Shown: positions 1 through 61,341 of the stretch, one piece after another
Layout: every line of letters starts with the position of its first letter
Position numbering within the stretch: position 1 is the stretch's first letter
Source: Acidobacteriota bacterium
GTDB taxonomy: Bacteria; Acidobacteriota; Thermoanaerobaculia; Thermoanaerobaculales; Sulfomarinibacteraceae
DNA length: 61,341 nucleotides
NCBI GenBank assembly: GCA_024641545.1
Contig: JAHECW010000008.1
Span: forward strand, 1-61,341
Direction of reading: 5' to 3'
Made by a program: the position numbers and the translations under genes
Notes under the pieces: generated by a model
The model's input: only the letters and a program-made list of their open reading frames with translations
Databases searched by the model: none
Told to the model about the DNA's origin: nothing

Positions 1-33
1 CCGGTGAGCGTAAGTCTTGCGCGTGCTCGGAGC

Positions 34-122
34 GCTGACCCGGATGCTGCCGCCGCTCCGGTCGCTGACTCGGATGCTGCAGCGGTCGCTGTCCCTGCCG
101 CTGCCCCGGTCGCTGCCACTGC
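34..122. repeat. Low-complexity imperfect tandem repeat
   Basis: Imperfect units of about 22-27 bases built on GGTCGCTGACTCGGATGCTG. Read on the plus strand it is Ala-rich and open from the window edge, but that frame continues into the HD gene in another frame, so I do not call it coding. It may be a spacer or the edge of a gene cut by the window. Confidence 0.4.
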
Positions 123-151
123 TTCCTGTATCCTGATCCCCGGAGGCCGCA

Positions 152-727
152 ATGACCGAAAACCCGACCCGCGAAGACGCCTGGACGCTGCTCAACGAAT
201 ACACCGACAACCCGAGCCTGATCAAGCACGCCCTCTCGGTCGAGGCCGCGATGCGCGCCTACGCCGAGCAATTCGGGGAGGATGTCGAGAGCTGGGGCAT
301 CATCGGGCTGATCCATGACTTCGACTACCAGCAGAACCCGACCGAGGAGACCCACGTTCATGTCGGCATGACGATTCTCCGCGAACGGGGCTGGCCCGAG
401 GATTGGATTCTCACCGCGGCGTCGCACGCGGACTACATGGGGCTGGCGAGAGAAACCGCCGCCGCCAAGACCCTGTTTGCCGTCGACGAGTTGGCCGGTT
501 TTCTCACCGCGTGCGCCCTCGTTCGCCCGGACAAGGCCATCGCCAACGTCCATGCGAAGTCGGTGAAGAAGAAGCTCAAGGACAAGGCCTTCGCCCGGGC
601 GGTCAACCGCGACGATGTCCGCAACGGCGCCGAGGCTCTCGGGGTCGATCTCTCAGAGCACATCGAGTTCGTCCGCGACGCCATGGCGACCATCGCCGAC
701 GAACTCGAGCTGCCGCCTGCCGAGTAG
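152..727 (+). CDS. HD-domain hydrolase (HDIG-type), 191 aa
   Basis: Small single-domain protein of the HD metal-dependent phosphohydrolase superfamily. The histidine of HALSVEAAMRAYA (about residue 26), the HDFDY pair (about residue 55), and later histidines in ETHVHVG and SHADYMG make the usual metal-binding pattern. Close relatives are annotated only as HDIG or HD-domain proteins, and the substrate is unknown. The ATG has a clean Shine-Dalgarno sequence (GGAGG at 142-146). It converges with serS, and the gap between them carries short repeats. It is probably cytoplasmic; no signal peptide is visible. The family call is firm and the function is open. Confidence 0.85.
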   Translation: MTENPTREDAWTLLNEYTDNPSLIKHALSVEAAMRAYAEQFGEDVESWGIIGLIHDFDYQQNPTEETHVHVGMTILRERGWPEDWILTAASHADYMGLARETAAAKTLFAVDELAGFLTACALVRPDKAIANVHAKSVKKKLKDKAFARAVNRDDVRNGAEALGVDLSEHIEFVRDAMATIADELELPPAE

Positions 728-751
728 TCGTCACAACCACGAAGGGAAGCT

Positions 752-811
752 GATAGCCGTTGGGCTTGAGCGATGAGCCGTTCGCTATTGGTTCCATCGC
801 AGGGTTGACTC
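752..811. repeat. Dispersed intergenic repeat, copy 1
   Basis: Contains TAGCCGT, GAGCGATGAGCCGT and GGGTTGAC in this order. The same ordered blocks recur at 26448-26490 between coaE and the cupin gene. Both copies lie between convergent genes. Confidence 0.55.
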
Positions 812-834
812 TCTTTGGACGGCGGGTGATGAAC

Positions 835-878
835 CTAACAGCTAACAGCTAACAGCTAACAGCTAACAGCTAACAGCT
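835..878. repeat. 7-bp tandem repeat (GCTAACA)n
   Basis: Six near-perfect copies of GCTAACA followed by GCT. The serS stop codon lies inside the array: on the minus strand the array reads CTGTTAGCTGTTAG and supplies the TAG. The last residues of SerRS (Ser-Cys) are therefore encoded by the repeat edge. Confidence 0.9.
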
Positions 879-2165
879 CTGCGATGCCGGTTCGATCACC
901 TCGAGCCCGCCCATGTAGGGCCGGAGGACCTCCGGGACGACGACCGAGCCGTCCGCCCGCTGGTAGTTTTCGAGCACGGCGACCATGGTCCTGCCGACGG
1001 CGAGCCCGGAGCCGTTGATGGTGTGAACCAGCCGCGCCTTGCCGCCGTCGGCAGGACGATAGCGGAGCCTGGCCCGCCGCGCTTGGAAGTCGGTGAAGCT
1101 CGAACAGGACGAGATCTCGCGATAGGCGGACTGGCCGGGCAACCAGACCTCGAGATCGGTGGTCCGCGCGGCGGAAAAGCCGAGATCCCCGGTACACAGG
1201 CTGACCACGCGATAGGGGAGCCCGAGCCCCTGTAGAACCGCCTCGGCGTGGCCGGTGAGCTCGCCCAGGGCGTGCGCGGATCGATCCGGATGGGTGAGCT
1301 GGACCAGTTCGACCTTGTGGAACTGGTGGAGTCGGATCAGACCTCGGACATCCTTGCCGTAGGAACCGGCTTCGGCGCGGAAACAGGGCGTGAAGGCGCA
1401 GTACCTGCGGGGCAGCTCCGCCTCGTCGAGGACCTCGCCGCGGTGGAGGTTGGTCAGCTGGACCTCGGCGGTGGGTGAGAGATAGAGATCGGTCGACTCG
1501 AGGTGGAAGAGATCATCGGCGAACTTGGGGAGCTGGCCGGTGCTCTGGAGGGACGCGGTGTTGACCAGGGCCGGCGGCAGGATCTCGGTGTAACCGTGCT
1601 TGCGGGTGTGGAGATCGAGCATGTAGCTCGTCAGCGCGCGTTCCAACGCGGCGCCGGCGCCGCGCAGGACGGCGAAACGGGCGCCGGCGATGGTGACGGC
1701 GCGTTCGAAGTCGATGATCCCGAGGGCCGGTCCGAGGTCCCAGTGAGCCAGGGCCTCGAAGGCGAGGGTCGGCGGCGTGCCCCAGCATCGCTCCTCGCGG
1801 TTGGCCGAGGCGTCTGGGCCTTCGGGCACGTCATCGGTGGGGAGATTCGGGACGGTGAGCTCGAGAGCGCCGAGCTCCTCCTCGAGGACTCTGGTCTGGT
1901 CCTCGACGGAGGAGATCTCGTCTCCGACGGCGCTCATGGCGGCGCGCTTGGCCTCCGCCTCGTCGCGCCTGCCGTCACGGAAGAGAGCGCCGATCTCCTT
2001 GGAGCCGGAGTTGCGTCTGGCCTTGAGTTCTTCGAGGCGAACCAAGAGGGCGCGCCACTCGGAATCGACCTCGAGCAGCCGGTCCAACGGCGCCTCGGTA
2101 CGGCGCAGCTCGAGCATCCTCCGGACCCGTTCCGGATCGTTGCGGTACAAGTCGCGAGAGAGCAT
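870..2165 (-). CDS. serS: Serine--tRNA ligase
   Basis: Class II aminoacyl-tRNA synthetase that charges tRNA-Ser, and also tRNA-Sec, which matters here because selB lies nearby. The first ~110 residues form the expected antiparallel coiled-coil arm. Motif 2 is seen as FRAEAGSYGKDVRGL (about 264-278) and motif 3 as GSGLAVGRTM (about 385-394). The length of 431 aa is usual. The start ATG follows a good SD (GGAGG, four bases upstream), with a TAGGAT -10-like hexamer about 20 nt further up, so this gene has a conventional leader. The extreme C-terminus runs into the 7-bp tandem repeat, so the final residues are probably not under selection. Confidence 0.97.
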   Translation of the reverse strand: MLSRDLYRNDPERVRRMLELRRTEAPLDRLLEVDSEWRALLVRLEELKARRNSGSKEIGALFRDGRRDEAEAKRAAMSAVGDEISSVEDQTRVLEEELGALELTVPNLPTDDVPEGPDASANREERCWGTPPTLAFEALAHWDLGPALGIIDFERAVTIAGARFAVLRGAGAALERALTSYMLDLHTRKHGYTEILPPALVNTASLQSTGQLPKFADDLFHLESTDLYLSPTAEVQLTNLHRGEVLDEAELPRRYCAFTPCFRAEAGSYGKDVRGLIRLHQFHKVELVQLTHPDRSAHALGELTGHAEAVLQGLGLPYRVVSLCTGDLGFSAARTTDLEVWLPGQSAYREISSCSSFTDFQARRARLRYRPADGGKARLVHTINGSGLAVGRTMVAVLENYQRADGSVVVPEVLRPYMGGLEVIEPASQSC

Positions 2166-2286
2166 TCGTTCCTCCGGTTGGCGATCCTACCTCAATTCTC
2201 GCGGGTCGCCGTGCCGGCGGAGAGCCGCCCGCGAGCATCAGGGGAATGCAGATTCGATCCCGCAGCTTGGCTGCTCGAGATGCGAT

Positions 2287-2943
2287 TCAGCTTTCCGAGG
2301 AGCCGAGGGGTACGTAGATCTGCGTACCCCGCCGGCAGCGGACGATCTGATCGACGAGGGCATCGAAATCGGGCGGGTTGTTGACGAAGTCGATGTCATC
2401 GGTGTTGATCACCAACAGCGGCGTTTCCCGGTAGTGGAAAAAGTAGTAGGAGTACGCCTCACTGAGCCGTTCGAGGTAGTCGGGATCGATCTCCGATTCG
2501 AAATCGCGCGCGCGTTTCTTGATCCGTTCGAGCAGGACCGGCAGCGAAGCCTGCATGTAGATGACGAGGTCCGGGGTCGGAACCTCCTGATCGAGTACCG
2601 GGAAGAGCTTCTCGTAGATGCGCAGATCGGTGTCATCGAGGTTGAGGTAGGCGAAGATCCGGTCCTTTGGGAAACTGTAGTCCGCGAGCACCAGGCGCTG
2701 GAAGAGATTCATCTGGGCGATCTCGCGCTGTTGCTGAAACCGGGACAGGAGAAAGTAGATCTGAACCTGGAAGGCGGCCCCCGCGCGGCCCTCGTAGAAC
2801 GCAGGGAGGAACGGGTTGGTGATGTCCTCGAGGACCATCACTCCTTCGAATCGATCCGCCAGGAGTTGCACCAACGAGGTCTTCCCCACCCCGATGGGAC
2901 CTTCGATGGCGATGTGACGAAATGGAAGCTTGCGGATGGTCAT
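2287..2943 (-). CDS. Deoxynucleoside kinase (dAdo/dGuo/dCyd kinase family)
   Basis: Phosphorylates deoxynucleosides for dNTP salvage. The P-loop GPIGVGKT lies at residues 15-22. Downstream blocks typical of the dNK family are LEDITNPFLPAFY, QIYFLLSRFQQ, the ADYSFPKDRIFA segment holding the D-R pair, and a lid region RIKKRARDFE. The length of 218 aa matches bacterial dAK/dGK enzymes. Specificity cannot be read from sequence alone. It is probably cotranscribed with nothing downstream; serS follows after about 120 bp with its own SD. A TTGAGG-18-TAAGAT promoter lies upstream, and the mRNA would start only a few bases before the ATG. Confidence 0.9.
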   Translation of the reverse strand: MTIRKLPFRHIAIEGPIGVGKTSLVQLLADRFEGVMVLEDITNPFLPAFYEGRAGAAFQVQIYFLLSRFQQQREIAQMNLFQRLVLADYSFPKDRIFAYLNLDDTDLRIYEKLFPVLDQEVPTPDLVIYMQASLPVLLERIKKRARDFESEIDPDYLERLSEAYSYYFFHYRETPLLVINTDDIDFVNNPPDFDALVDQIVRCRRGTQIYVPLGSSES

Positions 2944-2952
2944 GCCCGATGC

Positions 2953-2982
2953 ATCTTAATACAGTACTCGACGGGCCCTCAA
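2953..2982 (-). promoter_or_regulatory. Promoter of the deoxynucleoside kinase gene
   Basis: TTGAGG, an 18-bp spacer and TAAGAT, which ends 9 bp before the ATG. No SD fits between, so the transcript would be nearly leaderless. The -35 overlaps the stop region of the upstream prenyltransferase gene. Confidence 0.5.
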
Positions 2983-3926
2983 GGGACCAGCCTGGCGATG
3001 ACGAAGAGCGAGCACATCGCGACCGACAGCAGTCCGTTGGCGGTGAAGAAGGCCGCGTCGACCGCGCTGAGGTCATCGGCGCGGACGAGGCGGTGCTGCC
3101 AACCCATGAGCACCGCCGCTGTCGCCACGGCGGCGAAACGAAGCCAACCGCCGCCGGCGGCCGCGGCGAAGGCGGCGAAGCCGGCGAGGGCGAGGACGTG
3201 GAAGAACCTGGCGATCCGAAGCGCAGCCCGTGGACCGACCGCGGCGGGGATGGAACGCAGCGAGTGCGATCGATCGAAGGACTCATCCTGGAGCGAGTAG
3301 ATGATGTCGAAACCGGCGACCCAGAACATCACCGCCGCGCCCAGCATCAGCGGTGGCGGCTCGATGGCTCCGGTCACCGCGATCCAGGCGCCGATGGGTG
3401 CGATGCCGAGGGAGAGACCGAGCCACAGGTGCGCCGCCGCGGTCCATCTCTTGGCGTATGAATAGCCGAAGAGCACCCCCAGGGTGGGAACGGCGAGCAC
3501 GAGACAGAGTCGATTGAGCATGGCCGCCGCACCCATGAAGGCGAGTGCGGCGATGACCGTCACGCGCCAGACGAAGCGACGGCTGAGCCGGCCCGCCGGC
3601 AGCGACCGATCGGCGGTGCGGGGATTGAAGGTGTCGAGTTCATGGTCGGCGAGCCGGTTGAAGCTCATCGCCGCGGTTCGTGCGCTGATCATGGCGATGA
3701 CCACCCATGCCCATGTCCCTGCCGACGGCCAGCCGTCTCCGGCAGCCGTGATCAGGGACATGACGGCGAAGGGCAGAGCGAAGACCGAGTGTTTGAAGGC
3801 GACCATGTCGGCAGCTTCGCCGAGCTCACCGAGGAGACCGTGGTTGACCGAGACCCTCGTTTCCCGCGGGTCGGCGGCGTTCCCGCCGGGCGTCGTCGTT
3901 TGCGGATCGCGGCGGGCTTTACGCAT
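2979..3926 (-). CDS. ubiA: UbiA-family prenyltransferase (probable MqnP / menaquinone synthesis)
   Basis: Polytopic membrane enzyme that attaches a polyprenyl chain to an aromatic acid. The first Asp-rich motif is NRLADHELDTFNPRTADR (from residue 90) and the second is FDIIYSLQDESFDR (about 210-223). At 315 aa, with an NPRT block after the first motif, it resembles the non-proteobacterial 4-hydroxybenzoate-type subgroup used in futalosine-dependent menaquinone synthesis. No mqn genes are present to prove this. A UbiE/MenG methyltransferase at 24.2 kb could act in the same pathway. The start is supported by TATACT ending 6 bp upstream (leaderless type). Confidence 0.87.
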   Translation of the reverse strand: MRKARRDPQTTTPGGNAADPRETRVSVNHGLLGELGEAADMVAFKHSVFALPFAVMSLITAAGDGWPSAGTWAWVVIAMISARTAAMSFNRLADHELDTFNPRTADRSLPAGRLSRRFVWRVTVIAALAFMGAAAMLNRLCLVLAVPTLGVLFGYSYAKRWTAAAHLWLGLSLGIAPIGAWIAVTGAIEPPPLMLGAAVMFWVAGFDIIYSLQDESFDRSHSLRSIPAAVGPRAALRIARFFHVLALAGFAAFAAAAGGGWLRFAAVATAAVLMGWQHRLVRADDLSAVDAAFFTANGLLSVAMCSLFVIARLVP

Positions 3927-3932
3927 CGCGGG

Positions 3933-3938
3933 AGTATA
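3933..3938 (-). promoter_or_regulatory. -10 element of the prenyltransferase gene (leaderless type)
   Basis: TATACT on the minus strand, 6 bp before the ATG at 3926. There is no SD and no room for one. I see no clear -35 element. Confidence 0.5.
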
Positions 3939-4006
3939 ACCCGCACCCGCGCGCCGCCGTCACCGACTCGAGATCGCGACCCGCAACGATGGTTCGCCCG
4001 TTGACG

Positions 4007-4047
4007 GGGTGGAAGATTTGCTGTCACTGACAAGATCTTCTCCACCC
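4007..4047. repeat. Imperfect inverted repeat in intergenic region
   Basis: GGGTGGA at 4007-4013 pairs with TCCACCC at 4041-4047, with partial inner pairing (AGAT..TTG with CAAGATCT). There is no T-run on either strand, so it is not a clear terminator. It could be an operator or a structured leader. The 3939-4285 gap holds no gene, only this repeat, a sigma-54-type promoter and an unrecognised leader. Confidence 0.4.
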
Positions 4048-4168
4048 TCTGAGAGTTGAACTCTCGCTCCATTTGTAAAAATTTTTTGTCAGTTCCCGAG
4101 ATTCGGATCCATCGGTTGACTGGCCTTAAATATCCATTTTTGAATAACTTGAGATGGATCGACCGAAT

Positions 4169-4183
4169 TGGCACGAATCTCGC
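4169..4183 (+). promoter_or_regulatory. Sigma-54 (RpoN) type promoter upstream of ComEA-like gene
   Basis: TGGCACG-AATC-TCGC. The GG (4170-4171) and GC (4182-4183) doublets have exactly the -24/-12 spacing, and there is one mismatch to TTGC. It would give a leader of about 90 nt before the ATG at 4286, and that ATG has a strong SD. I could not recognise a riboswitch in the leader. Confidence 0.6.
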
Positions 4184-4285
4184 GATGTCCGGGGCACATC
4201 ACTCAGGGAGGTGCCCATGCAGAAGACCCGATAGCCAGCCAGCTCGGCCGATCGCAAGACATCAACCCGAACAAGGAGGAAGACA

Positions 4286-4633
4286 ATGATCCAGAGAAAC
4301 GCAGTCGTGTTTGTCGCCCTGATTCTCGCCGTGGCGTCGCTGGCGATGGCAGCTGATAACGCCGCGACCGGGGTCGTCAACATCAACACCGCGGGACCCG
4401 ACCAGCTCCAGCTGCTGCCGAGGATCGGTCCGGCGCTGGCGGATCGCATCATCGAGTTCCGTGAGGCGAATGGACTCTTCGGGAGCGTCGACGAGCTCGT
4501 CGCGGTCAAAGGCATCGGGGAGAGCTCGCTAGCCAGGCTGGCCCCCTATGTCACGACAACGGGGGCAACCACCCTGGATGCGAAGGTGAGGCTCCCGCGT
4601 TCGTCCGGCAGCGGCGCACCGGCCGCGAGCTGA
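4286..4633 (+). CDS. ComEA-like helix-hairpin-helix protein (exported)
   Basis: 115-aa protein with an N-terminal signal peptide (hydrophobic segment about residues 5-22, ending ASLAMAAD) and a tandem HhH domain starting VVNINTAGPDQLQLLPRIG (about 32-50) and continuing with VDELVAVKGIGE. It matches the ComEA DNA-binding domain, which binds incoming double-stranded DNA in the periplasm during transformation. It is a minimal ComEA without the membrane-stalk region of Gram-positive versions. SD AAGGAGGA at 4273-4280. A sigma-54-type promoter precedes it and a strong terminator follows. The next gene is a pseudopilin, which fits a link to type IV pilus DNA uptake. Confidence 0.9.
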   Translation: MIQRNAVVFVALILAVASLAMAADNAATGVVNINTAGPDQLQLLPRIGPALADRIIEFREANGLFGSVDELVAVKGIGESSLARLAPYVTTTGATTLDAKVRLPRSSGSGAPAAS

Positions 4634-4662
4634 TCTGAAACCAACCACAGCGTGGACGGGAT

Positions 4663-4687
4663 GCGGCCCTTCGGGGCCGCGTTTTTT
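4663..4687 (+). terminator. Rho-independent terminator after ComEA-like gene
   Basis: GCGGCCC-TTCG-GGGCCGC hairpin with a UUCG tetraloop, followed by G and six T. Confidence 0.93.
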
Positions 4688-4718
4688 CCCGATCGATGTC
4701 GGCAGGATGGAGGATTGG

Positions 4719-5342
4719 ATGAATGAGAAGAGACGGTTTTTGGGAGCGCTCCCGCGGCAACTTGGGATCTCGACCGCCGAGCTCGTGGCGGTGATCGCGG
4801 TGAGCGGTCTTCTGACGGTTGTGGGGGTTCCTTCCCTGAATGATGCGAAACGGTGTGCGGCCATGACCAGGTCGATCGCCCAGGTTCACGGTCTGCTGGT
4901 GCGCAGCCGGGCGGTCGCGGTCATGCGCAGCCGGCGGTGTGCCGTGGTTTTCGATCGAGAGGCCGATGGCAGTTGGCGCTGTTTCGTTGCCGAGGACGGC
5001 GACGGTGACGGGGTTCGTCGGACCGACATCTCGAGTGGTACGGATCCCGTGGTGGACGGGGTGGTCGTCATTGCCGCCGGTGGTGCGGGTCCGGGGATCC
5101 TGCAGGACGGAGCGGTGCCGGACCCCAGCGGACGCGGTTCTCTCGGGGGGGATCTCACGGATCCGATCCGCGCCGGGCAGGGCAACATCATCACCTTTTC
5201 TTCGAACGGGACTGCGACTCCGTCCTCGGTTTACTTCACCGACCATTCCCGGCGCATGGTGGTGCTCCGAATCTATGGCGGGACCGGACGGATCAACCGT
5301 CTCTCGTGGCGACGCGGCTGGAGTCAGTGGAAGCAGGGGTGA
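4719..5342 (+). CDS. GspH/FimT-type pseudopilin
   Basis: Minor type IV pilin or type II secretion pseudopilin. The prepilin motif is QLG|ISTAELVAVIAVSGLL: the peptidase would cut after Gly16, Glu sits at +5, and a hydrophobic helix follows. Residue +1 is Ile instead of the usual Phe or Met. The C-terminal part carries GspH-like strands (IITFSSNGTATPSSVYFTD and a final RINRLSW). I use the ATG at 4719, which has GGAGGA five bases upstream, not the ATG at 4707. The 3' end overlaps the convergent nucleotidyltransferase gene by 19 bp. A terminator separates it from the ComEA-like gene, so it may depend on read-through or its own promoter. Confidence 0.82.
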   Translation: MNEKRRFLGALPRQLGISTAELVAVIAVSGLLTVVGVPSLNDAKRCAAMTRSIAQVHGLLVRSRAVAVMRSRRCAVVFDREADGSWRCFVAEDGDGDGVRRTDISSGTDPVVDGVVVIAAGGAGPGILQDGAVPDPSGRGSLGGDLTDPIRAGQGNIITFSSNGTATPSSVYFTDHSRRMVVLRIYGGTGRINRLSWRRGWSQWKQG

Positions 5343-6316
5343 GCATCGCGATCGCCGAGGTCCCGCCCGGTCCGAACGGCGCGGAACTCGTCGACAACCA
5401 CCTCCGCCGGTGCGGTCGAAAGGTCGCCGAGAAGGACCGACCGCAGCACCCGAGTGCGCGCGGCGACGGTTGCGCCCTCGGCGACCACGGCCTCGCCGAC
5501 GACCGCATCTTCGGCGATCCGGGCGCCGCGGCCGATGAGGGCGGCACCGATCGAGGCCGACGGGTGGACCTCGGCCGACGGGTGAACCACTGCGGCTCCG
5601 TCCTTGAGGCGTCCGAGCACCGCAGCGAGGTAGTCTGAAGGGGTCCCGATCTCGCGCCAATGGCCGGACACGACGACGCCACCGAGCCGCCCGCTCTCCA
5701 GTGCCGGTCGCCAGAGCTCCTCGGTGATCGTCGCCCCGGGCCGGGTACGGAGGTCATTCAACGCCTCGCGTGCGACCAGCATCACGCCGGGGTAGAGAAA
5801 CGACGCCTCTCTGGGTTCGGGCTGACCCGGCTTCCTGATGTGGCGGACCGTTCCGTTCCGGTCGACGATCACCCGCGACCAACGGAGCGGATCGAGATGA
5901 GGCAGAAGCGCCAGGCTGACGAGATCCCCGGATCGCGGCATGCGCTCGAGGAGCGGTTCGAGATTCAGATTGAGCCATCCGTCGCCGTTGATGATCAGGA
6001 CGGGCCCGCTTTCGCCGAGCAGGCCGCGGTCGCGCGCCAGTGCGATGCCCCCGGCCGTGTCCATCAGCTCCGATTCACGAGAGATCGCGATTTCGAGGCC
6101 GAGATCGAGGTCTGCGAGGGCACGCTCCATGGCATCGGCCAGGTGCCAGGTGTTGACCACCAGGCGCTCGGCTCCGACGCTGGTGGCGAGGCGCAGCGCG
6201 GACGCTACGACCGGTTCGTCGAGCAGGGGCAGGGCGGGTTTCGGCAGGACGCGAGACAGCGGCAGCATGCGCTCGCCACGACCGGCGGCGAGCACCATTG
6301 CCGCGGCGAGCCTCAC
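5324..6316 (-). CDS. Sugar-1-phosphate nucleotidyltransferase (mannose-1-P guanylyltransferase-like)
   Basis: NDP-sugar pyrophosphorylase. The N-terminal Rossmann-like NTP_transferase domain opens MVLAAGRGERMLPLSRVLPK: the GxGxRxxPxxxxxPK loop with the catalytic Lys. NGDGWL is the metal/sugar-binding Asp block. Residues from about 245 form a left-handed beta-helix (hexapeptide repeats such as VHPSAEVHPSASIG). The base and sugar are not certain; MurU-like or ManC-like are both possible. The start is taken as the GTG at 6316, which overlaps the CYTH stop by 4 bp (GTGA). An upstream in-frame start would sit inside the CYTH gene. Translationally coupled two-gene unit. Confidence 0.85.
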   Translation of the reverse strand: MRLAAAMVLAAGRGERMLPLSRVLPKPALPLLDEPVVASALRLATSVGAERLVVNTWHLADAMERALADLDLGLEIAISRESELMDTAGGIALARDRGLLGESGPVLIINGDGWLNLNLEPLLERMPRSGDLVSLALLPHLDPLRWSRVIVDRNGTVRHIRKPGQPEPREASFLYPGVMLVAREALNDLRTRPGATITEELWRPALESGRLGGVVVSGHWREIGTPSDYLAAVLGRLKDGAAVVHPSAEVHPSASIGAALIGRGARIAEDAVVGEAVVAEGATVAARTRVLRSVLLGDLSTAPAEVVVDEFRAVRTGRDLGDRDAHPCFH

Positions 6317-6861
6317 GAGCCGAAAACCATGTCGCGTCCGAGCCCAGGGTGGCGACGGCGATGATCCCGCCAAAGGCCGATGTACGACTTCATCACCGCC
6401 CGTGCAGGGTCGAGACCGAGCCCTTCGGCGGTCGCCTCGAGAGAGCCGGTCGGTCCTTCAAGCTCGACGAAGTCGCCCATGGGCGTGTGGTCGAGTTCGA
6501 CCCGCACCCCGCCGAGACGCCAACTCTCCCGGAACTTCTCATAACGCAACGCCGGTTCGTAGCCGAGAGCGTTCAAGAGCTCGGAGATGCGTTCGCTCGA
6601 GGAGATCTCGAGCTCGATCTCGCGGCGCTGTTTGACCGTGCCGGAGAACGCCGCCGGTCCCTTGAAGGTCAGCAGGTTGCGATCGCCGACCCGCCGGACC
6701 CGCAACACCTGCCCGCTCGTGGCCAATCGGCCCGAAGGCGTGTCGAAGAGGACGTTGACCTCGTGTTGAGCAACGCTGAGTTGCTCGGCCTCGGTTGTGG
6801 CGAGGCGACGGCGGATCTCATCCAGATCCTCGACGGGGATCTTGAGTTCACATTCGATCAC
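6313..6861 (-). CDS. CYTH-domain protein (class IV adenylate cyclase / triphosphatase family)
   Basis: 182-aa CYTH (triphosphate tunnel) protein. It starts with the signature ECELK (ExExK, residues 3-7). Charged pairs follow along the tunnel strands: RVRRVG, LTFKGP, QRREIELEI, YEKFRESW and VELDHTPMGDFVELEG. It is closest in layout to CyaB-like or thiamine-triphosphatase members, and function varies within the family between cyclase and phosphatase. It leads a two-gene unit with the nucleotidyltransferase. The GTG start has TAAGCT ending 6 bp upstream and no SD. Confidence 0.9.
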   Translation of the reverse strand: MIECELKIPVEDLDEIRRRLATTEAEQLSVAQHEVNVLFDTPSGRLATSGQVLRVRRVGDRNLLTFKGPAAFSGTVKQRREIELEISSSERISELLNALGYEPALRYEKFRESWRLGGVRVELDHTPMGDFVELEGPTGSLEATAEGLGLDPARAVMKSYIGLWRDHRRRHPGLGRDMVFGS

Positions 6862-6867
6862 CCGGTC

Positions 6868-6873
6868 AGCTTA
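6868..6873 (-). promoter_or_regulatory. -10 element of the CYTH gene (leaderless type)
   Basis: TAAGCT on the minus strand, 6 bp from the GTG at 6861. Confidence 0.45.
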
Positions 6874-6937
6874 GCCGGTCGGGTGCGACGGGCCAAGTGA
6901 TCCGGGTTCCGATCTGCTGCCGCGGCCCAAAGGTGTG

Positions 6938-6943
6938 TACCAT
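6938..6943 (+). promoter_or_regulatory. -10 element of selB (leaderless type)
   Basis: TACCAT, 6 bp before the ATG at 6950. No SD is present. Confidence 0.45.
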
Positions 6944-6949
6944 GGCTGC

Positions 6950-8857
6950 ATGGAGCATGTTGTTTTCGGAACCGCCGGCCACATCGATCACGGCAAGACG
7001 ACCCTGGTGAAAGCCCTGACCGGGACCGATTGTGATCGTTTGCCCGAAGAACGGGATCGAGGCATCACGATCGACCTCGGGTTCGCCCAGGTCTCCTCGG
7101 GTGACATGCAGCTCCATTTCGTCGATGTTCCGGGGCACGAACGCCTCGTCCACACCATGATTGCCGGCGCCTCCGGCATCGACCTCGCCCTCCTCGTGGT
7201 CGCCGCGGACGAGGGCATCATGCCCCAGACCCGCGAGCACCTCGAGGTGATCCGACTCATGGGTGTCCCGGGCGGCGCCGTGGCCCTGACAAAGATCGAC
7301 ACCGTGGACGATGAGTTGGCCGAGCTCGCAGCCGAAGAGCTCAAGGAGTTCCTCGCCGAGACCCCGTTTGCCGATGCCCCGATTGTCCCGGTGTCCGCCG
7401 TCACCGGCCGCGGCCTCGATGAGCTGAGCATGGTGTTGGTCTCCCAGGCGCGTTCGGCCCGCCCGCGACAGATGGATGACCGGCCCTTCCGCGAAGCTGT
7501 GGATCGCGTCTTCAGTCTGACCGGCGCCGGGACGGTGGTGACCGGAACTTCGCTGTGGGGACGTCTCAAGGTCGGGTCCGAGATCATGATCATGCCGGGC
7601 GGTGTCCGCTCGCGGGTGCGCCGGCTCCACGTTCACGGTCAAGAGCGTGAGGCGGTGGAGGCGGGCGAGCGGGTTGCCATGAACCTCGTCGGTCTCGGGC
7701 GCACCGACGTCGAGCGCGGACAGCAGGTGATGGCGGTCGGCGACTGGAAACCGACCCGGATGGTGACCCTGCGGCTCGAAGTTCTCAAGTCGGCGCCGCA
7801 TCCGCTTGGGGAAGGGGACGAGCTCGAGTTGCACGCCTTATCCGATCGGATGCCTGCCCGGATCGACCGACTGTCGAGATCCTCGGTGGCGCCGGGAGAA
7901 TCCGCCGCCGCCCAGATCAGCCTGAGCGAGCCCATGCAGCTCTTTCCCGGTGACCGGGTTGTCCTGCGCCGACCGGCGCCGGTCAACACCTTCGCCGGCG
8001 GGGTCGTCCTCGACGCTCAATTGAGACGATGGCGGCGCCGTGACCGCGCCGGGCTCGAGGCGCTGCCGTCCTCCCGGCGAGGCGCCTGGCCGGATCTGCT
8101 CGGGTGGTGGATCGATCAGGCCGGTTTGGAGGGCGCCACCGCGCATCGCCTGGCCGTCCGTCTGGGGGTCCTCGACGGGGCGGTGGAGGCCGCCATCGGG
8201 CGTCTGCTCGAGGGTGGGACCGTCGTCGCATTGCCGACCCAGCCGGCGACGCTTGTCGGAACCGCGCACCTCGATCGTCTGACTGAGGAGGCGAAGAAGG
8301 AGCTCGAGCGCAGGTTCAAAGGCGTCGAGGTCTCAGCCGGGGTTCCGACCCGCGATTTCGCGGCGGCGTTGTTGCCCAAGAAGGCTCGGGATCTCGCGGG
8401 CCCCTATCTCGAAGAGCTTCGGCAAAGGGGGGTGCTCGAACTCTCCGAGGGCCGGGTCGTCCCGCCCGGGAGCGACCGCCACATGTCGGCCCTCGGCGAA
8501 GAGCTCGCCCGGCGCGTGGAAGTCTTCTATCGCGAGAAGGCCTTTGAGGCGCCCGGGCCGGGCGAAGCCGCGACCGAGCTTGACTCGAAACCGGCGACGG
8601 TCGAGGGCATCTGCACCTTCCTCGTCCAGCGCGGCCGGCTGGTGCGACTCGATGGGAAATTCCTGATTCATCGGGCGGTGCTCGACGAGGTGGCGCGCAA
8701 GATTCAAGAATGGGACTGCGAGTCCTTTGCCGTCGGTGAGTTCAAAGAGCGGTTCGGACTCACCAGAAAGCTGGCGATTCCGGTGCTCGAATGGCTGGAT
8801 TCCGAACGGGTGACGGTCAGAATGGGCAATCAGCGCAAGATCATCAGGCGATCGTAG
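6950..8857 (+). CDS. selB: Selenocysteine-specific elongation factor SelB
   Basis: GTPase that carries Sec-tRNA to UGA codons marked by a SECIS element. G1 is GHIDHGKT (residues 10-17), the SelB-type loop [19 protein letters not shown] follows, G3 is DVPGHE (about 59) and G4 is TKID (about 113). EF-Tu-like domains 2 and 3 continue to about residue 345, then come winged-helix repeats that read the SECIS RNA (to residue 635). ATG 6950 starts the protein just before the G domain. A GTG at 6935 in frame is less likely because the -10 element overlaps it. selA, selD and tRNA-Sec are not in this window. Confidence 0.96.
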
Positions 8858-8890
8858 ATCGGAGATGCCGCAAGACCCGAGGCCCAGCCC

Positions 8891-9757
8891 TCAAGGTTCG
8901 CTGTCGGGAGGTTCGAAACTCCGGTTTCGGACCACGTTCACCCCCGACGAATCGAGGGTCGAAATCTTGAGCTGCGCTCTCGCCGAATACACCACCCAGG
9001 CCTCGTGAGGCGATCCACCCAATTGGGCCGGATCAAGACGCCAGGTTGCGAGGTAGGCCGACAACCAGCTGTGCAGCCCGGGCTCGATGTTGAGCGGTAC
9101 GAAACGATCGCACCTCCCGCTCGGGGTGATGTGCACCAGGGCGCGGACCGGAATGTCGGCATCCTGCTCTGGCGCCTTCACCTTCAGTCTCCGAGGCGAC
9201 GCAAAGGTCGTCAATGAGCTCTGGGGTTCATGGGGGGCGCGGAGGAGGAGTCCCGAAGGCGCCACCCGCAGCGGCGGCGTCGGCTCCAGCGGGGCCGCCG
9301 GATCCGGGAGTTCGAAGGTTGGGCCGCCAACGTTCGATTCCTTGATCCGACCTTCGATGTCGAGCCCCAGGACGACCCACGACCCGACCGCCGTCTCGCC
9401 CTTCCTCGCCGGGTCGAACCGGACATTCTTGAGTTCGTCGAGGAGGGTCTGGGTCATTCCCGGAAAGGGCAGCTCGAGCGGGACCCCCCCGAGGCAATCG
9501 CCTTTGCCGTCGACATAGGCGGCGACGACGGCGGTTCCCCGAACATCGAGCTTTTTTGGCGGCGTCGATGCGAGAAGCCGTGGTGGTTGGTCGACCGCGA
9601 TCGCAAAAGGGTTCGTGGGATCGAGGACGACGATGGGCACCGGGAGATCGATCTCGACCGCGATCCGTTGTTGCCACGCACGGGGACTGCCGCTCTGGGC
9701 GTGCGTCACGGACACGACGCACATGAGACACACACCGGCAATTGAGGCCAGCTTCAT
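8891..9757 (-). CDS. Exported protein with two TonB-C-like domains
   Basis: 288-aa protein with a signal peptide (residues 1-20, cleavage near VTHAQ|SG). I see two copies of a TonB C-terminal-like fold. Copy one is GTAVVAAYVDGKGDCLG...PFPGMTQTLLDELKNVRFDPA (about 76-117). Copy two is IPVRALVHITPSGRC...LSAYLATWRLDPA (about 200-243). TonB-C normally ends proteins with an N-terminal anchor and contacts outer-membrane receptors, whereas this one has no anchor beyond the signal peptide. Its role is unknown, and no receptor or ExbB/D gene is nearby. An extended -10 (TGATAGGAT) ends 6 bp before the ATG. Confidence 0.7.
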   Translation of the reverse strand: MKLASIAGVCLMCVVSVTHAQSGSPRAWQQRIAVEIDLPVPIVVLDPTNPFAIAVDQPPRLLASTPPKKLDVRGTAVVAAYVDGKGDCLGGVPLELPFPGMTQTLLDELKNVRFDPARKGETAVGSWVVLGLDIEGRIKESNVGGPTFELPDPAAPLEPTPPLRVAPSGLLLRAPHEPQSSLTTFASPRRLKVKAPEQDADIPVRALVHITPSGRCDRFVPLNIEPGLHSWLSAYLATWRLDPAQLGGSPHEAWVVYSARAQLKISTLDSSGVNVVRNRSFEPPDSEP

Positions 9758-9763
9758 GGGCTG

Positions 9764-9769
9764 ATCCTA
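9764..9769 (-). promoter_or_regulatory. -10 element of the TonB-C-like gene (leaderless type)
   Basis: TAGGAT on the minus strand with an upstream TGA making an extended -10. It ends 6 bp before the ATG at 9757. Confidence 0.5.
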
Positions 9770-9818
9770 TCACGTATGGCCACGAGATCGTGCCACTCGG
9801 GACCTCGGCGGGTGGGGT

Positions 9819-9824
9819 TAGACT
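9819..9824 (+). promoter_or_regulatory. -10-like element of the GT-B gene (leaderless type)
   Basis: TAGACT, 8 bp before the ATG at 9833. It argues against the ATG at 9827, which would precede the transcript start. Confidence 0.35.
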
Positions 9825-9832
9825 TCATGGTC

Positions 9833-10960
9833 ATGGATGGCCTGACGGGTACCGTCCGCGAACCGGGTTCACCGCAGCGCGGTGTGCTCTGTTGGTTCAT
9901 TTCTCCGCATGGTCTCGGACACGCCGCGCGCGCCTCCGCGATCATCGCCGGCTGCTCTTCGATGTGCCCTGGGATCCACCACCATCTCTTCACCACGGTC
10001 CCGCGCCCGTTCTTCGATGAGTCTCTCGGGGGTGTTCTCTTCGACCTCCACGATCTCGGGTGTGATGTCGGGATGGTGCAGAAGACACCCCTCGCGGAGG
10101 ACGTCGATGCGACCCTCCGGGCTCTCGAGGGGCTTCAGGTGGATGGCGGGCCGGGATTCGAACGGGTCGTCCGCGAGGTTGCGGCGACCGGGTGCCAGCT
10201 GATCGTCAGCGACATCGCGCCCATGGGTCTGGCTGTAGCCCGCCGGCTCTCCGTGCCCGGTGTTCTGGTCGAGAACTTCACCTGGGATTGGATCTATCGC
10301 GCCTATGACGACCCTCGGCTGGCGGTGTTCGGTGAGCGACTGGGAGAGATCTTCCGCTCTGCCGCGGTCAGGATTCAGACCAAACCGGTGTGTCAGCCGG
10401 TCCAGGGCGCTCACACCGTGGCGCCGGTGAGTCGGCGTTCTCAGCTCGAGCGGAACGAGCTGCGGAGCAGGTTGGGAGTCGCGGCGGATGGTCGGTTGAT
10501 CCTGCTCAGCGTCGGCGGACTCGATGGCGGCGCGATCGGTCGCGGAGTCCGATTCCCAACGGCCACGATCCTGGTGGCGCCCGGGATCGGCGACCGGATC
10601 GGTCCTGGAGTGGACCCGATCCGGATTCCAAGCATGGGCGGGCCGGCCCACCCCGATCTGGTCGCGGCGAGCGATCTCGTGATCGCCAAGCTCGGCTACA
10701 GCACCGTCGCCGAGGTCTACCACGCCGGAGCCGCCCTGGCCTACCTTCGACGGCCGAGGTTTCCGGAAAGCCCGATCCTCGAAGCCTTCGTCGCTGAGCA
10801 CATCCCGTCGGCCGCGCTGCCGGAGAACTGGTTCGAAAATCCCTCGACAACCGAGGTTCTCGGCAGTCTTCTCGACATCTCTCGACGAGACGGCCCACGT
10901 CCGAACGGGGCCGAGCCGGCAGCCGAGTTGATCTTGAGTGCGCTTCAGGGTCGATTCTGA
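9833..10960 (+). CDS. GT-B fold glycosyltransferase-like protein (MurG / arabinokinase N-domain type)
   Basis: About 375 aa. The N-terminal half starts with WFISPHGLGHAARASAI, the GHG/A-type loop of MurG-like enzymes. IVSDIAPMGLAVARRLSVP is the second Rossmann strand. The C-terminal half has SVGGLDGG and a nucleotide-binding DLVIAKLGYSTVAEVYHAGA block. The same layout occurs in the glycosyltransferase-like N-domain of L-arabinokinase/galactokinase fusions and in stand-alone relatives of unknown substrate. No kinase domain is present here. It stands alone, transcribed away from the TonB-C-like gene. The acceptor and donor cannot be inferred. Confidence 0.75.
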   Translation: MDGLTGTVREPGSPQRGVLCWFISPHGLGHAARASAIIAGCSSMCPGIHHHLFTTVPRPFFDESLGGVLFDLHDLGCDVGMVQKTPLAEDVDATLRALEGLQVDGGPGFERVVREVAATGCQLIVSDIAPMGLAVARRLSVPGVLVENFTWDWIYRAYDDPRLAVFGERLGEIFRSAAVRIQTKPVCQPVQGAHTVAPVSRRSQLERNELRSRLGVAADGRLILLSVGGLDGGAIGRGVRFPTATILVAPGIGDRIGPGVDPIRIPSMGGPAHPDLVAASDLVIAKLGYSTVAEVYHAGAALAYLRRPRFPESPILEAFVAEHIPSAALPENWFENPSTTEVLGSLLDISRRDGPRPNGAEPAAELILSALQGRF

Positions 10961-11001
10961 GACCCGATTCGGCGCCGGCGGACCGAACCCCGGAATCAAT
11001 C

Positions 11002-11128
11002 GGGAGCCCACCATGGAACCCAGGCGACCTGCGGCACTCGCCGTATCCTCCTTAGTGCTGCTCCCTTCCGGGCCTGACACGGTTCGAAGGGCGACGATGC
11101 ACAGGGCCCGGGCTCCATGGTGGGCTCC
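11002..11128 (-). ncRNA. ffs: Bacterial small SRP RNA (4.5S)
   Basis: The RNA core of the signal recognition particle. On the minus strand the universal domain IV reads GTGTCAGGCCCGGAAGG, then GAGCAGCACTAAG, with a GGAA tetraloop and the asymmetric-loop residues that bind Ffh. The ends pair as a long helix: GGGAGCCCACCATGGA at the 5' end with TCCATGGTGGGCTCCC at the 3' end. At about 127 nt it is slightly longer than the E. coli form. It lies just downstream of two tRNA-Ser genes, a neighbourhood common in bacteria. Confidence 0.95.
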
Positions 11129-11140
11129 CTGCTGCGATCA

Positions 11141-11230
<90 letters not shown>

Positions 11231-11248
11231 CGGTCGAATTTTTCGGTC

Positions 11249-11339
11249 ATGGCGGAGAGGAAGGGATTCGAACCCTTGGAACCCGTGAAGGTTCAACGGT
11301 TTTCGAGACCGCCCCGATCGACCACTCCGGCACCTCTCC
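11249..11339 (-). tRNA. tRNA-Ser (CGA)
   Basis: 91-nt cloverleaf with the same acceptor as the neighbouring tRNA-Ser, encoded CCA, anticodon loop CTCGAAA (anticodon CGA), a long variable arm and a T-loop TTCGAAT. It lies 18 bp upstream of the GGA isoacceptor in the same transcript direction. Confidence 0.96.
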
Positions 11340-11356
11340 GCACGGGGACCGGCATT

Positions 11357-11836
11357 CTACGCTTTTCGGCGTTTTTTGGCAAAGAAGCGTTCGAGCAGGT
11401 CACGACTGGCTGCGGCCTCCAAACCGCCCCTGTGGGCAAGCGGTGGTCCGAGGCGGCGATCACAAGCCAGGTCGAGCATCGATCCGCAGGCGCCGGCTTT
11501 GGGGTCGTCGGCCCCCCAGATCACCAATTCGAGCCGCGCCTGGCGGCAGGTCGTGATGCACATCGTGCACGGCTCGAGGGTCACGTACAGGGTGCAGTCA
11601 TCGAGGCGGAAATCGCCGGCGACCGCGGCGGCCTGGCGAACGGCCAGGATCTCGGCGTGGGCCGTCGGGTCGTGGAGTTCGCGCCGGCGATTGCCCGCCC
11701 GACCGATGATTCCACCCCGGCGTACCACAACCGCGCCAACCGGAACCTCATCGCGGTCAGCGGCCGCCGATGCTTCGGCCAGGGCGGCCTCCATGAAGCG
11801 GCGGTCCTCATCATCAAAAACCCAGTCGGGAAGCAT
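11357..11836 (-). CDS. tadA: tRNA-specific adenosine deaminase TadA
   Basis: Deaminates A34 of tRNA-Arg(ACG) to inosine. The zinc-deaminase signature is HAE at 60-62 (His ligand, catalytic Glu) and PCTMC at 89-93 (two Cys ligands). 159 aa is a normal length. The usual MCAGA after PC is MCITTCRQARL here, a mild departure. The start is the second possible ATG (11836): the first (11848) overlaps the TATGCT hexamer that would be its own -10, and TATGCT ends 7 bp before 11836. It is followed in the same direction by two tRNA-Ser genes and the SRP RNA, so these may be cotranscribed. Confidence 0.95.
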   Translation of the reverse strand: MLPDWVFDDEDRRFMEAALAEASAAADRDEVPVGAVVVRRGGIIGRAGNRRRELHDPTAHAEILAVRQAAAVAGDFRLDDCTLYVTLEPCTMCITTCRQARLELVIWGADDPKAGACGSMLDLACDRRLGPPLAHRGGLEAAASRDLLERFFAKKRRKA

Positions 11837-11843
11837 CTCTCCG

Positions 11844-11849
11844 AGCATA
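11844..11849 (-). promoter_or_regulatory. -10 element of tadA (leaderless type)
   Basis: TATGCT on the minus strand (five of six consensus bases), 7 bp before the ATG at 11836. Confidence 0.5.
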
Positions 11850-12119
11850 GCATTCGAGTCGGCTCAATGATGGTGCGCATCTCCGGGACAGGTGCCGATA
11901 TCAGCGCGCCCCGGTCGCGTCCAAGTGGCGCTGGTGCGCTGTTCATCGCCACGAAGATCGGGTGTCAACCCGCGGAAAACGGGCACCGCGAGGTGCTCGC
12001 AATCTCGACTCCGGAGATTTCTCGGATGATCGGGAGTCCGGCCGCAGCCGACGAGGAGCACCACCCGACGCTCCCGACGTTTGCGCAGCGGCGCGCGGCG
12101 GAGTTCGACCCGCCCTGAG
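11850..12119. other. Intergenic stretch without a recognised gene
   Basis: Lies between tadA and the LysM gene. Short open frames on both strands resemble no family I know and have no SD or promoter. Only the minus-strand terminator at its right edge is clear. Confidence 0.5.
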
Positions 12120-12159
12120 AAAAAGCACCCATCGGCGGGGTGCCGCCTCCGGGTGCTTG
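12120..12159 (-). terminator. Rho-independent terminator of the LysM gene
   Basis: On the minus strand AAGCACCC pairs with GGGTGCTT around an inner GGCGG/CCGCC hairpin, followed by a T-run (six A on the plus strand, 12120-12125). It sits about 20 bp past the LysM stop. Confidence 0.88.
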
Positions 12160-12177
12160 ATGTGGCGTTCGGTTTCG

Positions 12178-13305
12178 CTATTTGACTTCGACCCAATCCC
12201 CGATGTAAACCGACGCCCAGCCTCTGGTGAGGATGGCCGTCGAGTAGTGCTCCTCGACGGTGAGGAGACCGAGCTCCCCGAGCACCAGACGAGGCATGCC
12301 CTTGACGGGGTTGTCCCTGTAGATCGTGGCGAACTGGCCGGGGTAGACGCCGTCGGCAGCTCCGAGATCGACAAAGACCAGCCAGCCGCCACCGATTTCG
12401 ATCTGATCATCCCTGGTGTAAATGATCCGCCCGATCGGTTCGCCGTTCGGAAGATCACAGCGGTCGCTCGGATCGGGTTCGATCACGAGGGGGACCGGGA
12501 TCGGTCGGAACGGCTGCAGGACATTGCCGACATCGATGGGGTCGCAGGCGTAGGTGATCTCGGCGATAGCGGAATTCTCCTGCGCACACAGGACCTTGAT
12601 CTGGCCGATCTTGCTGTAGACGATGCCGAGTGATTCGTTGCTGTAGACCTTGCCGAGCTTGGGGTCGTCGACGAGCCGCTTGAGCTCGCGGATCCGGGTC
12701 AATACGAAGAACCGGTCGCCCGCGGCGACTCCCTGCTCGATCCCACCGTCGATGTAGACGATGTCCCCCTCGGAGAAGGAGTCCTGGAAATCGATGCGCT
12801 CGGCCGAGGTGATCGAGAAGGGATAGATCGACTCGTCCTGCACCAGGTCGGCGAAACAGTAGACATCGGCCGAACTGCCGAGGGGTCGGGGTTCTCCTTC
12901 GTCGATGGCGGGCTCGTCGAAGCCGCCAGGAGCGACGTACTCGGAGGTCACGGTCTCCTCGGGGACGACCTCTTCAACCTCGGCCGGCGGTTCCTGGACC
13001 GCCACGTCGATGGCGATGGGATCGCCGGGATAGATCCAATGAGAGTCCTTGATATATGGGTTGCGTTCCCAGATCTGTGGCCACAGGTAGGGATCGCCCA
13101 AATAGGTCGCTGCGAGGTCCCACAGCGTGTCGCCGCGGACCACCGTGTGGACGGTGGATCCCTCGGGGAAATCGGTCGGTGGATCGTAGGGCGTCCAGTG
13201 ACCGTCAACGAAATGAAGTGGTTGTGGGGGCGGTGCGACAGCTTGACTGAACGCGATAGCAGGGAGCAAGAGCGCGACGGCCAAAACCGGGATTTTCACT
13301 TTCAT
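12178..13305 (-). CDS. Exported LysM-domain protein
   Basis: 375 aa. Signal peptide (residues 1-20, KVKIPVLAVALLLPAIAFSQA), then one LysM domain at about 52-98 (VVRGDTLWDLAATYLGDPYLWPQIWERN, ending IYPGDPI) that should bind peptidoglycan. A Pro/Glu-rich linker (about 102-145) joins an uncharacterised C-terminal domain with repeated acidic strands (FSEGDIVYIDGG and LGAADGVYPGQFATIY) that resemble flagellar-assembly or outer-membrane beta modules. It follows bamD in the same direction, 58 bp apart, so it may be part of the envelope operon. ATG 13305 has GGGAG upstream. Two upstream in-frame codons are rejected because they precede the signal peptide. Confidence 0.88.
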   Translation of the reverse strand: MKVKIPVLAVALLLPAIAFSQAVAPPPQPLHFVDGHWTPYDPPTDFPEGSTVHTVVRGDTLWDLAATYLGDPYLWPQIWERNPYIKDSHWIYPGDPIAIDVAVQEPPAEVEEVVPEETVTSEYVAPGGFDEPAIDEGEPRPLGSSADVYCFADLVQDESIYPFSITSAERIDFQDSFSEGDIVYIDGGIEQGVAAGDRFFVLTRIRELKRLVDDPKLGKVYSNESLGIVYSKIGQIKVLCAQENSAIAEITYACDPIDVGNVLQPFRPIPVPLVIEPDPSDRCDLPNGEPIGRIIYTRDDQIEIGGGWLVFVDLGAADGVYPGQFATIYRDNPVKGMPRLVLGELGLLTVEEHYSTAILTRGWASVYIGDWVEVK

Positions 13306-13363
13306 GGGTACTCTCCCAGTGTCAGAAAACACACTACGAGAGTAACCGAAAGCGTAACAGGCG

Positions 13364-14101
13364 TCAATCTTCGATCTTCTTTGTTCTTTCTTCGACGAGT
13401 TTTTTGTATCTTGCTTCAGCCTCGTCGAGCTTTGATTGAATAGCTGAAATCCGATCGTTCACCGCAGCGATTTTGGTGTAATCCGGGTAGTTTTCCTGGA
13501 TATATTCCAATCGCCACTTGGCTCCAATCCACCGCTTATTCCGGTAGTAATACGACGCCACAAGCCACTCGTGTTCTGCGAGTAACTCCTCGAGCCCCCC
13601 CATGCGGTCCCCGGCCTCGGTCGCGTACCGCGAGTTGGGGTAGAGGTTCGCCAGCTGTCGGTACGCGTCAAGGGCTTCGCGTATCGGACTCAAGTCTCTG
13701 TCGGCTTTGAGTTTACGAGCGCTGAAAGTGTGCCCGACCATGAGCAGAGCGTAGTCTCGATCGGGGTCGTTGGGGTACCGATTGGCAAAATCCCGATAGC
13801 GAAGCCGGGCTTCTGTGAGATTCGTCACATCGTTTTTTGCAGCGTATGTGTCAGCCACCCGGAGGGCGGCCTTGTGGCCCAGTGGATCGTTCGGGAACGA
13901 GTCGTAGACAAAGGAAAACAGCTGCCTCGCATCGGGGTACTTTTTCTCTTGGTAGAGGCCTTCAGCGCGATCGAAAATAGTGGTCTTGTCCAGATTCGAG
14001 AGCTCCTCCAGGAGCCGCTCTTCCTTCGAGGCCTTCGATGAGCACGAGAGGGTGAACAACACCGACAGCAAGGCGAGCGCTAAAGCGATCGATCGATTCA
14101 T
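13364..14101 (-). CDS. bamD: Outer-membrane assembly lipoprotein BamD-like
   Basis: 245-aa lipoprotein: signal peptide ending FTLSC, with Cys20 as the lipidated residue (the -3 to -1 residues T-L-S are atypical). TPR-like helical repeats follow (GLYQEKKYPDARQLFSFVYDSFPND, FANRYPNDPDRDYALLMVG, LANLYPNSRYATEAGDR), as in BamD/ComL. In diderms it works with BamA to insert beta-barrel proteins. Its ATG overlaps the rpe stop by 4 bp. Codon choice and base composition are visibly more AT-rich than in its neighbours, which is odd for a core gene. Confidence 0.88.
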   Translation of the reverse strand: MNRSIALALALLSVLFTLSCSSKASKEERLLEELSNLDKTTIFDRAEGLYQEKKYPDARQLFSFVYDSFPNDPLGHKAALRVADTYAAKNDVTNLTEARLRYRDFANRYPNDPDRDYALLMVGHTFSARKLKADRDLSPIREALDAYRQLANLYPNSRYATEAGDRMGGLEELLAEHEWLVASYYYRNKRWIGAKWRLEYIQENYPDYTKIAAVNDRISAIQSKLDEAEARYKKLVEERTKKIED

Positions 14102-14769
14102 GATTCGTTTCCTCGTTGAGCGGCCCGCCGGAGCTCCGTCAGAGCCCGTTCGCGGTCGTCGGATCCGAAGATGGCGGATCCCGCGATGAGGGTGGCCGCC
14201 CCGGCGGCGGCGAGGGGGCCCGCGGTTTCGGGATCAACCCCACCATCGACCGAGATGTCGATTTTCTGCTCACCGATGAGGCGTCGCAGGCGGCGGATCT
14301 TGTTCAGAGCGGACGGAATGAAGGCCTGGCCGCCGAAGCCCGGGTTGACGGACATGATGAGAACAAAATCGATGTTACCGAGGATCTCGTCGAGCGAGGT
14401 CAGCGGTGAGGCTGGGTTGAGAGCGACCCCGGCTTCCATGCCGGCGTCTCGAATACCCGCGAGGGTACGGTGGAGATGGCGGCAGGTCTCGACATGGACC
14501 GCGATCCGTTGGACCCCGGCGTCGGCCAGCGCCGTCACCAGTGGGTCGGGGTCGGTCACCATGAGGTGGGCATCCAACGGCACAGTGGCGACGGCGGCTA
14601 ACGCCGCCACCACCGGTGGACCGAAGGTGAGGTTCGGGACGAAGTGTCCGTCCATGAGATCGAGGTGGAGCAGATCGGCTCCGGCGGCCTCGACCGCGGC
14701 GATCTCGTCGGCGAGCCTGGCGAAATCAGCCGACAGGAGCGACGGGGCGATTCGGATCCGCGCGCTCAT
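14098..14769 (-). CDS. rpe: Ribulose-phosphate 3-epimerase
   Basis: TIM-barrel enzyme of the pentose phosphate pathway that interconverts ribulose-5-P and xylulose-5-P. Visible signatures are IAPSLLSADFARL, the metal-binding LHLDLMDGHFVPNLTFG, VHVETC, MSVNPGFGGQAFIP and ISVDGGV, all in order. 223 aa from ATG 14769. That ATG overlaps the stop of the upstream PASTA gene (ATGA), and the rpe stop overlaps the bamD start in the same way, so the three are translationally coupled. Confidence 0.97.
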   Translation of the reverse strand: MSARIRIAPSLLSADFARLADEIAAVEAAGADLLHLDLMDGHFVPNLTFGPPVVAALAAVATVPLDAHLMVTDPDPLVTALADAGVQRIAVHVETCRHLHRTLAGIRDAGMEAGVALNPASPLTSLDEILGNIDFVLIMSVNPGFGGQAFIPSALNKIRRLRRLIGEQKIDISVDGGVDPETAGPLAAAGAATLIAGSAIFGSDDRERALTELRRAAQRGNES

Positions 14770-15467
14770 CGGCTCACCCACACCGAAATGATGTCGGATC
14801 GCGACAGGGGTGAGCCTGCCGGGGGGTACTGGCGGAGCACGAGACCCGATGAGAGGCCGGGATAGCTCACCTCGTGGACCTGCCCGAGTCGCAGTCCGTG
14901 GGCGCTGCAGAACCGGCGGATGAGGCTGACGTTGCGGGACATCAACGAGGGCATGACCCACAGATCGTCCCGGGGAGTGGCGTTGACCAGGAGGCTGACC
15001 TCGGTACCCGGAGGAACCGCCGTCGCCATCGGGGGGCCGGTGGCGATGACCTGGTCGGGGCCGGCCTGACCGTCGACTGCGACTCGAGCGCCGACGGGCA
15101 GTCCGAGTTGTTCGAGCCCGCGCAGCGCGCTCTGCAGCGATTCGCCGTAGATCTCCGGTATCGAGACCCGTTCGTTTCCGAGGCTGAGACGGACGGTCAC
15201 CTTGGCGCCCGCCTTGACCTGGAATCCCGGATGCGGGCGTTGAACCGCCACCGCTCCCGCCGGTATCGAAGTCGAGAAGAGTCCCGGATCCTCGATCTCG
15301 ACATCCATTCCGAGATCATGAACCACGGCCCGGGCCTCCTCCACGGATGAACCGCGAAGATCGGGAACCGCCATGGCTCCCTGGTGGACGGTGTAGACCA
15401 GCGCAAACCAGAAAACAACCGCCGACACCGGGAGGAAGACCGCCAACGCAAGCAATCGAGCCGCCAT
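14766..15467 (-). CDS. Membrane-anchored PASTA-domain protein
   Basis: 233 aa: one N-terminal transmembrane helix (about residues 3-27), then three PASTA modules outside the membrane (VPDLRGSSVEEARAVV; IPEIYGESLQSALRGLEQLG; and VMPSLMSRNVSLIRRF ending ISVWVSR). PASTA domains bind muropeptides and usually belong to Ser/Thr kinases or penicillin-binding proteins. No kinase or transpeptidase domain is present here. I start at ATG 15467. An in-frame GTG at 15485 overlaps the extended -10 (TGTTAAAGT), which ends 8 bp before the ATG. Coupled to rpe. Confidence 0.85.
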   Translation of the reverse strand: MAARLLALAVFLPVSAVVFWFALVYTVHQGAMAVPDLRGSSVEEARAVVHDLGMDVEIEDPGLFSTSIPAGAVAVQRPHPGFQVKAGAKVTVRLSLGNERVSIPEIYGESLQSALRGLEQLGLPVGARVAVDGQAGPDQVIATGPPMATAVPPGTEVSLLVNATPRDDLWVMPSLMSRNVSLIRRFCSAHGLRLGQVHEVSYPGLSSGLVLRQYPPAGSPLSRSDIISVWVSR

Positions 15468-15475
15468 CGCAGCGA

Positions 15476-15481
15476 ACTTTA
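15476..15481 (-). promoter_or_regulatory. -10 element upstream of the PASTA gene (leaderless type)
   Basis: TAAAGT with an upstream TGT (extended -10) on the minus strand, 8 bp from the ATG at 15467. It suggests an internal promoter for PASTA-rpe-bamD. Confidence 0.4.
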
Positions 15482-15515
15482 ACACGACCGGCCGGGCCGC
15501 CCGACGAAGGAGCCC

Positions 15516-16847
15516 TCAGCCGGCGAAGAAGAAGTTGTAGATGCCGGTCGGGAGGATCTTGACGATGTCGTTGAAAAGGACGACCACCATCAAGAGAATC
15601 AGGGCGTAGAACCCGACCTCCAGGATCCGTTCCTTGACCTTGAGCGAGAAGTCGCGGCGAATCGCCGACTCGAACGCGATGATGGTCAGGTGCCCGCCGT
15701 CGAGGATCGGAATGGGCAGGAGGTTGAAGATCCCGAGCTGGAGCGAGATCAAACCCATGAACCAGATCAGAGAGTCGAGCCCGCTGCGGGCGGCTTCACC
15801 CGAGATTTGGGCGATCCCGATGGGGCCCGAGACCTGTTTGATGGAGGTTTTTCGCGTCAGCAGCCGACCGATGATGCGGAAGGTCTCCGCGGTCATCCGC
15901 CGACAATCCATGCTGGCGGCGGTGAACGCGTCGATGGGGCCGAGACGTTCGGTTTTCGACGGTGGAATCAGCGGAACGCCGATCTTGCCCGCATCCTTCT
16001 CGCCGCGGGGAGTGACGTCGACGCTGAGGGTTTCGTTTCCGCGGAGCACCGTGAGGGTGATCTCCTCATCGGCGTGGGGCGAAATGAGCCGGATGAGATC
16101 GTAGAATTGTTCCACCGGTTCGTCGTTGATGGCCAGTATCCGGTCGCCGGGCTTGAGACCGGCCGCGCTCGCCACGCTGCCGGCGGGCACCTGCACCAGG
16201 ACGGGATCGACCGGCGGCTGCAGGCCCGAGTAACCAAAGCCGTATCGCGTGACCGACTCGGGGACCATGGCGACCTGGTGCCGGCGACCGTCGCGCTCGA
16301 CTTCCAGAACAACCTCGTGATCGGCCGAGGTGACGATGGAGGTTTCGAGTTCCTGCCACATGGTGACCGGGGTGCCGTCGACCGCGACGATGAGATCGCC
16401 GACCTCGAGATCCACCTCGGCGGCCGGCGAACCGGGATCGATCCATCCGATCACCGGCGGCTCCTGGCGGAAAGCCGGCGTCTCGACGCCCATCATGTAG
16501 GCGACGCCGATGAAGAAGACCGCCGCGACGATGTTGGTCACGGGACCGGCGAGCAGAATCAACGCCCGCTTCCAGCGCGGGAGCAGTTCGGTCTCCTCGG
16601 CGCCCTCACCGACGACATCCGACTCGTCGGGACCGAGACCCGGGATTCGGACATAGCCGCCGAGAGGGACCAGGGAGATCCGGTAGTCGGTCCCTCCCCG
16701 CTCGAAACCCCACAGCCGACGGCCGAAACCGACCGAGAAGACCTCGACCGGTGCCCCGAGGAAACGAGCCATACCGAAGTGGCCCGCCTCGTGGATGACG
16801 ACGAGAACGCCGATGACGACAATGAATGCAAAGATGCTCAGCAACAT
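15516..16847 (-). CDS. rseP: RIP metalloprotease RseP (site-2 protease family)
   Basis: Inner-membrane zinc protease that releases anti-sigma factors by intramembrane cleavage. HEAGH (residues 19-23) is the zinc motif and NLLPIPILDGGHL (about 384-396) is the second metal-ligand segment. Two PDZ domains lie between (GSPAAEVDLEVGDLIVAVDG and GSVASAAGLKPGDRILAIND). 443 aa, typical length. It shares one base with the dxr stop (TGATG), the standard dxr-rseP arrangement. Confidence 0.97.
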   Translation of the reverse strand: MLLSIFAFIVVIGVLVVIHEAGHFGMARFLGAPVEVFSVGFGRRLWGFERGGTDYRISLVPLGGYVRIPGLGPDESDVVGEGAEETELLPRWKRALILLAGPVTNIVAAVFFIGVAYMMGVETPAFRQEPPVIGWIDPGSPAAEVDLEVGDLIVAVDGTPVTMWQELETSIVTSADHEVVLEVERDGRRHQVAMVPESVTRYGFGYSGLQPPVDPVLVQVPAGSVASAAGLKPGDRILAINDEPVEQFYDLIRLISPHADEEITLTVLRGNETLSVDVTPRGEKDAGKIGVPLIPPSKTERLGPIDAFTAASMDCRRMTAETFRIIGRLLTRKTSIKQVSGPIGIAQISGEAARSGLDSLIWFMGLISLQLGIFNLLPIPILDGGHLTIIAFESAIRRDFSLKVKERILEVGFYALILLMVVVLFNDIVKILPTGIYNFFFAG

Positions 16848-18028
16848 CAGCTAACCGGAACCCGGGAAGGGGTCGAGGAATTTCCCAACGCTGCTTTGGC
16901 CAGCAGACGGGCCTCGCCATCGGTCTCCACGGCCTGCTCGATGGATGTGAGCGGATGATTACGGTTGATCCAGTTTTCCATGACGGCGTCGATGGTAGCC
17001 GCGATTCGGTGGAAAGGACAGCTTCCGACGAGAAATGCCTCGACGGCGACCTCGTTGGCGGCGTTGAGAACAGCCGGCATTTCACCGCCCGAGCGAAGGG
17101 CGGCGCGGGCCAACCCGAGCGCAGGAAAGCGGTCGTGATCGGGCGAAGAGAAGTCGAGCCGGCCGACGGCTGCGAGGTCGAGGGTCTCGACGGGGGAGGC
17201 GAGGTTTTGAGGCCAACTCAGTGCATGCAGGATCGGCAGCCGCATGTCGTGGACCGAGAGTTGGGCGAGGAGGGTGCCGTCGGAGAACTCGACCAGCGAG
17301 TGGACCAGGCTCTGGGGGTGGATGACCACGTCGATGCGATCCTCAGGCACGGCGAACAGGTGGTGGGCTTCGATGATCTCGAACCCCTTGTTCATCATGG
17401 TCGCCGAGTCGACCGAGATCTTGGGTCCCATCCGCCAGGTGGGGTGAGCGAGCGCCTGATCGACGGTGGCTCGTTCGATCCGTGATCCGGGCCAGGTGCG
17501 AAACGGGCCTCCGGAAGCGGTGAGAACGAGTCTGGCCACCGCGTCGTCCGGTCTCGCGCCGAGCATCTGGTGCAGGGCCCAGTGTTCGCTGTCCACCGGG
17601 TGCAGGCGGACCCCCGCCTTGCTAACCTCGGCCATGACGAGTTCCCCGGCGGCGACCAGCGTCTCCTTGTTGGCCAGAGCGATGTCTTTTCCGGACCGGA
17701 TGGCGGCGACCGTCGGGATGAGTCCGACCGCGCCGACCAGCGCCGAAACCACCATCTCCACCTCATCGTGGCAGGCCGTTCGGCGGAGACCGTCCGCACC
17801 GGACACGATCTCGATCGCGGAGAACTCCGACCGCAGGAGATCGGCATCATCGCGCGAAGCAACCGAGACCAGAACCGGACTGTGCTCGACGATCTGGTTG
17901 CGAAGCACCTCGAGGTTGCGGCCCGCAGCCAGGGCGATCACCCGAAATCGATCCGGGTTGCGGCGAACAAGGTCGAGAGTCGAGGTTCCGATGGACCCGG
18001 TGGAGCCGAGGATCGCGAGCCGCTTCAT
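16847..18028 (-). CDS. dxr: 1-deoxy-D-xylulose 5-phosphate reductoisomerase
   Basis: First committed step of the MEP isoprenoid pathway, using NADPH. The Rossmann loop is GSTGSIG (residues 8-14). Further blocks are ALANKETLVAAGELVM, HPVDSEHWALHQML (metal and substrate binding), LTASGGPFR and VHPQSLVHSLVEF. 393 aa. The start ATG overlaps the cdsA stop (ATGA). It supplies IPP/DMAPP for the UppS product encoded in the same operon. Confidence 0.97.
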   Translation of the reverse strand: MKRLAILGSTGSIGTSTLDLVRRNPDRFRVIALAAGRNLEVLRNQIVEHSPVLVSVASRDDADLLRSEFSAIEIVSGADGLRRTACHDEVEMVVSALVGAVGLIPTVAAIRSGKDIALANKETLVAAGELVMAEVSKAGVRLHPVDSEHWALHQMLGARPDDAVARLVLTASGGPFRTWPGSRIERATVDQALAHPTWRMGPKISVDSATMMNKGFEIIEAHHLFAVPEDRIDVVIHPQSLVHSLVEFSDGTLLAQLSVHDMRLPILHALSWPQNLASPVETLDLAAVGRLDFSSPDHDRFPALGLARAALRSGGEMPAVLNAANEVAVEAFLVGSCPFHRIAATIDAVMENWINRNHPLTSIEQAVETDGEARLLAKAALGNSSTPSRVPVS

Positions 18029-18837
18029 CCAATCAGGCCGAGAGCCAGCAGATAGCCGAGGACCGGAGGGGCGGCGTAAAGCAGGCTGTCGGTTCGATCG
18101 AGGAGACCGCCGTGACCCGGTATCAGGGTCGATGAATCCTTGACCTTCGTGTCTCGCTTGAATTGCGATTCGACGAGATCGCCGACCGGCGCCGCGACCG
18201 CGAGAATGGCGGCGAGAACGGCCATGTGGCCCCACGACCAGGGCAGGCCGAAGACCAGCTTCGAAACCGCGGCCGCGGCGAAGGTCGCTGCAGCGCCGCC
18301 GGCCAGCCCTTCCCAGGTCTTGTTCGGGCTGATCCGCGGCGCCATCTTGTGGCGGCCGAAACGCGAGCCCACGTAATACGCTCCCGAGTCACCGACCCAG
18401 ATACTCGCCAGGAAGAAGAACAGAATGCGAATCCCGAGATCCCCTTCGGGGAGAATCCGCAACCAGCCGAGGCACGCGCCGCAGAGACCGACATAAAGCA
18501 CGGTGAAGACCGCGGCGGAGGATCCCGAGAGACCGCCATCCGGAGCGCAAGATTGGCGCAACTGAGCCGTCGGCAGGATGATGGCCGCAGCGATCGCCGC
18601 CACTGTCGTGCCGGCGATGCCCCAGCGCCACGAACCGACCATCACCGCCATCAGCATGAGCAAAGGAACCCAACGCCCGACGGGAATACCGGCGCCTCTG
18701 GCCATGGCCAGCAACTCGTCGGCGGCGAGGGCGACGACGACGACGAGCAGACCGAGGAATGCGGCCGCCGGCAACCACCAAATCGCGGCGACGAGGAGTG
18801 GAATCGCGACGGCCGCGAACGCTTCACGTTGACCCAT
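18025..18837 (-). CDS. cdsA: Phosphatidate cytidylyltransferase
   Basis: Integral-membrane enzyme that makes CDP-diacylglycerol from phosphatidate and CTP. About seven to eight hydrophobic segments. The family signature near the C-terminus is visible as VGDLVESQFKRDTKVKDSS, then IPGHGGLLDRTDSLLY. 270 aa from ATG 18837, which has AAGGA upstream. This start lies inside the end of uppS (14-bp overlap). A GTG nine codons earlier is less likely. Confidence 0.95.
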   Translation of the reverse strand: MGQREAFAAVAIPLLVAAIWWLPAAAFLGLLVVVVALAADELLAMARGAGIPVGRWVPLLMLMAVMVGSWRWGIAGTTVAAIAAAIILPTAQLRQSCAPDGGLSGSSAAVFTVLYVGLCGACLGWLRILPEGDLGIRILFFFLASIWVGDSGAYYVGSRFGRHKMAPRISPNKTWEGLAGGAAATFAAAAVSKLVFGLPWSWGHMAVLAAILAVAAPVGDLVESQFKRDTKVKDSSTLIPGHGGLLDRTDSLLYAAPPVLGYLLALGLIG

Positions 18838-19675
18838 GCTTGTCCTTGGGGGGAGTGAAGACACTCCCGGTTTGGGGCAGACCTCCGAATCGGCGCTCTC
18901 GACGTTGAAAGGCGAGCAGGGCCTTGAGGAATTCCTCTTGGTTGAAATCCGGCCAGAGAACCGGAGCGAAGTAGATTTCGGAGTAGGCGAGTTGCCAGAG
19001 CAGGAAATTCGAGATTCGTTGTTCGCCGGAGGTGCGGATCATCAGATCAGGATCCGGTTGCCCATGGGTCGTCAGGTGATTCTCAATCCACGCCTCGTCG
19101 ACCTCATCGGGCTTGAGCGTGCCCGCAGCCGCCTCTCGGACGGCCGATCTCATCGCGTCGGTGAGCTCCTGTCGACCGGAGTAGTTGAGCGCGATCTGGA
19201 TCAGCGAACCCCGGCATGAAGCCGTGGCGTCGACGGCCCGAGCAAGCTCGCGCTGGACCGACTCGTCGAGCTGATCGATGCGGCCGATCGGTCGGAAGCG
19301 GAGATCGTGCTTGAGGAAGGTCTTGAGTTCCCGGTTGATGTACTCCTTGAGAAGGCCCATGAGGGTCAGAACCTCATGCCGCGGCCGCTTCCAATTCTCG
19401 GTTGAAAACGCGTAGAGGGTGAGGACGTCGATGCCGAGCCGGGCCGCGGTCTCGATGGTCTGGCGAACCGCATGGATGCCGGCACGATGGCCCTCGACCC
19501 TGGGGAGCTTCCGGGCGGTGGCCCAACGACCGTTGCCGTCCATGATGATGGCGACATGATTGGGTAGCCGTCCGGGCTCGATCTGCTCAAGCACGGCACG
19601 GGCGTTGGTGCCCGGCTCAGCGATGTCATCGAGCGGTACTTTCACGTCGACCTCGAGGAAGCGAGATTCTATCAC
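18824..19675 (-). CDS. uppS: Isoprenyl transferase (undecaprenyl diphosphate synthase)
   Basis: cis-Prenyltransferase that makes the C55 lipid carrier for peptidoglycan and O-antigen. The catalytic block is VAIIMDGNGRWA (Asp46). EGHRAG, TLYAFSTENWKRP, the substrate-binding DLMIRTSGEQRISNFLLWQ and YSEIYFAPVLWPDF follow in order. 283 aa with an N-terminal extension of about 35 residues. The GTG start overlaps the truA stop by 4 bp. Confidence 0.97.
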   Translation of the reverse strand: MIESRFLEVDVKVPLDDIAEPGTNARAVLEQIEPGRLPNHVAIIMDGNGRWATARKLPRVEGHRAGIHAVRQTIETAARLGIDVLTLYAFSTENWKRPRHEVLTLMGLLKEYINRELKTFLKHDLRFRPIGRIDQLDESVQRELARAVDATASCRGSLIQIALNYSGRQELTDAMRSAVREAAAGTLKPDEVDEAWIENHLTTHGQPDPDLMIRTSGEQRISNFLLWQLAYSEIYFAPVLWPDFNQEEFLKALLAFQRRERRFGGLPQTGSVFTPPKDKHGST

Positions 19676-20475
19676 GACGATGGGCCGGAGTGCGCGGGCT
19701 CTGAACCGGGAGCCGCCGTGAGACTTGGCGATGCACGGTAGTAGACCCGTTCAAGACTGAGACCGCGGGCGGGCGCGGTGTACAGGGGAGCGCCGGGTGA
19801 CGGAGATTCGAGGAGGCCGAGAATATCGGCCGTCGTCAACTTGCCGGAACCCGCATCGAGCAGAGCGCCGACCATCCGCCGGACCTGATAGCGCAGGAAC
19901 CCCTCGCCGAAGACGTGGAGCTCGAGACCCGAGCGCCGCCAAACGGGTGTGACCCGGTAGATCGTCCGAACCGTACTCCGGCGGGCGGCGTCGGGCACGG
20001 TGAACGACGCCCAGTCCCGACGGCCGGGCAGTTGGTCGCAGATCTGCTCGAGAAGTTCGGGATGAGTCGGTCGGGGCAGGACCGCGGAACGAAGCCCCTG
20101 CCACGGGAAATCGGGCTCGTTCCACCTGATGCGATAGGCGTAGTGTTTGCCGAGCGCGGATCTGATGGCGTGGAAGTGGTCGGGCACCCGGACCGCCGAG
20201 AGGACCCTGACGTCGTCGGCGAGGCGGGCGTTGAGGAGCCGGGGCAGGACCCGCGGCGGGATCCCGTCGGGGAGGTCGACATGAGCCACCTGCGCAGCCG
20301 CGTGAACGCCGGCATCGGTTCGCCCCGCTCCGACGACCACGATTCGCCGACCGTCGGCGAGTTTTCTGAGCGACGCTTCGAGCTCCCCCTGAACCGTTCG
20401 GACCCGATCCTGGAGCTGCCAGCCGGAGAATCCGTCGCCGAGATAGGCCACCGTGAGTTTGGTGCGGGCAACCAT
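19672..20475 (-). CDS. truA: tRNA pseudouridine(38-40) synthase TruA
   Basis: Modifies the anticodon stem-loop of many tRNAs. The catalytic Asp is in GRTDAGVHA (Asp54). DVRVLSAVRVPDHFHAIRSA, the YAYRI strand and FLRYQVRRMVGALLDAG complete the fold. 267 aa. It appears to lead the truA-uppS-cdsA-dxr-rseP transcript. Immediately upstream of the ATG there is only CGGGG and a weak GAGGAT hexamer, so the start region is not conventional. Confidence 0.96.
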   Translation of the reverse strand: MVARTKLTVAYLGDGFSGWQLQDRVRTVQGELEASLRKLADGRRIVVVGAGRTDAGVHAAAQVAHVDLPDGIPPRVLPRLLNARLADDVRVLSAVRVPDHFHAIRSALGKHYAYRIRWNEPDFPWQGLRSAVLPRPTHPELLEQICDQLPGRRDWASFTVPDAARRSTVRTIYRVTPVWRRSGLELHVFGEGFLRYQVRRMVGALLDAGSGKLTTADILGLLESPSPGAPLYTAPARGLSLERVYYRASPSLTAAPGSEPAHSGPSS

Positions 20476-20703
20476 CCCCGATATCCTCGCACATCGGGTT
20501 CAGGCTCGCATGCCTCTCCGGTGATCGCCGTGAGAACTTCGAGGCGGCCATCCCCGGGTGGGTTTTCGACCCGACGGCCGCGACGACCCGCACGGTCGAT
20601 TCGCGCTCGGGGCCGATGTAAAGACCTCGAAAAGAAGGAAGGACACCGAGTGCTGGACGCCGTCGGCCGCACTAGCTTAGCTGGGGAGTGCGGGCGAAAG
20701 GCG
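20476..20703. other. Intergenic region between truA and the HEAT-like gene
   Basis: Divergent gap of 228 bp that should hold promoters for both sides. I see no convincing -35/-10 pair and no conserved RNA. Confidence 0.4.
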
Positions 20704-21774
20704 GTGAGAACTTTGAACCTGGCCATATCCATAGCAGCGGCGGTCATCGGGGCGACCAGCTTCGTCTCTCCGGAGGTCTCGTATTTTCCCGGTTCGTTTT
20801 TCGAAGCCAAGGCCAAGGATCATCTTCAGCAACGCGTCATGGACCAGTGGCCGGGGCCGTCGCAGGTCCTCGCCCGCTGGCAATCCGGAGATTTCGACCA
20901 GCAGGAGAAGATGGCGATCCTGCTCGGGATGTCCGCGTCGCACGACCCGGTGTTGCTGCCGATCTTCCGCGAAGCGGTGATGTCCGACAACGATCGTCTT
21001 CGGGTTGCCGCGGCCTACGGCTATCGAGAGCTTCTCGGCGATGCTCTGCCGAACGTCGCCGACGGTGTCGACCTCGAATCGGCCCGGTTGCTCGCGGCTG
21101 AGATGGATGCGGTTGCCGGAACCCTCCGTGAACGACCATTGGTCGAGTTCTGGCTGCAGAGCGTTCTGATGGATGACGGCGCGTCCATGCCGGGCTGGCG
21201 CGGGGTGGTGCTCCGGCGACCGAAGGCCATCGGCCTTCGGGCCGTCGAACGGGTCTTGGCGTTTGACGATTTTCAGTATCTCGCCACGGCCTATCGTCTT
21301 GCCCAAGGCAGGGACACCAGGGTCGGCCTCATCCGCCTGCTCGAAGCCATCACCCTGCGGGAGTTTATGGTCGTGCCGGCCGATGCGCGGGCGGGGTGGG
21401 GGGCCAAGCACATCAAGGAAGGTTTTGACGCCGCGGATGCCTATGTCGATTACTGGATCGATGTCCGATGCACAACCGATCCGAACGAGATTCTCACCGA
21501 CTCGATGAAGGCCATGGGCATGAGGGGCGTCCGGCCGCTGGCGCCGGATTCGTTCGAAATCTGGTTGCGCGTATTGAAAAGCGGCGCCCCTCCGTGGCAC
21601 ATGATGGCCGCGCGCCAGCTTTACGATCTCGGGGGACGATGGTCGCGGCTGTCGGTGCTGCAGGGCGGATCACCGGACCAGATCGAAGTCCGGAAAGAAC
21701 TCATCGCATGGTATCGCCTGCTCCCCGCCCACGTCCTCAATCGTGGCAACGCCAGACCCCAAACGAAGCCCTGA
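20704..21774 (+). CDS. Hypothetical protein, HEAT-repeat-like, 356 aa
   Basis: No family recognised with certainty. The N-terminus has a hydrophobic stretch (LAISIAAAVIGATSFV) that could be a signal or anchor. The middle is helical with HEAT-like units, such as LLGMSASHDPVLLPIFREAV then DNDRLRVAAAYGYRELLG. I start at GTG 20704, with AAAGG upstream. The open frame continues 5' across truA on the other strand, but the bases there follow truA codon usage. It stands alone, 150 bp ahead of the FHA-GAF-cyclase. Confidence 0.6.
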   Translation: MRTLNLAISIAAAVIGATSFVSPEVSYFPGSFFEAKAKDHLQQRVMDQWPGPSQVLARWQSGDFDQQEKMAILLGMSASHDPVLLPIFREAVMSDNDRLRVAAAYGYRELLGDALPNVADGVDLESARLLAAEMDAVAGTLRERPLVEFWLQSVLMDDGASMPGWRGVVLRRPKAIGLRAVERVLAFDDFQYLATAYRLAQGRDTRVGLIRLLEAITLREFMVVPADARAGWGAKHIKEGFDAADAYVDYWIDVRCTTDPNEILTDSMKAMGMRGVRPLAPDSFEIWLRVLKSGAPPWHMMAARQLYDLGGRWSRLSVLQGGSPDQIEVRKELIAWYRLLPAHVLNRGNARPQTKP

Positions 21775-21925
21775 CGGGTCTGCGGCAGCGATCACCCTCG
21801 AGCGAGGCCCGGTGCTCCAATCGACCGGCTCCGGGGTCCGCTCCGGCGCCCCGTTTCGAGCCGACGGACCGGACGATCTGCGCAGGTGACGAAGGTCGGC
21901 CGGTGTGTTCCGGGCCGTAAGGCGG

Positions 21926-21931
21926 TACAAT
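21926..21931 (+). promoter_or_regulatory. -10 element of the FHA-GAF-cyclase gene (leaderless type)
   Basis: TACAAT (five of six consensus bases), 7 bp before the ATG at 21939. The in-frame ATG at 21930 overlaps it. Confidence 0.55.
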
Positions 21932-21938
21932 GACACCG

Positions 21939-23519
21939 ATGCTCGAGCTGATCTATGACGACGCCGACGGCAACCACCGGGTTCCGATTCGAGGAACGCT
22001 GACGTTCGGACGTTCGAGCGACAACGACATCGTGCTGCGCGACTTTTCGGTCTCGCGGTACCACGCGCGGATCGACTTCGAGGACGGCATCGCCCGGGTT
22101 ACCGATCTCGACTCGACCAACGGGGTCAAGATCAACGAGACCTTGGTGGCGTCCGGTCCTTTGGCGGCGGGTGATCGTCTGTCCGTAGGCAGCTTCGTAG
22201 TGCTCGTCCAGGACTCCGCCGAGAACGACTCCGGTCTGTCGTCGGCCACGCTCCTCAGGCCGCTTTCAGAGTTCAACGAAGACTATGGGCTCGAAGGCCG
22301 GTCGGCGTCCATCTCGTCCGCGGGAGGCGGCGGTCGGCAGCGGGTTTTCGAGGTCCTTGCGCAGGTCGGCAAGACCTTGATCGAGGTCGGCGATCTCGAG
22401 CCGGTCTTGAATCAGGTCATGAATGTGGTCTTCGAGCAGCTGCTCGTTGATCGAGGGTTCATCGTGCTCTTCGACGGCGAAGGAGAACCCAAGCTCGAGT
22501 GTTTCCGAACCCGGGAGTCGACCGATGTGGCGCCGGAAGTCCCGATTTCGAGGACCATCCTCGACACGGTGGCCCGGCAGAAGGTGGCGATTCTGACCAA
22601 CGACGCCCAGGCGGATCAGCGATTCGAGGCGGGGCGCAGCATTCGAATTCACCAGATCCGCTCGGCGATGTGCGCCCCGCTGTGGCTCCGCGAACGCGTC
22701 ATCGGCGTGATCTACATCGACTCACCGCTCCATGTCGGGTCGTTTTCGGCGACCGATCTCGATCTCCTGACGGCCCTTTCCAATTATGCGGCGGTCGCCA
22801 TCGAGAGGGCTCGGCTCAACGAACGGATCCAATCCGAGCGAGCCGCGCGGGATCGACTCGAACGCTACCACTCTCCCGCAGTCATCGAGGCGGTGCTCGG
22901 CCGTATCGAGCACGAGGAACCGTCGGTCACCCTGCGCGAAACCTCCATCATGTTCGCCGACATCGTCGGTTTCACCGCCCGCTGCGAGAGCCTGCCCCCG
23001 GAAGAAGTGGCGTCCTTTCTCAACCAGTTCTTTTCCCTCGCCGCCGATGCGATCTTCGAGTTCGGCGGCACCCTCGACAAGTTCATCGGCGACGCGGTCA
23101 TGGCGTTTTTCGGGGCGCCGTTACCGCAGAGTGATCACGCGGAACGTGCGGTTCGCGCCGCCCTCGCGCTCACCCGGTCGCTGGAGGCGTGGAACCGCGA
23201 TCGAGTCGCCGCGGGGTTGGATTCGATTCATGTTCGGGTGGCGATTCACTCCGGTCCGGTGGTGGTCGGAGACATCGGGTCGGCGAGTCGTGTCGACTAC
23301 ACCGTGCTCGGCAACACCGTCAACATCGCGGCGCGGCTCGAGGAGTTCGTTGCGACCCCGGGTTCCATCGTCGTGGGTGAATCAACCTACGACGCCATCA
23401 AGCACCTCTTCACGGTGGAGCCGCTCGGAGATGTGCCGCTCAAGGGCTTGAGCAAGAAGATCAGCGCCTTCAGGATCTGCGACGGCGAACGGGTCGACGC
23501 GGCCGGACCGGCGTCGTGA
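21939..23519 (+). CDS. FHA-GAF-class III adenylate cyclase
   Basis: 526-aa signalling protein with three domains. An FHA domain comes first (about 1-90: FGRSSDNDIVLRDFSVSRYHAR and DSTNGVKIN), which binds phosphothreonine. A GAF domain follows (about 125-285: LVDRGFIVLFDGEG through PLWLRERVIGVIYIDSP). The C-terminus is a class III cyclase (about 330-515): metal Asp in MFADIVGFTARCES, base-selecting Lys in GGTLDKFIGDAVMAFFG, and VDYTVLGNTVNIAARLEE with the transition-state Asn/Arg. All catalytic residues look intact, so it should make cAMP. It is soluble. It overlaps rdgB by 4 bp. Confidence 0.94.
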   Translation: MLELIYDDADGNHRVPIRGTLTFGRSSDNDIVLRDFSVSRYHARIDFEDGIARVTDLDSTNGVKINETLVASGPLAAGDRLSVGSFVVLVQDSAENDSGLSSATLLRPLSEFNEDYGLEGRSASISSAGGGGRQRVFEVLAQVGKTLIEVGDLEPVLNQVMNVVFEQLLVDRGFIVLFDGEGEPKLECFRTRESTDVAPEVPISRTILDTVARQKVAILTNDAQADQRFEAGRSIRIHQIRSAMCAPLWLRERVIGVIYIDSPLHVGSFSATDLDLLTALSNYAAVAIERARLNERIQSERAARDRLERYHSPAVIEAVLGRIEHEEPSVTLRETSIMFADIVGFTARCESLPPEEVASFLNQFFSLAADAIFEFGGTLDKFIGDAVMAFFGAPLPQSDHAERAVRAALALTRSLEAWNRDRVAAGLDSIHVRVAIHSGPVVVGDIGSASRVDYTVLGNTVNIAARLEEFVATPGSIVVGESTYDAIKHLFTVEPLGDVPLKGLSKKISAFRICDGERVDAAGPAS

Positions 23520-24067
23520 AGCTCGAAGACCTCGTCTTCGTGACCTCCAACGAGAGCAAGCGGCGAGAAGCCGAGGCGGTTCTCGGTTTCGCCCTTCGCC
23601 ACCAAGCGTTGGACCTCGTCGAACCGCAATCCCTCGATCTCCACCAGGTGGTGCGAAGCAAGGCGGCCGCAGGGTTCGAACTGGTCAAGGCGCCCGTCCT
23701 CGTCGAGGACACGGGTCTCGAGCTTCTCGGCCTCGGGGGGTTCCCCGGGCCGTTGATCCGGTGGTTGCTGGCGAGCGTCGGCGCGAGTGGAATCTGCACC
23801 ATCGCGCACGCCTTCGGCGACGCGCGAGCGGTGGCCCGATGCGTGGCGTGCGCGGCGGATGGATCTCAGACGATCATCGGCGAGGGGGCTGTCCTTGGAA
23901 CCATCGCCCGGGAGCCCCGGGGCGCCGGCGGGTTCGGTTGGGACAGCGCATTCATCCCCGACGACTCGGCCGGGCGGACCTACGGCGAGATGGACGACGA
24001 CGAAAAGAACGCCATTTCGCACCGACACAAGGCCTTCGTCGCGCTTCGGGATGCGCTGAGCCGCTGA
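23516..24067 (+). CDS. rdgB: XTP/dITP diphosphatase (RdgB/HAM1 family)
   Basis: Removes non-canonical purine NTPs (ITP, XTP, dITP). Signatures are FVTSNESKRREAEAVLG (residues 8-24), VEDTGLELLGLGGFPGPLIRW with the metal-binding Asp, and GGFGWDSAFIPD near the end, plus SHRHKAF. 183 aa, slightly short but complete. The GTG start overlaps the cyclase stop (GTGA), so it is coupled to a signalling gene, an unusual partner. Confidence 0.93.
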   Translation: MKLEDLVFVTSNESKRREAEAVLGFALRHQALDLVEPQSLDLHQVVRSKAAAGFELVKAPVLVEDTGLELLGLGGFPGPLIRWLLASVGASGICTIAHAFGDARAVARCVACAADGSQTIIGEGAVLGTIAREPRGAGGFGWDSAFIPDDSAGRTYGEMDDDEKNAISHRHKAFVALRDALSR

Positions 24068-24157
24068 TTGACCGCCGCAAAGACGCAAGCGACGCCAAGC
24101 CCATCGGTTTCTGCGATGCTTGGCGATCTTGGCGTCCTTGCGCTAAGAACATCGTCC
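24066..24157. repeat. Imperfect palindromic intergenic element
   Basis: The left arm contains ACCGCCGCAAAGACGCAAGC and ends CGCCAAG. The right arm begins CTTGGCG and continues TCTTGGCGTCCTTGCG. It belongs to the same CCGCC-(A)GACGCAAAG class as the element at 44788-44903. It lies directly after rdgB and overlaps its stop. It may act as a terminator or mRNA stabiliser. Confidence 0.65.
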
Positions 24158-24179
24158 CCATCATGCTAGTCTCTCCGCC

Positions 24180-24899
24180 GTGCGTCAGGAACTGAAAGAA
24201 AAGCGGTCGGTCGAGATCCAGCGGATGTTCGGTCGCATCGCCCACCGTTACGATCTGCTCAACCGGGTCTTGTCGCTCGGCTCCGATGTCCGCTGGCGTC
24301 GGTTGGTCGCGCGTCGAGTGGCGGCGACCGACCCGGTGCGCGTGCTCGACGTCTGTTCGGGGACCGGAGACATCGCCCTCGGGCTGAACCCGGGGCCGAC
24401 CGTCATCGGCGCGGATTTCAGCCTGCCCATGTTGGCGCTGGCGCGCGCCAAGGCCGTCGATCGTCGGCGGGTCCTCGAGTGGGTGGTTGCAGATGCGCTC
24501 AGCCTGCCCCTGGCGGACGAGTCCTTCGATGTGGTGACGGTCGCCTTCGGGGTGCGTAATTTCGAGAATCTCGAGCGCGGGCTTGGTGAACTGATTCGGG
24601 TATTGAGACCGGGTGGGACCCTGCTCGTGCTGGAGTTCTCACACCCCGGGGGCTTCTTCGGGCCGGCGCTCGCGTGGTGGGTCCGCACCATTCCTCCTCG
24701 GATCGGGCGGGTCGTCTCCGGCGATCCGGAGGCCTATCAATATCTGCCCGCCTCGGTGGGTGCCTTTGCCGATACCGAGGAGATGTGCCGGATTCTCGGC
24801 GGTCTCGGCCTCGAAGACGTCGTGGCGACGTCCCTCACCGGGGGGGTGTGTACCCTCTACCAGGGAGCGCTGCCGCGGCGCCGGAGGGAGACGACGTGA
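24180..24899 (+). CDS. ubiE: Ubiquinone/menaquinone C-methyltransferase
   Basis: SAM-dependent methylation of demethylmenaquinone. MFGRIAHRYDLLNRVLSLGSD is the UbiE signature near residue 15. Motif I is VLDVCSGTGDIAL (about 59). VTVAFGVRNFENLERGL is the second family signature, and LEFSHPGG follows. 239 aa. The GTG at 24180 has no SD, and TAGTCT 7 bp upstream is a poor -10, so its expression signal is uncertain. It overlaps folD by 4 bp. It pairs functionally with the UbiA-family enzyme at 3 kb. Confidence 0.94.
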   Translation: MRQELKEKRSVEIQRMFGRIAHRYDLLNRVLSLGSDVRWRRLVARRVAATDPVRVLDVCSGTGDIALGLNPGPTVIGADFSLPMLALARAKAVDRRRVLEWVVADALSLPLADESFDVVTVAFGVRNFENLERGLGELIRVLRPGGTLLVLEFSHPGGFFGPALAWWVRTIPPRIGRVVSGDPEAYQYLPASVGAFADTEEMCRILGGLGLEDVVATSLTGGVCTLYQGALPRRRRETT

Positions 24900-25828
24900 T
24901 CGAAGAACACAAGCTGTTGAACGGGACGCGGGTGGCGTCGGAGATTCGTGCCGAGGTCGCGGAAGAAGTGGGCGCCCTGTCTGCCGACGGCATCACCCCG
25001 CGTCTCGATGTGGTGCTCGTGGGCGACGACCCCGCCTCCCAGGTCTATGTCCGATCCAAGGCCAAGACCTCGGCCGAGCTCGGGATGCGATCCGAGACCC
25101 ATGTCTTGCCGGCGGCGACGACCCGGACCGAGCTCGAGTTCCTGATCGATAGGCTCAACGCCGACGACGAGGTCGACGGCATTCTCGTTCAGCTGCCGCT
25201 GCCCAAGAGCATCGACAGCACGAAGATCCTCGATCGGATCGACCCGGCAAAGGACGTCGACGGTTTCCACCCGGTCAACGTCGGGCTGCTCCAGCAGGGG
25301 AGGCCGCAGCTCGTGCCGTGCACCCCCGCCGGCATCATGGAGTTGCTGCGGCGTGAGTCCATCGATCTCAAGGGTCGGCGGGCGGTGGTGGTCGGACGGT
25401 CGGACATCGTCGGCAAGCCCATGGCCATGCTCCTGCTCCACGCCCACGCCACGGTGACCCTGTGTCACTCGCGGACTCGAGATCTTCCCGCGGTGAGCCG
25501 CGAGGCGGAGATCCTGATCGTTGCCGCGGGTCAGCGGTCGCTGGTCGGTGCCGAGCACGTGGCCGAAGGGGCGGTGGTGGTGGATGTCGGGATGCATCGA
25601 GTCACCGACCGCTCGGTGGTTGAACAGCTCTATCCCGGCAACGAGACCAAGATGGCGGCTTTCGAGAAGCGTGGCGCCGTGCTCTGCGGCGATGTCGATA
25701 CGACCCGAGTAGCGCCCATCGCCGGCCGCATCACACCGGTGCCGGGTGGCGTCGGTCCCCTCACCATCGCGATGCTCATGGCCAACACGGCACGTGCTGC
25801 GAGACAACGGCGGGGATCCCGATCGTGA
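24896..25828 (+). CDS. folD: Bifunctional methylenetetrahydrofolate dehydrogenase/cyclohydrolase
   Basis: Interconverts methylene-, methenyl- and 10-formyl-THF. VGDDPASQVYVRSKAKTSAELG carries the catalytic Lys. VDGILVQLPLPKSID, DPAKDVDGFHPVNVG, PCTPAGIMELL, VVVGRSDIVGKPMAMLLL (NADP site) and GDVDTTRV then TPVPGGVGPLTIAMLM complete the signature set. 310 aa. GTG 24896 overlaps the ubiE stop (GTGA), and folD in turn overlaps coaE. Confidence 0.97.
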   Translation: MIEEHKLLNGTRVASEIRAEVAEEVGALSADGITPRLDVVLVGDDPASQVYVRSKAKTSAELGMRSETHVLPAATTRTELEFLIDRLNADDEVDGILVQLPLPKSIDSTKILDRIDPAKDVDGFHPVNVGLLQQGRPQLVPCTPAGIMELLRRESIDLKGRRAVVVGRSDIVGKPMAMLLLHAHATVTLCHSRTRDLPAVSREAEILIVAAGQRSLVGAEHVAEGAVVVDVGMHRVTDRSVVEQLYPGNETKMAAFEKRGAVLCGDVDTTRVAPIAGRITPVPGGVGPLTIAMLMANTARAARQRRGSRS

Positions 25829-26436
25829 GCCCGAGGCCGTGCACGGTCGGACTCACCGGCGGTCTGGCGTCGGGAAAGTCGACGGTGGCGGGGATCCTCG
25901 AAGGTCTCGGCGCGGAAGTCTTCGACTGCGATACCTGGGTCCACGAGCTTTATCGCCCCGGTGGCGCCGGCGCCATGGATGTCCGTTACCTCTTCGGTGA
26001 CGGTGTCCTGAGTCCGGACGGCGCAGTCGACCGCACCCTCCTGGCCGGGCTGGTCCTCGCAGACCCGGCGGCGCGGAAGAGACTCGAGGGGGCGATCCAT
26101 CCCCTCGTTCGCAACGGCGTCGAGGAGTGGCTGGCGACGCTCGGACCGCGTGTGGTCGCGGTCGTCGAAGCGGCGCTCCTCGTCGAAACCGGATCGTGGA
26201 GGAACTACGATCTCCTCGCCGTGGTCTGGTGTGATCCCGAGCAGCAGCTCTCCCGGGCCGTCGCCCGGGGGCTGCCGCCCGAACGGGCGCGAGGGTTGAT
26301 CGCGGCGCAGATGCCGATCTCCGAAAAACGCGACTCGGCGCACGTGGTCATCGACAACTCGGGCGCCCGCGACGAACTCGACGCCGAGGTCCGCCGCGCC
26401 TGGTCCGAGATCGTTTCGCGCTGTCAACGGCGGTGA
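25825..26436 (+). CDS. coaE: Dephospho-CoA kinase
   Basis: Last step of CoA synthesis: phosphorylates the ribose 3'-OH of dephospho-CoA. P-loop GGLASGKS (residues 12-19). EVFDCDTWVHELY is the substrate-binding DxD region. RTLLAGLVLADPAARKRLEGAIHP is the family block, with VVEAALLVETG following. 203 aa. GTG start overlaps the folD stop. It ends a tight ubiE-folD-coaE unit. Confidence 0.95.
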   Translation: MSPRPCTVGLTGGLASGKSTVAGILEGLGAEVFDCDTWVHELYRPGGAGAMDVRYLFGDGVLSPDGAVDRTLLAGLVLADPAARKRLEGAIHPLVRNGVEEWLATLGPRVVAVVEAALLVETGSWRNYDLLAVVWCDPEQQLSRAVARGLPPERARGLIAAQMPISEKRDSAHVVIDNSGARDELDAEVRRAWSEIVSRCQRR

Positions 26437-26447
26437 AAAAGGACTGG

Positions 26448-26490
26448 TAGCCGTGAGCGATCAGCCGTCGGCTCCGGCGCGGGGTTGACC
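26448..26490. repeat. Dispersed intergenic repeat, copy 2
   Basis: TAGCCGTGAGCGATCAGCCG followed by GGGGTTGACC. It shares ordered blocks with 752-811 and is again between convergent genes. Confidence 0.55.
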
Positions 26491-26535
26491 GGTCCGGGAC
26501 GATCTGTCCCGGACTCGAGAGCCGAGAGCTGATTT

Positions 26536-26928
26536 CTACTGCACCGGCCCTTCGAGCCACTCGGTCTGATACTCGGCCGTCACCGGAACCATGCAGAGAA
26601 AGGTCGCGGTCTCGTCGGAACGGTTTTCATACCAGTGGGCGACCCCGGCGGGGATGAAGACGACATCACCGGTCGCGACCTCAACCTCGCGGTGATCGAG
26701 ACCGATGACCATGGAACCGGAGAGCATCACCTGCTCGTGCTCGATGGTGGGGTGGAGGTGGCGGGGAATCCGGCCCCCGGGCGCCAGGGTGAATCGCCGG
26801 GTGATGAAATTCGGCGCGCCTTCGGCGGGTCCGATGAGGACCTGGATGGCGGCGCCTCGCGAGCGCTCCACCACCTGGGTTTTCACCGCGGCGAAGTTCC
26901 GGACAACGGGGAGTGTCGGGTGGCTCAT
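26536..26928 (-). CDS. Cupin-domain protein
   Basis: 130-aa single cupin barrel. Metal ligands are visible in motif 1 (RIPRHLHPTIEHEQVMLSG) and motif 2 (GDVVFIPAGVAHWYEN). It has no signal peptide. Small cupins of this kind act as sugar isomerases, dioxygenases or binding proteins, and the sequence does not say which. SD GGAGG lies before the ATG at 26928. It is transcribed away from recN. Confidence 0.88.
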   Translation of the reverse strand: MSHPTLPVVRNFAAVKTQVVERSRGAAIQVLIGPAEGAPNFITRRFTLAPGGRIPRHLHPTIEHEQVMLSGSMVIGLDHREVEVATGDVVFIPAGVAHWYENRSDETATFLCMVPVTAEYQTEWLEGPVQ

Positions 26929-26990
26929 GCGAAGGCCTCCATTCGGGAATTGGCTGCAACGGGTCTGGCTTCATTGTACTGGATCAATGG

Positions 26991-26996
26991 TAGGAT
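26991..26996 (+). promoter_or_regulatory. -10 element of recN (leaderless type)
   Basis: TAGGAT, 8 bp before the ATG at 27005. No SD is present. Confidence 0.5.
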
Positions 26997-27004
26997 GCGG
27001 CTCC

Positions 27005-28708
27005 ATGCTCGAGCGTCTCATCGTTCAAGGACTCGGCATCATCGATACCGTCGAGGTTGAGCTGGCGCCGGGTTTCGTCGCCCTCACCGGCGAAACCGGA
27101 GCGGGTAAATCGTTGCTGGTGACCTCCCTCGAGCTCCTGGCCGGGCGGCGAGCCTCGGCGGAACTCGTCCGCACCGGTGATGATCGCCTCCGCGTCGAAG
27201 GCTGGTTCGGAATCGGCGCCGGATCGGAGATCGAAGCGATCCTCGACGAAATCGGCGCGGCCGACGGCGAGCAACTGGTCATCCGTCGCGAACTGTCGGC
27301 GACGGGGCGCGGCCGGTGCTGGGTCAACGATGTTTCGGTGACCGTCAACAGCCTCCAACGGTTGGCGCCCTTCCTGCTCTCGATCCACGGCCAGCACGAG
27401 CAGCACGGACTCGCGGACGCCGCGGTCCAGCGGCGATTGGTGGACGATGCCGGCGGTCACGACGAACTGCTCGCGGAGGTCAGCGCGCGATTCGACGAGT
27501 GGCGGGATGCGGCCGCTCATCTGGCCGCGCTGGAGGCGGCACGGGCGAGCCGTCGCGACCGCCTCGACGCCATCGCCTTCCAGCTCGCCGAAATCGATGC
27601 GATCGACCCCTGTGACGGCGAACACGAGCAGTTGACGGCCCGGCGGCAGGTCCTGCGCAACGCGGCGCGATTGCAGGAACTCGCGGCCTCGGTCCTCGGC
27701 AGCCTCAGCGACGATGACGGATCGGCGGTCGATCGACTCGCACGCGCCGAGCGCGATCTGGAAGAGATGGTGGCGCACGGTCTGCCCCTCGCCGAGAGCT
27801 CCTCCATCCTGGCTGAAGCACGGATCAACATCGAGGAGATGGTCAGGGAGGTTCGGGCGCTGACCGAGGACGTGGACGACAGCCCCGGCGCACTTGACGG
27901 GGTCGAGAGCAGACTCCACCGCCTCGATCAACTCATGCTCAAATACGGAGAGCCCCTCGGCCGTGTGCTCGAGCACCGTGCGGCCCTGGTGGTGGAGAAT
28001 GCCGAACTCGAAGAGGTCGAGGACCGGCTCGAGACCGCTGCCGCGGCGGCTGCGACCGCCCTCGAGGACTTCGCCGACGCCGCCCGACGGCTCGACGAGG
28101 TTCGGCACGAAGCCGGACTTCGGCTGGCGCGGTCGGTCGAGGGGGTGCTCGCCCGGCTCAACATGGCCGGGACGCATCTGGAATTCCGCTGGCTGGCGCG
28201 AAATGAAGATCACAGTCCACTGCTGCGAGATGGCCGGGGCGTCGTCTTCGACTCCGGCGGCGTCGAGGAGTGCGAGCTGCTGATCGCCGCCAACCCCGGC
28301 GAGGAGCCGCGGCCCATGGCCCGCATCGCATCGGGCGGAGAGCTCTCGAGAATTCACCTCGCCATCCGGACAGTGCTTCGGTCGGCGCGTCCCGGGGGCG
28401 CCATGACCCTGCTCTTCGACGAGGTCGACTCCGGTCTCGGCGGCGCGACGGCGGCAGCCCTCGCAGGTCTTCTCGCCGATCTCGCCGGTACCGACCAGGT
28501 CCTGGCCGTCACCCATCTTCCGCAGGTCGCGGCAGCGGCCGACAGCCATTTCAAGATCGAGAAGCACCAGCTCAATGAGCGCGCGGTGACCCGCGTCTTC
28601 GCCCTCGAGGGAGAGGACCGCGAGACCGAGCTGGCGCGGATGTTGGCCGGGGACAAGATCGGTGCGTCGGCGCGCGCCCACGCTCGAACGCTGCTGGGAG
28701 ACCGATGA
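27005..28708 (+). CDS. recN: DNA repair protein RecN
   Basis: SMC-like ATPase in double-strand break repair. Walker A is GETGAGKS (residues 29-36), with the RecN start MLERLIVQGLGIID. INGQHE-type block LSIHGQHEQHGLAD. A long coiled coil covers about 170-420. Signature ASGGELSRIHLAIR, Walker B TLLFDEVDSGLGG, then VLAVTHLPQVAAAADSHFKI. 567 aa, normal. It overlaps tsaC by 4 bp. The upstream in-frame extension is antisense to the cupin gene and is rejected. Confidence 0.97.
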   Translation: MLERLIVQGLGIIDTVEVELAPGFVALTGETGAGKSLLVTSLELLAGRRASAELVRTGDDRLRVEGWFGIGAGSEIEAILDEIGAADGEQLVIRRELSATGRGRCWVNDVSVTVNSLQRLAPFLLSIHGQHEQHGLADAAVQRRLVDDAGGHDELLAEVSARFDEWRDAAAHLAALEAARASRRDRLDAIAFQLAEIDAIDPCDGEHEQLTARRQVLRNAARLQELAASVLGSLSDDDGSAVDRLARAERDLEEMVAHGLPLAESSSILAEARINIEEMVREVRALTEDVDDSPGALDGVESRLHRLDQLMLKYGEPLGRVLEHRAALVVENAELEEVEDRLETAAAAAATALEDFADAARRLDEVRHEAGLRLARSVEGVLARLNMAGTHLEFRWLARNEDHSPLLRDGRGVVFDSGGVEECELLIAANPGEEPRPMARIASGGELSRIHLAIRTVLRSARPGGAMTLLFDEVDSGLGGATAAALAGLLADLAGTDQVLAVTHLPQVAAAADSHFKIEKHQLNERAVTRVFALEGEDRETELARMLAGDKIGASARAHARTLLGDR

Positions 28709-29337
28709 TCCGTCTGCCTTTTTCCGATGCGGACGAGATCAGAAACGCCCTGAGCCAGGCCGCAGAGGTGATCGCCGCGGGCGGAGTGGTGCTGATTCCC
28801 ACCGAGAGCCACTACGGTTTGGCGGTCGATCCCCGGCGCCGGGCGGCCGTCGAGAAGGTCTTTGTGCTCAAGGACCGCCCGGACGGTCTCGCTCTCCCCG
28901 TGGTCTGTTCCGACTGGCAACAGGTGGATGCGCTGGTCAGCCTTCCCGATGTCCACCGTTTCAAGCTGGCCCGGATCTGGCCCGCCGCTCTGACGGTGGT
29001 GGCGCCCTGCCGGCGAAGAATCGCGGCATCATCGACCGACACCCTCGCGGTCCGGATTCCCGACCACGACGGATTGCGGGCGCTCCTCTATCGGGTCGGC
29101 CCGCTCACCGCGACATCCGCCAATCGCCACGGCGAGCCGCCGTGCCCGACGGTGGCAACCGCGCTCGCTTCGTTGCTCGGCGCCCCCGAACTCGTCCTCG
29201 ACGCCGGGGATCTGGCCGGGGGACCGGTCAGCACCTTGATCGATCTGAGTTCTGCCGAGGCGCGGGAAATCCGATCCGGCCCGGTGCTCTGGGATGAGCC
29301 GTTCGACCTCGAGAGCTGGGTCCTCCAGGACGGGTGA
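28705..29337 (+). CDS. tsaC: Threonylcarbamoyl-AMP synthase (YrdC/Sua5 family)
   Basis: Makes threonylcarbamoyl-AMP for the t6A37 tRNA modification. The YrdC fold signatures are GGVVLIPTESHYGLAVDPR, VFVLKDRPDGLALPVVCSD and WPAALTVVAPC, with GPLTATSANRHGEPPCPTV as the ATP-binding SxN block. 210 aa, so the short TsaC form without the Sua5 C-terminal domain. ATG overlaps the recN stop (ATGA). Confidence 0.94.
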   Translation: MIRLPFSDADEIRNALSQAAEVIAAGGVVLIPTESHYGLAVDPRRRAAVEKVFVLKDRPDGLALPVVCSDWQQVDALVSLPDVHRFKLARIWPAALTVVAPCRRRIAASSTDTLAVRIPDHDGLRALLYRVGPLTATSANRHGEPPCPTVATALASLLGAPELVLDAGDLAGGPVSTLIDLSSAEAREIRSGPVLWDEPFDLESWVLQDG

Positions 29338-29389
29338 TTCGGGCCCCCGGGGCACCGCTTCCGAAGCCCATTCGCCTCGCGTACACCCA

Positions 29390-29530
29390 TGTGGAAAACC
29401 CTGTGGAAAACCCTGTGGAAAAGCAGTTAAGCTAATGTAAACACAAGCACTTCGACGTTTCGCCGCATTTTTTGTGCTTTGGATGTAAGTTGTTTTTTAT
29501 CAGCAATTTAAACTTATCTCATTGAGTCCT
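29390..29530. promoter_or_regulatory. DnaA-box-like triplet with adjacent AT-rich tract (origin-like element)
   Basis: Three TGTGGAAAA sites start at 29390, 29402 and 29414, exactly 12 bp apart and all in one orientation. Reverse-complemented they read TTTTCCACA, which fits the relaxed DnaA box TTWTNCACA. About 100 bp of unusually AT-rich DNA follows (29423-29530), including T-runs and two TTATC motifs. The gap 29338-29685 contains no gene. No dnaA or dnaN is in the window, so a regulatory or titration role is as likely as an origin. Confidence 0.5.
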
Positions 29531-29685
29531 CGATTGTTGCCTGACGTCGTTTTCGGCCTGAGGTCCACAACCCGCACATTTCCGGTATCTTGCGTGAGGT
29601 GATCCGGGAGCTGACGTTGCTGGGTTCAACGACCCTGTGGTAGCGTGCCCACTCCGCTCGTTCGGAAGGCGGTTGGAGGACCCCA

Positions 29686-30243
29686 ATGTCGATTCAAACA
29701 GTCTCCGGACTGACCCCGAGCATCGGTCGGCGAGTCTTGATCGCCGCCAATGCGGTGGTGGTTGGAGATGTTTCCCTCGGCGATGACGTATCGGTCTGGT
29801 ACAACGTGGTGATCCGTGGCGATATCCACTGGATCCGGATCGGGGCGCGATCGAATCTTCAGGACGGTGTCATCATTCACGTCGAACGTGGTCTCTACCC
29901 GACCCTCCTGGAAGAGGAGGTGAGCGTCGGACACGGGGCGATGCTCCACGGTTGCACGGTGGGTGCGGGAAGTCTGATCGGGATGGGGGCGATGGTGCTC
30001 AACAACGCCGTCATCGGTGAAGGTTCGCTGGTGGCCGCCGGAGCGGTGGTTCGTGAGGGTTTCATCGTGCCGCCGCGCAGCCTCGTGGCCGGCGTGCCCG
30101 CGGTGGTCAAGCGCCCGCTCACCGATGTCGAAGCAGATCGCGCCCGACGGACCGCGAGCAACTATGTCGAGTACAAGAACAGCTATCTGGAGCAGGGCCT
30201 CGGGAGGCCCCGGTCCGGATCGGAAGAAGAGGACGATTCATGA
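29686..30243 (+). CDS. Gamma-class carbonic anhydrase-family protein
   Basis: 185-aa left-handed beta-helix protein built of hexapeptide repeats. The putative metal ligands His65 (IIHVERG), His83 and His88 (GHGAMLHG) are all present, as in Cam/CaiE/YrdA-type trimers. Some relatives are active carbonic anhydrases and others have no proven activity. The ATG has GGAGG upstream. It overlaps the hisS start by 4 bp (ATGA), a housekeeping unit of unclear logic. Confidence 0.92.
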   Translation: MSIQTVSGLTPSIGRRVLIAANAVVVGDVSLGDDVSVWYNVVIRGDIHWIRIGARSNLQDGVIIHVERGLYPTLLEEEVSVGHGAMLHGCTVGAGSLIGMGAMVLNNAVIGEGSLVAAGAVVREGFIVPPRSLVAGVPAVVKRPLTDVEADRARRTASNYVEYKNSYLEQGLGRPRSGSEEEDDS

Positions 30244-31505
30244 TCCGCAAGGTCAAGGGCACCCGTGACATCCTGCCGCCGGAAACAACGCTGTGGAACG
30301 ACGTTGAACGTACCGCGCTGCGGATCTTCGGGGGCTTTGGCTACTCCGAGATCCGGCTGCCTCTGCTCGAGCCCACCGAGCTCTTCGTGCGCACGGTCGG
30401 CGAGGGCACCGACATCGTGTCCAAGGAGATGTACACCTTTGCCGATCGCAAGGGCCGATCGCTGACCCTGCGGCCCGAGGGCACCGCAAGTGTGGCCAGG
30501 GCGTTTATCGAGAACGGTCTCGGCCAGCGGCCGCAGCCCCTGAGGTTGAGCTACTTCGGTCCGATGTTTCGCTACGAGAAGGCCCAACGCGGTCGGTATC
30601 GACAGTTTTCCCAGATCGGCATCGAGCTGCTCGGCGCCGCGACGCCGGCCGCCGATGTCGAGGTCATCGTTGCGCTCCACACTTTCCTGGCCGAGCTCGG
30701 ATTCGACGACCTCATCATCGCGCTCAACAATCTCGGCGACCCCGAGGATCGCGAGAGGTTCATCGCGGGCCTCAAGACCGAGCTGACGCCGCACCGCGAT
30801 GAGCTCTGCGGCGACTGTCAGCGCCGGTGGGAGGAAAACCCGCTGCGAATCCTCGACTGCAAGGTCCAGCGCTGCCGCGAACTGGTTGCCGAGACGACTC
30901 CGGTGGCGGATGTGGTGAGTGAGGACGCGGCACGGCACGTCGCCGCCGTCGAGGCGGGTCTGCAGGAGGCGTCGATTCCGGTACGACGGGCGCCCCGGCT
31001 GGTGCGCGGGCTCGACTACTACCTGCGGACCGTTTTCGAGGTCATCTCGCCCGAGCTCGGCGAGGACACCGTGATCTGCGGCGGCGGCCGCTATGACCGC
31101 TTGATCTCGGATCTCGGCGGTGCGGCGGTGCCCGGGGTCGGTTTTGCCATCGGCGAGGACCGGCTCGTCGATGTCCTGCCGCAGAGCTTCAAAGATCGAG
31201 CCCTCGAACAGAGGATCGTGGCCGTGCTGCCGGTTGGTGGTGCGGCGGCGGCTCAAGCGACCAGCCTGGCGCGCGATCTGGTGCTCTCCGGCGTGACGGC
31301 CCACACCGAGGTCACCGGGCGGTCGCTCAAGGCGTGCCTCAAGTGGGCCACCAAGATGGCCGCATCGGTGGCTGTGATCCTCGGCGAGAGCGAACGTGCC
31401 GATGGGGTTGCCCTGATCCGCGACCTCGATCGGGGCGAACAGGAAACGGTGGCCCTCGGCGATGTGGTCGCGCGCGTCGCCGAGCTGCTTCAAGCCCGAC
31501 GATAG
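30240..31505 (+). CDS. hisS: Histidine--tRNA ligase
   Basis: Class II synthetase. The start is VKGTRDILPPE. Motif 1 is around FGYSEIRLPLLEPTELF, motif 2 is FRYEKAQRGRYRQFSQIG, the HisA block is RGLDYYLRTVFEV, and motif 3 GVGFAIGEDRL. The C-terminal anticodon-binding domain starts near residue 325 (IVAVLPVGG). 421 aa. Coupled to the carbonic anhydrase gene upstream and followed closely by aspS. Confidence 0.97.
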   Translation: MIRKVKGTRDILPPETTLWNDVERTALRIFGGFGYSEIRLPLLEPTELFVRTVGEGTDIVSKEMYTFADRKGRSLTLRPEGTASVARAFIENGLGQRPQPLRLSYFGPMFRYEKAQRGRYRQFSQIGIELLGAATPAADVEVIVALHTFLAELGFDDLIIALNNLGDPEDRERFIAGLKTELTPHRDELCGDCQRRWEENPLRILDCKVQRCRELVAETTPVADVVSEDAARHVAAVEAGLQEASIPVRRAPRLVRGLDYYLRTVFEVISPELGEDTVICGGGRYDRLISDLGGAAVPGVGFAIGEDRLVDVLPQSFKDRALEQRIVAVLPVGGAAAAQATSLARDLVLSGVTAHTEVTGRSLKACLKWATKMAASVAVILGESERADGVALIRDLDRGEQETVALGDVVARVAELLQARR

Positions 31506-31532
31506 TTGATTGCGACGGAAACGGAGACCGAG

Positions 31533-33278
31533 ATGACGAGTGCGTGGATGAGACCCTGGTGCGCGGCGCTTGGTGCGGAACAGATCTCCGACACGGTGGA
31601 GCTGGTCGGGTGGGTGCGGCGCCGCCGCGACCTCGGCGGTCTGGTCTTTGTCGATCTGCGGGATCGCAGCGGGCTGGTGCAGCTCGTCTTCGAGGACGAC
31701 ATGGCGGCCGAGGGCGAGAAGCTCTCGGGCGAAGACGTGATTCGCGTCGTCGGAGAGGTGCGGGCCCGCGCCGAGGGCCAAGCCAACACCGAGCTCAGGA
31801 GCGGGGAAATCGAAGTCAAGGTGATCGAACTCGAGCTCCTGACCGAGTCGGAAACCCCGCCCTTTGTCGTCGAGGATGACGTCAACGCGTCGGAGGAACT
31901 CCGCCTCAAACACCGTTATCTCGATCTGAGACGACCGAAGATGATGGCGAATCTGGTGCTGCGTCACCGGGTGGTCGCCGATGCCCGCCGGTATTTCGAC
32001 GAAATGGACTTCCTCGAGGTCGAGACCCCGATCCTGACCCGCTCCACCCCGGAGGGCGCGCGCGACTTTCTCGTCCCGTCCCGGATCCACAAGCGCAGTT
32101 TCTATGCGTTGCCGCAGTCGCCGCAGCTCTTCAAGCAGTTGCTCCAGGTCGCCGGGGTCGGTCGGTATGTCCAGATCGCGCGCTGCTTCCGCGACGAGGA
32201 CCTGCGCGCGGATCGTCAGCCCGAGTTCAGCCAGATCGATGTCGAGGCCTCGTTCATCTCCGAGGAGGACATCTACGCCCTGGTGGAGGGGCTTTTTTCC
32301 AGGATCTTCCCGATCGTCGGCATCGAGCCTCCGGCAACCTACCCTCGGCTCGCCTATGCCGAGGCCATGGAGCGGTTCGGCTGCGACCGCCCGGACACCC
32401 GTTTCGGCCTCGAGCTCATCGAGATCGCCCCCTTCTGCGAGGGCTGCGGTTTCACCGTCCTCGAGAGCGCGGCCGCCGAAGGCCGGGTGAAGGGCATCGT
32501 CGTCCCCGGCGGCGCGTCGTTGTCGCGCAAGCAGCTCGACGCACTGTCGGAGTTCGTCAAACCGTACGGAGTGCCCGGGGTCCTGTGGTTCAAACGGACC
32601 CCCGATGGCGTCGCTTCACCGGCGAAGAAGGCCCTCGGGGAGGAGGGCGTCGAGCGTTTCCTCGCGGCGGCGGGCGCCGCCGAAGAGGATCTGCTCGTGG
32701 TCGTCGGCGGCCGCGAGAAGGTGGTCTTCGCCGCGCTCGGAGCCCTGCGGCTGCACCTCGCCTCCGAGGGGCGCCTGATCCCCGAAGGCCGGCACGACTT
32801 TCTTTGGGTGACCGACTTTCCGCTCCTCGAGTGGAATGACGACGAAGGTCGTTTCTTTGCCATGCACCACCCCTTCACCTCGCCGAGGCCCGAAGACCTC
32901 GAGCTGCTCGCGAGCGATCCGGGCGCGGTCCGCGCCCGCGCCTACGATGTGATCATGGATGGGGTCGAGCTCGGGGGCGGGTCGATCAGGATCAACAACC
33001 CCACGGTCCAGCGACAGATGTTCACGGCGCTGGGGATCGGCGCGGAAGAGGTTCAGGAACGCTTCGGCTTCCTGCTCGAGGCCTTCCGCTACGGGGTGCC
33101 GCCGCACGGGGGCATCGCGCTCGGGCTCGATCGGATGATCATGCTCATGTCGGGGCGCGACTCGATTCGCGACGTCATCGCCTTCCCCAAGACCACCTCC
33201 GCGTCCTGTCTGATGACCGAAGCGCCATCGGGTGTCGACGAGCGCCAGCTCGAGGAGCTCGGACTGAAGACGCGGTAA
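31533..33278 (+). CDS. aspS: Aspartate--tRNA ligase
   Basis: Class IIb synthetase. N-terminal OB fold (VELVGWVRRRRDLGGLVFVDLRD), motif 1, motif 2 ARCFRDEDLRADRQPEFSQID, the bacterial insertion domain (about 300-420), and motif 3 GGIALGLDRMIMLM. 581 aa from ATG 31533, which has a purine-rich SD. A TTG directly after the hisS stop (31506) would add nine residues outside the family alignment. Whether it also charges tRNA-Asn depends on gatCAB and asnS, which are not in view. It ends 3 bp from a convergent small gene. Confidence 0.96.
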   Translation: MTSAWMRPWCAALGAEQISDTVELVGWVRRRRDLGGLVFVDLRDRSGLVQLVFEDDMAAEGEKLSGEDVIRVVGEVRARAEGQANTELRSGEIEVKVIELELLTESETPPFVVEDDVNASEELRLKHRYLDLRRPKMMANLVLRHRVVADARRYFDEMDFLEVETPILTRSTPEGARDFLVPSRIHKRSFYALPQSPQLFKQLLQVAGVGRYVQIARCFRDEDLRADRQPEFSQIDVEASFISEEDIYALVEGLFSRIFPIVGIEPPATYPRLAYAEAMERFGCDRPDTRFGLELIEIAPFCEGCGFTVLESAAAEGRVKGIVVPGGASLSRKQLDALSEFVKPYGVPGVLWFKRTPDGVASPAKKALGEEGVERFLAAAGAAEEDLLVVVGGREKVVFAALGALRLHLASEGRLIPEGRHDFLWVTDFPLLEWNDDEGRFFAMHHPFTSPRPEDLELLASDPGAVRARAYDVIMDGVELGGGSIRINNPTVQRQMFTALGIGAEEVQERFGFLLEAFRYGVPPHGGIALGLDRMIMLMSGRDSIRDVIAFPKTTSASCLMTEAPSGVDERQLEELGLKTR

Positions 33279-33281
33279 CCA

Positions 33282-33539
33282 TCAGTCGTCGAGGAACTCG
33301 CTCGCGAGCTCGAGCTCGCCGGCTTCGACCTTGGCGATGAGATCGCGGGCCGCGGCGGCGTGCTCGGGGGCGACCATGATCTCCACCGCGCCCAGGCCGT
33401 CGAGGATGAAGGCATGGGTCTTGCGGAGCGCCTCGCCGCGGACCACCGTGGGAATCCCGTTGGCCGCGAGGAACATCCGCAGCTGCTGCTCCTCGAACTC
33501 GCCCTGGACGGTCGCCACCGCGACCGGTTCGTGATCCAT
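33282..33539 (-). CDS. Small DUF2007-type protein (putative signal-transducing protein)
   Basis: 85 aa. The N-terminal VAVATVQGEFEEQQLRMFLAANGI and the middle EIMVAPEHAAAARDLIAK match the DUF2007 layout, a PII-like ferredoxin fold of unknown function. ATG 33539 has GGAGG six bases upstream, so longer in-frame starts are rejected. Convergent with aspS. Confidence 0.8.
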   Translation of the reverse strand: MDHEPVAVATVQGEFEEQQLRMFLAANGIPTVVRGEALRKTHAFILDGLGAVEIMVAPEHAAAARDLIAKVEAGELELASEFLDD

Positions 33540-33743
33540 GTCGGCCTCCAACGGTTCCATTCTATCCCTGAGAGTGACGCCGAACGTGCTTCTTTCATCG
33601 TGGTTGCCCGTGAGCGCGCCCCTTGACATTGTTCGGCGTGGAGAATCGGGTTTCCGCGCGCCGATGCGGGCGCCGAAGAGTGATCCGGGCTGGCGCGTTC
33701 GTTCGAGGCTTTCACCGCGAGCCTTCAAGAGTCCGCGGGATGG

Positions 33744-33780
33744 GTGCCTGGCATCCCCTCAGGTTTTGCGTGACAGGCAC
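33744..33780. repeat. Inverted repeat GTGCCTG / CAGGCAC
   Basis: 7-bp perfect arms with a 23-bp loop, upstream of the tRNA-Val promoter. The 33540-33914 gap contains no protein gene, only this repeat and the tRNA promoter and leader. Confidence 0.5.
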
Positions 33781-33789
33781 AACTGAACG

Positions 33790-33818
33790 TTGACAGCAAT
33801 CACCACTGTTGCTAAGAT
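33790..33818 (+). promoter_or_regulatory. Sigma-70 promoter of the tRNA-Val operon
   Basis: TTGACA (33790-33795), a 17-bp spacer and TAAGAT (33813-33818). It is the best housekeeping promoter in the window. Confidence 0.85.
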
Positions 33819-33826
33819 CCCGGTCC

Positions 33827-33855
33827 CTCTGGGCTTCCAGAGACTGCTCTTTACA
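33827..33855 (+). promoter_or_regulatory. boxB-like hairpin and boxA antitermination element
   Basis: CTCTGG-GCTT-CCAGAG is a perfect hairpin (33827-33842). Three bases later comes TGCTCTTTACA (33845-33855), one base short of the rrn boxA core TGCTCTTTAACA that binds NusB/NusE. Placed right after the tRNA promoter start site. Confidence 0.65.
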
Positions 33856-33914
33856 AATAAAGGACGAAGACAGGTTTCAAGAATCCCCACGGGGTCACCT
33901 GTCAGTAGCCTGAT

Positions 33915-33991
<77 letters not shown>

Positions 33992-34007
33992 TTTTTCTGT
34001 TTCGTGT

Positions 34008-34084
34008 AGGCGCGTAGCTCAGTTGGTTAGAGCGCATCCCTCACACGGATGAGGTCCGCGGTTCGAGTCCGCGTGCGCCTACCA
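34008..34084 (+). tRNA. tRNA-Val (CAC)
   Basis: 77-nt cloverleaf that is a near-copy of the upstream tRNA-Val: acceptor AGGCGCG/TGCGCCT, encoded CCA, anticodon loop CTCACAC on CATCC/GGATG, anticodon CAC. 16 bp after its neighbour. Confidence 0.96.
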
Positions 34085-34098
34085 CCGACGGAACAGTC

Positions 34099-34129
34099 AA
34101 ACCCGACCCCATCCCGTGGTCGGGTTTTT
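34099..34129 (+). terminator. Rho-independent terminator of the tRNA-Val operon
   Basis: AAACCCGACC pairs with GGTCGGGTTT around a 9-base loop and ends in a T-run. Confidence 0.9.
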
Positions 34130-34167
34130 GTGTTTCTTGCCCGCTGGAACTGCAGACGGAGTGCGAC

Positions 34168-36111
34168 ATGCCCGAGACAATCCAAATCACCCTGCCCGAC
34201 GGCAGCGCGCGGGTGCTCCCCGCCGGCTCCACGGTCCTCGATGTGGCCGCGGAGATCGGTCCGCGCCTCGCCCGCGACACCGTCGCCGGCGAGGTCAATG
34301 GGCACGTTGTGGATCTTCGCACCCGGCTCACCGAGAACGCTGCGCTGAGGATCATCACCGTCAAGGACCCGGAGGCGGGCGACGTCATTCGCCATTCGGC
34401 GGAGCACGTGATGGCCGATGCCGTGAAACAGCTGTGGCCGGGCACCCCCATCGACGCCGGGCGTCAGGATCACTCGGAGAAGTACCAGTACGACTTCCGC
34501 TTTCCACGAGCGTTCAAACCCGAGGACTTCGAGCTCATCGAAGCCAAGATGCGCGAGATCATCGCCGAGGATCTTCCTTTCGAGCGCACCGAGGTCGGTC
34601 GCGACGAGGTCCGCGGGGTCATGACTCGGCGCGACGAGGACATCAAGCTCATCCGGCTCGAGGATATCCCCGAGGGTGAGGTCATCAGCCTCTACCAGCA
34701 CGGAGATTTTGTCGATCTCTGCCGCGGGCCCCACCTCCAGCGCACCGGCCAGATCGGCGCGGTTCGCCTGCTCGAGTCGTCCGGCGCCTATTTCAAGGGC
34801 GATGAGCGCAACGAGATGCTCCAGCGGCTCTACGGCACGGCTTTCGGTTCCAAGAAGGAACTCGACGCCTACTTCGAACGCCTCGAGGAACTCAAGCGAC
34901 GCGACCACCGCAAGCTCGGTCGTGAGCTCGATCTCTTCAGCTTCCACGCCGAGGCGCCGGCCAGTCCGTTCTTCCATCCGCGCGGCGCCATCATCTACAA
35001 CGCCCTGATCGAGCTCATGCGCGAGAAGTACCGCGAGCACGGCTATGAAGAGGTCATCACGCCGCAGATCTTCGATGTCGAGCTGTGGAAGCGATCCGGC
35101 CACTACGACAACTACCGCGACGACATGTTCTTCGCCGACGCCTTCGACGAGGTCGAGGAACGCAGCTCGAGCGTCAAACCCATGAACTGTCCCTCGCACT
35201 GTCTGATCTATGGATCCCGCGCCCACTCCTACCGCGAGCTGCCGCGCCGGATCGCCGATTTCGGCCGGCTCCACCGCTACGAGCGCTCGGGCGTCGTGAC
35301 CGGTCTCACCCGGGTCCGTACGTTCAGCCAGGATGACGCTCATATTTTCTGCACGCCGGAGCAGATCGGTCCCGAGATCGAGGCCCTCTTCGGGTTCATC
35401 TTCGAGATCTACGAGATCTTCGGCTTCTCCGATGTCAGGGTCTTTCTCTCGACCAAACCCGAAAAGGCCATCGGTGATCCCGCGGTCTGGGAGCACGCCG
35501 AAGCGGTGCTCGCACGTTGCCTCGAGGATCGAAACGATGTGACCTACACCGTCAAGGGTGGCGAAGGCGCCTTCTACGGGCCCAAGATCGACTTCGAGGT
35601 CGCCGACGCCCTCGGCCGCGCCTGGCAACTGGCGACCATCCAGCTCGACTTCCAGATGCCCGATCGTTTCGGTCTCGGCTATATCGACTCGGAAGGCTCC
35701 GAAAACCGGCCGGTGATGATCCACCGCGCGATCCTCGGTTCGCTCGAACGCTTCTTCGGCGTGATGCTCGAGCACTTCGCCGGCGATCTGCCGCCGTGGC
35801 TGGCGCCGGAACAGGTGCGGGTCCTGCCGATCACCGATGCGGTCCTGGAATACGCCGAGAAGGTCGCCGAGACCCTGCGGGCGCGCGGCCTCCGCGCCGA
35901 TGTCGATCGGCGGTCGGAGAAACTCGGTTGGAAGATCCGCGAGGGCGAAACCATGAAAGTTCCATACCTGCTGGTCGTCGGCCAGCGGGAGGCAGACGAG
36001 AGCACCGTTTCATTGCGACTCCGCCACCGACGTGACGAGGGAGTTCACTCTCTCGATGCGGTCGTTGAAAGAGTCGTCAACGCGGTGTCCACCCGCTCAC
36101 GCGAAGCGTGA
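34168..36111 (+). CDS. thrS: Threonine--tRNA ligase
   Basis: Class II synthetase with all domains: TGS (1-62), the editing/SAD domain (about 70-230, [17 protein letters not shown] and the YCRGPH-like VDLCRGPHL), the catalytic core (about 245-540) and the anticodon-binding domain from [14 protein letters not shown]. Zinc ligands are in [10 protein letters not shown] (Cys) and the later His pair in QDDAHIF and MIHRAILGS. 647 aa. GGAG lies upstream of ATG 34168. It heads the thrS-rpmI-rplT-pheST cluster. The usual infC between thrS and rpmI is missing. Confidence 0.97.
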
Positions 36112-36139
36112 AGACGGATACGAAGAAAAGGAGTCAGCA

Positions 36140-36340
36140 ATGCCGAAGATGAAGACCCATCGTGGGGCGGCCAAGCGCATCAAGCGTACTGCGAGCGGCA
36201 AGTTCAAGCGCCACCAGGCCTACACGTCCCACATCCTGACCAAGAAGAGCACCAAGCGGAAACGCAACCTGCGCAAAGCCGTGATGGTATCGAAGGCGAA
36301 CGCCAAGGTGCTCGCGCATATGCTCATCGGGATGAAGTGA
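36140..36340 (+). CDS. rpmI: 50S ribosomal protein L35
   Basis: 66-aa basic protein that starts [17 protein letters not shown] and contains [19 protein letters not shown], the L35 signature. AAAAGGAG lies nine bases before the ATG. It follows thrS after only 28 bp. Confidence 0.97.
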
Positions 36341-36350
36341 GGAGGCTGGA

Positions 36351-36701
36351 ATGCGCGTCAAACGATCGTCCAATCGCAAGGATCGCCGTAAGAAGATTCT
36401 CAAGCTCGCCGAGGGCTACTGGGGGAGCAAATCCCGCCTGCACAGGACCGCCAAGATCCAGGTGGAAAAGTCGCTGCAGTACGCGTACCGCGACCGCAAG
36501 CAACGCAAACGGCATTTTCGCAGCCTCTGGATCGCCCGCATCAACGCCGCGGCGCGACTCAACGGCACCAACTACTCGACCTTGATGTCGGGTCTGAAGA
36601 ACGCCGGCTGCGACCTCGACCGCAAGATCCTGGCCGACCTCGCCGTCAGGGATCCCAAGGCCTTCACCGAGTTGGTCGAGCTCTCCAAGAGCGTCGGCTG
36701 A
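36351..36701 (+). CDS. rplT: 50S ribosomal protein L20
   Basis: 116 aa, full length. Signature blocks are the basic start [27 protein letters not shown]-like [35 protein letters not shown] and the C-terminal [10 protein letters not shown]. In many bacteria L20 represses its own operon by binding the leader. I could not identify such a leader here. Confidence 0.97.
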
Positions 36702-36708
36702 GGTTGTC

Positions 36709-37731
36709 GTGGGGCTCGAGCGCCTTGAAGAAGTGCGCGCGTCCTTTGTTGCCGACCTCGAGGCTGCGGGGACCGATCCCGGGGCGGTCGAAAAGCTCCG
36801 CGTGGCTTACGCCGGCCGCAAGTCGGGTTTGCTGCTGGAGCTGACGGCCGCGTTGCGCGAGCTGCCCAACGAGGCCAAACGCGACTACGGCCAGGCCCTC
36901 AACGAACTCAAGAAGTTCGTCGAGAATGGGCTCAAGGACGCCAAGCAGTCGGCCTCGGCGAGCGCGGAGACCCGCTCGGCCCACCGGGTCGATGTGACGC
37001 TGCCCGGCAGGGCACTGCCGCGGGGGGCCGAGCACCCGATCCATCTCGTGCGGCGCCGGATCGAGGAGATCTTCCTGCGCATGGGCTACGACGTCGAGAG
37101 CGGCCCCGAGATCGAGGACGACTGGCACAATTTCGAGGCGCTCAACATGCCGCCGGATCACCCGGCGCGTGATGATCAGGACACCTTCTACATCGGCAGC
37201 GAGTACCTCTTGCGGACCCAGACCTCGCCGGTCCAGGCGCGGGTGATGGAGCGCCGCCAGCCGCCGATCCGCATCGTGGTTCCGGGTCGGGTCTACCGCC
37301 GCGACTCGGACCTCAGGCACTCGCCCATGTTCCACCAGCTCGAGGGTCTGGTGGTGGACGAGGGCATCACCGTCGGCCACCTCAAGGCGACCCTCGAGAC
37401 CTTCCTCCACACGCTGTTCTCCGACGACGTCAAGGTCCGGCTGCGGCCGAGCTATTTTCCGTTCACCGAGCCCTCGGCCGAGGTCGACATCTCGTGCATT
37501 TTCTGCAACATGAAAGGGTGCGGGGTGTGCTCGGGCTCGGGCTGGATCGAGATTCTCGGTTCAGGGATGGTCGATCCTCGGGTCTTCGAGGCGGTCGGCA
37601 TCGATCCCGAGCGCTACACCGGCTTTGCCTTCGGCCTCGGTCTCGACCGGGTGGCCATGCTGCAGTACGGCATCCCCGACCTGAGACAACTCTTCGCCGG
37701 TGACCAACGATTGACGAGGCAGTTCGAATGA
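36709..37731 (+). CDS. pheS: Phenylalanine--tRNA ligase alpha subunit
   Basis: Catalytic subunit of the heterotetramer. N-terminal coiled coil (1-90). Motif 1 around HPIHLVRRRIEEIFLRMGY, motif 2 GRVYRRDSDLRHSPMFHQLEG, and motif 3 GFAFGLGLDRVAMLQYGI. The FPFTEPSAEVDI amino-acid pocket is intact. 340 aa. The GTG start lies 7 bp after rplT and the stop overlaps pheT by 4 bp. The family cysteine cluster CIFCNMKGCGVC is present. Confidence 0.97.
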   Translation: MGLERLEEVRASFVADLEAAGTDPGAVEKLRVAYAGRKSGLLLELTAALRELPNEAKRDYGQALNELKKFVENGLKDAKQSASASAETRSAHRVDVTLPGRALPRGAEHPIHLVRRRIEEIFLRMGYDVESGPEIEDDWHNFEALNMPPDHPARDDQDTFYIGSEYLLRTQTSPVQARVMERRQPPIRIVVPGRVYRRDSDLRHSPMFHQLEGLVVDEGITVGHLKATLETFLHTLFSDDVKVRLRPSYFPFTEPSAEVDISCIFCNMKGCGVCSGSGWIEILGSGMVDPRVFEAVGIDPERYTGFAFGLGLDRVAMLQYGIPDLRQLFAGDQRLTRQFE

Positions 37732-39761
37732 AGTTCGATTCCGCCTGGCTTTTCGAGATGCTCGAGGACGCCGCAGACGCTGACTCGACGGCTGACAAGC
37801 TGACCGCCTGTGGTTTTCTGGTGGAGCTGCGCGAACCCGGAGACGGAGCCGAGATCTGGGACGTGGACGTCACCACGAACCGCCCCGACGCCATGAACCA
37901 CCGCGGCCTCGCTCGAGAAGCCGCGGCGGCAACCGGGGCAACGCTCAGAGCGCTCGAGTTCAGCCTTGAAGAGGGTGGTGAAGCCGCGACCGATTTCGCG
38001 GCCGTGGAGATCGCCGACCCCACCATGTGTCCGCGTTTCTGCGCCCGGGTGATCCGGGGCGTCGCTGCGGCGAGCTCGCCGGAGTGGATGCAGCGGCGGC
38101 TGAGGAACGCCGGGGTCCGGCCGATCAGCGCCATCGTCGATGTCACCAACTACGTCTTGGCCGAGCTCGGTCAACCGCTGCACGCCTACGATCTCGCCAA
38201 GGTGCGCGGTGCAAAGCTCGTCGCCCGTCGAGCCGAGCCCGGAGAGCGTCTCGTCACCCTCGACGGCGAAACCCGAAAACTCGAGCCCGGGATGCCGGTG
38301 ATCGCCGATCGGGACCGTGTCGTCGGTCTCGCCGGGATCATGGGCGGCGCCGACTCGGAGATCGGCGACGGCACCGTCGATGTCCTGCTCGAGGCGGCGA
38401 ACTTCGACGCTCTCACCGTTCGTTTGGCGGCGCGCAAACTCGGGATGCACACGGAGGCCTCCCACCGTTTCGAGCGCGGCGCCGATCCCGAGCTGCCGCC
38501 GCTCGCCATCGACTACGCCGCCGCCCTCATCGCCGAGTTCACCGGCGGCTCGGTGTGCAAGGGCCGCATCGATGTCCGGCCGCGGCCCTTCGAGCCGCAC
38601 GAGCTCAGCACCACCGCGGCCCGGGTCTCGGCCTTCATGGGTCTCGAAACTCCCCTCGAGCGGATGGTCGAGATCGCCGAAGGCCTCGAGCTCGAGCCCC
38701 GCACCGACCGCGGGGCGATCACCATCACCGTGCCCTCCTTCAGAGTCGATCTCGAACGTGAGGCCGATCTCATGGAAGAGTTCGTCCGTCATGTCGGTTT
38801 CGATGCGATTCCGGCCCGGTTGCCGGTGTTGGCCACCGCCCCCGGTCATCGCAACCCCAACTGGGTGCTCGTCGATCGGGCCCGGTCGGCGGCGGTGGAC
38901 TGCGGCCTGGCGGAGATCATCACCTGGTCCTTCATCGATCCCGCGTTCGACGCCGTCGTGGAGGGTCTGCCGCTGTGCCCGGGCCCCGCCGTCCAGCTCG
39001 ACAATCCGCTGGCGAGCACCCAGGCGACCATGCGTCGGTCGCTGCTGCCCGGGCTGTTGTCGGCGGTGCGCGACAACCTCAATCAGGGTGAGCGCGGCGT
39101 GGCCGTCTTCGAGCAGGGTCGGGTGTTCTGGCTCGACGGCGGCACTCCCGCCGAGAGCGAGCGGCTGGCCGTCGCCTTGGCCGGCCCGGGACCGGGGGAC
39201 CTCGCCGTCGTAGGCTTTGTCGATCTCAAAGGAGTGGTCGAGGGCGTGGCCGAAAGGCTCGGTTTCCCGGCCGTCTCCTGGCGCCGCGGCGGCGGCCCCT
39301 GGCTCGACGAGGCGCAGGGTGCCGTGGTCGAGACCGAAGACGGCCGGGTCGTCGGCTGCGCCGGTCTCATCGCCGACGGAATTGCGGCCCGGTGGGACCT
39401 CAAGGCTCGGGTCTTCGCCGCCGAACTCGATCTCACGGCGGCGCGGGAGATCCCGCTGCCGAAGTTCGTCGAGCTGCCGCGCACCCCGGCGGTCACGGCG
39501 GACATGACCGTCGAACATGCCGCCGACCTCGGTTACGCCGAGCTTCATGCCGCGGTGAGGGAGCTCACCGGAGAGCTGGTGGAGGCGATCGATCTTCAGG
39601 CGAGGTATTCGGGCAAGGGGCTGCCCCCGGGCGCGGTTCGCACCACCCTGAGACTGACCTACCGCGCCGCCGACCGATCGCTGACTCAGAACGAGGTCAA
39701 CGAGCAGCAGGAGGCGCTCCGCGAGGGCCTGAGCCGGCGCCTCGGCGTGGCCTTCGCGTGA
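37728..39761 (+). CDS. pheT: Phenylalanine--tRNA ligase beta subunit, short form lacking the B2 tRNA-binding domain
   Basis: 677 aa instead of the usual ~790-800. After a short B1 start (FLVELREPGD) it goes straight to WDVDVTTNRPDAMNHRGLARE at about residue 44, so the EMAP/OB-fold (B2) insert is absent. The remaining order is complete: B3/B4 editing domain (ISAIVDVTNYVLAELGQPLHAYD; HTEASHRFERG), B5, core (AEIITWSFIDP) and the C-terminal FDX-ACB domain (LPKFVELPRTPAVTADMTV). Overlaps pheS by 4 bp. Confidence 0.96.
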   Translation: MKFDSAWLFEMLEDAADADSTADKLTACGFLVELREPGDGAEIWDVDVTTNRPDAMNHRGLAREAAAATGATLRALEFSLEEGGEAATDFAAVEIADPTMCPRFCARVIRGVAAASSPEWMQRRLRNAGVRPISAIVDVTNYVLAELGQPLHAYDLAKVRGAKLVARRAEPGERLVTLDGETRKLEPGMPVIADRDRVVGLAGIMGGADSEIGDGTVDVLLEAANFDALTVRLAARKLGMHTEASHRFERGADPELPPLAIDYAAALIAEFTGGSVCKGRIDVRPRPFEPHELSTTAARVSAFMGLETPLERMVEIAEGLELEPRTDRGAITITVPSFRVDLEREADLMEEFVRHVGFDAIPARLPVLATAPGHRNPNWVLVDRARSAAVDCGLAEIITWSFIDPAFDAVVEGLPLCPGPAVQLDNPLASTQATMRRSLLPGLLSAVRDNLNQGERGVAVFEQGRVFWLDGGTPAESERLAVALAGPGPGDLAVVGFVDLKGVVEGVAERLGFPAVSWRRGGGPWLDEAQGAVVETEDGRVVGCAGLIADGIAARWDLKARVFAAELDLTAAREIPLPKFVELPRTPAVTADMTVEHAADLGYAELHAAVRELTGELVEAIDLQARYSGKGLPPGAVRTTLRLTYRAADRSLTQNEVNEQQEALREGLSRRLGVAFA

Positions 39762-39785
39762 TCGAGGAACCAAGGGAGAACTACG

Positions 39786-40049
39786 ATGGCAATGGAATCG
39801 GTCTTACAGCAACTGGAGTCCCGAATCGAAGACCTCGTCGAGGCGTACCGAGGCGCCGTCTCGAAAACCGCCGAGCTCGAAACCAGGATTGCCGAGCTCG
39901 AAACCGAGGTCGACGAGCTCAACACCAAGCTGTCGACTGAGTCCGACGCTGCCGAACAGGTGGCGACGATCGAGAAGAAGCACGATCAGCTCGCCGGACG
40001 GCTCGAGAAGGTGCTCGGTCTCATCGACGGAGTCCTCGGGAAGGGCTAG
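39786..40049 (+). CDS. ZapB-like small coiled-coil protein
   Basis: 87 aa, almost entirely heptad-patterned coiled coil (LESRIEDLVEAY, ELETRIAELETEVDELNTKL). It resembles ZapB, the partner of ZapA at the division ring, in size and composition. Sequence similarity in coiled coils is weak evidence. zapA itself lies 1.8 kb downstream on the same strand, which supports the idea. GGGAG lies upstream of ATG 39786. The stop shares CTAG with the convergent membrane-protein stop. Confidence 0.65.
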   Translation: MAMESVLQQLESRIEDLVEAYRGAVSKTAELETRIAELETEVDELNTKLSTESDAAEQVATIEKKHDQLAGRLEKVLGLIDGVLGKG

Positions 40050-41668
40050 CGACCTTCGCGATCCGGTGGCGGCGCTGCCCGAAGGGCGGATTCGATCCGA
40101 GCCGCGGCCTCGACGTGGCCCAGTCCCGCGAGCAATTGTGCCCTGATCGCCTCGCTGCGGGGGTCGGAACCGGGGCTCATCCATGAGAACCAGGCGAGCT
40201 GACTGGCGATGGTGAGCGCAGCAACTGCGGCGATCCACGGCAGGTGACCGCGTCCCAGGCGACCGAGACCCCAGACGAGCACTGCGATGGCCAGCCCGAT
40301 CGCAGTGAGCCAAACCGTGATCGCGGAGATCCCCGTGGCGGAGCTGATCAGATTCGGCGCCGCGACTCCGTCGCGAAGGCTCGGCAGCACGAACTGGCTC
40401 AGCGGGTGGTCCAGCTCAGGGGGAAAGAACGGCGAGACCATGATCGAGAGCACGGTTCGCCAGGCTGAGAGCGTGACCAGGGCCGTCAGCAGCAGTAGGG
40501 TCGATCTCCGCCTCGCCATTGCATCCACCGTCACCATGGCCGGGATGACCAACAGCGGAATTGCGGGGACGAGGTGGCGTGCGGCGGCGCACCAGCCGGC
40601 CTGCCAGTCGACAAATCCGGCGCCGAACGCGATGTAGACGACGATCGCGGCGGTCAGCGGTGCGACATCCCTCCAGCCCGATCGCCGGTGCATCAACCAG
40701 AGTCCCACCGGGGCCAGGAGGAGAACCGGCGAAAAGAAGAAGAGACCGCGGGAGGAACCGACCAGGATGCCCCGCAGAGCATCGAGAGTCGGCAGCGAAA
40801 CCCCGCTCAGGCCGGAGGTGTGGATCGCCTGAAAACCGGGGTCGGCCTTGAAGGCATAGCCGGTGAGCCACGGTGAGCCGAACGCCGCCTGGTGATAGAT
40901 CAACACCGGCAGCACGCCGACCAGAAGACCGCTGATCGCCAGCGTCACCTGCCGCCAGGGCGGGCGCCGCGCGATCAGGGTGGCGAAGACCACCGCGGCC
41001 AGGAGCACAGTCGGGTACTCGGTGGCGATCGCGAATCCTGCCGCGGCGCCGCCCAGGAGGGCGGTTCGATCGTGCTCGGGGCCGACGTCCGTGCGCGGCC
41101 GCAGGAGGAGAATCCAGGCGACCGAGATCAAGATCGCCGCCGGGGCATGACCGAAGAAGACGGTTCCGTAGGTCAACAGCGGGGTGCTGAGGGCGACGAT
41201 GAGGGCGACCGGGGCCCAACCGCGGGTCTGCAGGCCGGGAATCCGGGCAGCCAGGAAGCAACAACCGAGAGCCGTGCCGAGGGCGACGAGGAGCCCGGTG
41301 GCCAGGTGCCGAAGCGGCCAGTAGCGCGGCAGGTCGGTGCCGGGAATCACCGGAAGCAGAGCGCGAGCAAGCCATACCACCGGGATGGCCGCGAAAGAAA
41401 GACCGGGAGCCTTGTCGGCGAGCACGCGACCATCGCGCTGCGACGCATCCTCGGATAACCCATAGACGCGCGCCGGCTCCTCGAGGTCGACCGTCGTCGA
41501 CATCGCCATGGCGACGGCAAGTTCGATGCGAACCAACTCGTTGGGGTTGGTCGTCGGTGGGTTCCCGGCTGCGGCGAGAAGGTAGAGAACCAGCACCGCG
41601 AGGACGACCGCGACCACGATCGCGCGACGCCGATGGGGAGAATCCGTTGGCGGGTAAGAAGCGTCCAT
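40046..41668 (-). CDS. Polytopic membrane protein, GT-C glycosyltransferase-like
   Basis: 540 aa with about eleven to twelve hydrophobic segments. It has a first outward loop carrying acidic residues (RIELAVAMAMSTTVDLEEP) and a conserved-looking TYGTVFFGHAPAA segment, the layout of lipid-linked sugar-dependent GT-C enzymes. No family was identified with certainty. ATG 41668 fits TTGTCT-17-TATCGT ending 12 bp upstream. It sits alone between the ZapB-like gene and zapA, facing the first. Confidence 0.6.
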   Translation of the reverse strand: MDASYPPTDSPHRRRAIVVAVVLAVLVLYLLAAAGNPPTTNPNELVRIELAVAMAMSTTVDLEEPARVYGLSEDASQRDGRVLADKAPGLSFAAIPVVWLARALLPVIPGTDLPRYWPLRHLATGLLVALGTALGCCFLAARIPGLQTRGWAPVALIVALSTPLLTYGTVFFGHAPAAILISVAWILLLRPRTDVGPEHDRTALLGGAAAGFAIATEYPTVLLAAVVFATLIARRPPWRQVTLAISGLLVGVLPVLIYHQAAFGSPWLTGYAFKADPGFQAIHTSGLSGVSLPTLDALRGILVGSSRGLFFFSPVLLLAPVGLWLMHRRSGWRDVAPLTAAIVVYIAFGAGFVDWQAGWCAAARHLVPAIPLLVIPAMVTVDAMARRRSTLLLLTALVTLSAWRTVLSIMVSPFFPPELDHPLSQFVLPSLRDGVAAPNLISSATGISAITVWLTAIGLAIAVLVWGLGRLGRGHLPWIAAVAALTIASQLAWFSWMSPGSDPRSEAIRAQLLAGLGHVEAAARIESALRAAPPPDREGR

Positions 41669-41680
41669 CTGCCGTCTCTG

Positions 41681-41709
41681 ACGATAACCGGAGGAGGCGG
41701 TTGAGACAA
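41681..41709 (-). promoter_or_regulatory. Promoter of the polytopic membrane protein gene
   Basis: On the minus strand TTGTCT (41704-41709), 17 bp, TATCGT (41681-41686). The transcript would begin about 5 nt before the ATG. Confidence 0.5.
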
Positions 41710-41814
41710 TGGCCGGATCGCATCCGCGGCATCGTCGGCTGCGAGCCTCACCCGCGCGCGACCGGGCTTGGCCGCCGTCGGGGGATGACATGGTGAGACC
41801 CGGATTCGATACTG

Positions 41815-41820
41815 TATAAT
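41815..41820 (+). promoter_or_regulatory. -10 element of zapA
   Basis: Perfect TATAAT preceded by TG. A normal leader with SD GGAAGGAG follows before the ATG at 41843. Confidence 0.65.
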
Positions 41821-41842
41821 CATCAATGGGAAGGAGTGATGA

Positions 41843-42154
41843 ATGGGAACCGTTCGAGCGACTGTCGAAATTTTCGGTCAGCGGCTCGGACTGCGCGCGG
41901 ACGGAGACGCGACCAGGCTGCAGGAAATCGCCCGGTTCGTGGACTCTCGGATGCGCGAGGTTGCCGATCGGAGCTCCAGTGTCGATACGGTCAAGATCGC
42001 GGTCCTGACCGCACTCAATATTGCGGACGAATTATTTCAAGAACGTGAGACAGATCAGGACGTCCGACAAAAACGTTTGGAGAAACACGCGGAACGACTC
42101 GTAACGAAAGTCGAAGAGGCCATGAGGCCCGAGGAAGTCGGGAATGAAAACTAG
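41843..42154 (+). CDS. zapA: Cell division protein ZapA
   Basis: 103 aa. Promotes FtsZ bundling. VRATVEIFGQRLGLRADGD is the N-terminal ZapA domain and LQEIARFVDSRMREVADRS with KIAVLTALNIADELFQ the dimerising helix; the C-terminus is coiled coil. SD GGAAGGAG lies 7 bases upstream. A 6S RNA candidate lies just downstream, as in many proteobacteria. Confidence 0.93.
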   Translation: MGTVRATVEIFGQRLGLRADGDATRLQEIARFVDSRMREVADRSSSVDTVKIAVLTALNIADELFQERETDQDVRQKRLEKHAERLVTKVEEAMRPEEVGNEN

Positions 42155-42185
42155 GACTTGGAGGTCCCTGCGCGGTTGGTGATGA

Positions 42186-42345
42186 GTGATACTATCGTTG
42201 AACCAACACCTATTTGAAGGGTTGCCGGGTTTTCCCGCTTCGATGCCTGCCCCGCGGTGGGAGACAGGCGGGGGACAGGTGCCCACCTGTGGTTTCGCAG
42301 GTTCAAATAGGCTCGCTCACACGGCCGTAGTGGGGGCCTCCCCTT
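42186..42345 (+). ncRNA. ssrS: Candidate 6S RNA (ssrS)
   Basis: The gap after zapA folds into a long hairpin. CCTATTTGAA (42209-42218) pairs perfectly with TTCAAATAGG (42302-42311). An inner stem CCTG-CCCCGC pairs with GCGGGG-(GA)-CAGG, leaving large internal loops, the general 6S plan. CCCCGCGGTGGG resembles the apical part of known 6S RNAs. Position after zapA is the classic 6S site. The exact ends are guesses, and an alternative hairpin ACAGGT-GCCC-ACCTGT competes. Confidence 0.5.
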
Positions 42346-42415
42346 AAGCTTCTGAATCCGTCCTCTCCGAGATGTCGGCCGCACTGATCGCTCCTTGACA
42401 AGAAGGGGGTGGATC

Positions 42416-43990
42416 GTGGGCTTACCATTGATAGCGGCGCTCTGTGTGCTGCTGGTCGCGATCCTCGGAATGGTTTTGGTCTGGGTGCTGTGGCGGCGTT
42501 CGCGGAGCGCGGCACTCGGACTGGTGGCCAATGCCGAGAAGCAGGCCCGAAAGGTCCTTGCACGGGCGGAAATCGACGGCGAACGCCTGCGCAGGGACGT
42601 CGAGATCGAAGCTCGCGAGCGATTGCTCGTGGCACGCACCGAGTTTGAACGGGAGACCCGCGACCAGCGGCTCGAATTGCTCGGACTCGAGGCGAATCTG
42701 GGAGAAAAAGAGACCGAAGTCGAGCGGCGGATATCGCAGACCGTCGAGCGCGAGCAGGCGGTTGCGAGGCTCGAAGCCGAGCTTCGTGAACAGGAAAAAA
42801 CCCTCGGCACGCGCGGTGAGGAGCTCGAAGCCGCTCTTGCGGAGGAACGGATCAAGCTCGAGCAGATCGCCGGATTGACGACCGATCAGGCAAAACATGA
42901 GCTTCTGAAGTCGTTGGAGAACGAGGCGCGGATGGACGCCGCCAATCTGGTCCGCAAGATCGAGGAGGAATCGGCTGAGAAGGCCAAGGAGAGGGCCCGG
43001 CGGGTGATCTCCATGGCGATCCAGCGGATCGCCTCCGAGCACGTGGTCGAGAGCACCGTCTCGGTGGTTGACCTCCCGTCGGATGAGATGAAGGGTCGGA
43101 TCATCGGTCGCGAGGGTCGGAACATCCGCGCCTTCGAGCAGGCGACGGGTGTGGATCTCATCGTCGACGACACCCCGGAAGCGGTGATTCTGTCGTGTTT
43201 CGAGCCGGTGCGGCGCGAGATCGCGCGGCGAACCCTGGAGAACCTGATTCAGGACGGTCGGATTCACCCCGGTCGAATCGAGGAACTGGTCGGCAAGGTC
43301 CAGGCGGAGATGGACGAGAAGCTCCTCGCCGATGGCGAGGCTGCAGCGCTGGAGGTCGGGATTCCCGACATCCACCCCGAGATTCACAAGCTCATCGGTC
43401 GGCTTCAGTTCCGTTCCTCCTACGGCCAGAACGCGCTCAAGCACTCCATGGAGGTGGCATGGCTCGCCAACCACATGGCGGCCGAGCTCGGCGCCAACGC
43501 GGAGATCGCGAAGCGCGCCGGTCTGGTCCACGACATCGGCAAGGCGGTCGATCGGGAAATGGACGGCACCCATCTCGAGCTCGGTCGCGAGATGCTCAGG
43601 AAATTCGGCGAGACCGACGAGGTGATCCACGCCATGGAGTGCCACCACGGCGACTATGACCCGCACACGGTCGAGGCGGTCCTGGTCACGGCGGCGGACG
43701 CACTCTCGGCAGCGCGGCCCGGCGCCCGACGCGAGATCCTCGAAAACTACATCAAGCGACTCGAAAAGCTCGAGGGCATGGCCTCCGATTTCGAGGGTGT
43801 GGAAAAGGTCTATGCCATCCAGGCGGGCCGCGAGCTGAGGATCATCGTCGAGTCCGCGACCATCAGTGACGACAAGGCGGTGTGGCTCGCTCGCGATGTC
43901 GCCAAGAAGGTCGAAGCCGAGCTGACGTATCCCGGTCAGATCAAGGTGACGGTGATCCGCGAGACCCGCGCCGTCGAGTACGCGCGGTGA
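42416..43990 (+). CDS. rny: Ribonuclease Y
   Basis: Membrane-anchored endoribonuclease that starts mRNA decay. N-terminal transmembrane helix (about 3-26), long coiled coil to about residue 205, KH domain (MKGRIIGREGRNIRAFEQATG) and HD domain (HSMEVAWLANHMAAELG, AGLVHDIGKAVD). 524 aa from GTG 42416, which has AGGGGGTGG upstream. A TTG at 42395 is the alternative. Followed after 4 bp by the metallophosphatase gene, the standard rny-ymdB pair. Confidence 0.96.
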   Translation: MGLPLIAALCVLLVAILGMVLVWVLWRRSRSAALGLVANAEKQARKVLARAEIDGERLRRDVEIEARERLLVARTEFERETRDQRLELLGLEANLGEKETEVERRISQTVEREQAVARLEAELREQEKTLGTRGEELEAALAEERIKLEQIAGLTTDQAKHELLKSLENEARMDAANLVRKIEEESAEKAKERARRVISMAIQRIASEHVVESTVSVVDLPSDEMKGRIIGREGRNIRAFEQATGVDLIVDDTPEAVILSCFEPVRREIARRTLENLIQDGRIHPGRIEELVGKVQAEMDEKLLADGEAAALEVGIPDIHPEIHKLIGRLQFRSSYGQNALKHSMEVAWLANHMAAELGANAEIAKRAGLVHDIGKAVDREMDGTHLELGREMLRKFGETDEVIHAMECHHGDYDPHTVEAVLVTAADALSAARPGARREILENYIKRLEKLEGMASDFEGVEKVYAIQAGRELRIIVESATISDDKAVWLARDVAKKVEAELTYPGQIKVTVIRETRAVEYAR

Positions 43991-43994
43991 TCGG

Positions 43995-44789
43995 ATGATC
44001 CGTCTTCTCTTCGTTGGCGACATCATGGGGTCGGCCGGCCGCAAGGCGATCGCAGGTGCTCTCGAGAGCCTCGTCGATCGCGAACGGGTCGACTTCGTGG
44101 TGGCCAACGTCGAGAACGCCGCCGGGGGTTTCGGTATTACCGCCGCCGTGCTCTCCGAGCTCGAGCGCTTCCCGGTGGATGTCTGGACGACCGGCAACCA
44201 CGTCTGGGACAAGAAGGAGGGTCTGCCGCTGCTCGATGCCCACCCGACACTGTTGCGGCCGGCCAACTATCCGGACGGCAATCCGGGTCGGGGTTGGTGC
44301 GTCGAGGAGACCGCAGCCGGTTTCCCGGTGGCGGTGGTCAATCTTCAGGGACAGGCCATGATGCCGCCGATCGACAACGCGTTCCGGAAGGCCGACGCGG
44401 TGCTTTCGGAGATTGCTTCGGCGCACCCCGAGGTCAAGATCATTCTGGTCGACATGCACGCCGAAGCGACCTCCGAGAAGCAGGCGATGGGTTGGTATCT
44501 CGACGGGCGGGCAACCGCGGTCCTCGGCACCCACACCCACGTCCCGACGGCCGACGAACGAATTCTCCCCGCGGGCACCGCTTTCCAGACCGATGTCGGG
44601 ATGACGGGGCCGTACGAATCGATCATCGGGATGAAGCCGGAGAAGGTCCTCGAGCGATTCCTCTACAACACGCCCAGGCCCTTCGAGCCCGCAAAACGGG
44701 ACATCCAGCTCCGCGGCGCGCTCATCGACGCCGACGAGGCCACCGGCAGGGCCACGGCGATCCGCAGAGTCAAGGTCGATGTGAGTTGA
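43995..44789 (+). CDS. YmdB-family metallophosphoesterase (TIGR00282)
   Basis: 264 aa. Cyclic-nucleotide-type phosphodiesterase often paired with rny. The metal-binding series is complete: FVGDIMGSAGR, VANVENAAGGFG, TTGNHVWD, LVDMHAEATSEK and GTHTHVPTAD, then FQTDVGMTGPY. In Bacillus the homologue affects biofilm and sporulation choices, and the physiological substrate is not settled. Its TGA is the left edge of the palindromic element. Confidence 0.95.
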   Translation: MIRLLFVGDIMGSAGRKAIAGALESLVDRERVDFVVANVENAAGGFGITAAVLSELERFPVDVWTTGNHVWDKKEGLPLLDAHPTLLRPANYPDGNPGRGWCVEETAAGFPVAVVNLQGQAMMPPIDNAFRKADAVLSEIASAHPEVKIILVDMHAEATSEKQAMGWYLDGRATAVLGTHTHVPTADERILPAGTAFQTDVGMTGPYESIIGMKPEKVLERFLYNTPRPFEPAKRDIQLRGALIDADEATGRATAIRRVKVDVS

Positions 44790-44903
44790 ACCGCCGAGAC
44801 GCAAAGATCGCCAGGCATCTCAATCGACGGAATTCGGGCGCTGCCGGCAGCGCCCGAATTCCGTCGATGAAGCTCTTTGCGACCTTTGCGCCTCGGCGGT
44901 TCT
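44788..44903. terminator. Large palindromic element, probable bidirectional terminator
   Basis: Outer arms GAACCGCCGAGACGCAAAG and its near-complement CTTTGCGCCTCGGCGGTTC enclose a perfect 46-bp palindrome with no loop (44823-44868, centre CTGCC|GGCAG). The element spans exactly the gap between the convergent ymdB and hutI genes and overlaps both stop codons. Confidence 0.85.
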
Positions 44904-46161
44904 AACCCGCGATGCGTTGACCGTCGCGGACGACGATCTCGCCTGATTTGACCACGTGGCGGATGGGGTTGACGCCGAAGTGGTAGACCAGGTGGTGGTA
45001 GCTCGGGCCGTTGAGCACGGCGATATCGGCGCGTTTACCCGCCTCGAGAGATCCGATCTCCGCCGCCCGGTCGATGGCGGCCGCGGAGTTGAGAGTCGCG
45101 CCGGTCAGCGCCTCTTCGATGGTCAGGCCCATCTGGAGTGTTGCCAGGGAGAGGATCATCGGCATCGACTCGGTGGGCGAGGAACCCGGGTTGCAGTCGG
45201 TGGCCAGCGCGACGGCGCAGCCGGCCTCCGCCATCCGCCGCGCCGGTGCGTAGGAGGAGCGGAGAAAGAACGAGGTGCCGGGCAGGAGGACCGCCACCGT
45301 CTGCGAACCGGCCAGCGCAGCAATGCCCGCATCGGTGACGTGCATCAGGTGATCGGCCGACAGGGCGTTGAACTCCACGGCGAGCTCGGTGCCGCCGAGC
45401 GGGGTGAGCTCGTCGGCATGGAGGTGGATCCGCCAACCGAGGGCGGCGGCGTCGGCCAGGAGTCGGCGGGTCGCGTCGAGACCGAAGACCCCATCCTCGC
45501 AGAAAACGTCCACCGCTTCGGCGAGCCCACGGCGGGCGATGCTCGGGTGGATCTCGGCCACTAGCTCCTCGACCCATCGCTCGGGGTCGCCCCGGTGCTC
45601 CGCAGGCACCTCGTGGGCGGCGAGACAGGTGGGATGGAGGTCGACGGGGTGCTTTCGGTCGGCCGCCCCGATCACCTCGAGCATGCGGACCTCGGTGGCA
45701 AGATCGAGCCCATAGCCGGATTTGGCCTCGATGGTCGTGGTTCCGTGCTCCAAGAAGGTGTCGAGACGAGCGATGGTGCCTTGGAGGAGCTCCTCGAAGG
45801 CGGCGGCTCTGGTCGCTCGAACGGTGGCGTTGATGCCGCCTCCCGACCGGGCGATGTCCATGTACGACTCGCCGGCGAGGCGCCGGTTGAACTCGTCCTC
45901 CCGCGATCCCGCCCACACCGGATGGGTGTGCGGGTCGACAAAGCCGGGAATGACGCAACCGCCGGCGGCATCGAGAACCCGCTCGGGAGCGGGGAATCGC
46001 CGGTCGTGCTCGGCGGCGTCGCCGACAAAGACGAGATCGGCACCCTCGCAGCGAATGACGGCGTTTTCGATGATCGACAGCCGGCCGAATTCCGTTCCCC
46101 TGCGTGCCGTGTCTCCGAGGGGCGTCGCCACCTGGCTCGCGCCCCGGATGAGGAGGCTCAT
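44902..46161 (-). CDS. hutI: Imidazolonepropionase
   Basis: Third step of histidine degradation: hydrolyses imidazolonepropionate. Amidohydrolase fold with the metal site in IPGFVDPHTHPVW and LHADELTP, and the GTTTIEAKSGYGLD and ALATDCNPGSSPTESM blocks typical of HutI. 419 aa. Its ATG overlaps the divIVA stop (ATGA). No hutH, hutU or hutG is in the window, so the pathway cannot be confirmed. Confidence 0.95.
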   Translation of the reverse strand: MSLLIRGASQVATPLGDTARRGTEFGRLSIIENAVIRCEGADLVFVGDAAEHDRRFPAPERVLDAAGGCVIPGFVDPHTHPVWAGSREDEFNRRLAGESYMDIARSGGGINATVRATRAAAFEELLQGTIARLDTFLEHGTTTIEAKSGYGLDLATEVRMLEVIGAADRKHPVDLHPTCLAAHEVPAEHRGDPERWVEELVAEIHPSIARRGLAEAVDVFCEDGVFGLDATRRLLADAAALGWRIHLHADELTPLGGTELAVEFNALSADHLMHVTDAGIAALAGSQTVAVLLPGTSFFLRSSYAPARRMAEAGCAVALATDCNPGSSPTESMPMILSLATLQMGLTIEEALTGATLNSAAAIDRAAEIGSLEAGKRADIAVLNGPSYHHLVYHFGVNPIRHVVKSGEIVVRDGQRIAG

Positions 46162-46685
46162 CGCTTACTCTCCCCCTTGCTTTCGGTCTTGCGAGAGAGG
46201 ATGGCGATCTTGGGCGTCGTCCGCTCCTCCTGCTCGCGGGATCGATCGTCCTCGATGATGCCCTGCAGGAGTTCGACCAGGCGGATGAGCTCGGAACGGG
46301 TTTCGCGCCGACGTTCTCGGAGCTGCTGGATGACGTTGTCGATCGTGCGGGATCGGTCGTTGGCCTCCTCGACCAGCCGATCGGCGAGCCCGTGACCGTC
46401 CTCGATGATCCGCGCCCCTTCATCACGCGCAGCTTCAACGGTCGACTCGGCCATCCGCTGAGCCGCGACCAGGGCTTCGTGCAGGGCGGACTCGCGCTCT
46501 CGGAACGACGCGAGTTCGGTCTCCAGGCGATGGACCTGCTGGCGGAGCTCGCCGCGTTCCCGCATCAGCGACTCCATCCCGCCGGCGACCTCGGTCAGGT
46601 ATTCGTGAACCTCGTTGGCCGGGTAGCCACGGAACTTCACGGTGAATTTCTTGCCGAGAATGTCGAGCGGTGAGAGCTCAACCAT
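46158..46685 (-). CDS. divIVA: DivIVA-domain protein
   Basis: 175 aa. The N-terminal LSPLDILGKKFTVKFRGYPA with NEVHEYLTEVAGGME is the DivIVA signature, which senses negative membrane curvature in Gram-positives. A coiled coil covers about 35-145 and the tail is charged. ATG 46685 has AGGAGGG upstream; the open frame further 5' is rejected. Coupled to hutI, an odd partner, by 4-bp overlap. Confidence 0.92.
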   Translation of the reverse strand: MVELSPLDILGKKFTVKFRGYPANEVHEYLTEVAGGMESLMRERGELRQQVHRLETELASFRERESALHEALVAAQRMAESTVEAARDEGARIIEDGHGLADRLVEEANDRSRTIDNVIQQLRERRRETRSELIRLVELLQGIIEDDRSREQEERTTPKIAILSRKTESKGESKR

Positions 46686-46902
46686 GTTGCGGCCCTCCTT
46701 TTCAATCATCGAGTATGCCATGAATCGGCTCGATGTCTGTGATCGAGCGCAGCCGAGACGGGCAATACCGGTTGTGACCCGGTCGCGTTCCTCCGCGAAT
46801 CGAAACATCTGGTGGACTGGCGGGTTGCGATCGCGCACCGAGGCTCTCGGATATACTTTTCGCGTCCGAATTCCATCACCGTGGTCGAGGCCGGGAGGAT
46901 GC

Positions 46903-47826
46903 ATGTCCGAGGTTCAGTTGCGGATTCACGATCTCTGGAAGACCTTCCACCCCGGTCTCTTCGAATCTTCGGTGGAGGTTCTCCGGGGACTCAGCCTCGA
47001 GGTCGACAAGGGAGAGATCTTCGGTTTTCTCGGCCCGAACGGAGCCGGGAAGACGACCACGATCAAGGCCGTGACCGGTCTGGTGATCCCCGATCGTGGC
47101 GAAATCTCCATCGCCGATCAGCCCCATGACTCGATGCAGGCCAAGCGTTTGATCGGATTCATGGCGGAGAGTCCGTATCTCTACACCTACCTCACCGGTC
47201 GTGAGTACCTCCGGTTTTCGGCCGAGCTGCTCGAGATCGAGAGTGCCGAAATCGATGACCGGGTCGAGTCGACCCTCGCCCGGGTTTCCATGACCGACCG
47301 GGCGGATCGCAAGATGCGGACCTTCTCCAAAGGGATGCTGCAGCGGATCGCCCTCGGGCAGGCTCTCCTGGGCGACCCTCAACTCCTCATTCTCGACGAG
47401 CCCATGAGCGGCCTGGATCCGGTCGGCCGCCGGGACGTTCGGGACATCATTCTCGAACAGAAGGATCGGGGCGTGACGGTCTTTTTTTCGAGTCACATCA
47501 TTCCGGATGTGGAAACCGTCTGTGATCGCGTCGCAACCGTCATCGCCGGATCGGTCCGCGGAATCGGAGCGGTGCGGGAGTTGATCGCCCGTGAGGTCGA
47601 AAGCTACGAGGTCACCTTCACCGATCTTGATCCGAAGTCCGTGACCACGCCGGTTGCATCGGTCCATCGCGGCAGCGACGCGGCGTGGGTTCGGGTTGAT
47701 GCCGAACGGCGCGACACACTGATTCGCGAGCTTGCCGATCGCGGCGCACGCCTGGTCAGTCTGACACCGGTGCAGAGCAGCCTCGAAGAGCTTCTCCTTC
47801 GGCAGTACGAGGAGGCGGCGTCATGA
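46903..47826 (+). CDS. ABC transporter ATP-binding protein (ABC-2 type exporter)
   Basis: 307 aa. Walker A GPNGAGKT, Q-loop region FMAESPYLYTYLTG, signature FSKGMLQRIALGQALL and Walker B LLILDEPMSGLDP, all intact. The C-terminal tail (about 225-307) is a DUF4162-like regulatory extension. SD GGGAGG and a TATACT -10 at 46852-46857 lie upstream. First gene of a three-gene coupled cassette with a permease and a TPR-like protein. Confidence 0.96.
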   Translation: MSEVQLRIHDLWKTFHPGLFESSVEVLRGLSLEVDKGEIFGFLGPNGAGKTTTIKAVTGLVIPDRGEISIADQPHDSMQAKRLIGFMAESPYLYTYLTGREYLRFSAELLEIESAEIDDRVESTLARVSMTDRADRKMRTFSKGMLQRIALGQALLGDPQLLILDEPMSGLDPVGRRDVRDIILEQKDRGVTVFFSSHIIPDVETVCDRVATVIAGSVRGIGAVRELIAREVESYEVTFTDLDPKSVTTPVASVHRGSDAAWVRVDAERRDTLIRELADRGARLVSLTPVQSSLEELLLRQYEEAAS

Positions 47827-48590
47827 GGGCCATTCGCATCATCGCCGTCAACACCTTCCGCGAGGCCCTGCGCGATCGCGTACTCTACCTCTTTCTGGGT
47901 TTCGCGATCCTGCTCATGGCGAGCTCGAAGATCTTCGGCATCCTGACGGTGGGTGAGCAGGACAAGATCATCAAGGATCTGGGGCTGGCCGGGATCCAGT
48001 TTTTCCTGATGCTCATCGCGGTGATGATGAGCGTGATCCTGGTCAGCCGTGAGATCGACAGCAAGACGGTCTACTACCTCCTCGCCAAACCCGTCCGGCG
48101 ATGGCAGTTCCTACTCGGAAAATACGCCGGTCTGATCTTGGTGGTTCTGGTCAACCTGGTGCTGATGACGGTGATCCTGGTGTTCTTCGTGTGGCTGTAT
48201 GGCGGTGGATTCGACCCGAGGCTCTTTCTCGCCACCGGGATGATCGGCGTCGAGATGGCGGTTCTGATCGCCTTCGCCGTGCTGTTTTCGGTGCTGACCA
48301 AACCCATCCTCGGGTCGGTCTTCACCCTCGCGGTCTTCGTGGTCGGCCACCTGTCGCAGGACCTCTGGCTCCTCACCCGGCACCTGCCTGGATCTCTCGG
48401 CCGGACGCTGGTGTCGGTGCTCTACTATCTCGTTCCCAATTTCGAGCGCTTCAACTTCAAGACCGAGGTGGTCCATCAGCTCCCGATTCCGGCGGCGGCC
48501 ATCGGTCTCGCCCTGGTCTACGGTTGCTTCTTCACCGGACTCGTGCTGGTGCTCGCCTGCGTCCGGTTCGAGAGGAGAGATCTCCAGTGA
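47823..48590 (+). CDS. ABC-2 type permease
   Basis: 255 aa with six hydrophobic segments; the N-terminal NTFREALRDRVLYLFLGFAILL is typical of ABC-2/GldF-like permeases. Partner of the ATPase upstream (4-bp overlap, ATGA). The substrate is unknown. Similar cassettes occur in deltaproteobacteria and Acidobacteriota. Confidence 0.9.
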   Translation: MRAIRIIAVNTFREALRDRVLYLFLGFAILLMASSKIFGILTVGEQDKIIKDLGLAGIQFFLMLIAVMMSVILVSREIDSKTVYYLLAKPVRRWQFLLGKYAGLILVVLVNLVLMTVILVFFVWLYGGGFDPRLFLATGMIGVEMAVLIAFAVLFSVLTKPILGSVFTLAVFVVGHLSQDLWLLTRHLPGSLGRTLVSVLYYLVPNFERFNFKTEVVHQLPIPAAAIGLALVYGCFFTGLVLVLACVRFERRDLQ

Positions 48591-49444
48591 AGCGGGTCGC
48601 GCTCCCGCTGTGCGCGATCGTCGTCCTGCTGGCCGGCGCGGTGGTGTCCGAGCGGGCCCTCCAGCGCTTCGAGCGGGCGGACCCATTGGGTCGTGAGCTG
48701 CTCTATCTGCCGAGCGCGGAGATGCTCGAGCTCACCAGCCTGGGGAACCGAGGTCTCGTCGCGGATCTTCTCTACCTGTGGTCGATCCAGTACTACTCGA
48801 AGTACCAGCCGCACGAGCGATTCCTCTATCTCGAGACGGTGTACGGCCTCATCACCGATCTCGACCCGCTCTACTACGACGCCTACCGGGTCGGTGCGCT
48901 GATCATGCAGTTGCCGACGACCGAAGAAGCAGAGCACAAGGCCGCCGTGATCCGCCTCTTCGACAAGGCGCTGCGCAACATGCCCGACAACTGGGAAATC
49001 GCCGAGGCGGCGGGATGGGACATGTATATCCGCTACCGCGACAAACCCGAAGCGCTCCGCTATTTCGGATCCGCGGCGGCGGTGCCCGGGTCACCCCACC
49101 GAATCAAGCGGTTTCTCGCCGTCTGGAGCAATGACGAGGAGGGTTGGTCCTTCGACGATGCCCTGGCCTATTGGAAGGAGGTCCGGGGCGAGGCGGAGAA
49201 CGCCTATGACCTCGCGGTCTGCGACAAACAGATCTATCGCCTCTTCGCCTCCCGGGACGAGGGCACCCTCGGCCCCGTGCTGCAGCAATGGAAGTTCGGC
49301 CACGGGATCTGCCCCGACAGCTGGCAGCAGATCATCGACGCCGGGTGGTTGCGGGAGGTTCCGACGGATTACTTCGGCCAACCCTATCGAATTCTGCCCG
49401 AATCCTGTACCGCACACGCGATCGAGGATGTTCGGATCGACTGA
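48587..49444 (+). CDS. Exported or anchored TPR-like protein of the ABC cassette
   Basis: 285 aa. One N-terminal hydrophobic helix (about 4-20) would anchor or export it. The rest is helical, with TPR-like segments (WSIQYYSKYQPHERFLYLETVYGLI, EEAEHKAAVIRLFDKAL, ALRYFGSAAAVPGSP). It is always next to this ATPase-permease type in genomes I know, but no function is established. GTG 48587 overlaps the permease stop. Confidence 0.65.
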   Translation: MKRVALPLCAIVVLLAGAVVSERALQRFERADPLGRELLYLPSAEMLELTSLGNRGLVADLLYLWSIQYYSKYQPHERFLYLETVYGLITDLDPLYYDAYRVGALIMQLPTTEEAEHKAAVIRLFDKALRNMPDNWEIAEAAGWDMYIRYRDKPEALRYFGSAAAVPGSPHRIKRFLAVWSNDEEGWSFDDALAYWKEVRGEAENAYDLAVCDKQIYRLFASRDEGTLGPVLQQWKFGHGICPDSWQQIIDAGWLREVPTDYFGQPYRILPESCTAHAIEDVRID

Positions 49445-49448
49445 CGAT

Positions 49449-51194
49449 TCAGTTGCCCGGTCGATTCCCCGCCGACGATTCCAGTACCACCGCCAGGTCG
49501 AGCGCCCGCCGGCACCTCGGGTTGGCGGTCAAGGCCCGCCGGAGCTCCGACTCCGCTGCCTGGCGGAGATCGGGGTCGGTGCGGAGGACCCCGGCGAGAT
49601 GTTCGAAATCGTCGGGATGGACGACCTCATACTCGCGTGCCGCTAGGAAGCCCGCCGGCACCGAGGATCGCCGAACCAGGACGATCGCGATGTCGTCCCA
49701 GTAGACCGTCGCCCAGCGCGACGAAGGAAACCAGAGCACCGAGAAGCCGCGCCGCCCGAGATCGGCGCCGTCCGGGGTGGTCACGTTGATCGGTTCGTGG
49801 TAACGCAGCAGCACCGAGTCGATCCGCCAGCGTTGGAGGAGAGATTCCCAGGCGCCGACATCGCTGCGCGTGAAAATCTCCCAGATCTCACGCAGCAGGG
49901 GTTCGTGAATCTCGTTGCGGTCATCGATGAAGACCTGGCGGTCAGGGTAGCCGTTGAGGATGAGCCAGCCGCCGAAGCGGACGTCGTTGTACAGATTGCC
50001 GGCGAGCAGCTGCTCATCGGTGAGGAACCGAAGGGCCTTCTCCGGGTACCAGTCCTCGGCGAACCCGAATCCGGCCCGGGGCCACGGCCGGACGATGGCC
50101 GAGACTCCCAGAATCCCGACGAGGGTCAGGCACAGCGCCAGTCGAAGACGGGAACGGGATCGGGCCGGAACCCCGTCCGCGGCGAAGAGCGGCCAGCGGG
50201 CGAGCGCCGGCGCCACGTTCTGCGGCAGGAGCACGAAGAAGAGGCCGATGTTCCGGATGTGTCTGACGGCGAGTGCGGCGGTTCCGAGGGTGGAAAACCA
50301 ATACTGCGGGGCCGCGCGAGCCGCGATCAAGACCAACGCGACAAGCACGAACGCGGCAAAAAGCGCGGGCGCGTCCGCGGGGCCGGGAGAGATCCACTCG
50401 GGGTTGGGGATATGGGGTTGCCGAACCATCTCGGCGAGCCGAAACGGCACCGTCCAGACCCGCCAGCCGTGCGGGTTCAGCAGGGGAGCGAGCAACGCCG
50501 CGCCGACCCCGATGGCGCCCGACGACAGCATCGCACGGTCCGGTTGGCGTCGGATGAGTTGATCGCCGACCTCGCCTGAGAACCAGATCGAAATCAGAAT
50601 TGGCGCGACCAGGATGGCGCCGTGGAGGTTGGCGCCCAGGGCGATGACGGCGATCAGAGGCAGCGGCCAGAAACGCCGCCCGCGGCGATCGGCGAAAAGC
50701 CACATGGCCAGCGGCAGGAGGACGAGAGTGAAGAGCTCGGGTCGGAGAAAAAACCGTGGTCGGGCGGCGAGGACCACGAGCGCCGCGAGGAGAAGCGCAA
50801 CCGGAGGATCGAGCCCGCTTTTCGTCCCGATCCGGATCAGCAGGAGCATGAGCGCAGCGACGACGAGCATCCGCATGACCACGAGAGCGGGAGCACCGCC
50901 GAGGTCGAAGAGCGCGGCGGAAACGACCTGAAAGAGCCACTCGTGGTCGACCCACTCGGCGCCGTCCGAGGTAAAGCTGAAGACGTCGTGGTCGAGGACC
51001 TCGCCGTGCTCGAGCATCCACCGGCCGCTGGCGAGGTGCCAGCCGATGGCGGTGTTGGTGATCTCGAAGGCGCCGCAGACGAGCCCGAACGCGACTCCGG
51101 CCAGGATGATCACGAGAGGGAGCGTCCGGCGCACGCGGGCGTTCTTCTCAGCGCTGACGGAGGCGGCCCTCGCCGTCGTCGCCGGCTCCGTCAT
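49449..51194 (-). CDS. Polytopic membrane protein with GT-C-like layout, 581 aa
   Basis: About ten to eleven hydrophobic segments in residues 25-400, followed by a ~170-residue soluble C-terminus (FAEDWYPEKALRFLTD, DDRNEIHEPLLREIWEIFT). The first loop carries WHLASGRWMLEHGEVLDHDVF, similar to tetratricopeptide-linked GT-C or DUF-type proteins in Acidobacteriota. No family proven. ATG 51194 is chosen because an earlier in-frame start overlaps def. It lies just downstream of def, in the same direction. Confidence 0.6.
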   Translation of the reverse strand: MTEPATTARAASVSAEKNARVRRTLPLVIILAGVAFGLVCGAFEITNTAIGWHLASGRWMLEHGEVLDHDVFSFTSDGAEWVDHEWLFQVVSAALFDLGGAPALVVMRMLVVAALMLLLIRIGTKSGLDPPVALLLAALVVLAARPRFFLRPELFTLVLLPLAMWLFADRRGRRFWPLPLIAVIALGANLHGAILVAPILISIWFSGEVGDQLIRRQPDRAMLSSGAIGVGAALLAPLLNPHGWRVWTVPFRLAEMVRQPHIPNPEWISPGPADAPALFAAFVLVALVLIAARAAPQYWFSTLGTAALAVRHIRNIGLFFVLLPQNVAPALARWPLFAADGVPARSRSRLRLALCLTLVGILGVSAIVRPWPRAGFGFAEDWYPEKALRFLTDEQLLAGNLYNDVRFGGWLILNGYPDRQVFIDDRNEIHEPLLREIWEIFTRSDVGAWESLLQRWRIDSVLLRYHEPINVTTPDGADLGRRGFSVLWFPSSRWATVYWDDIAIVLVRRSSVPAGFLAAREYEVVHPDDFEHLAGVLRTDPDLRQAAESELRRALTANPRCRRALDLAVVLESSAGNRPGN

Positions 51195-51204
51195 GGACCC
51201 GGCG

Positions 51205-51762
51205 TCAGTCGTCGTCGTCGAGTTCGGAGTCGGTGACACCGTACCGCTGCCATTCTTCCTCGAACGTGAGCGACTGTGCCGAGGTCATGCGATCGAGAAA
51301 AACGACCCCGTCGAGGTGGTCGTACTCATGTTGGATGACTCGAGCGTGGAAGCCGTCCGCGGTGAGGCTCAAGGCCCCGCCGTCCACCGTCCGGCCCCTG
51401 ATCTTGATCCGGCGGGCGCGCGGGACGAGGCCGCGCAGACCCGGAATCGAAAGGCAGCCCTCCCAGCCCTCCTCGAGCACGGAGTCCACGATCCGGATCT
51501 CGGGATTGACCACGATCGTCGGCTCGATCTCGGCCTCGCCGCGATGGGCGGGGAGCCAGTAGGCGAATAGCCGGAGTTCCTCGGCCACCTGCGGCGCGGC
51601 GAGCCCGACGCCTTCCTCCACCAGCATGGTGCGAATGAGGTTGCGACCGAGTTCTTCGAGACGCCCGCTGGAAAACCACTCTTCGGGGACCGGTTCCGCA
51701 ACCGAGCGCAGAACCGGGTGGCCGAGCCGGATGACTTCGAGGAGACGGGGCTCGACGGGCAC
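51205..51762 (-). CDS. def: Peptide deformylase
   Basis: Removes the N-formyl group from nascent proteins. Motif 1 GVGLAAPQV, motif 2 EGCLSIP (metal Cys) and motif 3 QHEYDHLDG (HEXXH with catalytic Glu) are all present. 185 aa from GTG 51762, which starts 5 bp after the Fe-S carrier stop. Longer frames run back into that gene. The C-terminal tail is acidic (ELDDDD). Confidence 0.95.
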   Translation of the reverse strand: MPVEPRLLEVIRLGHPVLRSVAEPVPEEWFSSGRLEELGRNLIRTMLVEEGVGLAAPQVAEELRLFAYWLPAHRGEAEIEPTIVVNPEIRIVDSVLEEGWEGCLSIPGLRGLVPRARRIKIRGRTVDGGALSLTADGFHARVIQHEYDHLDGVVFLDRMTSAQSLTFEEEWQRYGVTDSELDDDD

Positions 51763-51766
51763 GATC

Positions 51767-52102
51767 CTAGCCGCAGCCCGAGCAGCCGCCGCCGGAGCCG
51801 CAGGCGTCGGCAACGGGTTTGTTGGGGTTGTCGACCATGAATCCGGTTCCCCGCTGGTCGTCGATGAAATCAACCCTGGCGCCGGTCAGATTGGGCGCCG
51901 AGTTCTCATCGACGAGGACCGTCAGGCCACCGTCTTCGACGACGGTGTCACCGTCGCGCTTCTCGTCGAACGTGAAACCATAGGCAAAGCCCGAACAGCC
52001 GACGCCCTGGATGAAAATCCGCAGGTTCTTGCCCTCGGCTTCGGGGGTCTGGGCGGCGAATTCCCTGACCTTGCTGACTGCGGTGTCGGAAAACGAGATC
52101 AT
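51767..52102 (-). CDS. Iron-sulfur cluster insertion protein (IscA/ErpA family)
   Basis: 111 aa A-type carrier. VGCSGFAYGFTFDE holds the first conserved Cys, and the C-terminal DACGSGGGCSGCG carries the other two with an unusual Gly-rich spacing and one extra Cys (classic end is C-G-C). Scaffold or carrier for cluster delivery. ATG 52102 has GGAGGA upstream. Coupled to def by close spacing. Confidence 0.92.
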   Translation of the reverse strand: MISFSDTAVSKVREFAAQTPEAEGKNLRIFIQGVGCSGFAYGFTFDEKRDGDTVVEDGGLTVLVDENSAPNLTGARVDFIDDQRGTGFMVDNPNKPVADACGSGGGCSGCG

Positions 52103-52184
52103 CTGTTCCTCCAGTCGCGCCGCGTGCAAAGCGGACGCGTTTCATGAGCCTATCTCCAAGAGGAGAACGCGGCAAGTCCGCGAG

Positions 52185-53129
52185 TTATTCGATTCCCTTT
52201 TCGGCGAGCCAACGCTCGGCTTCGATGGCGGCCATGCAGCCGGTTCCGGCGGCGGTCACCGCCTGACGATAAACCGAGTCTTGAACATCTCCGCACGCCC
52301 ACACTCCATCGACCGAGGTCTTGGCGGTCCCGGGGACGGTGGTGATGTAGCCGGTTTCGTCCATATCGAGAAGACCGACAAAGACATCGGTGTTGGGTCG
52401 GTGGCCGATCGCCATGAACACTCCCTGAGTCGGGAATTCACGGATTTCGCCGGTTTGAGTGTCCTTCACGAGCACGCCGGTGACGCCGCCGTCCCGCGAG
52501 CCGTTGATCTCGGTGATCACCGAGTTCCACATGAATTCGATCTTGCGGTTGTCCATGGCACGCTGCTGCATGATCTTCGATGCCCGGAGCTCGTCTCGGC
52601 GGTGGATGACGGTGACCCGGCTGGCGAACTTGGAGAGAAAGACGGCCTCCTCCATCGCGGTGTCGCCGCCGCCGACCACGACAATTTCCTTGTCGCGAAA
52701 AAAGAACCCGTCGCAGGTGGCGCACGCCGAGACGCCGAAACCCATGAGTTTGGCCTCCGACTCGAGACCGAGGAGCCTGGCGGACGCCCCGGTCGCGATG
52801 ATGAGAGCGTCACAGGTGATTTTTCCCGAGGAGTCGGTGGAGACGGTAAACGGGTGGCTCCCGAGATCGACCTTGTTGACCTTGTCGAAGATGAAGCGGG
52901 TTCCGAATCTCGCAACCTGAGCCTTGGTGCGCTCCATGAGCTCGGGTCCCATGATGCCTTCGGGAAACCCCGGGTAGTTCTCGACCTCGGTGGTGATGGT
53001 GAGCTGCCCACCGGGTTGCATGCCCTCGATGACAAGGGGTTCGAGATCCGCGCGGGCGGTGTAGAGGGCAGCGGTGAGACCGGCGGGGCCGGAACCGATG
53101 ATGAGGACCTTGACGTGTTCAGAACCCAT
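52185..53129 (-). CDS. trxB: Thioredoxin reductase
   Basis: 314 aa NADPH-flavoprotein. The FAD site is [17 protein letters not shown], the redox-active pair is CATC (136-139, in [10 protein letters not shown]), the NADPH loop is [16 protein letters not shown], and the second FAD block is [10 protein letters not shown] near the end. GGAGG lies before the ATG. It leads the minus-strand group trxB-Fe-S carrier-def-membrane protein. Confidence 0.96.
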
Positions 53130-53281
53130 GGATGAGCCTCCGCGGCGGTTGGGATCATCGAATGTGGCGATGGCGGGAATGCGCGCCGCAACCCCGCATT
53201 ATCCATAGAACCGGCGGCGGAGCAAGACCGGCGTCGGTGTGACGAAGGGACTCGGGGCCGCCCGGTGGATGGAAAACGACG

Positions 53282-55462
53282 ATGGTTCTCTCGATAATTC
53301 TCCTGCTGATGGGCGGGGTCCAGGCGGCCGAGCCGGGCGCCACCGGAGGCCTTGAAGCGCTTGCGCGTGCCGGTCGTTGGGATCAGATTCTCTCGGTGGC
53401 CGCGCGGCGGGCCGATCAACTGCCGCTTCGTCCTGAAGAGGCTTTGATCGCCGCCCACGCCGCGCGTTTGTCGGAGGACGCGGCTGCGCAGGCGCACTTC
53501 CTCGAAATCGCCGTGGCTTCGTCCGGCCTGGGTTCGGTGGCCCGCGTCGAGCTTGCGGAACTGGTGCTCGCCGAAGACCCGGATCGAGCCTTCGATCTGG
53601 TTTCCGGGTTTCTGCGGCGCGCGCCTTCGCGTGAAATCCGCCAAGCGGCGATCAGAATCACCGAGCAGGCGGCGGCGGCCGGTCTCGATCCGGATCGCCG
53701 ATCCGACCTCGAACGCCTGTTGCCATCGATGACCAGAACCTCGCGGCGGGGGATCGAGCTCGCCCTGGCCGTGAGCACCGATCCGGTGGATCGGACTCAT
53801 CTGAGCCGACTGCTCGCTTCGTCGACGACCGATCTGGTGGCGCTGAGGGCGGCCGAACAACTCGAATCGATGTCCGAGATTGCGACCGTTGATCGTTGGC
53901 GGGTCGCGAACGCGTTCTACCGACACGGTCTCTATGACCGAGCGGCGCCGCTCCTCGAGAGCCTCGACGAGGTCAGCAACGGCGAGGTCTCGCGACGCGA
54001 GGTTGCGTTTCTTCGCGCCCGCTGCGCGTTTCGTAAAGAGGACTGGCCGACTGCCGTGAAGTGGTACCAAACCGCCATTTCGAGAACATCGGCCGGGGAG
54101 CAGCGAGCCGACCTCGAGGTTCACCTCGGCCGGACCCACGAGCTCGCCGGGAACATGGCCGAAGCCGTGGCGGCGGCGCAGCGTGCGGTCCGGATGAAGA
54201 CCAGTGACGACCGGCGGCTCTTTCTCGCCCGGCTCCGTTTGCGACGGGATGAACCGGAGCTCGCCGAGGCCGGACTCGCGCGGCTGAAATCCAGGTCGGA
54301 TCGGGCGCGCGGGCAGCTCATGCTCGGTCTTCATGAACTGAAGACCGGGCTCAACGATGAAGCGAGGACCCGGCTTGCGCTGGTCGACCGGGATCCGTGG
54401 CGGGCGCCGGCCGCGGTGGTCGCCGCCGACCTGGCCCTGGTCTCCGGTGAGCCCTCGGAAGCCCTCGATCTTCTCGGTTCCGCGGCCCAGGGCCTTGACT
54501 CCTACTGGGCCGAGGAGGCCCGGTCGATCATGGCTCGAATCCCGGCGGAGACGGTGGATGGTTGGCGTCGCCGCGAAGGCGAGGCGCTGGCCGACCCGTC
54601 CGGGAGGACCCGCGAGCTCGCCATGGCCCGGTTGCTGGTTTTGGAACCCGATCCGGCTCAGCTGGCCGCGCTTCGAAGAACCGCTGTCGCGATGGTGGGT
54701 CTCGAGGGTGAACCCGGGCAACCGCCATTCGCGCCGGGGCTTGCAGCCGATCTCTGGGCGATCGGGCTGCGGTCGTCCGCCGTGCGCTGGGATCCCACCG
54801 GTCTGCCGAGCGACGGTGCGCGATCGACCTGGTGGACCGCCGAACAGGAGCTGGAGCTCGGTCAGCCGTGGTTGGCGATTTCCGTCGCCGACACCGCCCG
54901 ATGGCAGGCGTCTCCACACCTTCCCGAGCGGGGGCTCCCGGTGGGTCTGAGGCGCGCACTGTATCCGCTGCCTTATGAAGCGACGGTGGCGCGGGCCGCA
55001 GCGATGCACGATCTTCCTTGGTCGTTGCTCGCGGGCGTGGCCCGGGAAGAGTCGCGCTGGAACCCGAAGGTGGTGTCGAACGTCGGGGCTCGTGGTTTGA
55101 TGCAGTTGATGCCGGCCACTGCGGTGGCCGCCGGCACCGCCAACGGCCGACCCGACATCGTCCCCGACGACCTCTTCGAGCCGTTCATCAGTCTCGATCT
55201 CGGCGCCGCCGAACTCGGGCGGTTGCTCGCGGTCTTCGGCGGCAATCGCGCCGCCGCGGTCGCGGCGTACAACGCGGGGGAGGCACAGGCCCGCCTGTGG
55301 CTGGACCAGTGCGGCGAGCCGTGCACGGAGGCGCGCTTCCTGGCCCAGGTGAGCTTCTCGGTTACCCGCGGCTACACCGAAGCGGTCCTGGGCGCGGCGG
55401 CCGTCTATGAAGAGCTGTACGGGAAATCCGCGAAAATCCGAGTCAGCGAACGAAGCGAGTGA
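53282..55462 (+). CDS. Soluble lytic murein transglycosylase-like protein
   Basis: 726 aa. A signal peptide (about 1-16), a long helical TPR-like superhelix (about 25-545), then the SLT catalytic domain: ARESRW-type block VAREESRWNP with the catalytic Glu at 590, NVGARGLMQLMPATA and VAAYNAGEAQARLWL. It cleaves peptidoglycan to form 1,6-anhydro-muropeptides. The layout follows the Slt70 family. The 3' end overlaps the convergent SurA-like gene by 20 bp. Confidence 0.93.
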   Translation: MVLSIILLLMGGVQAAEPGATGGLEALARAGRWDQILSVAARRADQLPLRPEEALIAAHAARLSEDAAAQAHFLEIAVASSGLGSVARVELAELVLAEDPDRAFDLVSGFLRRAPSREIRQAAIRITEQAAAAGLDPDRRSDLERLLPSMTRTSRRGIELALAVSTDPVDRTHLSRLLASSTTDLVALRAAEQLESMSEIATVDRWRVANAFYRHGLYDRAAPLLESLDEVSNGEVSRREVAFLRARCAFRKEDWPTAVKWYQTAISRTSAGEQRADLEVHLGRTHELAGNMAEAVAAAQRAVRMKTSDDRRLFLARLRLRRDEPELAEAGLARLKSRSDRARGQLMLGLHELKTGLNDEARTRLALVDRDPWRAPAAVVAADLALVSGEPSEALDLLGSAAQGLDSYWAEEARSIMARIPAETVDGWRRREGEALADPSGRTRELAMARLLVLEPDPAQLAALRRTAVAMVGLEGEPGQPPFAPGLAADLWAIGLRSSAVRWDPTGLPSDGARSTWWTAEQELELGQPWLAISVADTARWQASPHLPERGLPVGLRRALYPLPYEATVARAAAMHDLPWSLLAGVAREESRWNPKVVSNVGARGLMQLMPATAVAAGTANGRPDIVPDDLFEPFISLDLGAAELGRLLAVFGGNRAAAVAAYNAGEAQARLWLDQCGEPCTEARFLAQVSFSVTRGYTEAVLGAAAVYEELYGKSAKIRVSERSE

Positions 55463-56087
55463 CTTCGCGTTCGTCGAACGCCCGAGTGACCCACCGTTCG
55501 ATCTCCTCGTTGAGCTTGCGCTCGGCGATGAGCTGATGGAGTTGGTCCTGGACCGAGGTCAGCGGGGGTGCGCTTTCGCCCTGCGACTCGAGCTCGACGG
55601 CGAGGCTGCGGTAGGCGGTCTCGATCTCTTGGAGGGTGACGCTGACTCTCGGGCGAAGTCGTTGTTCGGTATAGGCGTTCGAGGCGCAGACCCGGAGAGC
55701 GAGCTCGTCGATGTCGGCGTCGCCGAGGCCGGCGGCCGCGAGAGCTTCCATGAGCGAGTCGATGTCCCCCGCTGCCGCCATGACCGAGCGGCGGGCCCCG
55801 GGGACATCAAGCTCGAGGCGATAGAGCACCCCCGAGGCTTCGAGATCGCGGAACTGGACCTCGAGTTGAATCCGGGCTTCGAGGAGGGCGGATCGATAGT
55901 CGGCGTCGGTCGCACCCGCGGGGCGCTCGACGAGGACGACGAGCTCGGCGAGATCGATATCGCTGCGTAGCAGCGGTGTCCGATCGACGACGGCCACGAC
56001 CTCCTCGACGGGTGTGCGGACAAGGGCCTGTGCACCGGACAACTGACTGATAACCAGTAAGATGAGCGTCATTGCACCGCGTTTCAC
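55443..56087 (-). CDS. SurA-like periplasmic chaperone domain protein without PPIase domain
   Basis: 214 aa. Signal peptide starting VKRGAMTLILL and ending near SGAQA. VEEVVAVVDRTPLLRSDIDLAEL is the SurA-N-terminal start, followed by a helical chaperone segment and the paired C-terminal helix (QLHQLIAERKLNEEIERWVTRAF). No rotamase (PPIase) domain is present, so a chaperone role is plausible but unproven. I use GTG 56087, because the ATG at 56072 would remove the charged n-region. Divergent from rsmI by 17 bp. Confidence 0.75.
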   Translation of the reverse strand: MKRGAMTLILLVISQLSGAQALVRTPVEEVVAVVDRTPLLRSDIDLAELVVLVERPAGATDADYRSALLEARIQLEVQFRDLEASGVLYRLELDVPGARRSVMAAAGDIDSLMEALAAAGLGDADIDELALRVCASNAYTEQRLRPRVSVTLQEIETAYRSLAVELESQGESAPPLTSVQDQLHQLIAERKLNEEIERWVTRAFDEREVTRFVR

Positions 56088-56092
56088 CCTGG

Positions 56093-56098
56093 TATCAT
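56093..56098 (+). promoter_or_regulatory. -10 element of rsmI (leaderless type)
   Basis: TATCAT, 6 bp before GTG 56105, with TTGCAC 15 bp upstream. Overlaps the minus-strand -10. Confidence 0.45.
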
Positions 56099-56099
56099 A
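56094..56099 (-). promoter_or_regulatory. -10 element of the SurA-like gene (leaderless type)
   Basis: TATGAT on the minus strand, with TTCCGC 18 bp further upstream, ending 6-7 bp from GTG 56087. It overlaps the opposite-strand -10 of rsmI almost completely. Confidence 0.5.
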
Positions 56100-56104
56100 G
56101 CAAC

Positions 56105-56968
56105 GTGTCGGACTCCCGCGGAACTTTGTGGATCGTGGCCACCCCGATCGGCACGCTCGACGATTTCGCCCCCCGGGCGCGGGAGGTCCTCGCTGGCGCC
56201 GCTTTGATCCTCGCCGAGGACACCCGTCGGGCGCGCACCCTCCTGAACCACGTCGGGGTTGCGGCCGGCCGGCGGCTGAGGAGCCATCACGAGCACAACG
56301 AGGCGGATCGACTCTCCCTGGCATTGGAGACCCTTCGGGAAGGGAGGCCGGTGGTCCTGATGAGCGATGCCGGTACGCCGGTCCTCTCGGATCCCGGTTT
56401 CGTCCTGGTCAGGGCGGCACGGGTTGAAGGGATCCATGTGGCCTCGGTTCCCGGCCCGTCGTCGTTTACCGCCGCGCTGGCGGCCTCGGGCCAGCCGCCC
56501 CTGCCGGCGACCCTGGTCGGGTTTTTGCCGGCACGAGCCGGCGCCCGAAAAGTGCGGATCGCGGAATTTTCAGGTGTTTCCTGGACGCTGGTCGTGCTTC
56601 TCTCGCCCCACCGACTCGCCGTCGAGTTGGGAGATCTGGCTGAGGGACTGGGCTCTGATCGACCAGCGACCCTCCTGGCCGAACTCAGCAAGATGCACGA
56701 GCGGGCGATCTCGGCGCCGCTTGGCGAACTCGCCGGCTGCGACGAAGCGTGCAATCCGCGGGGCGAGTACGTCGTGGTGGTGGGGCCCCCGATCGACCAC
56801 GGACCGACGGGACCGGTGGACCGCGGCCAAATCAGACGGGCGTATCGGGTGGCCGTCGATGCCGGGTTGACTCGCAAGGAAGCCTTGAAAGCGGTCGCGG
56901 AAGAACTCGGCGTCGGACGGCGCGAGGTCTTCGATTCACTCGTCAATAATGAGATAAATGACGACTGA
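56105..56968 (+). CDS. rsmI: 16S rRNA (cytidine(1402)-2'-O)-methyltransferase
   Basis: Tetrapyrrole-methylase fold enzyme that 2'-O-methylates C1402. LWIVATPIGTLDDFAPRARE, LAEDTRRARTLL, HHEHNE, VLMSDAGTPVLSDPG and VPGPSSFTAALAASG give a full RsmI signature. 287 aa from GTG 56105. Stands alone and diverges from the SurA-like gene. Confidence 0.95.
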   Translation: MSDSRGTLWIVATPIGTLDDFAPRAREVLAGAALILAEDTRRARTLLNHVGVAAGRRLRSHHEHNEADRLSLALETLREGRPVVLMSDAGTPVLSDPGFVLVRAARVEGIHVASVPGPSSFTAALAASGQPPLPATLVGFLPARAGARKVRIAEFSGVSWTLVVLLSPHRLAVELGDLAEGLGSDRPATLLAELSKMHERAISAPLGELAGCDEACNPRGEYVVVVGPPIDHGPTGPVDRGQIRRAYRVAVDAGLTRKEALKAVAEELGVGRREVFDSLVNNEINDD

Positions 56969-57070
56969 TAAATGTCTTAGATGAATTTCAGATGACACTT
57001 CTCGGCGCAGATTTCCTCATATTCTGATGCTGTCTGTGATACTCTGAAGCCGATTACTGGAGGTGCCATC

Positions 57071-58258
57071 ATGTTCCGGCGAGGCATTCTGACCATCGGC
57101 GCGGCAGCTCTGCTTTCTGTGGTGTTGGTCGGGTGTGGAAACCAGCCGGTCGTGGGGGTCCTCCTGCCGACCACCGGCGAGCACGGCACCTACGGCGAGT
57201 CCATCGAGAGCGGGATTCGACTCGCCCTCAGCGACGCCCGCGCTCGCGAAGAACTGCCCAAAGGCTTTGAGGTCGTGTGGGTGGATACCAAGTCGGATCC
57301 GGAGTTCGCGGTCAGCGAACTGCGGCGACTGGCCGCCGAGCGGAGCGTCAAGATGGTGATCGGCGGCGCTACGAGCGCCGAGGCCCAGGCCATGGTCGAG
57401 GTTCTCGACGAGCTCGAGGTCGTGTGTCTCTCACCGACCGCCTCGACGCCCGGAATCGGCCATCGGTCGAAGCTCTTCTTTCGGATCTTCCCGTCCGATG
57501 AGCTCGAGGGTCACACCGCGGCCCGGTTCATGTTCGACCGGCTCGGCCAGGCAAAGACCGTGGTCTACTCCAGCGCCGGCGACTACGCCGCGGGAATCGA
57601 ACCCGAGTTCATGAATCAATACGTCGATGCGCTCGGCGGCGAGGTCGTCGCGCGGATCGACCTGGCCGACCCCGAATGGCGGTCGGCATCCGATGCGGTG
57701 GTGCCGAAGAGCGGGGTCGGCGCGGTTTACGTCATCGGCTATGCGCCCGAGATTCTCGAGGTGATCACCTACCTCAGGGAAGCGGGCTACCAGGGACGCT
57801 TTGTCACCACGTCGGCGTTCTTCAACGATCAGATCATCCTCGATGCAGGTGCGGCGGCCGACGGGATTCTCTTCCCGCTGCCGCCGTTCGACCGGACCTC
57901 GGACAAGGAACCCGTCCTCGGGTTCGTCAACCGTTATATGGATGCGCTGGGCAAGGCCCCCGATGTCTTCGCGGCGCACGGTTACGATGCCATGTGGCTG
58001 ACCATCCAGGTGATGACCATTGCCGACCCACCCGACACCAATCAGATCCGCAAGGCCTTCCACTTCGGGATGAACGAACTCATGGGGGTCACCGGACCGA
58101 TCCTCTTTGATGATTACGGCGATGTCAAACACTACCCCAAGATGTTCATCGTCCACGAGGGCCAGGTCCAGAGCTATCAGCGCTATATCACGAACGAACG
58201 GGAGAGAATTCTCCGCGAAGTCCAAGAGCTCCTCGTGACCGGAGCCGAAGGCAGATAG
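57071..58258 (+). CDS. Lipoprotein, branched-chain amino-acid type substrate-binding protein
   Basis: 395 aa. Lipobox LVGC at about residue 22. The Leu/Ile/Val-binding periplasmic fold (VVGVLLPTTGEHGTYGESIESGIRLAL; MVIGGATSAEAQAMVEV; FRIFPSDELEGHTAARFMFD). SD GGAGG is in the leader. No LivHMGF permease or ATPase follows; four bases later comes wzm. It may be an orphan receptor or work with a distant transporter. Confidence 0.88.
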   Translation: MFRRGILTIGAAALLSVVLVGCGNQPVVGVLLPTTGEHGTYGESIESGIRLALSDARAREELPKGFEVVWVDTKSDPEFAVSELRRLAAERSVKMVIGGATSAEAQAMVEVLDELEVVCLSPTASTPGIGHRSKLFFRIFPSDELEGHTAARFMFDRLGQAKTVVYSSAGDYAAGIEPEFMNQYVDALGGEVVARIDLADPEWRSASDAVVPKSGVGAVYVIGYAPEILEVITYLREAGYQGRFVTTSAFFNDQIILDAGAAADGILFPLPPFDRTSDKEPVLGFVNRYMDALGKAPDVFAAHGYDAMWLTIQVMTIADPPDTNQIRKAFHFGMNELMGVTGPILFDDYGDVKHYPKMFIVHEGQVQSYQRYITNERERILREVQELLVTGAEGR

Positions 58259-58261
58259 CCA

Positions 58262-59062
58262 ATGACCCTCGTGCGCCTGCTGTGGCGCCAGCGGGCGCTG
58301 ATTGCGGTCTTGGTGCGTCGCGAGCTCAACGCGCGGTACCGGGCTTCGGTCCTCGGTTTTCTCTGGTCGCTCCTCAATCCGCTCCTGCTCCTCTTCGTCT
58401 ACGCGGTGGTCTTCACCTACATTTTCAACCCGCGTTTCCCGGGTGGCGATCCTTATCCCCTGTTTCTCTTCAGCGGGCTGCTGCCGTGGCTCTTCCTGTC
58501 GGGAACGGTGCTCGATTCCTCGGTCACGCTCATCGACAACGGTCCGCTGCTGGCCAAGGTGATGTGCCCACCGGAGATCTTTCCCGCGGTCACCGTGGTT
58601 TCGCACTTCGTCCACCATCTCCTGGCCCTTCCGGTGCTGCTCGCGGCGCTGGTGGTGACGGCGTTCGCCGGCTCGCACCCGTTTCCGCCGACCGTGTGGC
58701 TGCTGCCGCTGGCGCTGGTTCCATGGCTGCTGCTCGCCGGGGGGGCGGCTCTCGGGGTCTCGGCGTTGTCGGTGAAGTTCCGTGATCTGCGCGATCTCGT
58801 CGGCCACCTGCTCAACCTCCTCTTCTTCTCCACCCCGATCATCTACAGTCTCGACGGGCTCGAGGTTCCGTCCTGGCTCGAGCGGATCCTCCGCCTGAAT
58901 CCGCTCGCGAGCCTGGTGGAGGTCTACCGCGACGTCGTGTTCACCGGCGTGGTCCCGGAGCTTGGGCTGTGGTCCATGGCGCTTGCCGTTGGGGTGGCGG
59001 GTTGGCTTGCCGGGGCGTTCATCTTCGTCCGCTTCCGCGAGACCCTGGTGGAGTCGGTGTGA
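58262..59062 (+). CDS. wzm: Polysaccharide ABC exporter permease (Wzm-like)
   Basis: 266 aa, six hydrophobic segments. The start RELNARYRASVLGFLWSLLNPLLLLFVYAVVF is the ABC-2 polysaccharide-exporter signature, and VSALSVKFRDLRDLVGHLLNLLFFSTPIIY follows. Partner of wzt (4-bp overlap). Exports an undecaprenyl-linked glycan, probably O-antigen. Confidence 0.92.
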   Translation: MTLVRLLWRQRALIAVLVRRELNARYRASVLGFLWSLLNPLLLLFVYAVVFTYIFNPRFPGGDPYPLFLFSGLLPWLFLSGTVLDSSVTLIDNGPLLAKVMCPPEIFPAVTVVSHFVHHLLALPVLLAALVVTAFAGSHPFPPTVWLLPLALVPWLLLAGGAALGVSALSVKFRDLRDLVGHLLNLLFFSTPIIYSLDGLEVPSWLERILRLNPLASLVEVYRDVVFTGVVPELGLWSMALAVGVAGWLAGAFIFVRFRETLVESV

Positions 59063-60297
59063 AGGGGCGGCTTCGTTTCGCCGGGGTTCGGAAGGTCTAC
59101 CGCTGGCGTGGGACCCGGGTGCGCAACGAGTCGGTCAAAGGCGCGGTGCTCGGTTCCTGGTGGCGGCGCCGGCGGCCGACCGCCGAGCAGCACGTCGCCC
59201 TCGATGGGATCGACCTCGAGATCGACCGCGGGGAAGCGGTGGCGCTGATCGGGCCGAACGGGTCGGGCAAATCCACCCTGCTCAAACTCGCCGGCGGGAT
59301 TCTGCAACCCACCGAAGGCACCGTCGAGGTCGAGGGTCGGGTGACTGCGCTCATCGAGCTCGGCGCGGGGTTCCACCCCGAGATCACCGGCCGCGAGAAC
59401 GTCCTCTTCAACGGGATGCTGCTCGGCCTCGATCGCCGCGAGATCGAGGCCCGCCTGCCGGAGATCCTCGAGTTTGCCGAGATCGGAGATTTCATCGACC
59501 AGCCGGTCAAGACCTACTCGTCGGGGATGTACGTCCGTCTCGGGTTCGCGGTGGCGGTGGCGGTCGAGCCCGACGTGCTGCTCATCGACGAGGTCCTGTC
59601 GGTCGGCGACGAGGCCTTCACCAGGAGGTGCCTGGCTCGGCTGGCGCGGATGCGCCAGGCCGGGGTCACCATGGTGCTGGTGTCGCACGACCTCGATCTC
59701 GTCGAGACCTTTGCCGATCGTGCCGTCTATCTCAAAGCGGGCCGGTTGCGGTCGCAGGGCCCCGTCGGCTCGGTGATTGCCCGGTACCGCGGCGATGTCG
59801 CCGGCGTCCCCGACCAGCCTGTCGAGGACCGGGAGGCGAGTCCTCGAGTCGACGGCCGGAGTCGACGCTGGGGTAGCAACGAGGTCGAGATTGTCTCCCT
59901 GGATCTGGTGACCGGCGCCGGGGCGACGCGGCTGGTGCCCACCGGGACGCCGTGTCATCTGCGGATCGGCTACCGGGCGCTGCGCGAGGTCGACGATTTC
60001 GTCGTGGGAGTGGCGTGGCACCGCCCCGACGGCACCCTGGTGACCGGTCACAACACCGATCTTGACGGTCTTCGGCCGAACGTTCTCGACGGCGAGGGCG
60101 CACTCCGCTGCTCCTACGATGCGTTGGACCTCGCACCCGGGGATTATCTGGTCGACGTGGCCGTGCATGCCAGGGACGGAAAAGCCTACGACTACTGGTG
60201 CGACGCCCTGCGGATCAGAGTCACCTCCGAGGTCGAGTGGCCCGGGGTTTGGACTCCCTCGCACCACTGGGAGTGGGATGGTGAGCTCTTTGAATGA
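59059..60297 (+). CDS. wzt: Polysaccharide ABC exporter ATPase (Wzt-like) with C-terminal carbohydrate-binding domain
   Basis: 412 aa. Walker A GPNGSGKST, IELGAGFHPEITGRENV (Wzt/TagH-type), signature YSSGMYVRLGFAVAVA, Walker B VLLIDEVLSVGDE and H-loop VSHDLD. Residues from about 270 form a Wzt-type C-terminal domain that recognises the modified glycan end (EIVSLDLVTG, FVVGVAWHRPDGTLVTGHNT). The N-terminal ~45 residues before the P-loop are typical. GTG 59059 overlaps wzm. Confidence 0.93.
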   Translation: MKGRLRFAGVRKVYRWRGTRVRNESVKGAVLGSWWRRRRPTAEQHVALDGIDLEIDRGEAVALIGPNGSGKSTLLKLAGGILQPTEGTVEVEGRVTALIELGAGFHPEITGRENVLFNGMLLGLDRREIEARLPEILEFAEIGDFIDQPVKTYSSGMYVRLGFAVAVAVEPDVLLIDEVLSVGDEAFTRRCLARLARMRQAGVTMVLVSHDLDLVETFADRAVYLKAGRLRSQGPVGSVIARYRGDVAGVPDQPVEDREASPRVDGRSRRWGSNEVEIVSLDLVTGAGATRLVPTGTPCHLRIGYRALREVDDFVVGVAWHRPDGTLVTGHNTDLDGLRPNVLDGEGALRCSYDALDLAPGDYLVDVAVHARDGKAYDYWCDALRIRVTSEVEWPGVWTPSHHWEWDGELFE

Positions 60298-60371
60298 CGT
60301 TCGGGGGCAGCGGTCGGCGACGCCGATGACGTTGAGCGTCACTCTCGCGGTCAACACCCTGCACGGAATCC

Positions 60372-60386
60372 TGGCATGGACATTGC
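60372..60386 (+). promoter_or_regulatory. Sigma-54 (RpoN) promoter of the pilin gene
   Basis: TGGCATG-GACA-TTGC, followed by TT, matches the sigma-54 consensus at every invariant base with correct -24/-12 spacing. It would start transcription near 60398, about 20 nt before the ATG. Confidence 0.85.
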
Positions 60387-60419
60387 TTTAAAGCTGGTTG
60401 GATTGAAAAGGAGGATCGC

Positions 60420-60890
60420 ATGCGCAGACAGAAAGGTTTCACTCTCATCGAGCTGCTGATCGTGGTTGCGATTATCGGAATCATCGCCGCTATCGCCATC
60501 CCGAACCTGCTCAACGCCATCAACCGTGCCCGCCAAAAGAGGTCGATGTCCGACATGCGGACCATCGGTACCGCCACCGAGGCCTACGCCGTCGACTGGG
60601 CGTACTACCCCAGCACCGGTGGTGACGTCAGCGTCCTGGCGGGCCTTGAGCCCCACCTGTCGCCGGTCTACATCAAGAAGACCCCGCCTACCGACGGCTG
60701 GCGCGAGCCCTTCCTGTGCCGTTCGGAGTCGCGGTTCTACACCCTGCTGTCGGCCGGTCGCGACAAGAACGTTGAGGGTGGCCTTGCCGACAGCGCCTAT
60801 GACCGTGATCCGACCACCGACATGGACTGCGACATCGTCTATGCCAACGGGACCTTCGTCTCCTATCCGGAAGGTGTCCAGACCGACTGA
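60420..60890 (+). CDS. Type IV pilin / GspG-like major pseudopilin
   Basis: 156 aa. Canonical prepilin start KG|FTLIELLIVVAIIGII (cleavage after Gly6, Glu at +5). The C-terminal globular domain has TPPTDGWREPFLCRSES and YTLLSAGRDKNVEGG, a GspG-type calcium-loop-like region, so it may be a type IV pilin or a type II secretion major pseudopilin. AGGAGG lies 6 bases upstream. A sigma-54 promoter before and a strong terminator after make it monocistronic, the usual pattern of major pilin genes. Confidence 0.92.
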   Translation: MRRQKGFTLIELLIVVAIIGIIAAIAIPNLLNAINRARQKRSMSDMRTIGTATEAYAVDWAYYPSTGGDVSVLAGLEPHLSPVYIKKTPPTDGWREPFLCRSESRFYTLLSAGRDKNVEGGLADSAYDRDPTTDMDCDIVYANGTFVSYPEGVQTD

Positions 60891-60915
60891 TCACGTTTTC
60901 TCAGTCTGAGAACCT

Positions 60916-60946
60916 AAACGGAGGCGCTTCGGCGCCTCCGTTTTTT
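60916..60946 (+). terminator. Rho-independent terminator after the pilin gene
   Basis: AAACGGAGGCGC pairs with GCGCCTCCGTTT around a TTCG loop, then a T-run. The A-run on the left makes it potentially bidirectional. Confidence 0.94.
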
Positions 60947-61041
60947 ACCTCTTCCCCTGCCGATGTCCGTCGCGCGGACACGGGTGGCGGAACTCTCATG
61001 CGGATCCCAACCTCGGCTGCGTGGACCGACGTCCGAAGCAG

Positions 61042-61047
61042 GTAAGA
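61042..61047 (+). promoter_or_regulatory. -10 element of the last gene (leaderless type)
   Basis: TAAGAT, 8 bp before GTG 61056. No SD is present. Confidence 0.4.
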
Positions 61048-61055
61048 TAGCGTCA

Positions 61056-61341
61056 GTGGACGAACCGATTTCAGCCGAAGGGATGACGGCCGAAGGGGCG
61101 GGCGGATCCGACGCACCTACCGATGGTGTGTTCCGTGGCGTAACGGCGGCGTCGTTGAGCCGCCGGGACGTTCTCCCGCACACTCTCCTGTTGCTCGCCG
61201 CCGGCTGGGTGGCGTGGCGGCCGGTGGAGACCCGACCGGCCACCGCCGTGGTCCTGGCAGGCCTGGTGCTCGCGCTTTCCTTCTGGGGATGGCGGCACGG
61301 CACGAGAGGGTCGCCGACGCTTGCCGCCGCGTCGATCGGGA
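61056..61341 (+). CDS. Membrane protein, N-terminal part only (runs off the window)
   Basis: Open frame of 95 codons to the window end with no stop. After about 47 polar residues come two hydrophobic segments (LLLLAAGWVAW and AVVLAGLVLALSFWGW) joined by a short charged loop. It could be an O-antigen ligase-like or other polytopic protein; too short to name. GTG 61056 follows TAAGAT by 8 bp. Confidence 0.6.
   Translation, partial: MDEPISAEGMTAEGAGGSDAPTDGVFRGVTAASLSRRDVLPHTLLLLAAGWVAWRPVETRPATAVVLAGLVLALSFWGWRHGTRGSPTLAAASIG

Follow-up and report, generated by a model that had tools for sequence, protein, structure and literature searches.

On comparative sequence evidence, the leader of a ComEA-like gene from a member of the Acidobacteriota is a conserved minigene leader, in which a known minigene principle appears in a new setting: a sigma-54-type promoter is followed, near the predicted 5' end of the transcript, by a very strong Shine–Dalgarno (SD) sequence and an open reading frame (ORF) of one to six codons, with the gene's own SD and start codon lying farther downstream. 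The window analyzed here is the whole 61,341-nucleotide stretch of DNA, and the features of its comEA locus are collected in Table 1. Minigene leaders have so far been known from individually studied genes; this one was found by comparison to be kept across 15 of the 16 genera of an order, at one gene and behind one promoter type, and it suggests that DNA uptake in a little-studied lineage is also controlled after transcription. We found no description of a tiny ORF at comEA in the literature searched, which covered few subscription journals.

Table 1. Features of the comEA locus in the window (positions are those of the window).
Feature	Position	Strand	Basis
Distal TGTCA/TGACA half-sites TGTCACTGACA, candidate enhancer	4022–4032	+	Half-site at -148 to -125 in relatives
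Proximal palindrome-like site TGTAAAAATTTTTTGTCA	4074–4091	+	8 of 10 to TGACA-N8-TGTCA
Sigma-54-type promoter TGGCACGAATCTCGC	4169–4183	+	9 of 10 to TGGCACN5TTGC, GG-N10-GC spacing kept
Predicted transcript start	4195	+	12 nt after the -12 base, from sigma-54 promoter geometry
First SD AGGGAGGTG	4205–4213	+	Near the predicted 5' end
Tiny ORF, ATG CAG AAG ACC CGA TAG (MQKTR*)	4217–4234	+	ORF of 1–6 codons in relatives
Unstructured, U-poor spacer	4235–4272	+	Composition over 35 leaders; window leader z +1.39
comEA's own SD, AAGGAGG	4273–4279	+	Sequence
ComEA-like gene, 115 aa	4286–4633	+	Signal peptide-like N-terminus, one helix-hairpin-helix domain; HHH_3 and PDB matches
Terminator-like hairpin GCGGCCCTTCGGGGCCGC with T6, putative end of a monocistronic transcript	4662–4687	+	Fold z -4.05

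By sequence, the product of the gene resembles a short secreted helix-hairpin-helix protein of the ComEA kind: it matches Pfam HHH_3 (E 2e-20), and its PDB matches include ComEA chains. The assignment given in the first-pass annotation, which had been drawn from the window's letters alone, holds on these matches, though the protein falls short of the cut-off of the NCBIfam comE model TIGR01259 (73.1 vs 152.35 bits). The gene stands alone, divergent from a ubiA-like gene (2979–3926, minus strand); the hairpin downstream of it was not reported by the terminator scan. Elsewhere in the window, between two genes, GCTAACA units form a short tandem repeat (836–877).

Of 59 relatives, 58 have a match to the ComEA-like protein, as does every one of the 37 genomes of the order, with one clear copy in each (G034 has a second, weaker match). 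The 37 genomes yielded 36 leaders from 16 genera. Dropped before counting were L053 (a contig end cuts the leader), L073 (no start found) and L074 (the second helix-hairpin-helix match, in G034), and L022 was retained in the counts as a miss; a further 17 distant relatives, found by a scan of genome contigs, were left out of the leader set. Starts of comEA were set by rule as the nearest ATG with an SD, with L023 shifted by hand 18 nt upstream, and for L014, L048 and L051, where another ATG lies close to the first SD, the ATG 4–9 nt after GGAGG was used. The leaders of the order are non-independent relatives; counted by genus, the tiny ORF is present in 15 of 16.

Taken alone, the promoter does not stand out from chance in the window, since the 16-base pattern TGGCACN5TTGCW, with up to two mismatches, gives 16 matches against 14.4 expected; per-leader shuffle P values, computed on single sequences, range from 0 to 0.1 over the 36 leaders. 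We nevertheless take the promoter to be real because a sigma-54-type site scoring 8–10 of 10 is present in all 36 readable comEA leaders of the order and RpoN is present in 34 of its 37 genomes (E 9e-134 in the window's own; the three genomes without a match include G016, which is 90% complete). The earlier description of a sigma-54-type site one base away from consensus is thus borne out. Sigma-54 promoter geometry puts the transcript start 12 nt past the -12 base, and the distance from this predicted start, near 4195, to the ATG at 4286 agrees with the leader of about 90 nt that had been proposed. The promoter scan gave no sigma-70 promoter within the comEA leader. Farther upstream, 25 of the 36 leaders have a TGTCA/TGACA half-site between -148 and -125 relative to the promoter (shuffles: mean 1.2, maximum 4), 26 have one between -98 and -78 (mean 1.2, maximum 5), and TGACA-N8-TGTCA is matched at 8 or more of 10 positions in 22 (mean 2.2, maximum 7). 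With their phased half-sites, the comEA promoters carry what are, by sequence, candidate upstream activator sites. The conserved promoter and these enhancer-like sites together give strong support to sigma-54 control of the ComEA-like gene.

The most constant part of the leader follows directly. In 35 of 36 leaders GGAGG lies 12–29 nt past the -12 base, at approximately +2 to +19 when counted from the predicted RNA start, and in 35 of 36 (15 of 16 genera) an ATG stands 4–8 nt after it and is closed by an in-frame stop after one to six codons, against 0.3 expected when the leader 3' of GGAGG is shuffled. The first-pass annotation had overlooked both this SD and the ORF. Early closure is specific to the reading frame of this ATG: a stop falls within six codons in 35/35 leaders in that frame, and in 14/35 and 2/35 in the other two, the 14 all being a TGA that overlaps ATGA. 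The first SD pairs better than comEA's own with the typed 16S tail in 30 of 35 leaders, the mean duplex energies being -15.6 and -12.2 kcal/mol. The encoded peptides are diverse. In the window's family (f1) they are MHDP, MHGP, MRDP, MNTS, MNTG, MDGS, MDAS, MEGN, MDD, MSGE, MTGT, MDTT, MQTT, MQKTR and one bare M, and in the family f2 they are M-x-HGP (MSHGP* is found among the relatives), M-x-SRGP, M-x-HSP, MALGP and MHDGG; in a conservation check of the kind applied to arrest peptides, HGP* was kept in much of f2 and variable elsewhere. All three stop codons are used, and in f2 Gly is written with four codons and Pro with three. Of 33 minimal changes, 18 fall at third codon positions (P 0.0097, a guide only, the columns having been counted without a tree). 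Judged from these comparisons, the ORF persists while its stop codons and third positions vary.

The arrangement is also nearly confined to this gene. In the window's genome, the promoter followed by GGAGG and ATG occurs 14 times, against once for the reversed control; among the 12 matches inspected, 11 head ORFs of 50–501 aa and only comEA has a 5-codon ORF; a further match, at the pilin, is a normal gene. Across the 37 genomes, the 4- and 5-codon patterns gave 38 matches (5 and 4 for the reversed controls), of which 30 end in a true stop, as the TRR of the pattern admits TGG, and 29 of these 30 are at comEA. Genome-wide, the combination of sigma-54 site, SD and tiny ORF is essentially limited to comEA.

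The first-pass annotation had instead read the leader as GC-structured and suggested a riboswitch, perhaps GEMM-like, a reading prompted by the reader's impression and the role of the gene. The comparisons point the other way, and the description as GC-structured is wrong. The window's leader folds with z +1.39, its stability being equalled or exceeded by 188 of 200 shuffles, and over the 36 leaders the mean is +0.89, most being less stable than their shuffles. Searched against Rfam over 3950–4330, the leader had no match even when E <= 10 was allowed, and none of the loci of six relatives gave a leader match at gathering score; elsewhere in the window, Rfam identifies a Small SRP RNA (11015–11113) and a 6S RNA (42162–42340). 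RNAalifold returned zero consensus pairs for either the 20 f1 leaders or the 16 f2 leaders, in MAFFT alignments that are imperfect in places (48 and 43% mean column identity). The motif CCGATAGCCAGCCAGCTCGG that had drawn attention is not conserved in relatives, and its CCGATAG is the end of the 5-codon ORF. A structured RNA of this kind is accordingly most improbable, and to the limit of sequence evidence the riboswitch reading is refuted. A hairpin over the first SD of the window (GGGCAC/GTGCCC) was set aside as absent from the relatives' leaders. What the leaders do share is the composition of the spacer. Its T content averages 8.7%, compared with 24.6% for the DNA upstream of the promoters, and the spacer is the poorer in T in 33 of 35 such pairs; the first 300 bases of comEA have 15.8% T, and 21 control 5' regions from the window average 21.3%. 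C makes up 37% of the spacer and G 22%, a balance that might suggest a Rho-type, C-rich leader.

Outside the order, the SD is kept more widely than the ORF. Among 21 class-level leaders, five have an SD with a tiny ORF (MENA twice, MSGT, MS and MKE) and 14 have only a strong SD (often AAAGGAGGTG), 85–167 nt 5' of comEA and with no usable ATG; in one neither element is clear, and one is unreadable. Promoters are weaker at this level, with 7 of the 20 scored reaching at least 8 of 10. Among 40 phylum-level leaders, seven have a promoter-like site directly followed by comEA's own SD, five have a strong SD far 5' of comEA, and the rest have neither clearly. A protein tree with 69 rows requires four changes in the state of the ORF, at least three of them forced by well-supported branches; the tree is built on few columns and includes 13 of the 40 phylum-level leaders, hand-picked for a readable promoter or first SD, so that its outgroup counts are biased. 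Because the tree needs these four changes, gain or loss of the tiny ORF seems to have occurred repeatedly around a retained SD, and since 14 of 21 class-level leaders keep a strong SD with no usable ATG, SD occupancy seems to be the core function of the element. These data also bear on whether the tiny ORF could be a relic, that is, a former comEA start next to the promoter, kept by inertia after the start moved downstream. The seven phylum-level leaders in which comEA's own SD is the first after the promoter would suit such a history; the ORF is too well kept for it, being present in 35 of the 36 leaders from 16 genera while its codons and stops vary, and we consider such a history very unlikely.

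The account we prefer, to which we assign somewhat less than an even chance, is that a ribosome docking at the 5' end shields the comEA mRNA from RNase E/G. The sigma-54-type promoter and upstream activator site would drive the gene, and the transcript, given the predicted start, would begin approximately 2–20 nt before the very strong SD and its ORF of one to six codons. Ribosomes would start at the tiny ORF, add a few residues and terminate immediately, leaving the 5' end almost always occupied by a ribosome or 30S subunit; this occupancy would conceal both the 5' end and the U-poor, unstructured spacer from RNase E/G, giving a long-lived mRNA from which comEA is translated at its own downstream SD. 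In part of the clade, a Pro or Gly before the stop may slow release and prolong occupancy. A constant strong SD at the predicted 5' end, with well-spaced ATGs closed by an early stop, fits such docking, and RNase E/G is present in all 37 genomes of the order (two copies in the window's own). Counted against it are L003, whose ORF is a bare ATG-TAG, L022, which has no ORF, and a hairpin found between SD and comEA in the family f7; the U-poverty of the spacer, for its part, may simply remove stray starts and stops.

The closest precedent, by analogy, is the mini-ORF of LEE4 (espADB) in enterohaemorrhagic E. coli, where SD occupancy is described as guarding the mRNA against RNase E (PMC8708949). 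There too a strong SD and an ORF, of six codons, sit in a long leader, much as a tiny ORF does in 35 of 36 comEA leaders; the LEE4 leader, as described there, is rich in A and U and belongs to a type III secretion operon that it heads, whereas that of comEA is U-poor, has its SD at the predicted 5' end behind a sigma-54-type promoter, and is kept over many genera. The STAB-SD of cry3A likewise lies near the mRNA 5' end, more than 100 nt from the gene, and is not used to start the gene (PMC4113751), a position that the first SD of the comEA leader shares, judged from the predicted transcript start; the SD-only relatives in particular resemble it. STAB-SD blocks RNase J1 (PMC4113751). In the order, by contrast, a tiny ORF accompanies the SD in most leaders, and blocking of RNase J was rejected for f1, where the enzyme is undetected: searches with TIGR00649 gave weak fragments or none (<25 bits) in f1, including the window's genome, with 47 bits in one f1 genome, and mostly full-length matches below cut-off in f2.

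SD binding may not be the whole of it. The last residue is Pro in 20 of 35 tiny ORFs (9 of 15 genera) compared with 3 of 45 window ORFs, and these ends are written with three different Pro codons and followed by three different stops, which suggests that the conserved peptide ends serve something beyond SD binding alone. We think it possible, though unlikely, that the leader is a dedicated, sigma-54-driven element that parks one ribosome on the 5' end: a translated ORF of four to six codons, its Pro or Gly end selected for slow termination, would make mRNA lifetime report the state of termination. If true, this would amount to a translation-state gate on competence, and the ORF would rank, to our knowledge, among the smallest conserved translated regulatory ORFs. 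A regulatory leader peptide would draw on the same Pro ends: slowed termination at M-x-H-G/D-P-stop, or at related endings, would respond to the state of release factor, EF-P, amino acids or charged tRNA and so determine how comEA is expressed. This reading has to contend with peptide sequences that diverge widely (MQKTR, MNTS, MDD, M), leaders that offer no alternative structure and SD-only relatives that make no peptide, and we judge it improbable, though still a serious alternative. Release is reported to be slow at C-terminal Pro and Gly, and in Mycoplasma a C-terminal Pro is reported to be without effect on expression (both PMC7246954). For txe, translation of the minigene mattered and SD binding alone was insufficient (PMC8708949). 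The axe-txe minigene is a two-codon ORF that acts in cis, upstream, to raise expression of its gene; it differs from the comEA ORF, as described there, in lying near txe, in depending on distance and in being neither at a 5' end nor at a sigma-54 promoter. Together with the conserved minigene of the order, the SD-only form in sister families offers a natural series for separating the effects of SD binding, translation and peptide.

A tiny ORF could also act on the gene through reinitiation, the strong SD capturing ribosomes that the ORF then frees to slide over the spacer and raise comEA translation. Leaders less structured than their shuffles (the mean z of +0.89 given above) would ease such a passage, and ORF-11 of class 1 integrons provides a precedent in which a short upstream ORF with an SD raises translation of the gene (PMC8876359). 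That ORF, however, has 11 codons, works by short-distance coupling and mainly serves genes without an SD (PMC8876359), whereas at comEA the stop-to-start distance of 47–118 nt is long for coupling and most leaders give comEA a good SD of its own. SD-only relatives moreover have no terminating ribosome, and the f7 hairpin stands in the path; we hold reinitiation to be an unlikely explanation, if one with some appeal, and retain docking as the preferred one. The hairpin itself, a strong GGGGGGCAC...GTGCCCCCC-type structure between the far SD and comEA, is present in the f7 leaders L057–L059, L061 and L062, whose folds are more stable than those of their shuffles (z -1.0 to -2.2).

Beyond the leader, the first-pass annotation had suggested RpoN control of pilus-based DNA uptake from the comEA promoter taken together with that of a pilin gene. 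Sigma-54 promoters occur at type IV pilin genes, and in the window one (TGGCATGGACATTGCT) stands directly 5' of the SD and start of a pilin-type gene (60372–60422). It shares with comEA the promoter type and a pilus or uptake context; unlike the comEA leader, it has no tiny ORF, the pilin SD coming directly after the promoter. Joint control of the two genes is possible, as both carry sigma-54-type sites. That much of the suggestion stands; a common activator does not follow from it, because the comEA-type half-sites are absent from the 200 bases upstream of the pilin promoter at 60372. A search for the exact palindrome in four relatives (G007, G009, G010 and G015) gave no readable enhancer regulon, but placed sites at comEA in each: both sites in G009, the single site in G015, one of two in G007 and one of approximately 40 in G010. 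The dispersed TGACA-N8-TGTCA palindromes of G010, about 20 times more numerous than in the other three, have purine or pyrimidine spacers, and some are arranged in tandem, every 55 bases (for example, C9:2930–3057).

Follow-up and report, generated by a model that had tools for sequence, protein, structure and literature searches.

A conserved non-origin DnaA-box element in Acidobacteriota as a candidate site of the DARS/datA kind

The three DnaA boxes described here are probably the box array of a conserved site, lying away from the replication origin, that regulates DnaA and is of the same kind as the DARS and datA sites of E. coli. They were found in a stretch of 61,341 nucleotides (the window) of an Acidobacteriota genome, a metagenome-type assembly of 310 contigs and 5.38 Mb in which no 16S rRNA was found. 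The array is part of a non-coding element of about 190-200 bp, which appears to be kept for its sites and their spacing throughout the class and to be recognisable across the phylum. The sequence of the element, its spacing, its conservation and its non-origin position can be read directly from the genomes.

We suggest that several DnaA molecules would assemble on the array and on a distal inverted box, that a bend at an IHF-like site would bring these together into a looped complex, and that this complex would alter the nucleotide state or the availability of DnaA and in that way tune the firing of a distant oriC; binding by DnaA and IHF and the effect on replication timing are what we infer from the sites. 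The likeliest ancestral role is of the DARS type, that is release of ADP from DnaA, because the fuller form of the element has the core geometry of E. coli DARS. The copy in the window looks like a derived version which, having lost box I and having a third direct box, may act more like datA, by ATP hydrolysis or titration with head-to-tail DnaA and an IHF loop, and for this copy a DARS-type role is only a little more plausible than titration or inactivation of the datA kind. Counting against a reading of the DARS/datA kind are the missing box I in the window's family and the weakness of the IHF-like motif in individual sequences. The fullest version of our proposal can be put forward tentatively: an ancient element of the DARS type, in which the E. 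coli core is joined by a second head-to-head pair and a looped distal box, conserved in this phylum far from the Gammaproteobacteria, with the head-to-head box replaced by a third direct box in the window's family.

The box array and its flank in the window

An earlier note on this DNA had pointed to three DnaA-box-like sites beside an AT-rich tract, and both observations hold. TGTGGAAAA is present at 29390, 29402 and 29414, in one orientation and with an exact 12-bp spacing, and the tract that follows has a lower GC content than any other 108-bp stretch of the window (Table 1). The extent of 29390-29530 given in that note covers the boxes and the tract but is too short, as the conserved element continues to about 29571. 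There are four matches to TTWTNCACA in the window against 0.35 expected, and none of 100 shuffles reached four. The array is the sole occurrence of TGTGGAAAA-N(1-6)-TGTGGAAAA in the 5,383,841-bp genome, with none for the reversed control. A fourth TTTTCCACA in the window, at 43798-43806, is isolated and has no array.

The DnaA box TTWTNCACA leaves freedom at N and W only, and the window boxes conform to it. In the core-pattern hits of the phylum position 5 of box II is C in 0.52, G in 0.34, T in 0.10 and A in 0.03 of cases and is the sole freely varying position, while position 3 is T or A, as TTWTNCACA predicts. With the boxes conserved, the N position alone free and the architecture fixed, the identification as DnaA boxes is well supported.

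Box III has 7-8 of 8 matches in all 19 elements of the window's family (f1). Box IV has a mean score of 7.47/8 in f1, against 4.8/8 in the rest of the class and 3.2/8 in the phylum outside the class. At the position expected for box I the window's genome has 1 of 8 matches and the family mean of 1.84/8 is background, with 6.2/8 in family f2.

Table 1. Positions of the element, its parts and the neighbouring genes in the window
Feature	Position	Strand	Remarks
sua5/yrdC-like gene	28705..29337	+	Sua5_yciO_yrdC, PF01300
Box I, expected position	29376..29384	+	would face box II head-to-head across 5 nt; the sequence is degenerate and not a box
Whole element	29388..29571	+	matched by model R1 at E=1.4e-31, with this copy among the sequences used to build the model
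DnaA box II	29390..29398	-	TTTTCCACA; register from comparison with f2, class and phylum elements
DnaA box III	29402..29410	-	TTTTCCACA; spacer to box II 3 nt
DnaA box IV	29414..29422	-	TTTTCCACA; additional direct box, kept in the window's family
AT-rich tract	29423..29530		36% GC, lowest 108-bp stretch of the window (window 65%)
GTTAAGC-ATGTAAA-ACACAAGCACTTC block	29426..29453		CAR-N4-TT motif, weak IHF-like core; from alignments of 31 elements and of the family
GCATTTTTTGTGC	29465..29477		probable remnant of the TTGCACA-N5/6-TGTGCAA box pair, at the expected offset
TATCAGCAATTTA	29498..29510	+	exact match to IHF consensus WATCARNNNNTTR
Distal inverted DnaA-type box	29561..29569	+	AGGTCCACA; 150 bp from box IV
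Predicted promoter-like TTGCTG-N18-TAGCGT	29617..29646	+	upstream of gCA/hisS; conserved in family alignment
Hexapeptide-repeat protein (Hexapep), gCA	29686..30243	+	gamma-carbonic-anhydrase subtype name is inferred
hisS, histidyl-tRNA synthetase	30240..31505	+

Beyond the array the element has two further parts before the distal box. A head-to-head box pair, TTGCACA-N5/6-TGTGCAA, is found intact 84-85 bp from box I in most class elements and many phylum elements; in the window's genome the score of the remnant GCATTTTTTGTGC as a box pair is not above that of shuffles (p=0.2). Measured from the box I position, the best IHF-like match falls at an offset of 119-124 in 14 of 22 class elements and 13 of 19 family elements, so that the motif is conserved in position, yet it is weak in most single sequences. 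The genome has four HU/IHF-family (PF00216) genes, two of them closest to IHF models and all of them below the IHF equivalog cut-offs. The promoter-like sequence sits beyond the DnaA element.

The element in relatives, class and phylum

A pair-pattern search of 60 relatives, in which spacers of 2-6 nt were allowed, found the array in 13, always with a spacer of 3 nt. In the family and order nearly all of the elements are between sua5 (upstream) and (gCA-)hisS (downstream), and their alignment is almost free of gaps. It ends in TCCACA in the inverted orientation, 146-151 bp away from the last direct box. This distal inverted box is present at 146-151 bp in 37 elements, from two families plus genome G038. 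The 37 were searched within a spacing of 144-153 bp and the tightness is thus partly due to selection, but the distance is supported independently by the ungapped alignments.

In the window's family box I is at background (1.8/8) and the box pair is eroded, while the third direct box is conserved (7.5/8). It seems that box I was lost in this family, where a third direct box was acquired, and this is why the earlier note saw three direct boxes. In relatives of genus g12 (L071, L078, L119) the element is present as a complete tandem pair within about 610 bp, and its two copies have diverged. A member of another family (G073, L236) has two elements about 490 bp apart in what looks like an independent duplication.

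For the class we used a model, R1, made by sequence only from 31 elements of the order plus that of G038. At E<=0.01, with E-values per genome and about 1.5 matches to be expected from chance alone, it matches 138 of 149 class genomes, a count in which related sequences are not independent, and about 7% of the 149 genomes searched have no match. Many of the matches have E<1e-8 and are in families absent from model building. There are usually one or two matches in a genome, and 2-4 in some large genomes, which suits titration as well as DARS. The matches in family f8 are weak, and that in G126 (E about 3e-7) is without the distal box and the box pair. Most of 22 elements from outside the order have the arrangement TTCCACAG-N4-TGTGGAAAA-N3-TGTGGAAAA followed by TTGCACA-N6-TGTGCAA, and after this box pair TAAG, an IHF-like ATCARNNNNTTA and TTTTCCACA.

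In the phylum the DARS-type core pattern, with up to 3 mismatches, is present in 84 of 396 genomes, with none for the reversed control. Of 29 core-pattern hits elsewhere in the phylum, most have a sequence like TTGCACA, for which they had not been selected, at +83 to +85 relative to box I. One core hit (L313) is without the TTGCACA-like sequence and adjoins dnaA. A stricter pattern of box III plus the box pair gave 22 places in 19 of the 396 genomes and none in the control. Four of these places, all in G059 and near contig ends (contigs C68, C76, C83 and C137; L327 and L333-L335), have near-identical TGTGGAAAACG...TGCAC, and are probably another kind of repeat that happens to fit the pattern.

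The gene contexts in class and phylum include sua5-hisS, gcvT, epimerase, thymidine kinase, histidine kinase, Ppx/GppA, Ham1-family, OMP decarboxylase and cstA genes. The neighbours are often convergent with the element and its internal architecture is fixed throughout. Given such diverse and often convergent neighbours the element is not the promoter of one gene. At three places elsewhere in the phylum (L285, L291 and L293) it is beside a prolyl-oligopeptidase-family gene, and in L285 and L291 there is a GyrI-like gene on its other side.

Position relative to the origin, and other readings

The main idea of the earlier note was that the site is an unlinked oriC, which a sign change in GC skew would support and a skew switch next to dnaA with a better box cluster would refute. 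It is correct that dnaA and dnaN are not nearby: both are on contig C180, which carries dnaA, dnaN, recF, gyrB and gyrA. However the skew is positive across the whole window, where the plus strand has an excess of G both before and after the site, and the change of sign is at dnaA-dnaN on C180. Nor does the skew flip at the element in the five relatives G001, G007, G021, G022 and G038, and in the first four of these the element is on the G-rich strand. In G126, a class member in a single contig for which there are twenty skew samples, the switch is at dnaA (2.73 Mb) and the element match is 1.75 Mb from dnaA, a distance that rests on a weak and partial match. The dnaA-dnaN gap on C180 has its own cluster of TGTGGA/TCCACA boxes, which most relatives also have, together with an CTCGACGATGATGAT-like tract. 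That gap (L037:10443-10679) contains TTTTCCACA and three TGTGGA boxes 10-11 bp apart and then GATGATGATCTACTATGC, which resembles a DnaA-trio tract and is conserved in most relatives; it is likely to be the true oriC. What an unlinked origin has in its favour is the AT-rich tract that adjoins the boxes, and AT-rich DNA beside a box array does not alone make an origin. With no skew flip at the site, and with the skew switch and a separate conserved box cluster at dnaA-dnaN, the origin reading fails, and we regard it as almost certainly wrong.

The earlier note made two other suggestions. A datA-like site, at which the boxes would collect DnaA and IHF would bend the DNA such that ATP hydrolysis or titration represses initiation, agrees with the head-to-tail boxes of the window, the absence of box I, an IHF-like motif placed between the direct boxes and the distal one, and the fact that some large genomes have several copies; minimal datA likewise has boxes with one IHF site between them (PMC5742627). 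However a head-to-head core of DARS type is kept in most of the class, and datA of E. coli is near oriC whereas the (weak) match in G126 is 1.75 Mb from dnaA. As an account of the element as a whole we think datA-like function unlikely. The suggestion came close, and missed the DARS core, the IHF-like motif, the distal box and the class-wide conservation.

The other suggestion, a DnaA-controlled promoter, would make the element a control region of the (gCA-)hisS operon, with DnaA and a bending protein acting on a promoter at about 29617-29646. In the family and order the element does stay upstream of gCA/hisS; in G022 it has moved together with gCA-hisS, it persists where gCA has been lost, and a promoter-like motif follows it, all of which leaves such control possible in the window's family. 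It fails for the same architecture beside unrelated genes elsewhere in class and phylum, where the downstream gene is often convergent. In families f7 and f9 the element follows sua5, and in G038 it is at a different locus, on another contig than hisS. A hisS-specific regulator is rejected as the element is beside many other genes, and the control-region reading in general is improbable.

The fixed length, the terminal TGTGGAAAA/TTTTCCACA, the tandem duplication in genus g12 and the 2-4 copies in some genomes would also fit a mobile or selfish (MITE-like) repeat or a structured RNA gene. In most of two families, however, one syntenic place holds a single copy of the element, and changes in one half of the box pair are not compensated in the other (TTGAACA...TGTGCAA), as they would be in an RNA stem. 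An Rfam search gave no match above chance and a structured RNA is rejected on these grounds, with the repeat or RNA reading taken together being very unlikely. We also reject an intrinsic terminator downstream of sua5, since the inverted repeat of boxes I and II has on the plus strand T before the stem and A after it, which is the wrong way round.

Comparison with known DnaA sites

Most descriptions of sites of the DARS and datA kind concern E. coli and related bacteria, and to our knowledge it is only in E. coli that control of the nucleotide state of DnaA by chromosomal sites is known in detail. DARS (DnaA-reactivating sequence) stimulates the release of ADP from DnaA and its deletion delays initiation. 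Box I is needed for the head-to-head DnaA contact, and there is a flanking regulatory region with IHF sites, plus Fis for DARS2. In contrast datA, with IHF, promotes hydrolysis of DnaA-ATP (DDAH).

In the MG1655 sequence DARS1 is TTATCCACT-ATTCC-TGTGGATAA-CCA-TGTGTATTA and DARS2 is TTATCCCAG-CTTTC-TGTGGATAA-CAT-GGTGTAAGA. The published account agrees with this reading: in both, box I runs against the orientation of the other two boxes, and the spacing is equal (PMC5742627). The fuller form of our element, that of most of the class and of the core-pattern hits elsewhere in the phylum, has the same order, in which a forward box I is separated by 5 nt from box II and box II by 3 nt from box III, the last two being reverse. 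The class set used in box scoring was registered partly on box I and its box I score is thus biased upward, but box I played no part in the registration of f2, and there a forward box exactly at -14 from box II scores 6.2/8 against a background of 1.8. The three-box core is thus present in f2, whereas the window copy has boxes II and III, 1/8 at box I, and a third direct box. The element is also like DARS in being intergenic and away from oriC, and may be like DARS2 in its flank, where a putative regulatory stretch holds an IHF-like motif that is weak in most individual elements. It differs in its gene context, which in E. coli is bioD-uvrB and next to mutH, and in its TTGCACA-type pair (+84/85) and distal box (about +184-200), for which we found no counterpart in DARS1/2.

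According to PMC4245941 the DARS2 core is specific to those gamma-proteobacteria that are related to E. coli, and in a literature search that was not exhaustive we found no paper on such an element outside the Gammaproteobacteria. A class-wide element with DARS core geometry in other bacteria suggests that this type of site is either far older or was invented twice. It also offers a defined DNA of ~200 bp for in vitro study of DARS-like control beyond the relatives of E. coli.

Minimal datA, of 262 bp and close to oriC, has DnaA boxes with one IHF site between (PMC5742627). By sequence, boxes on either side of a putative IHF-type site are present off-origin at 29390-29569, and the two are alike in this, in being non-origin sites and in being non-coding; they differ in the order and orientation of the boxes. 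B. subtilis and Streptomyces also have non-origin clusters of DnaA boxes, thought to restrain initiation (PMC5742627, PMC4585315), and B. subtilis is without IHF, datA and DARS (PMC13220808). These clusters resemble our element in being non-origin DnaA boxes, with no such fixed architecture described for them in the literature searched.
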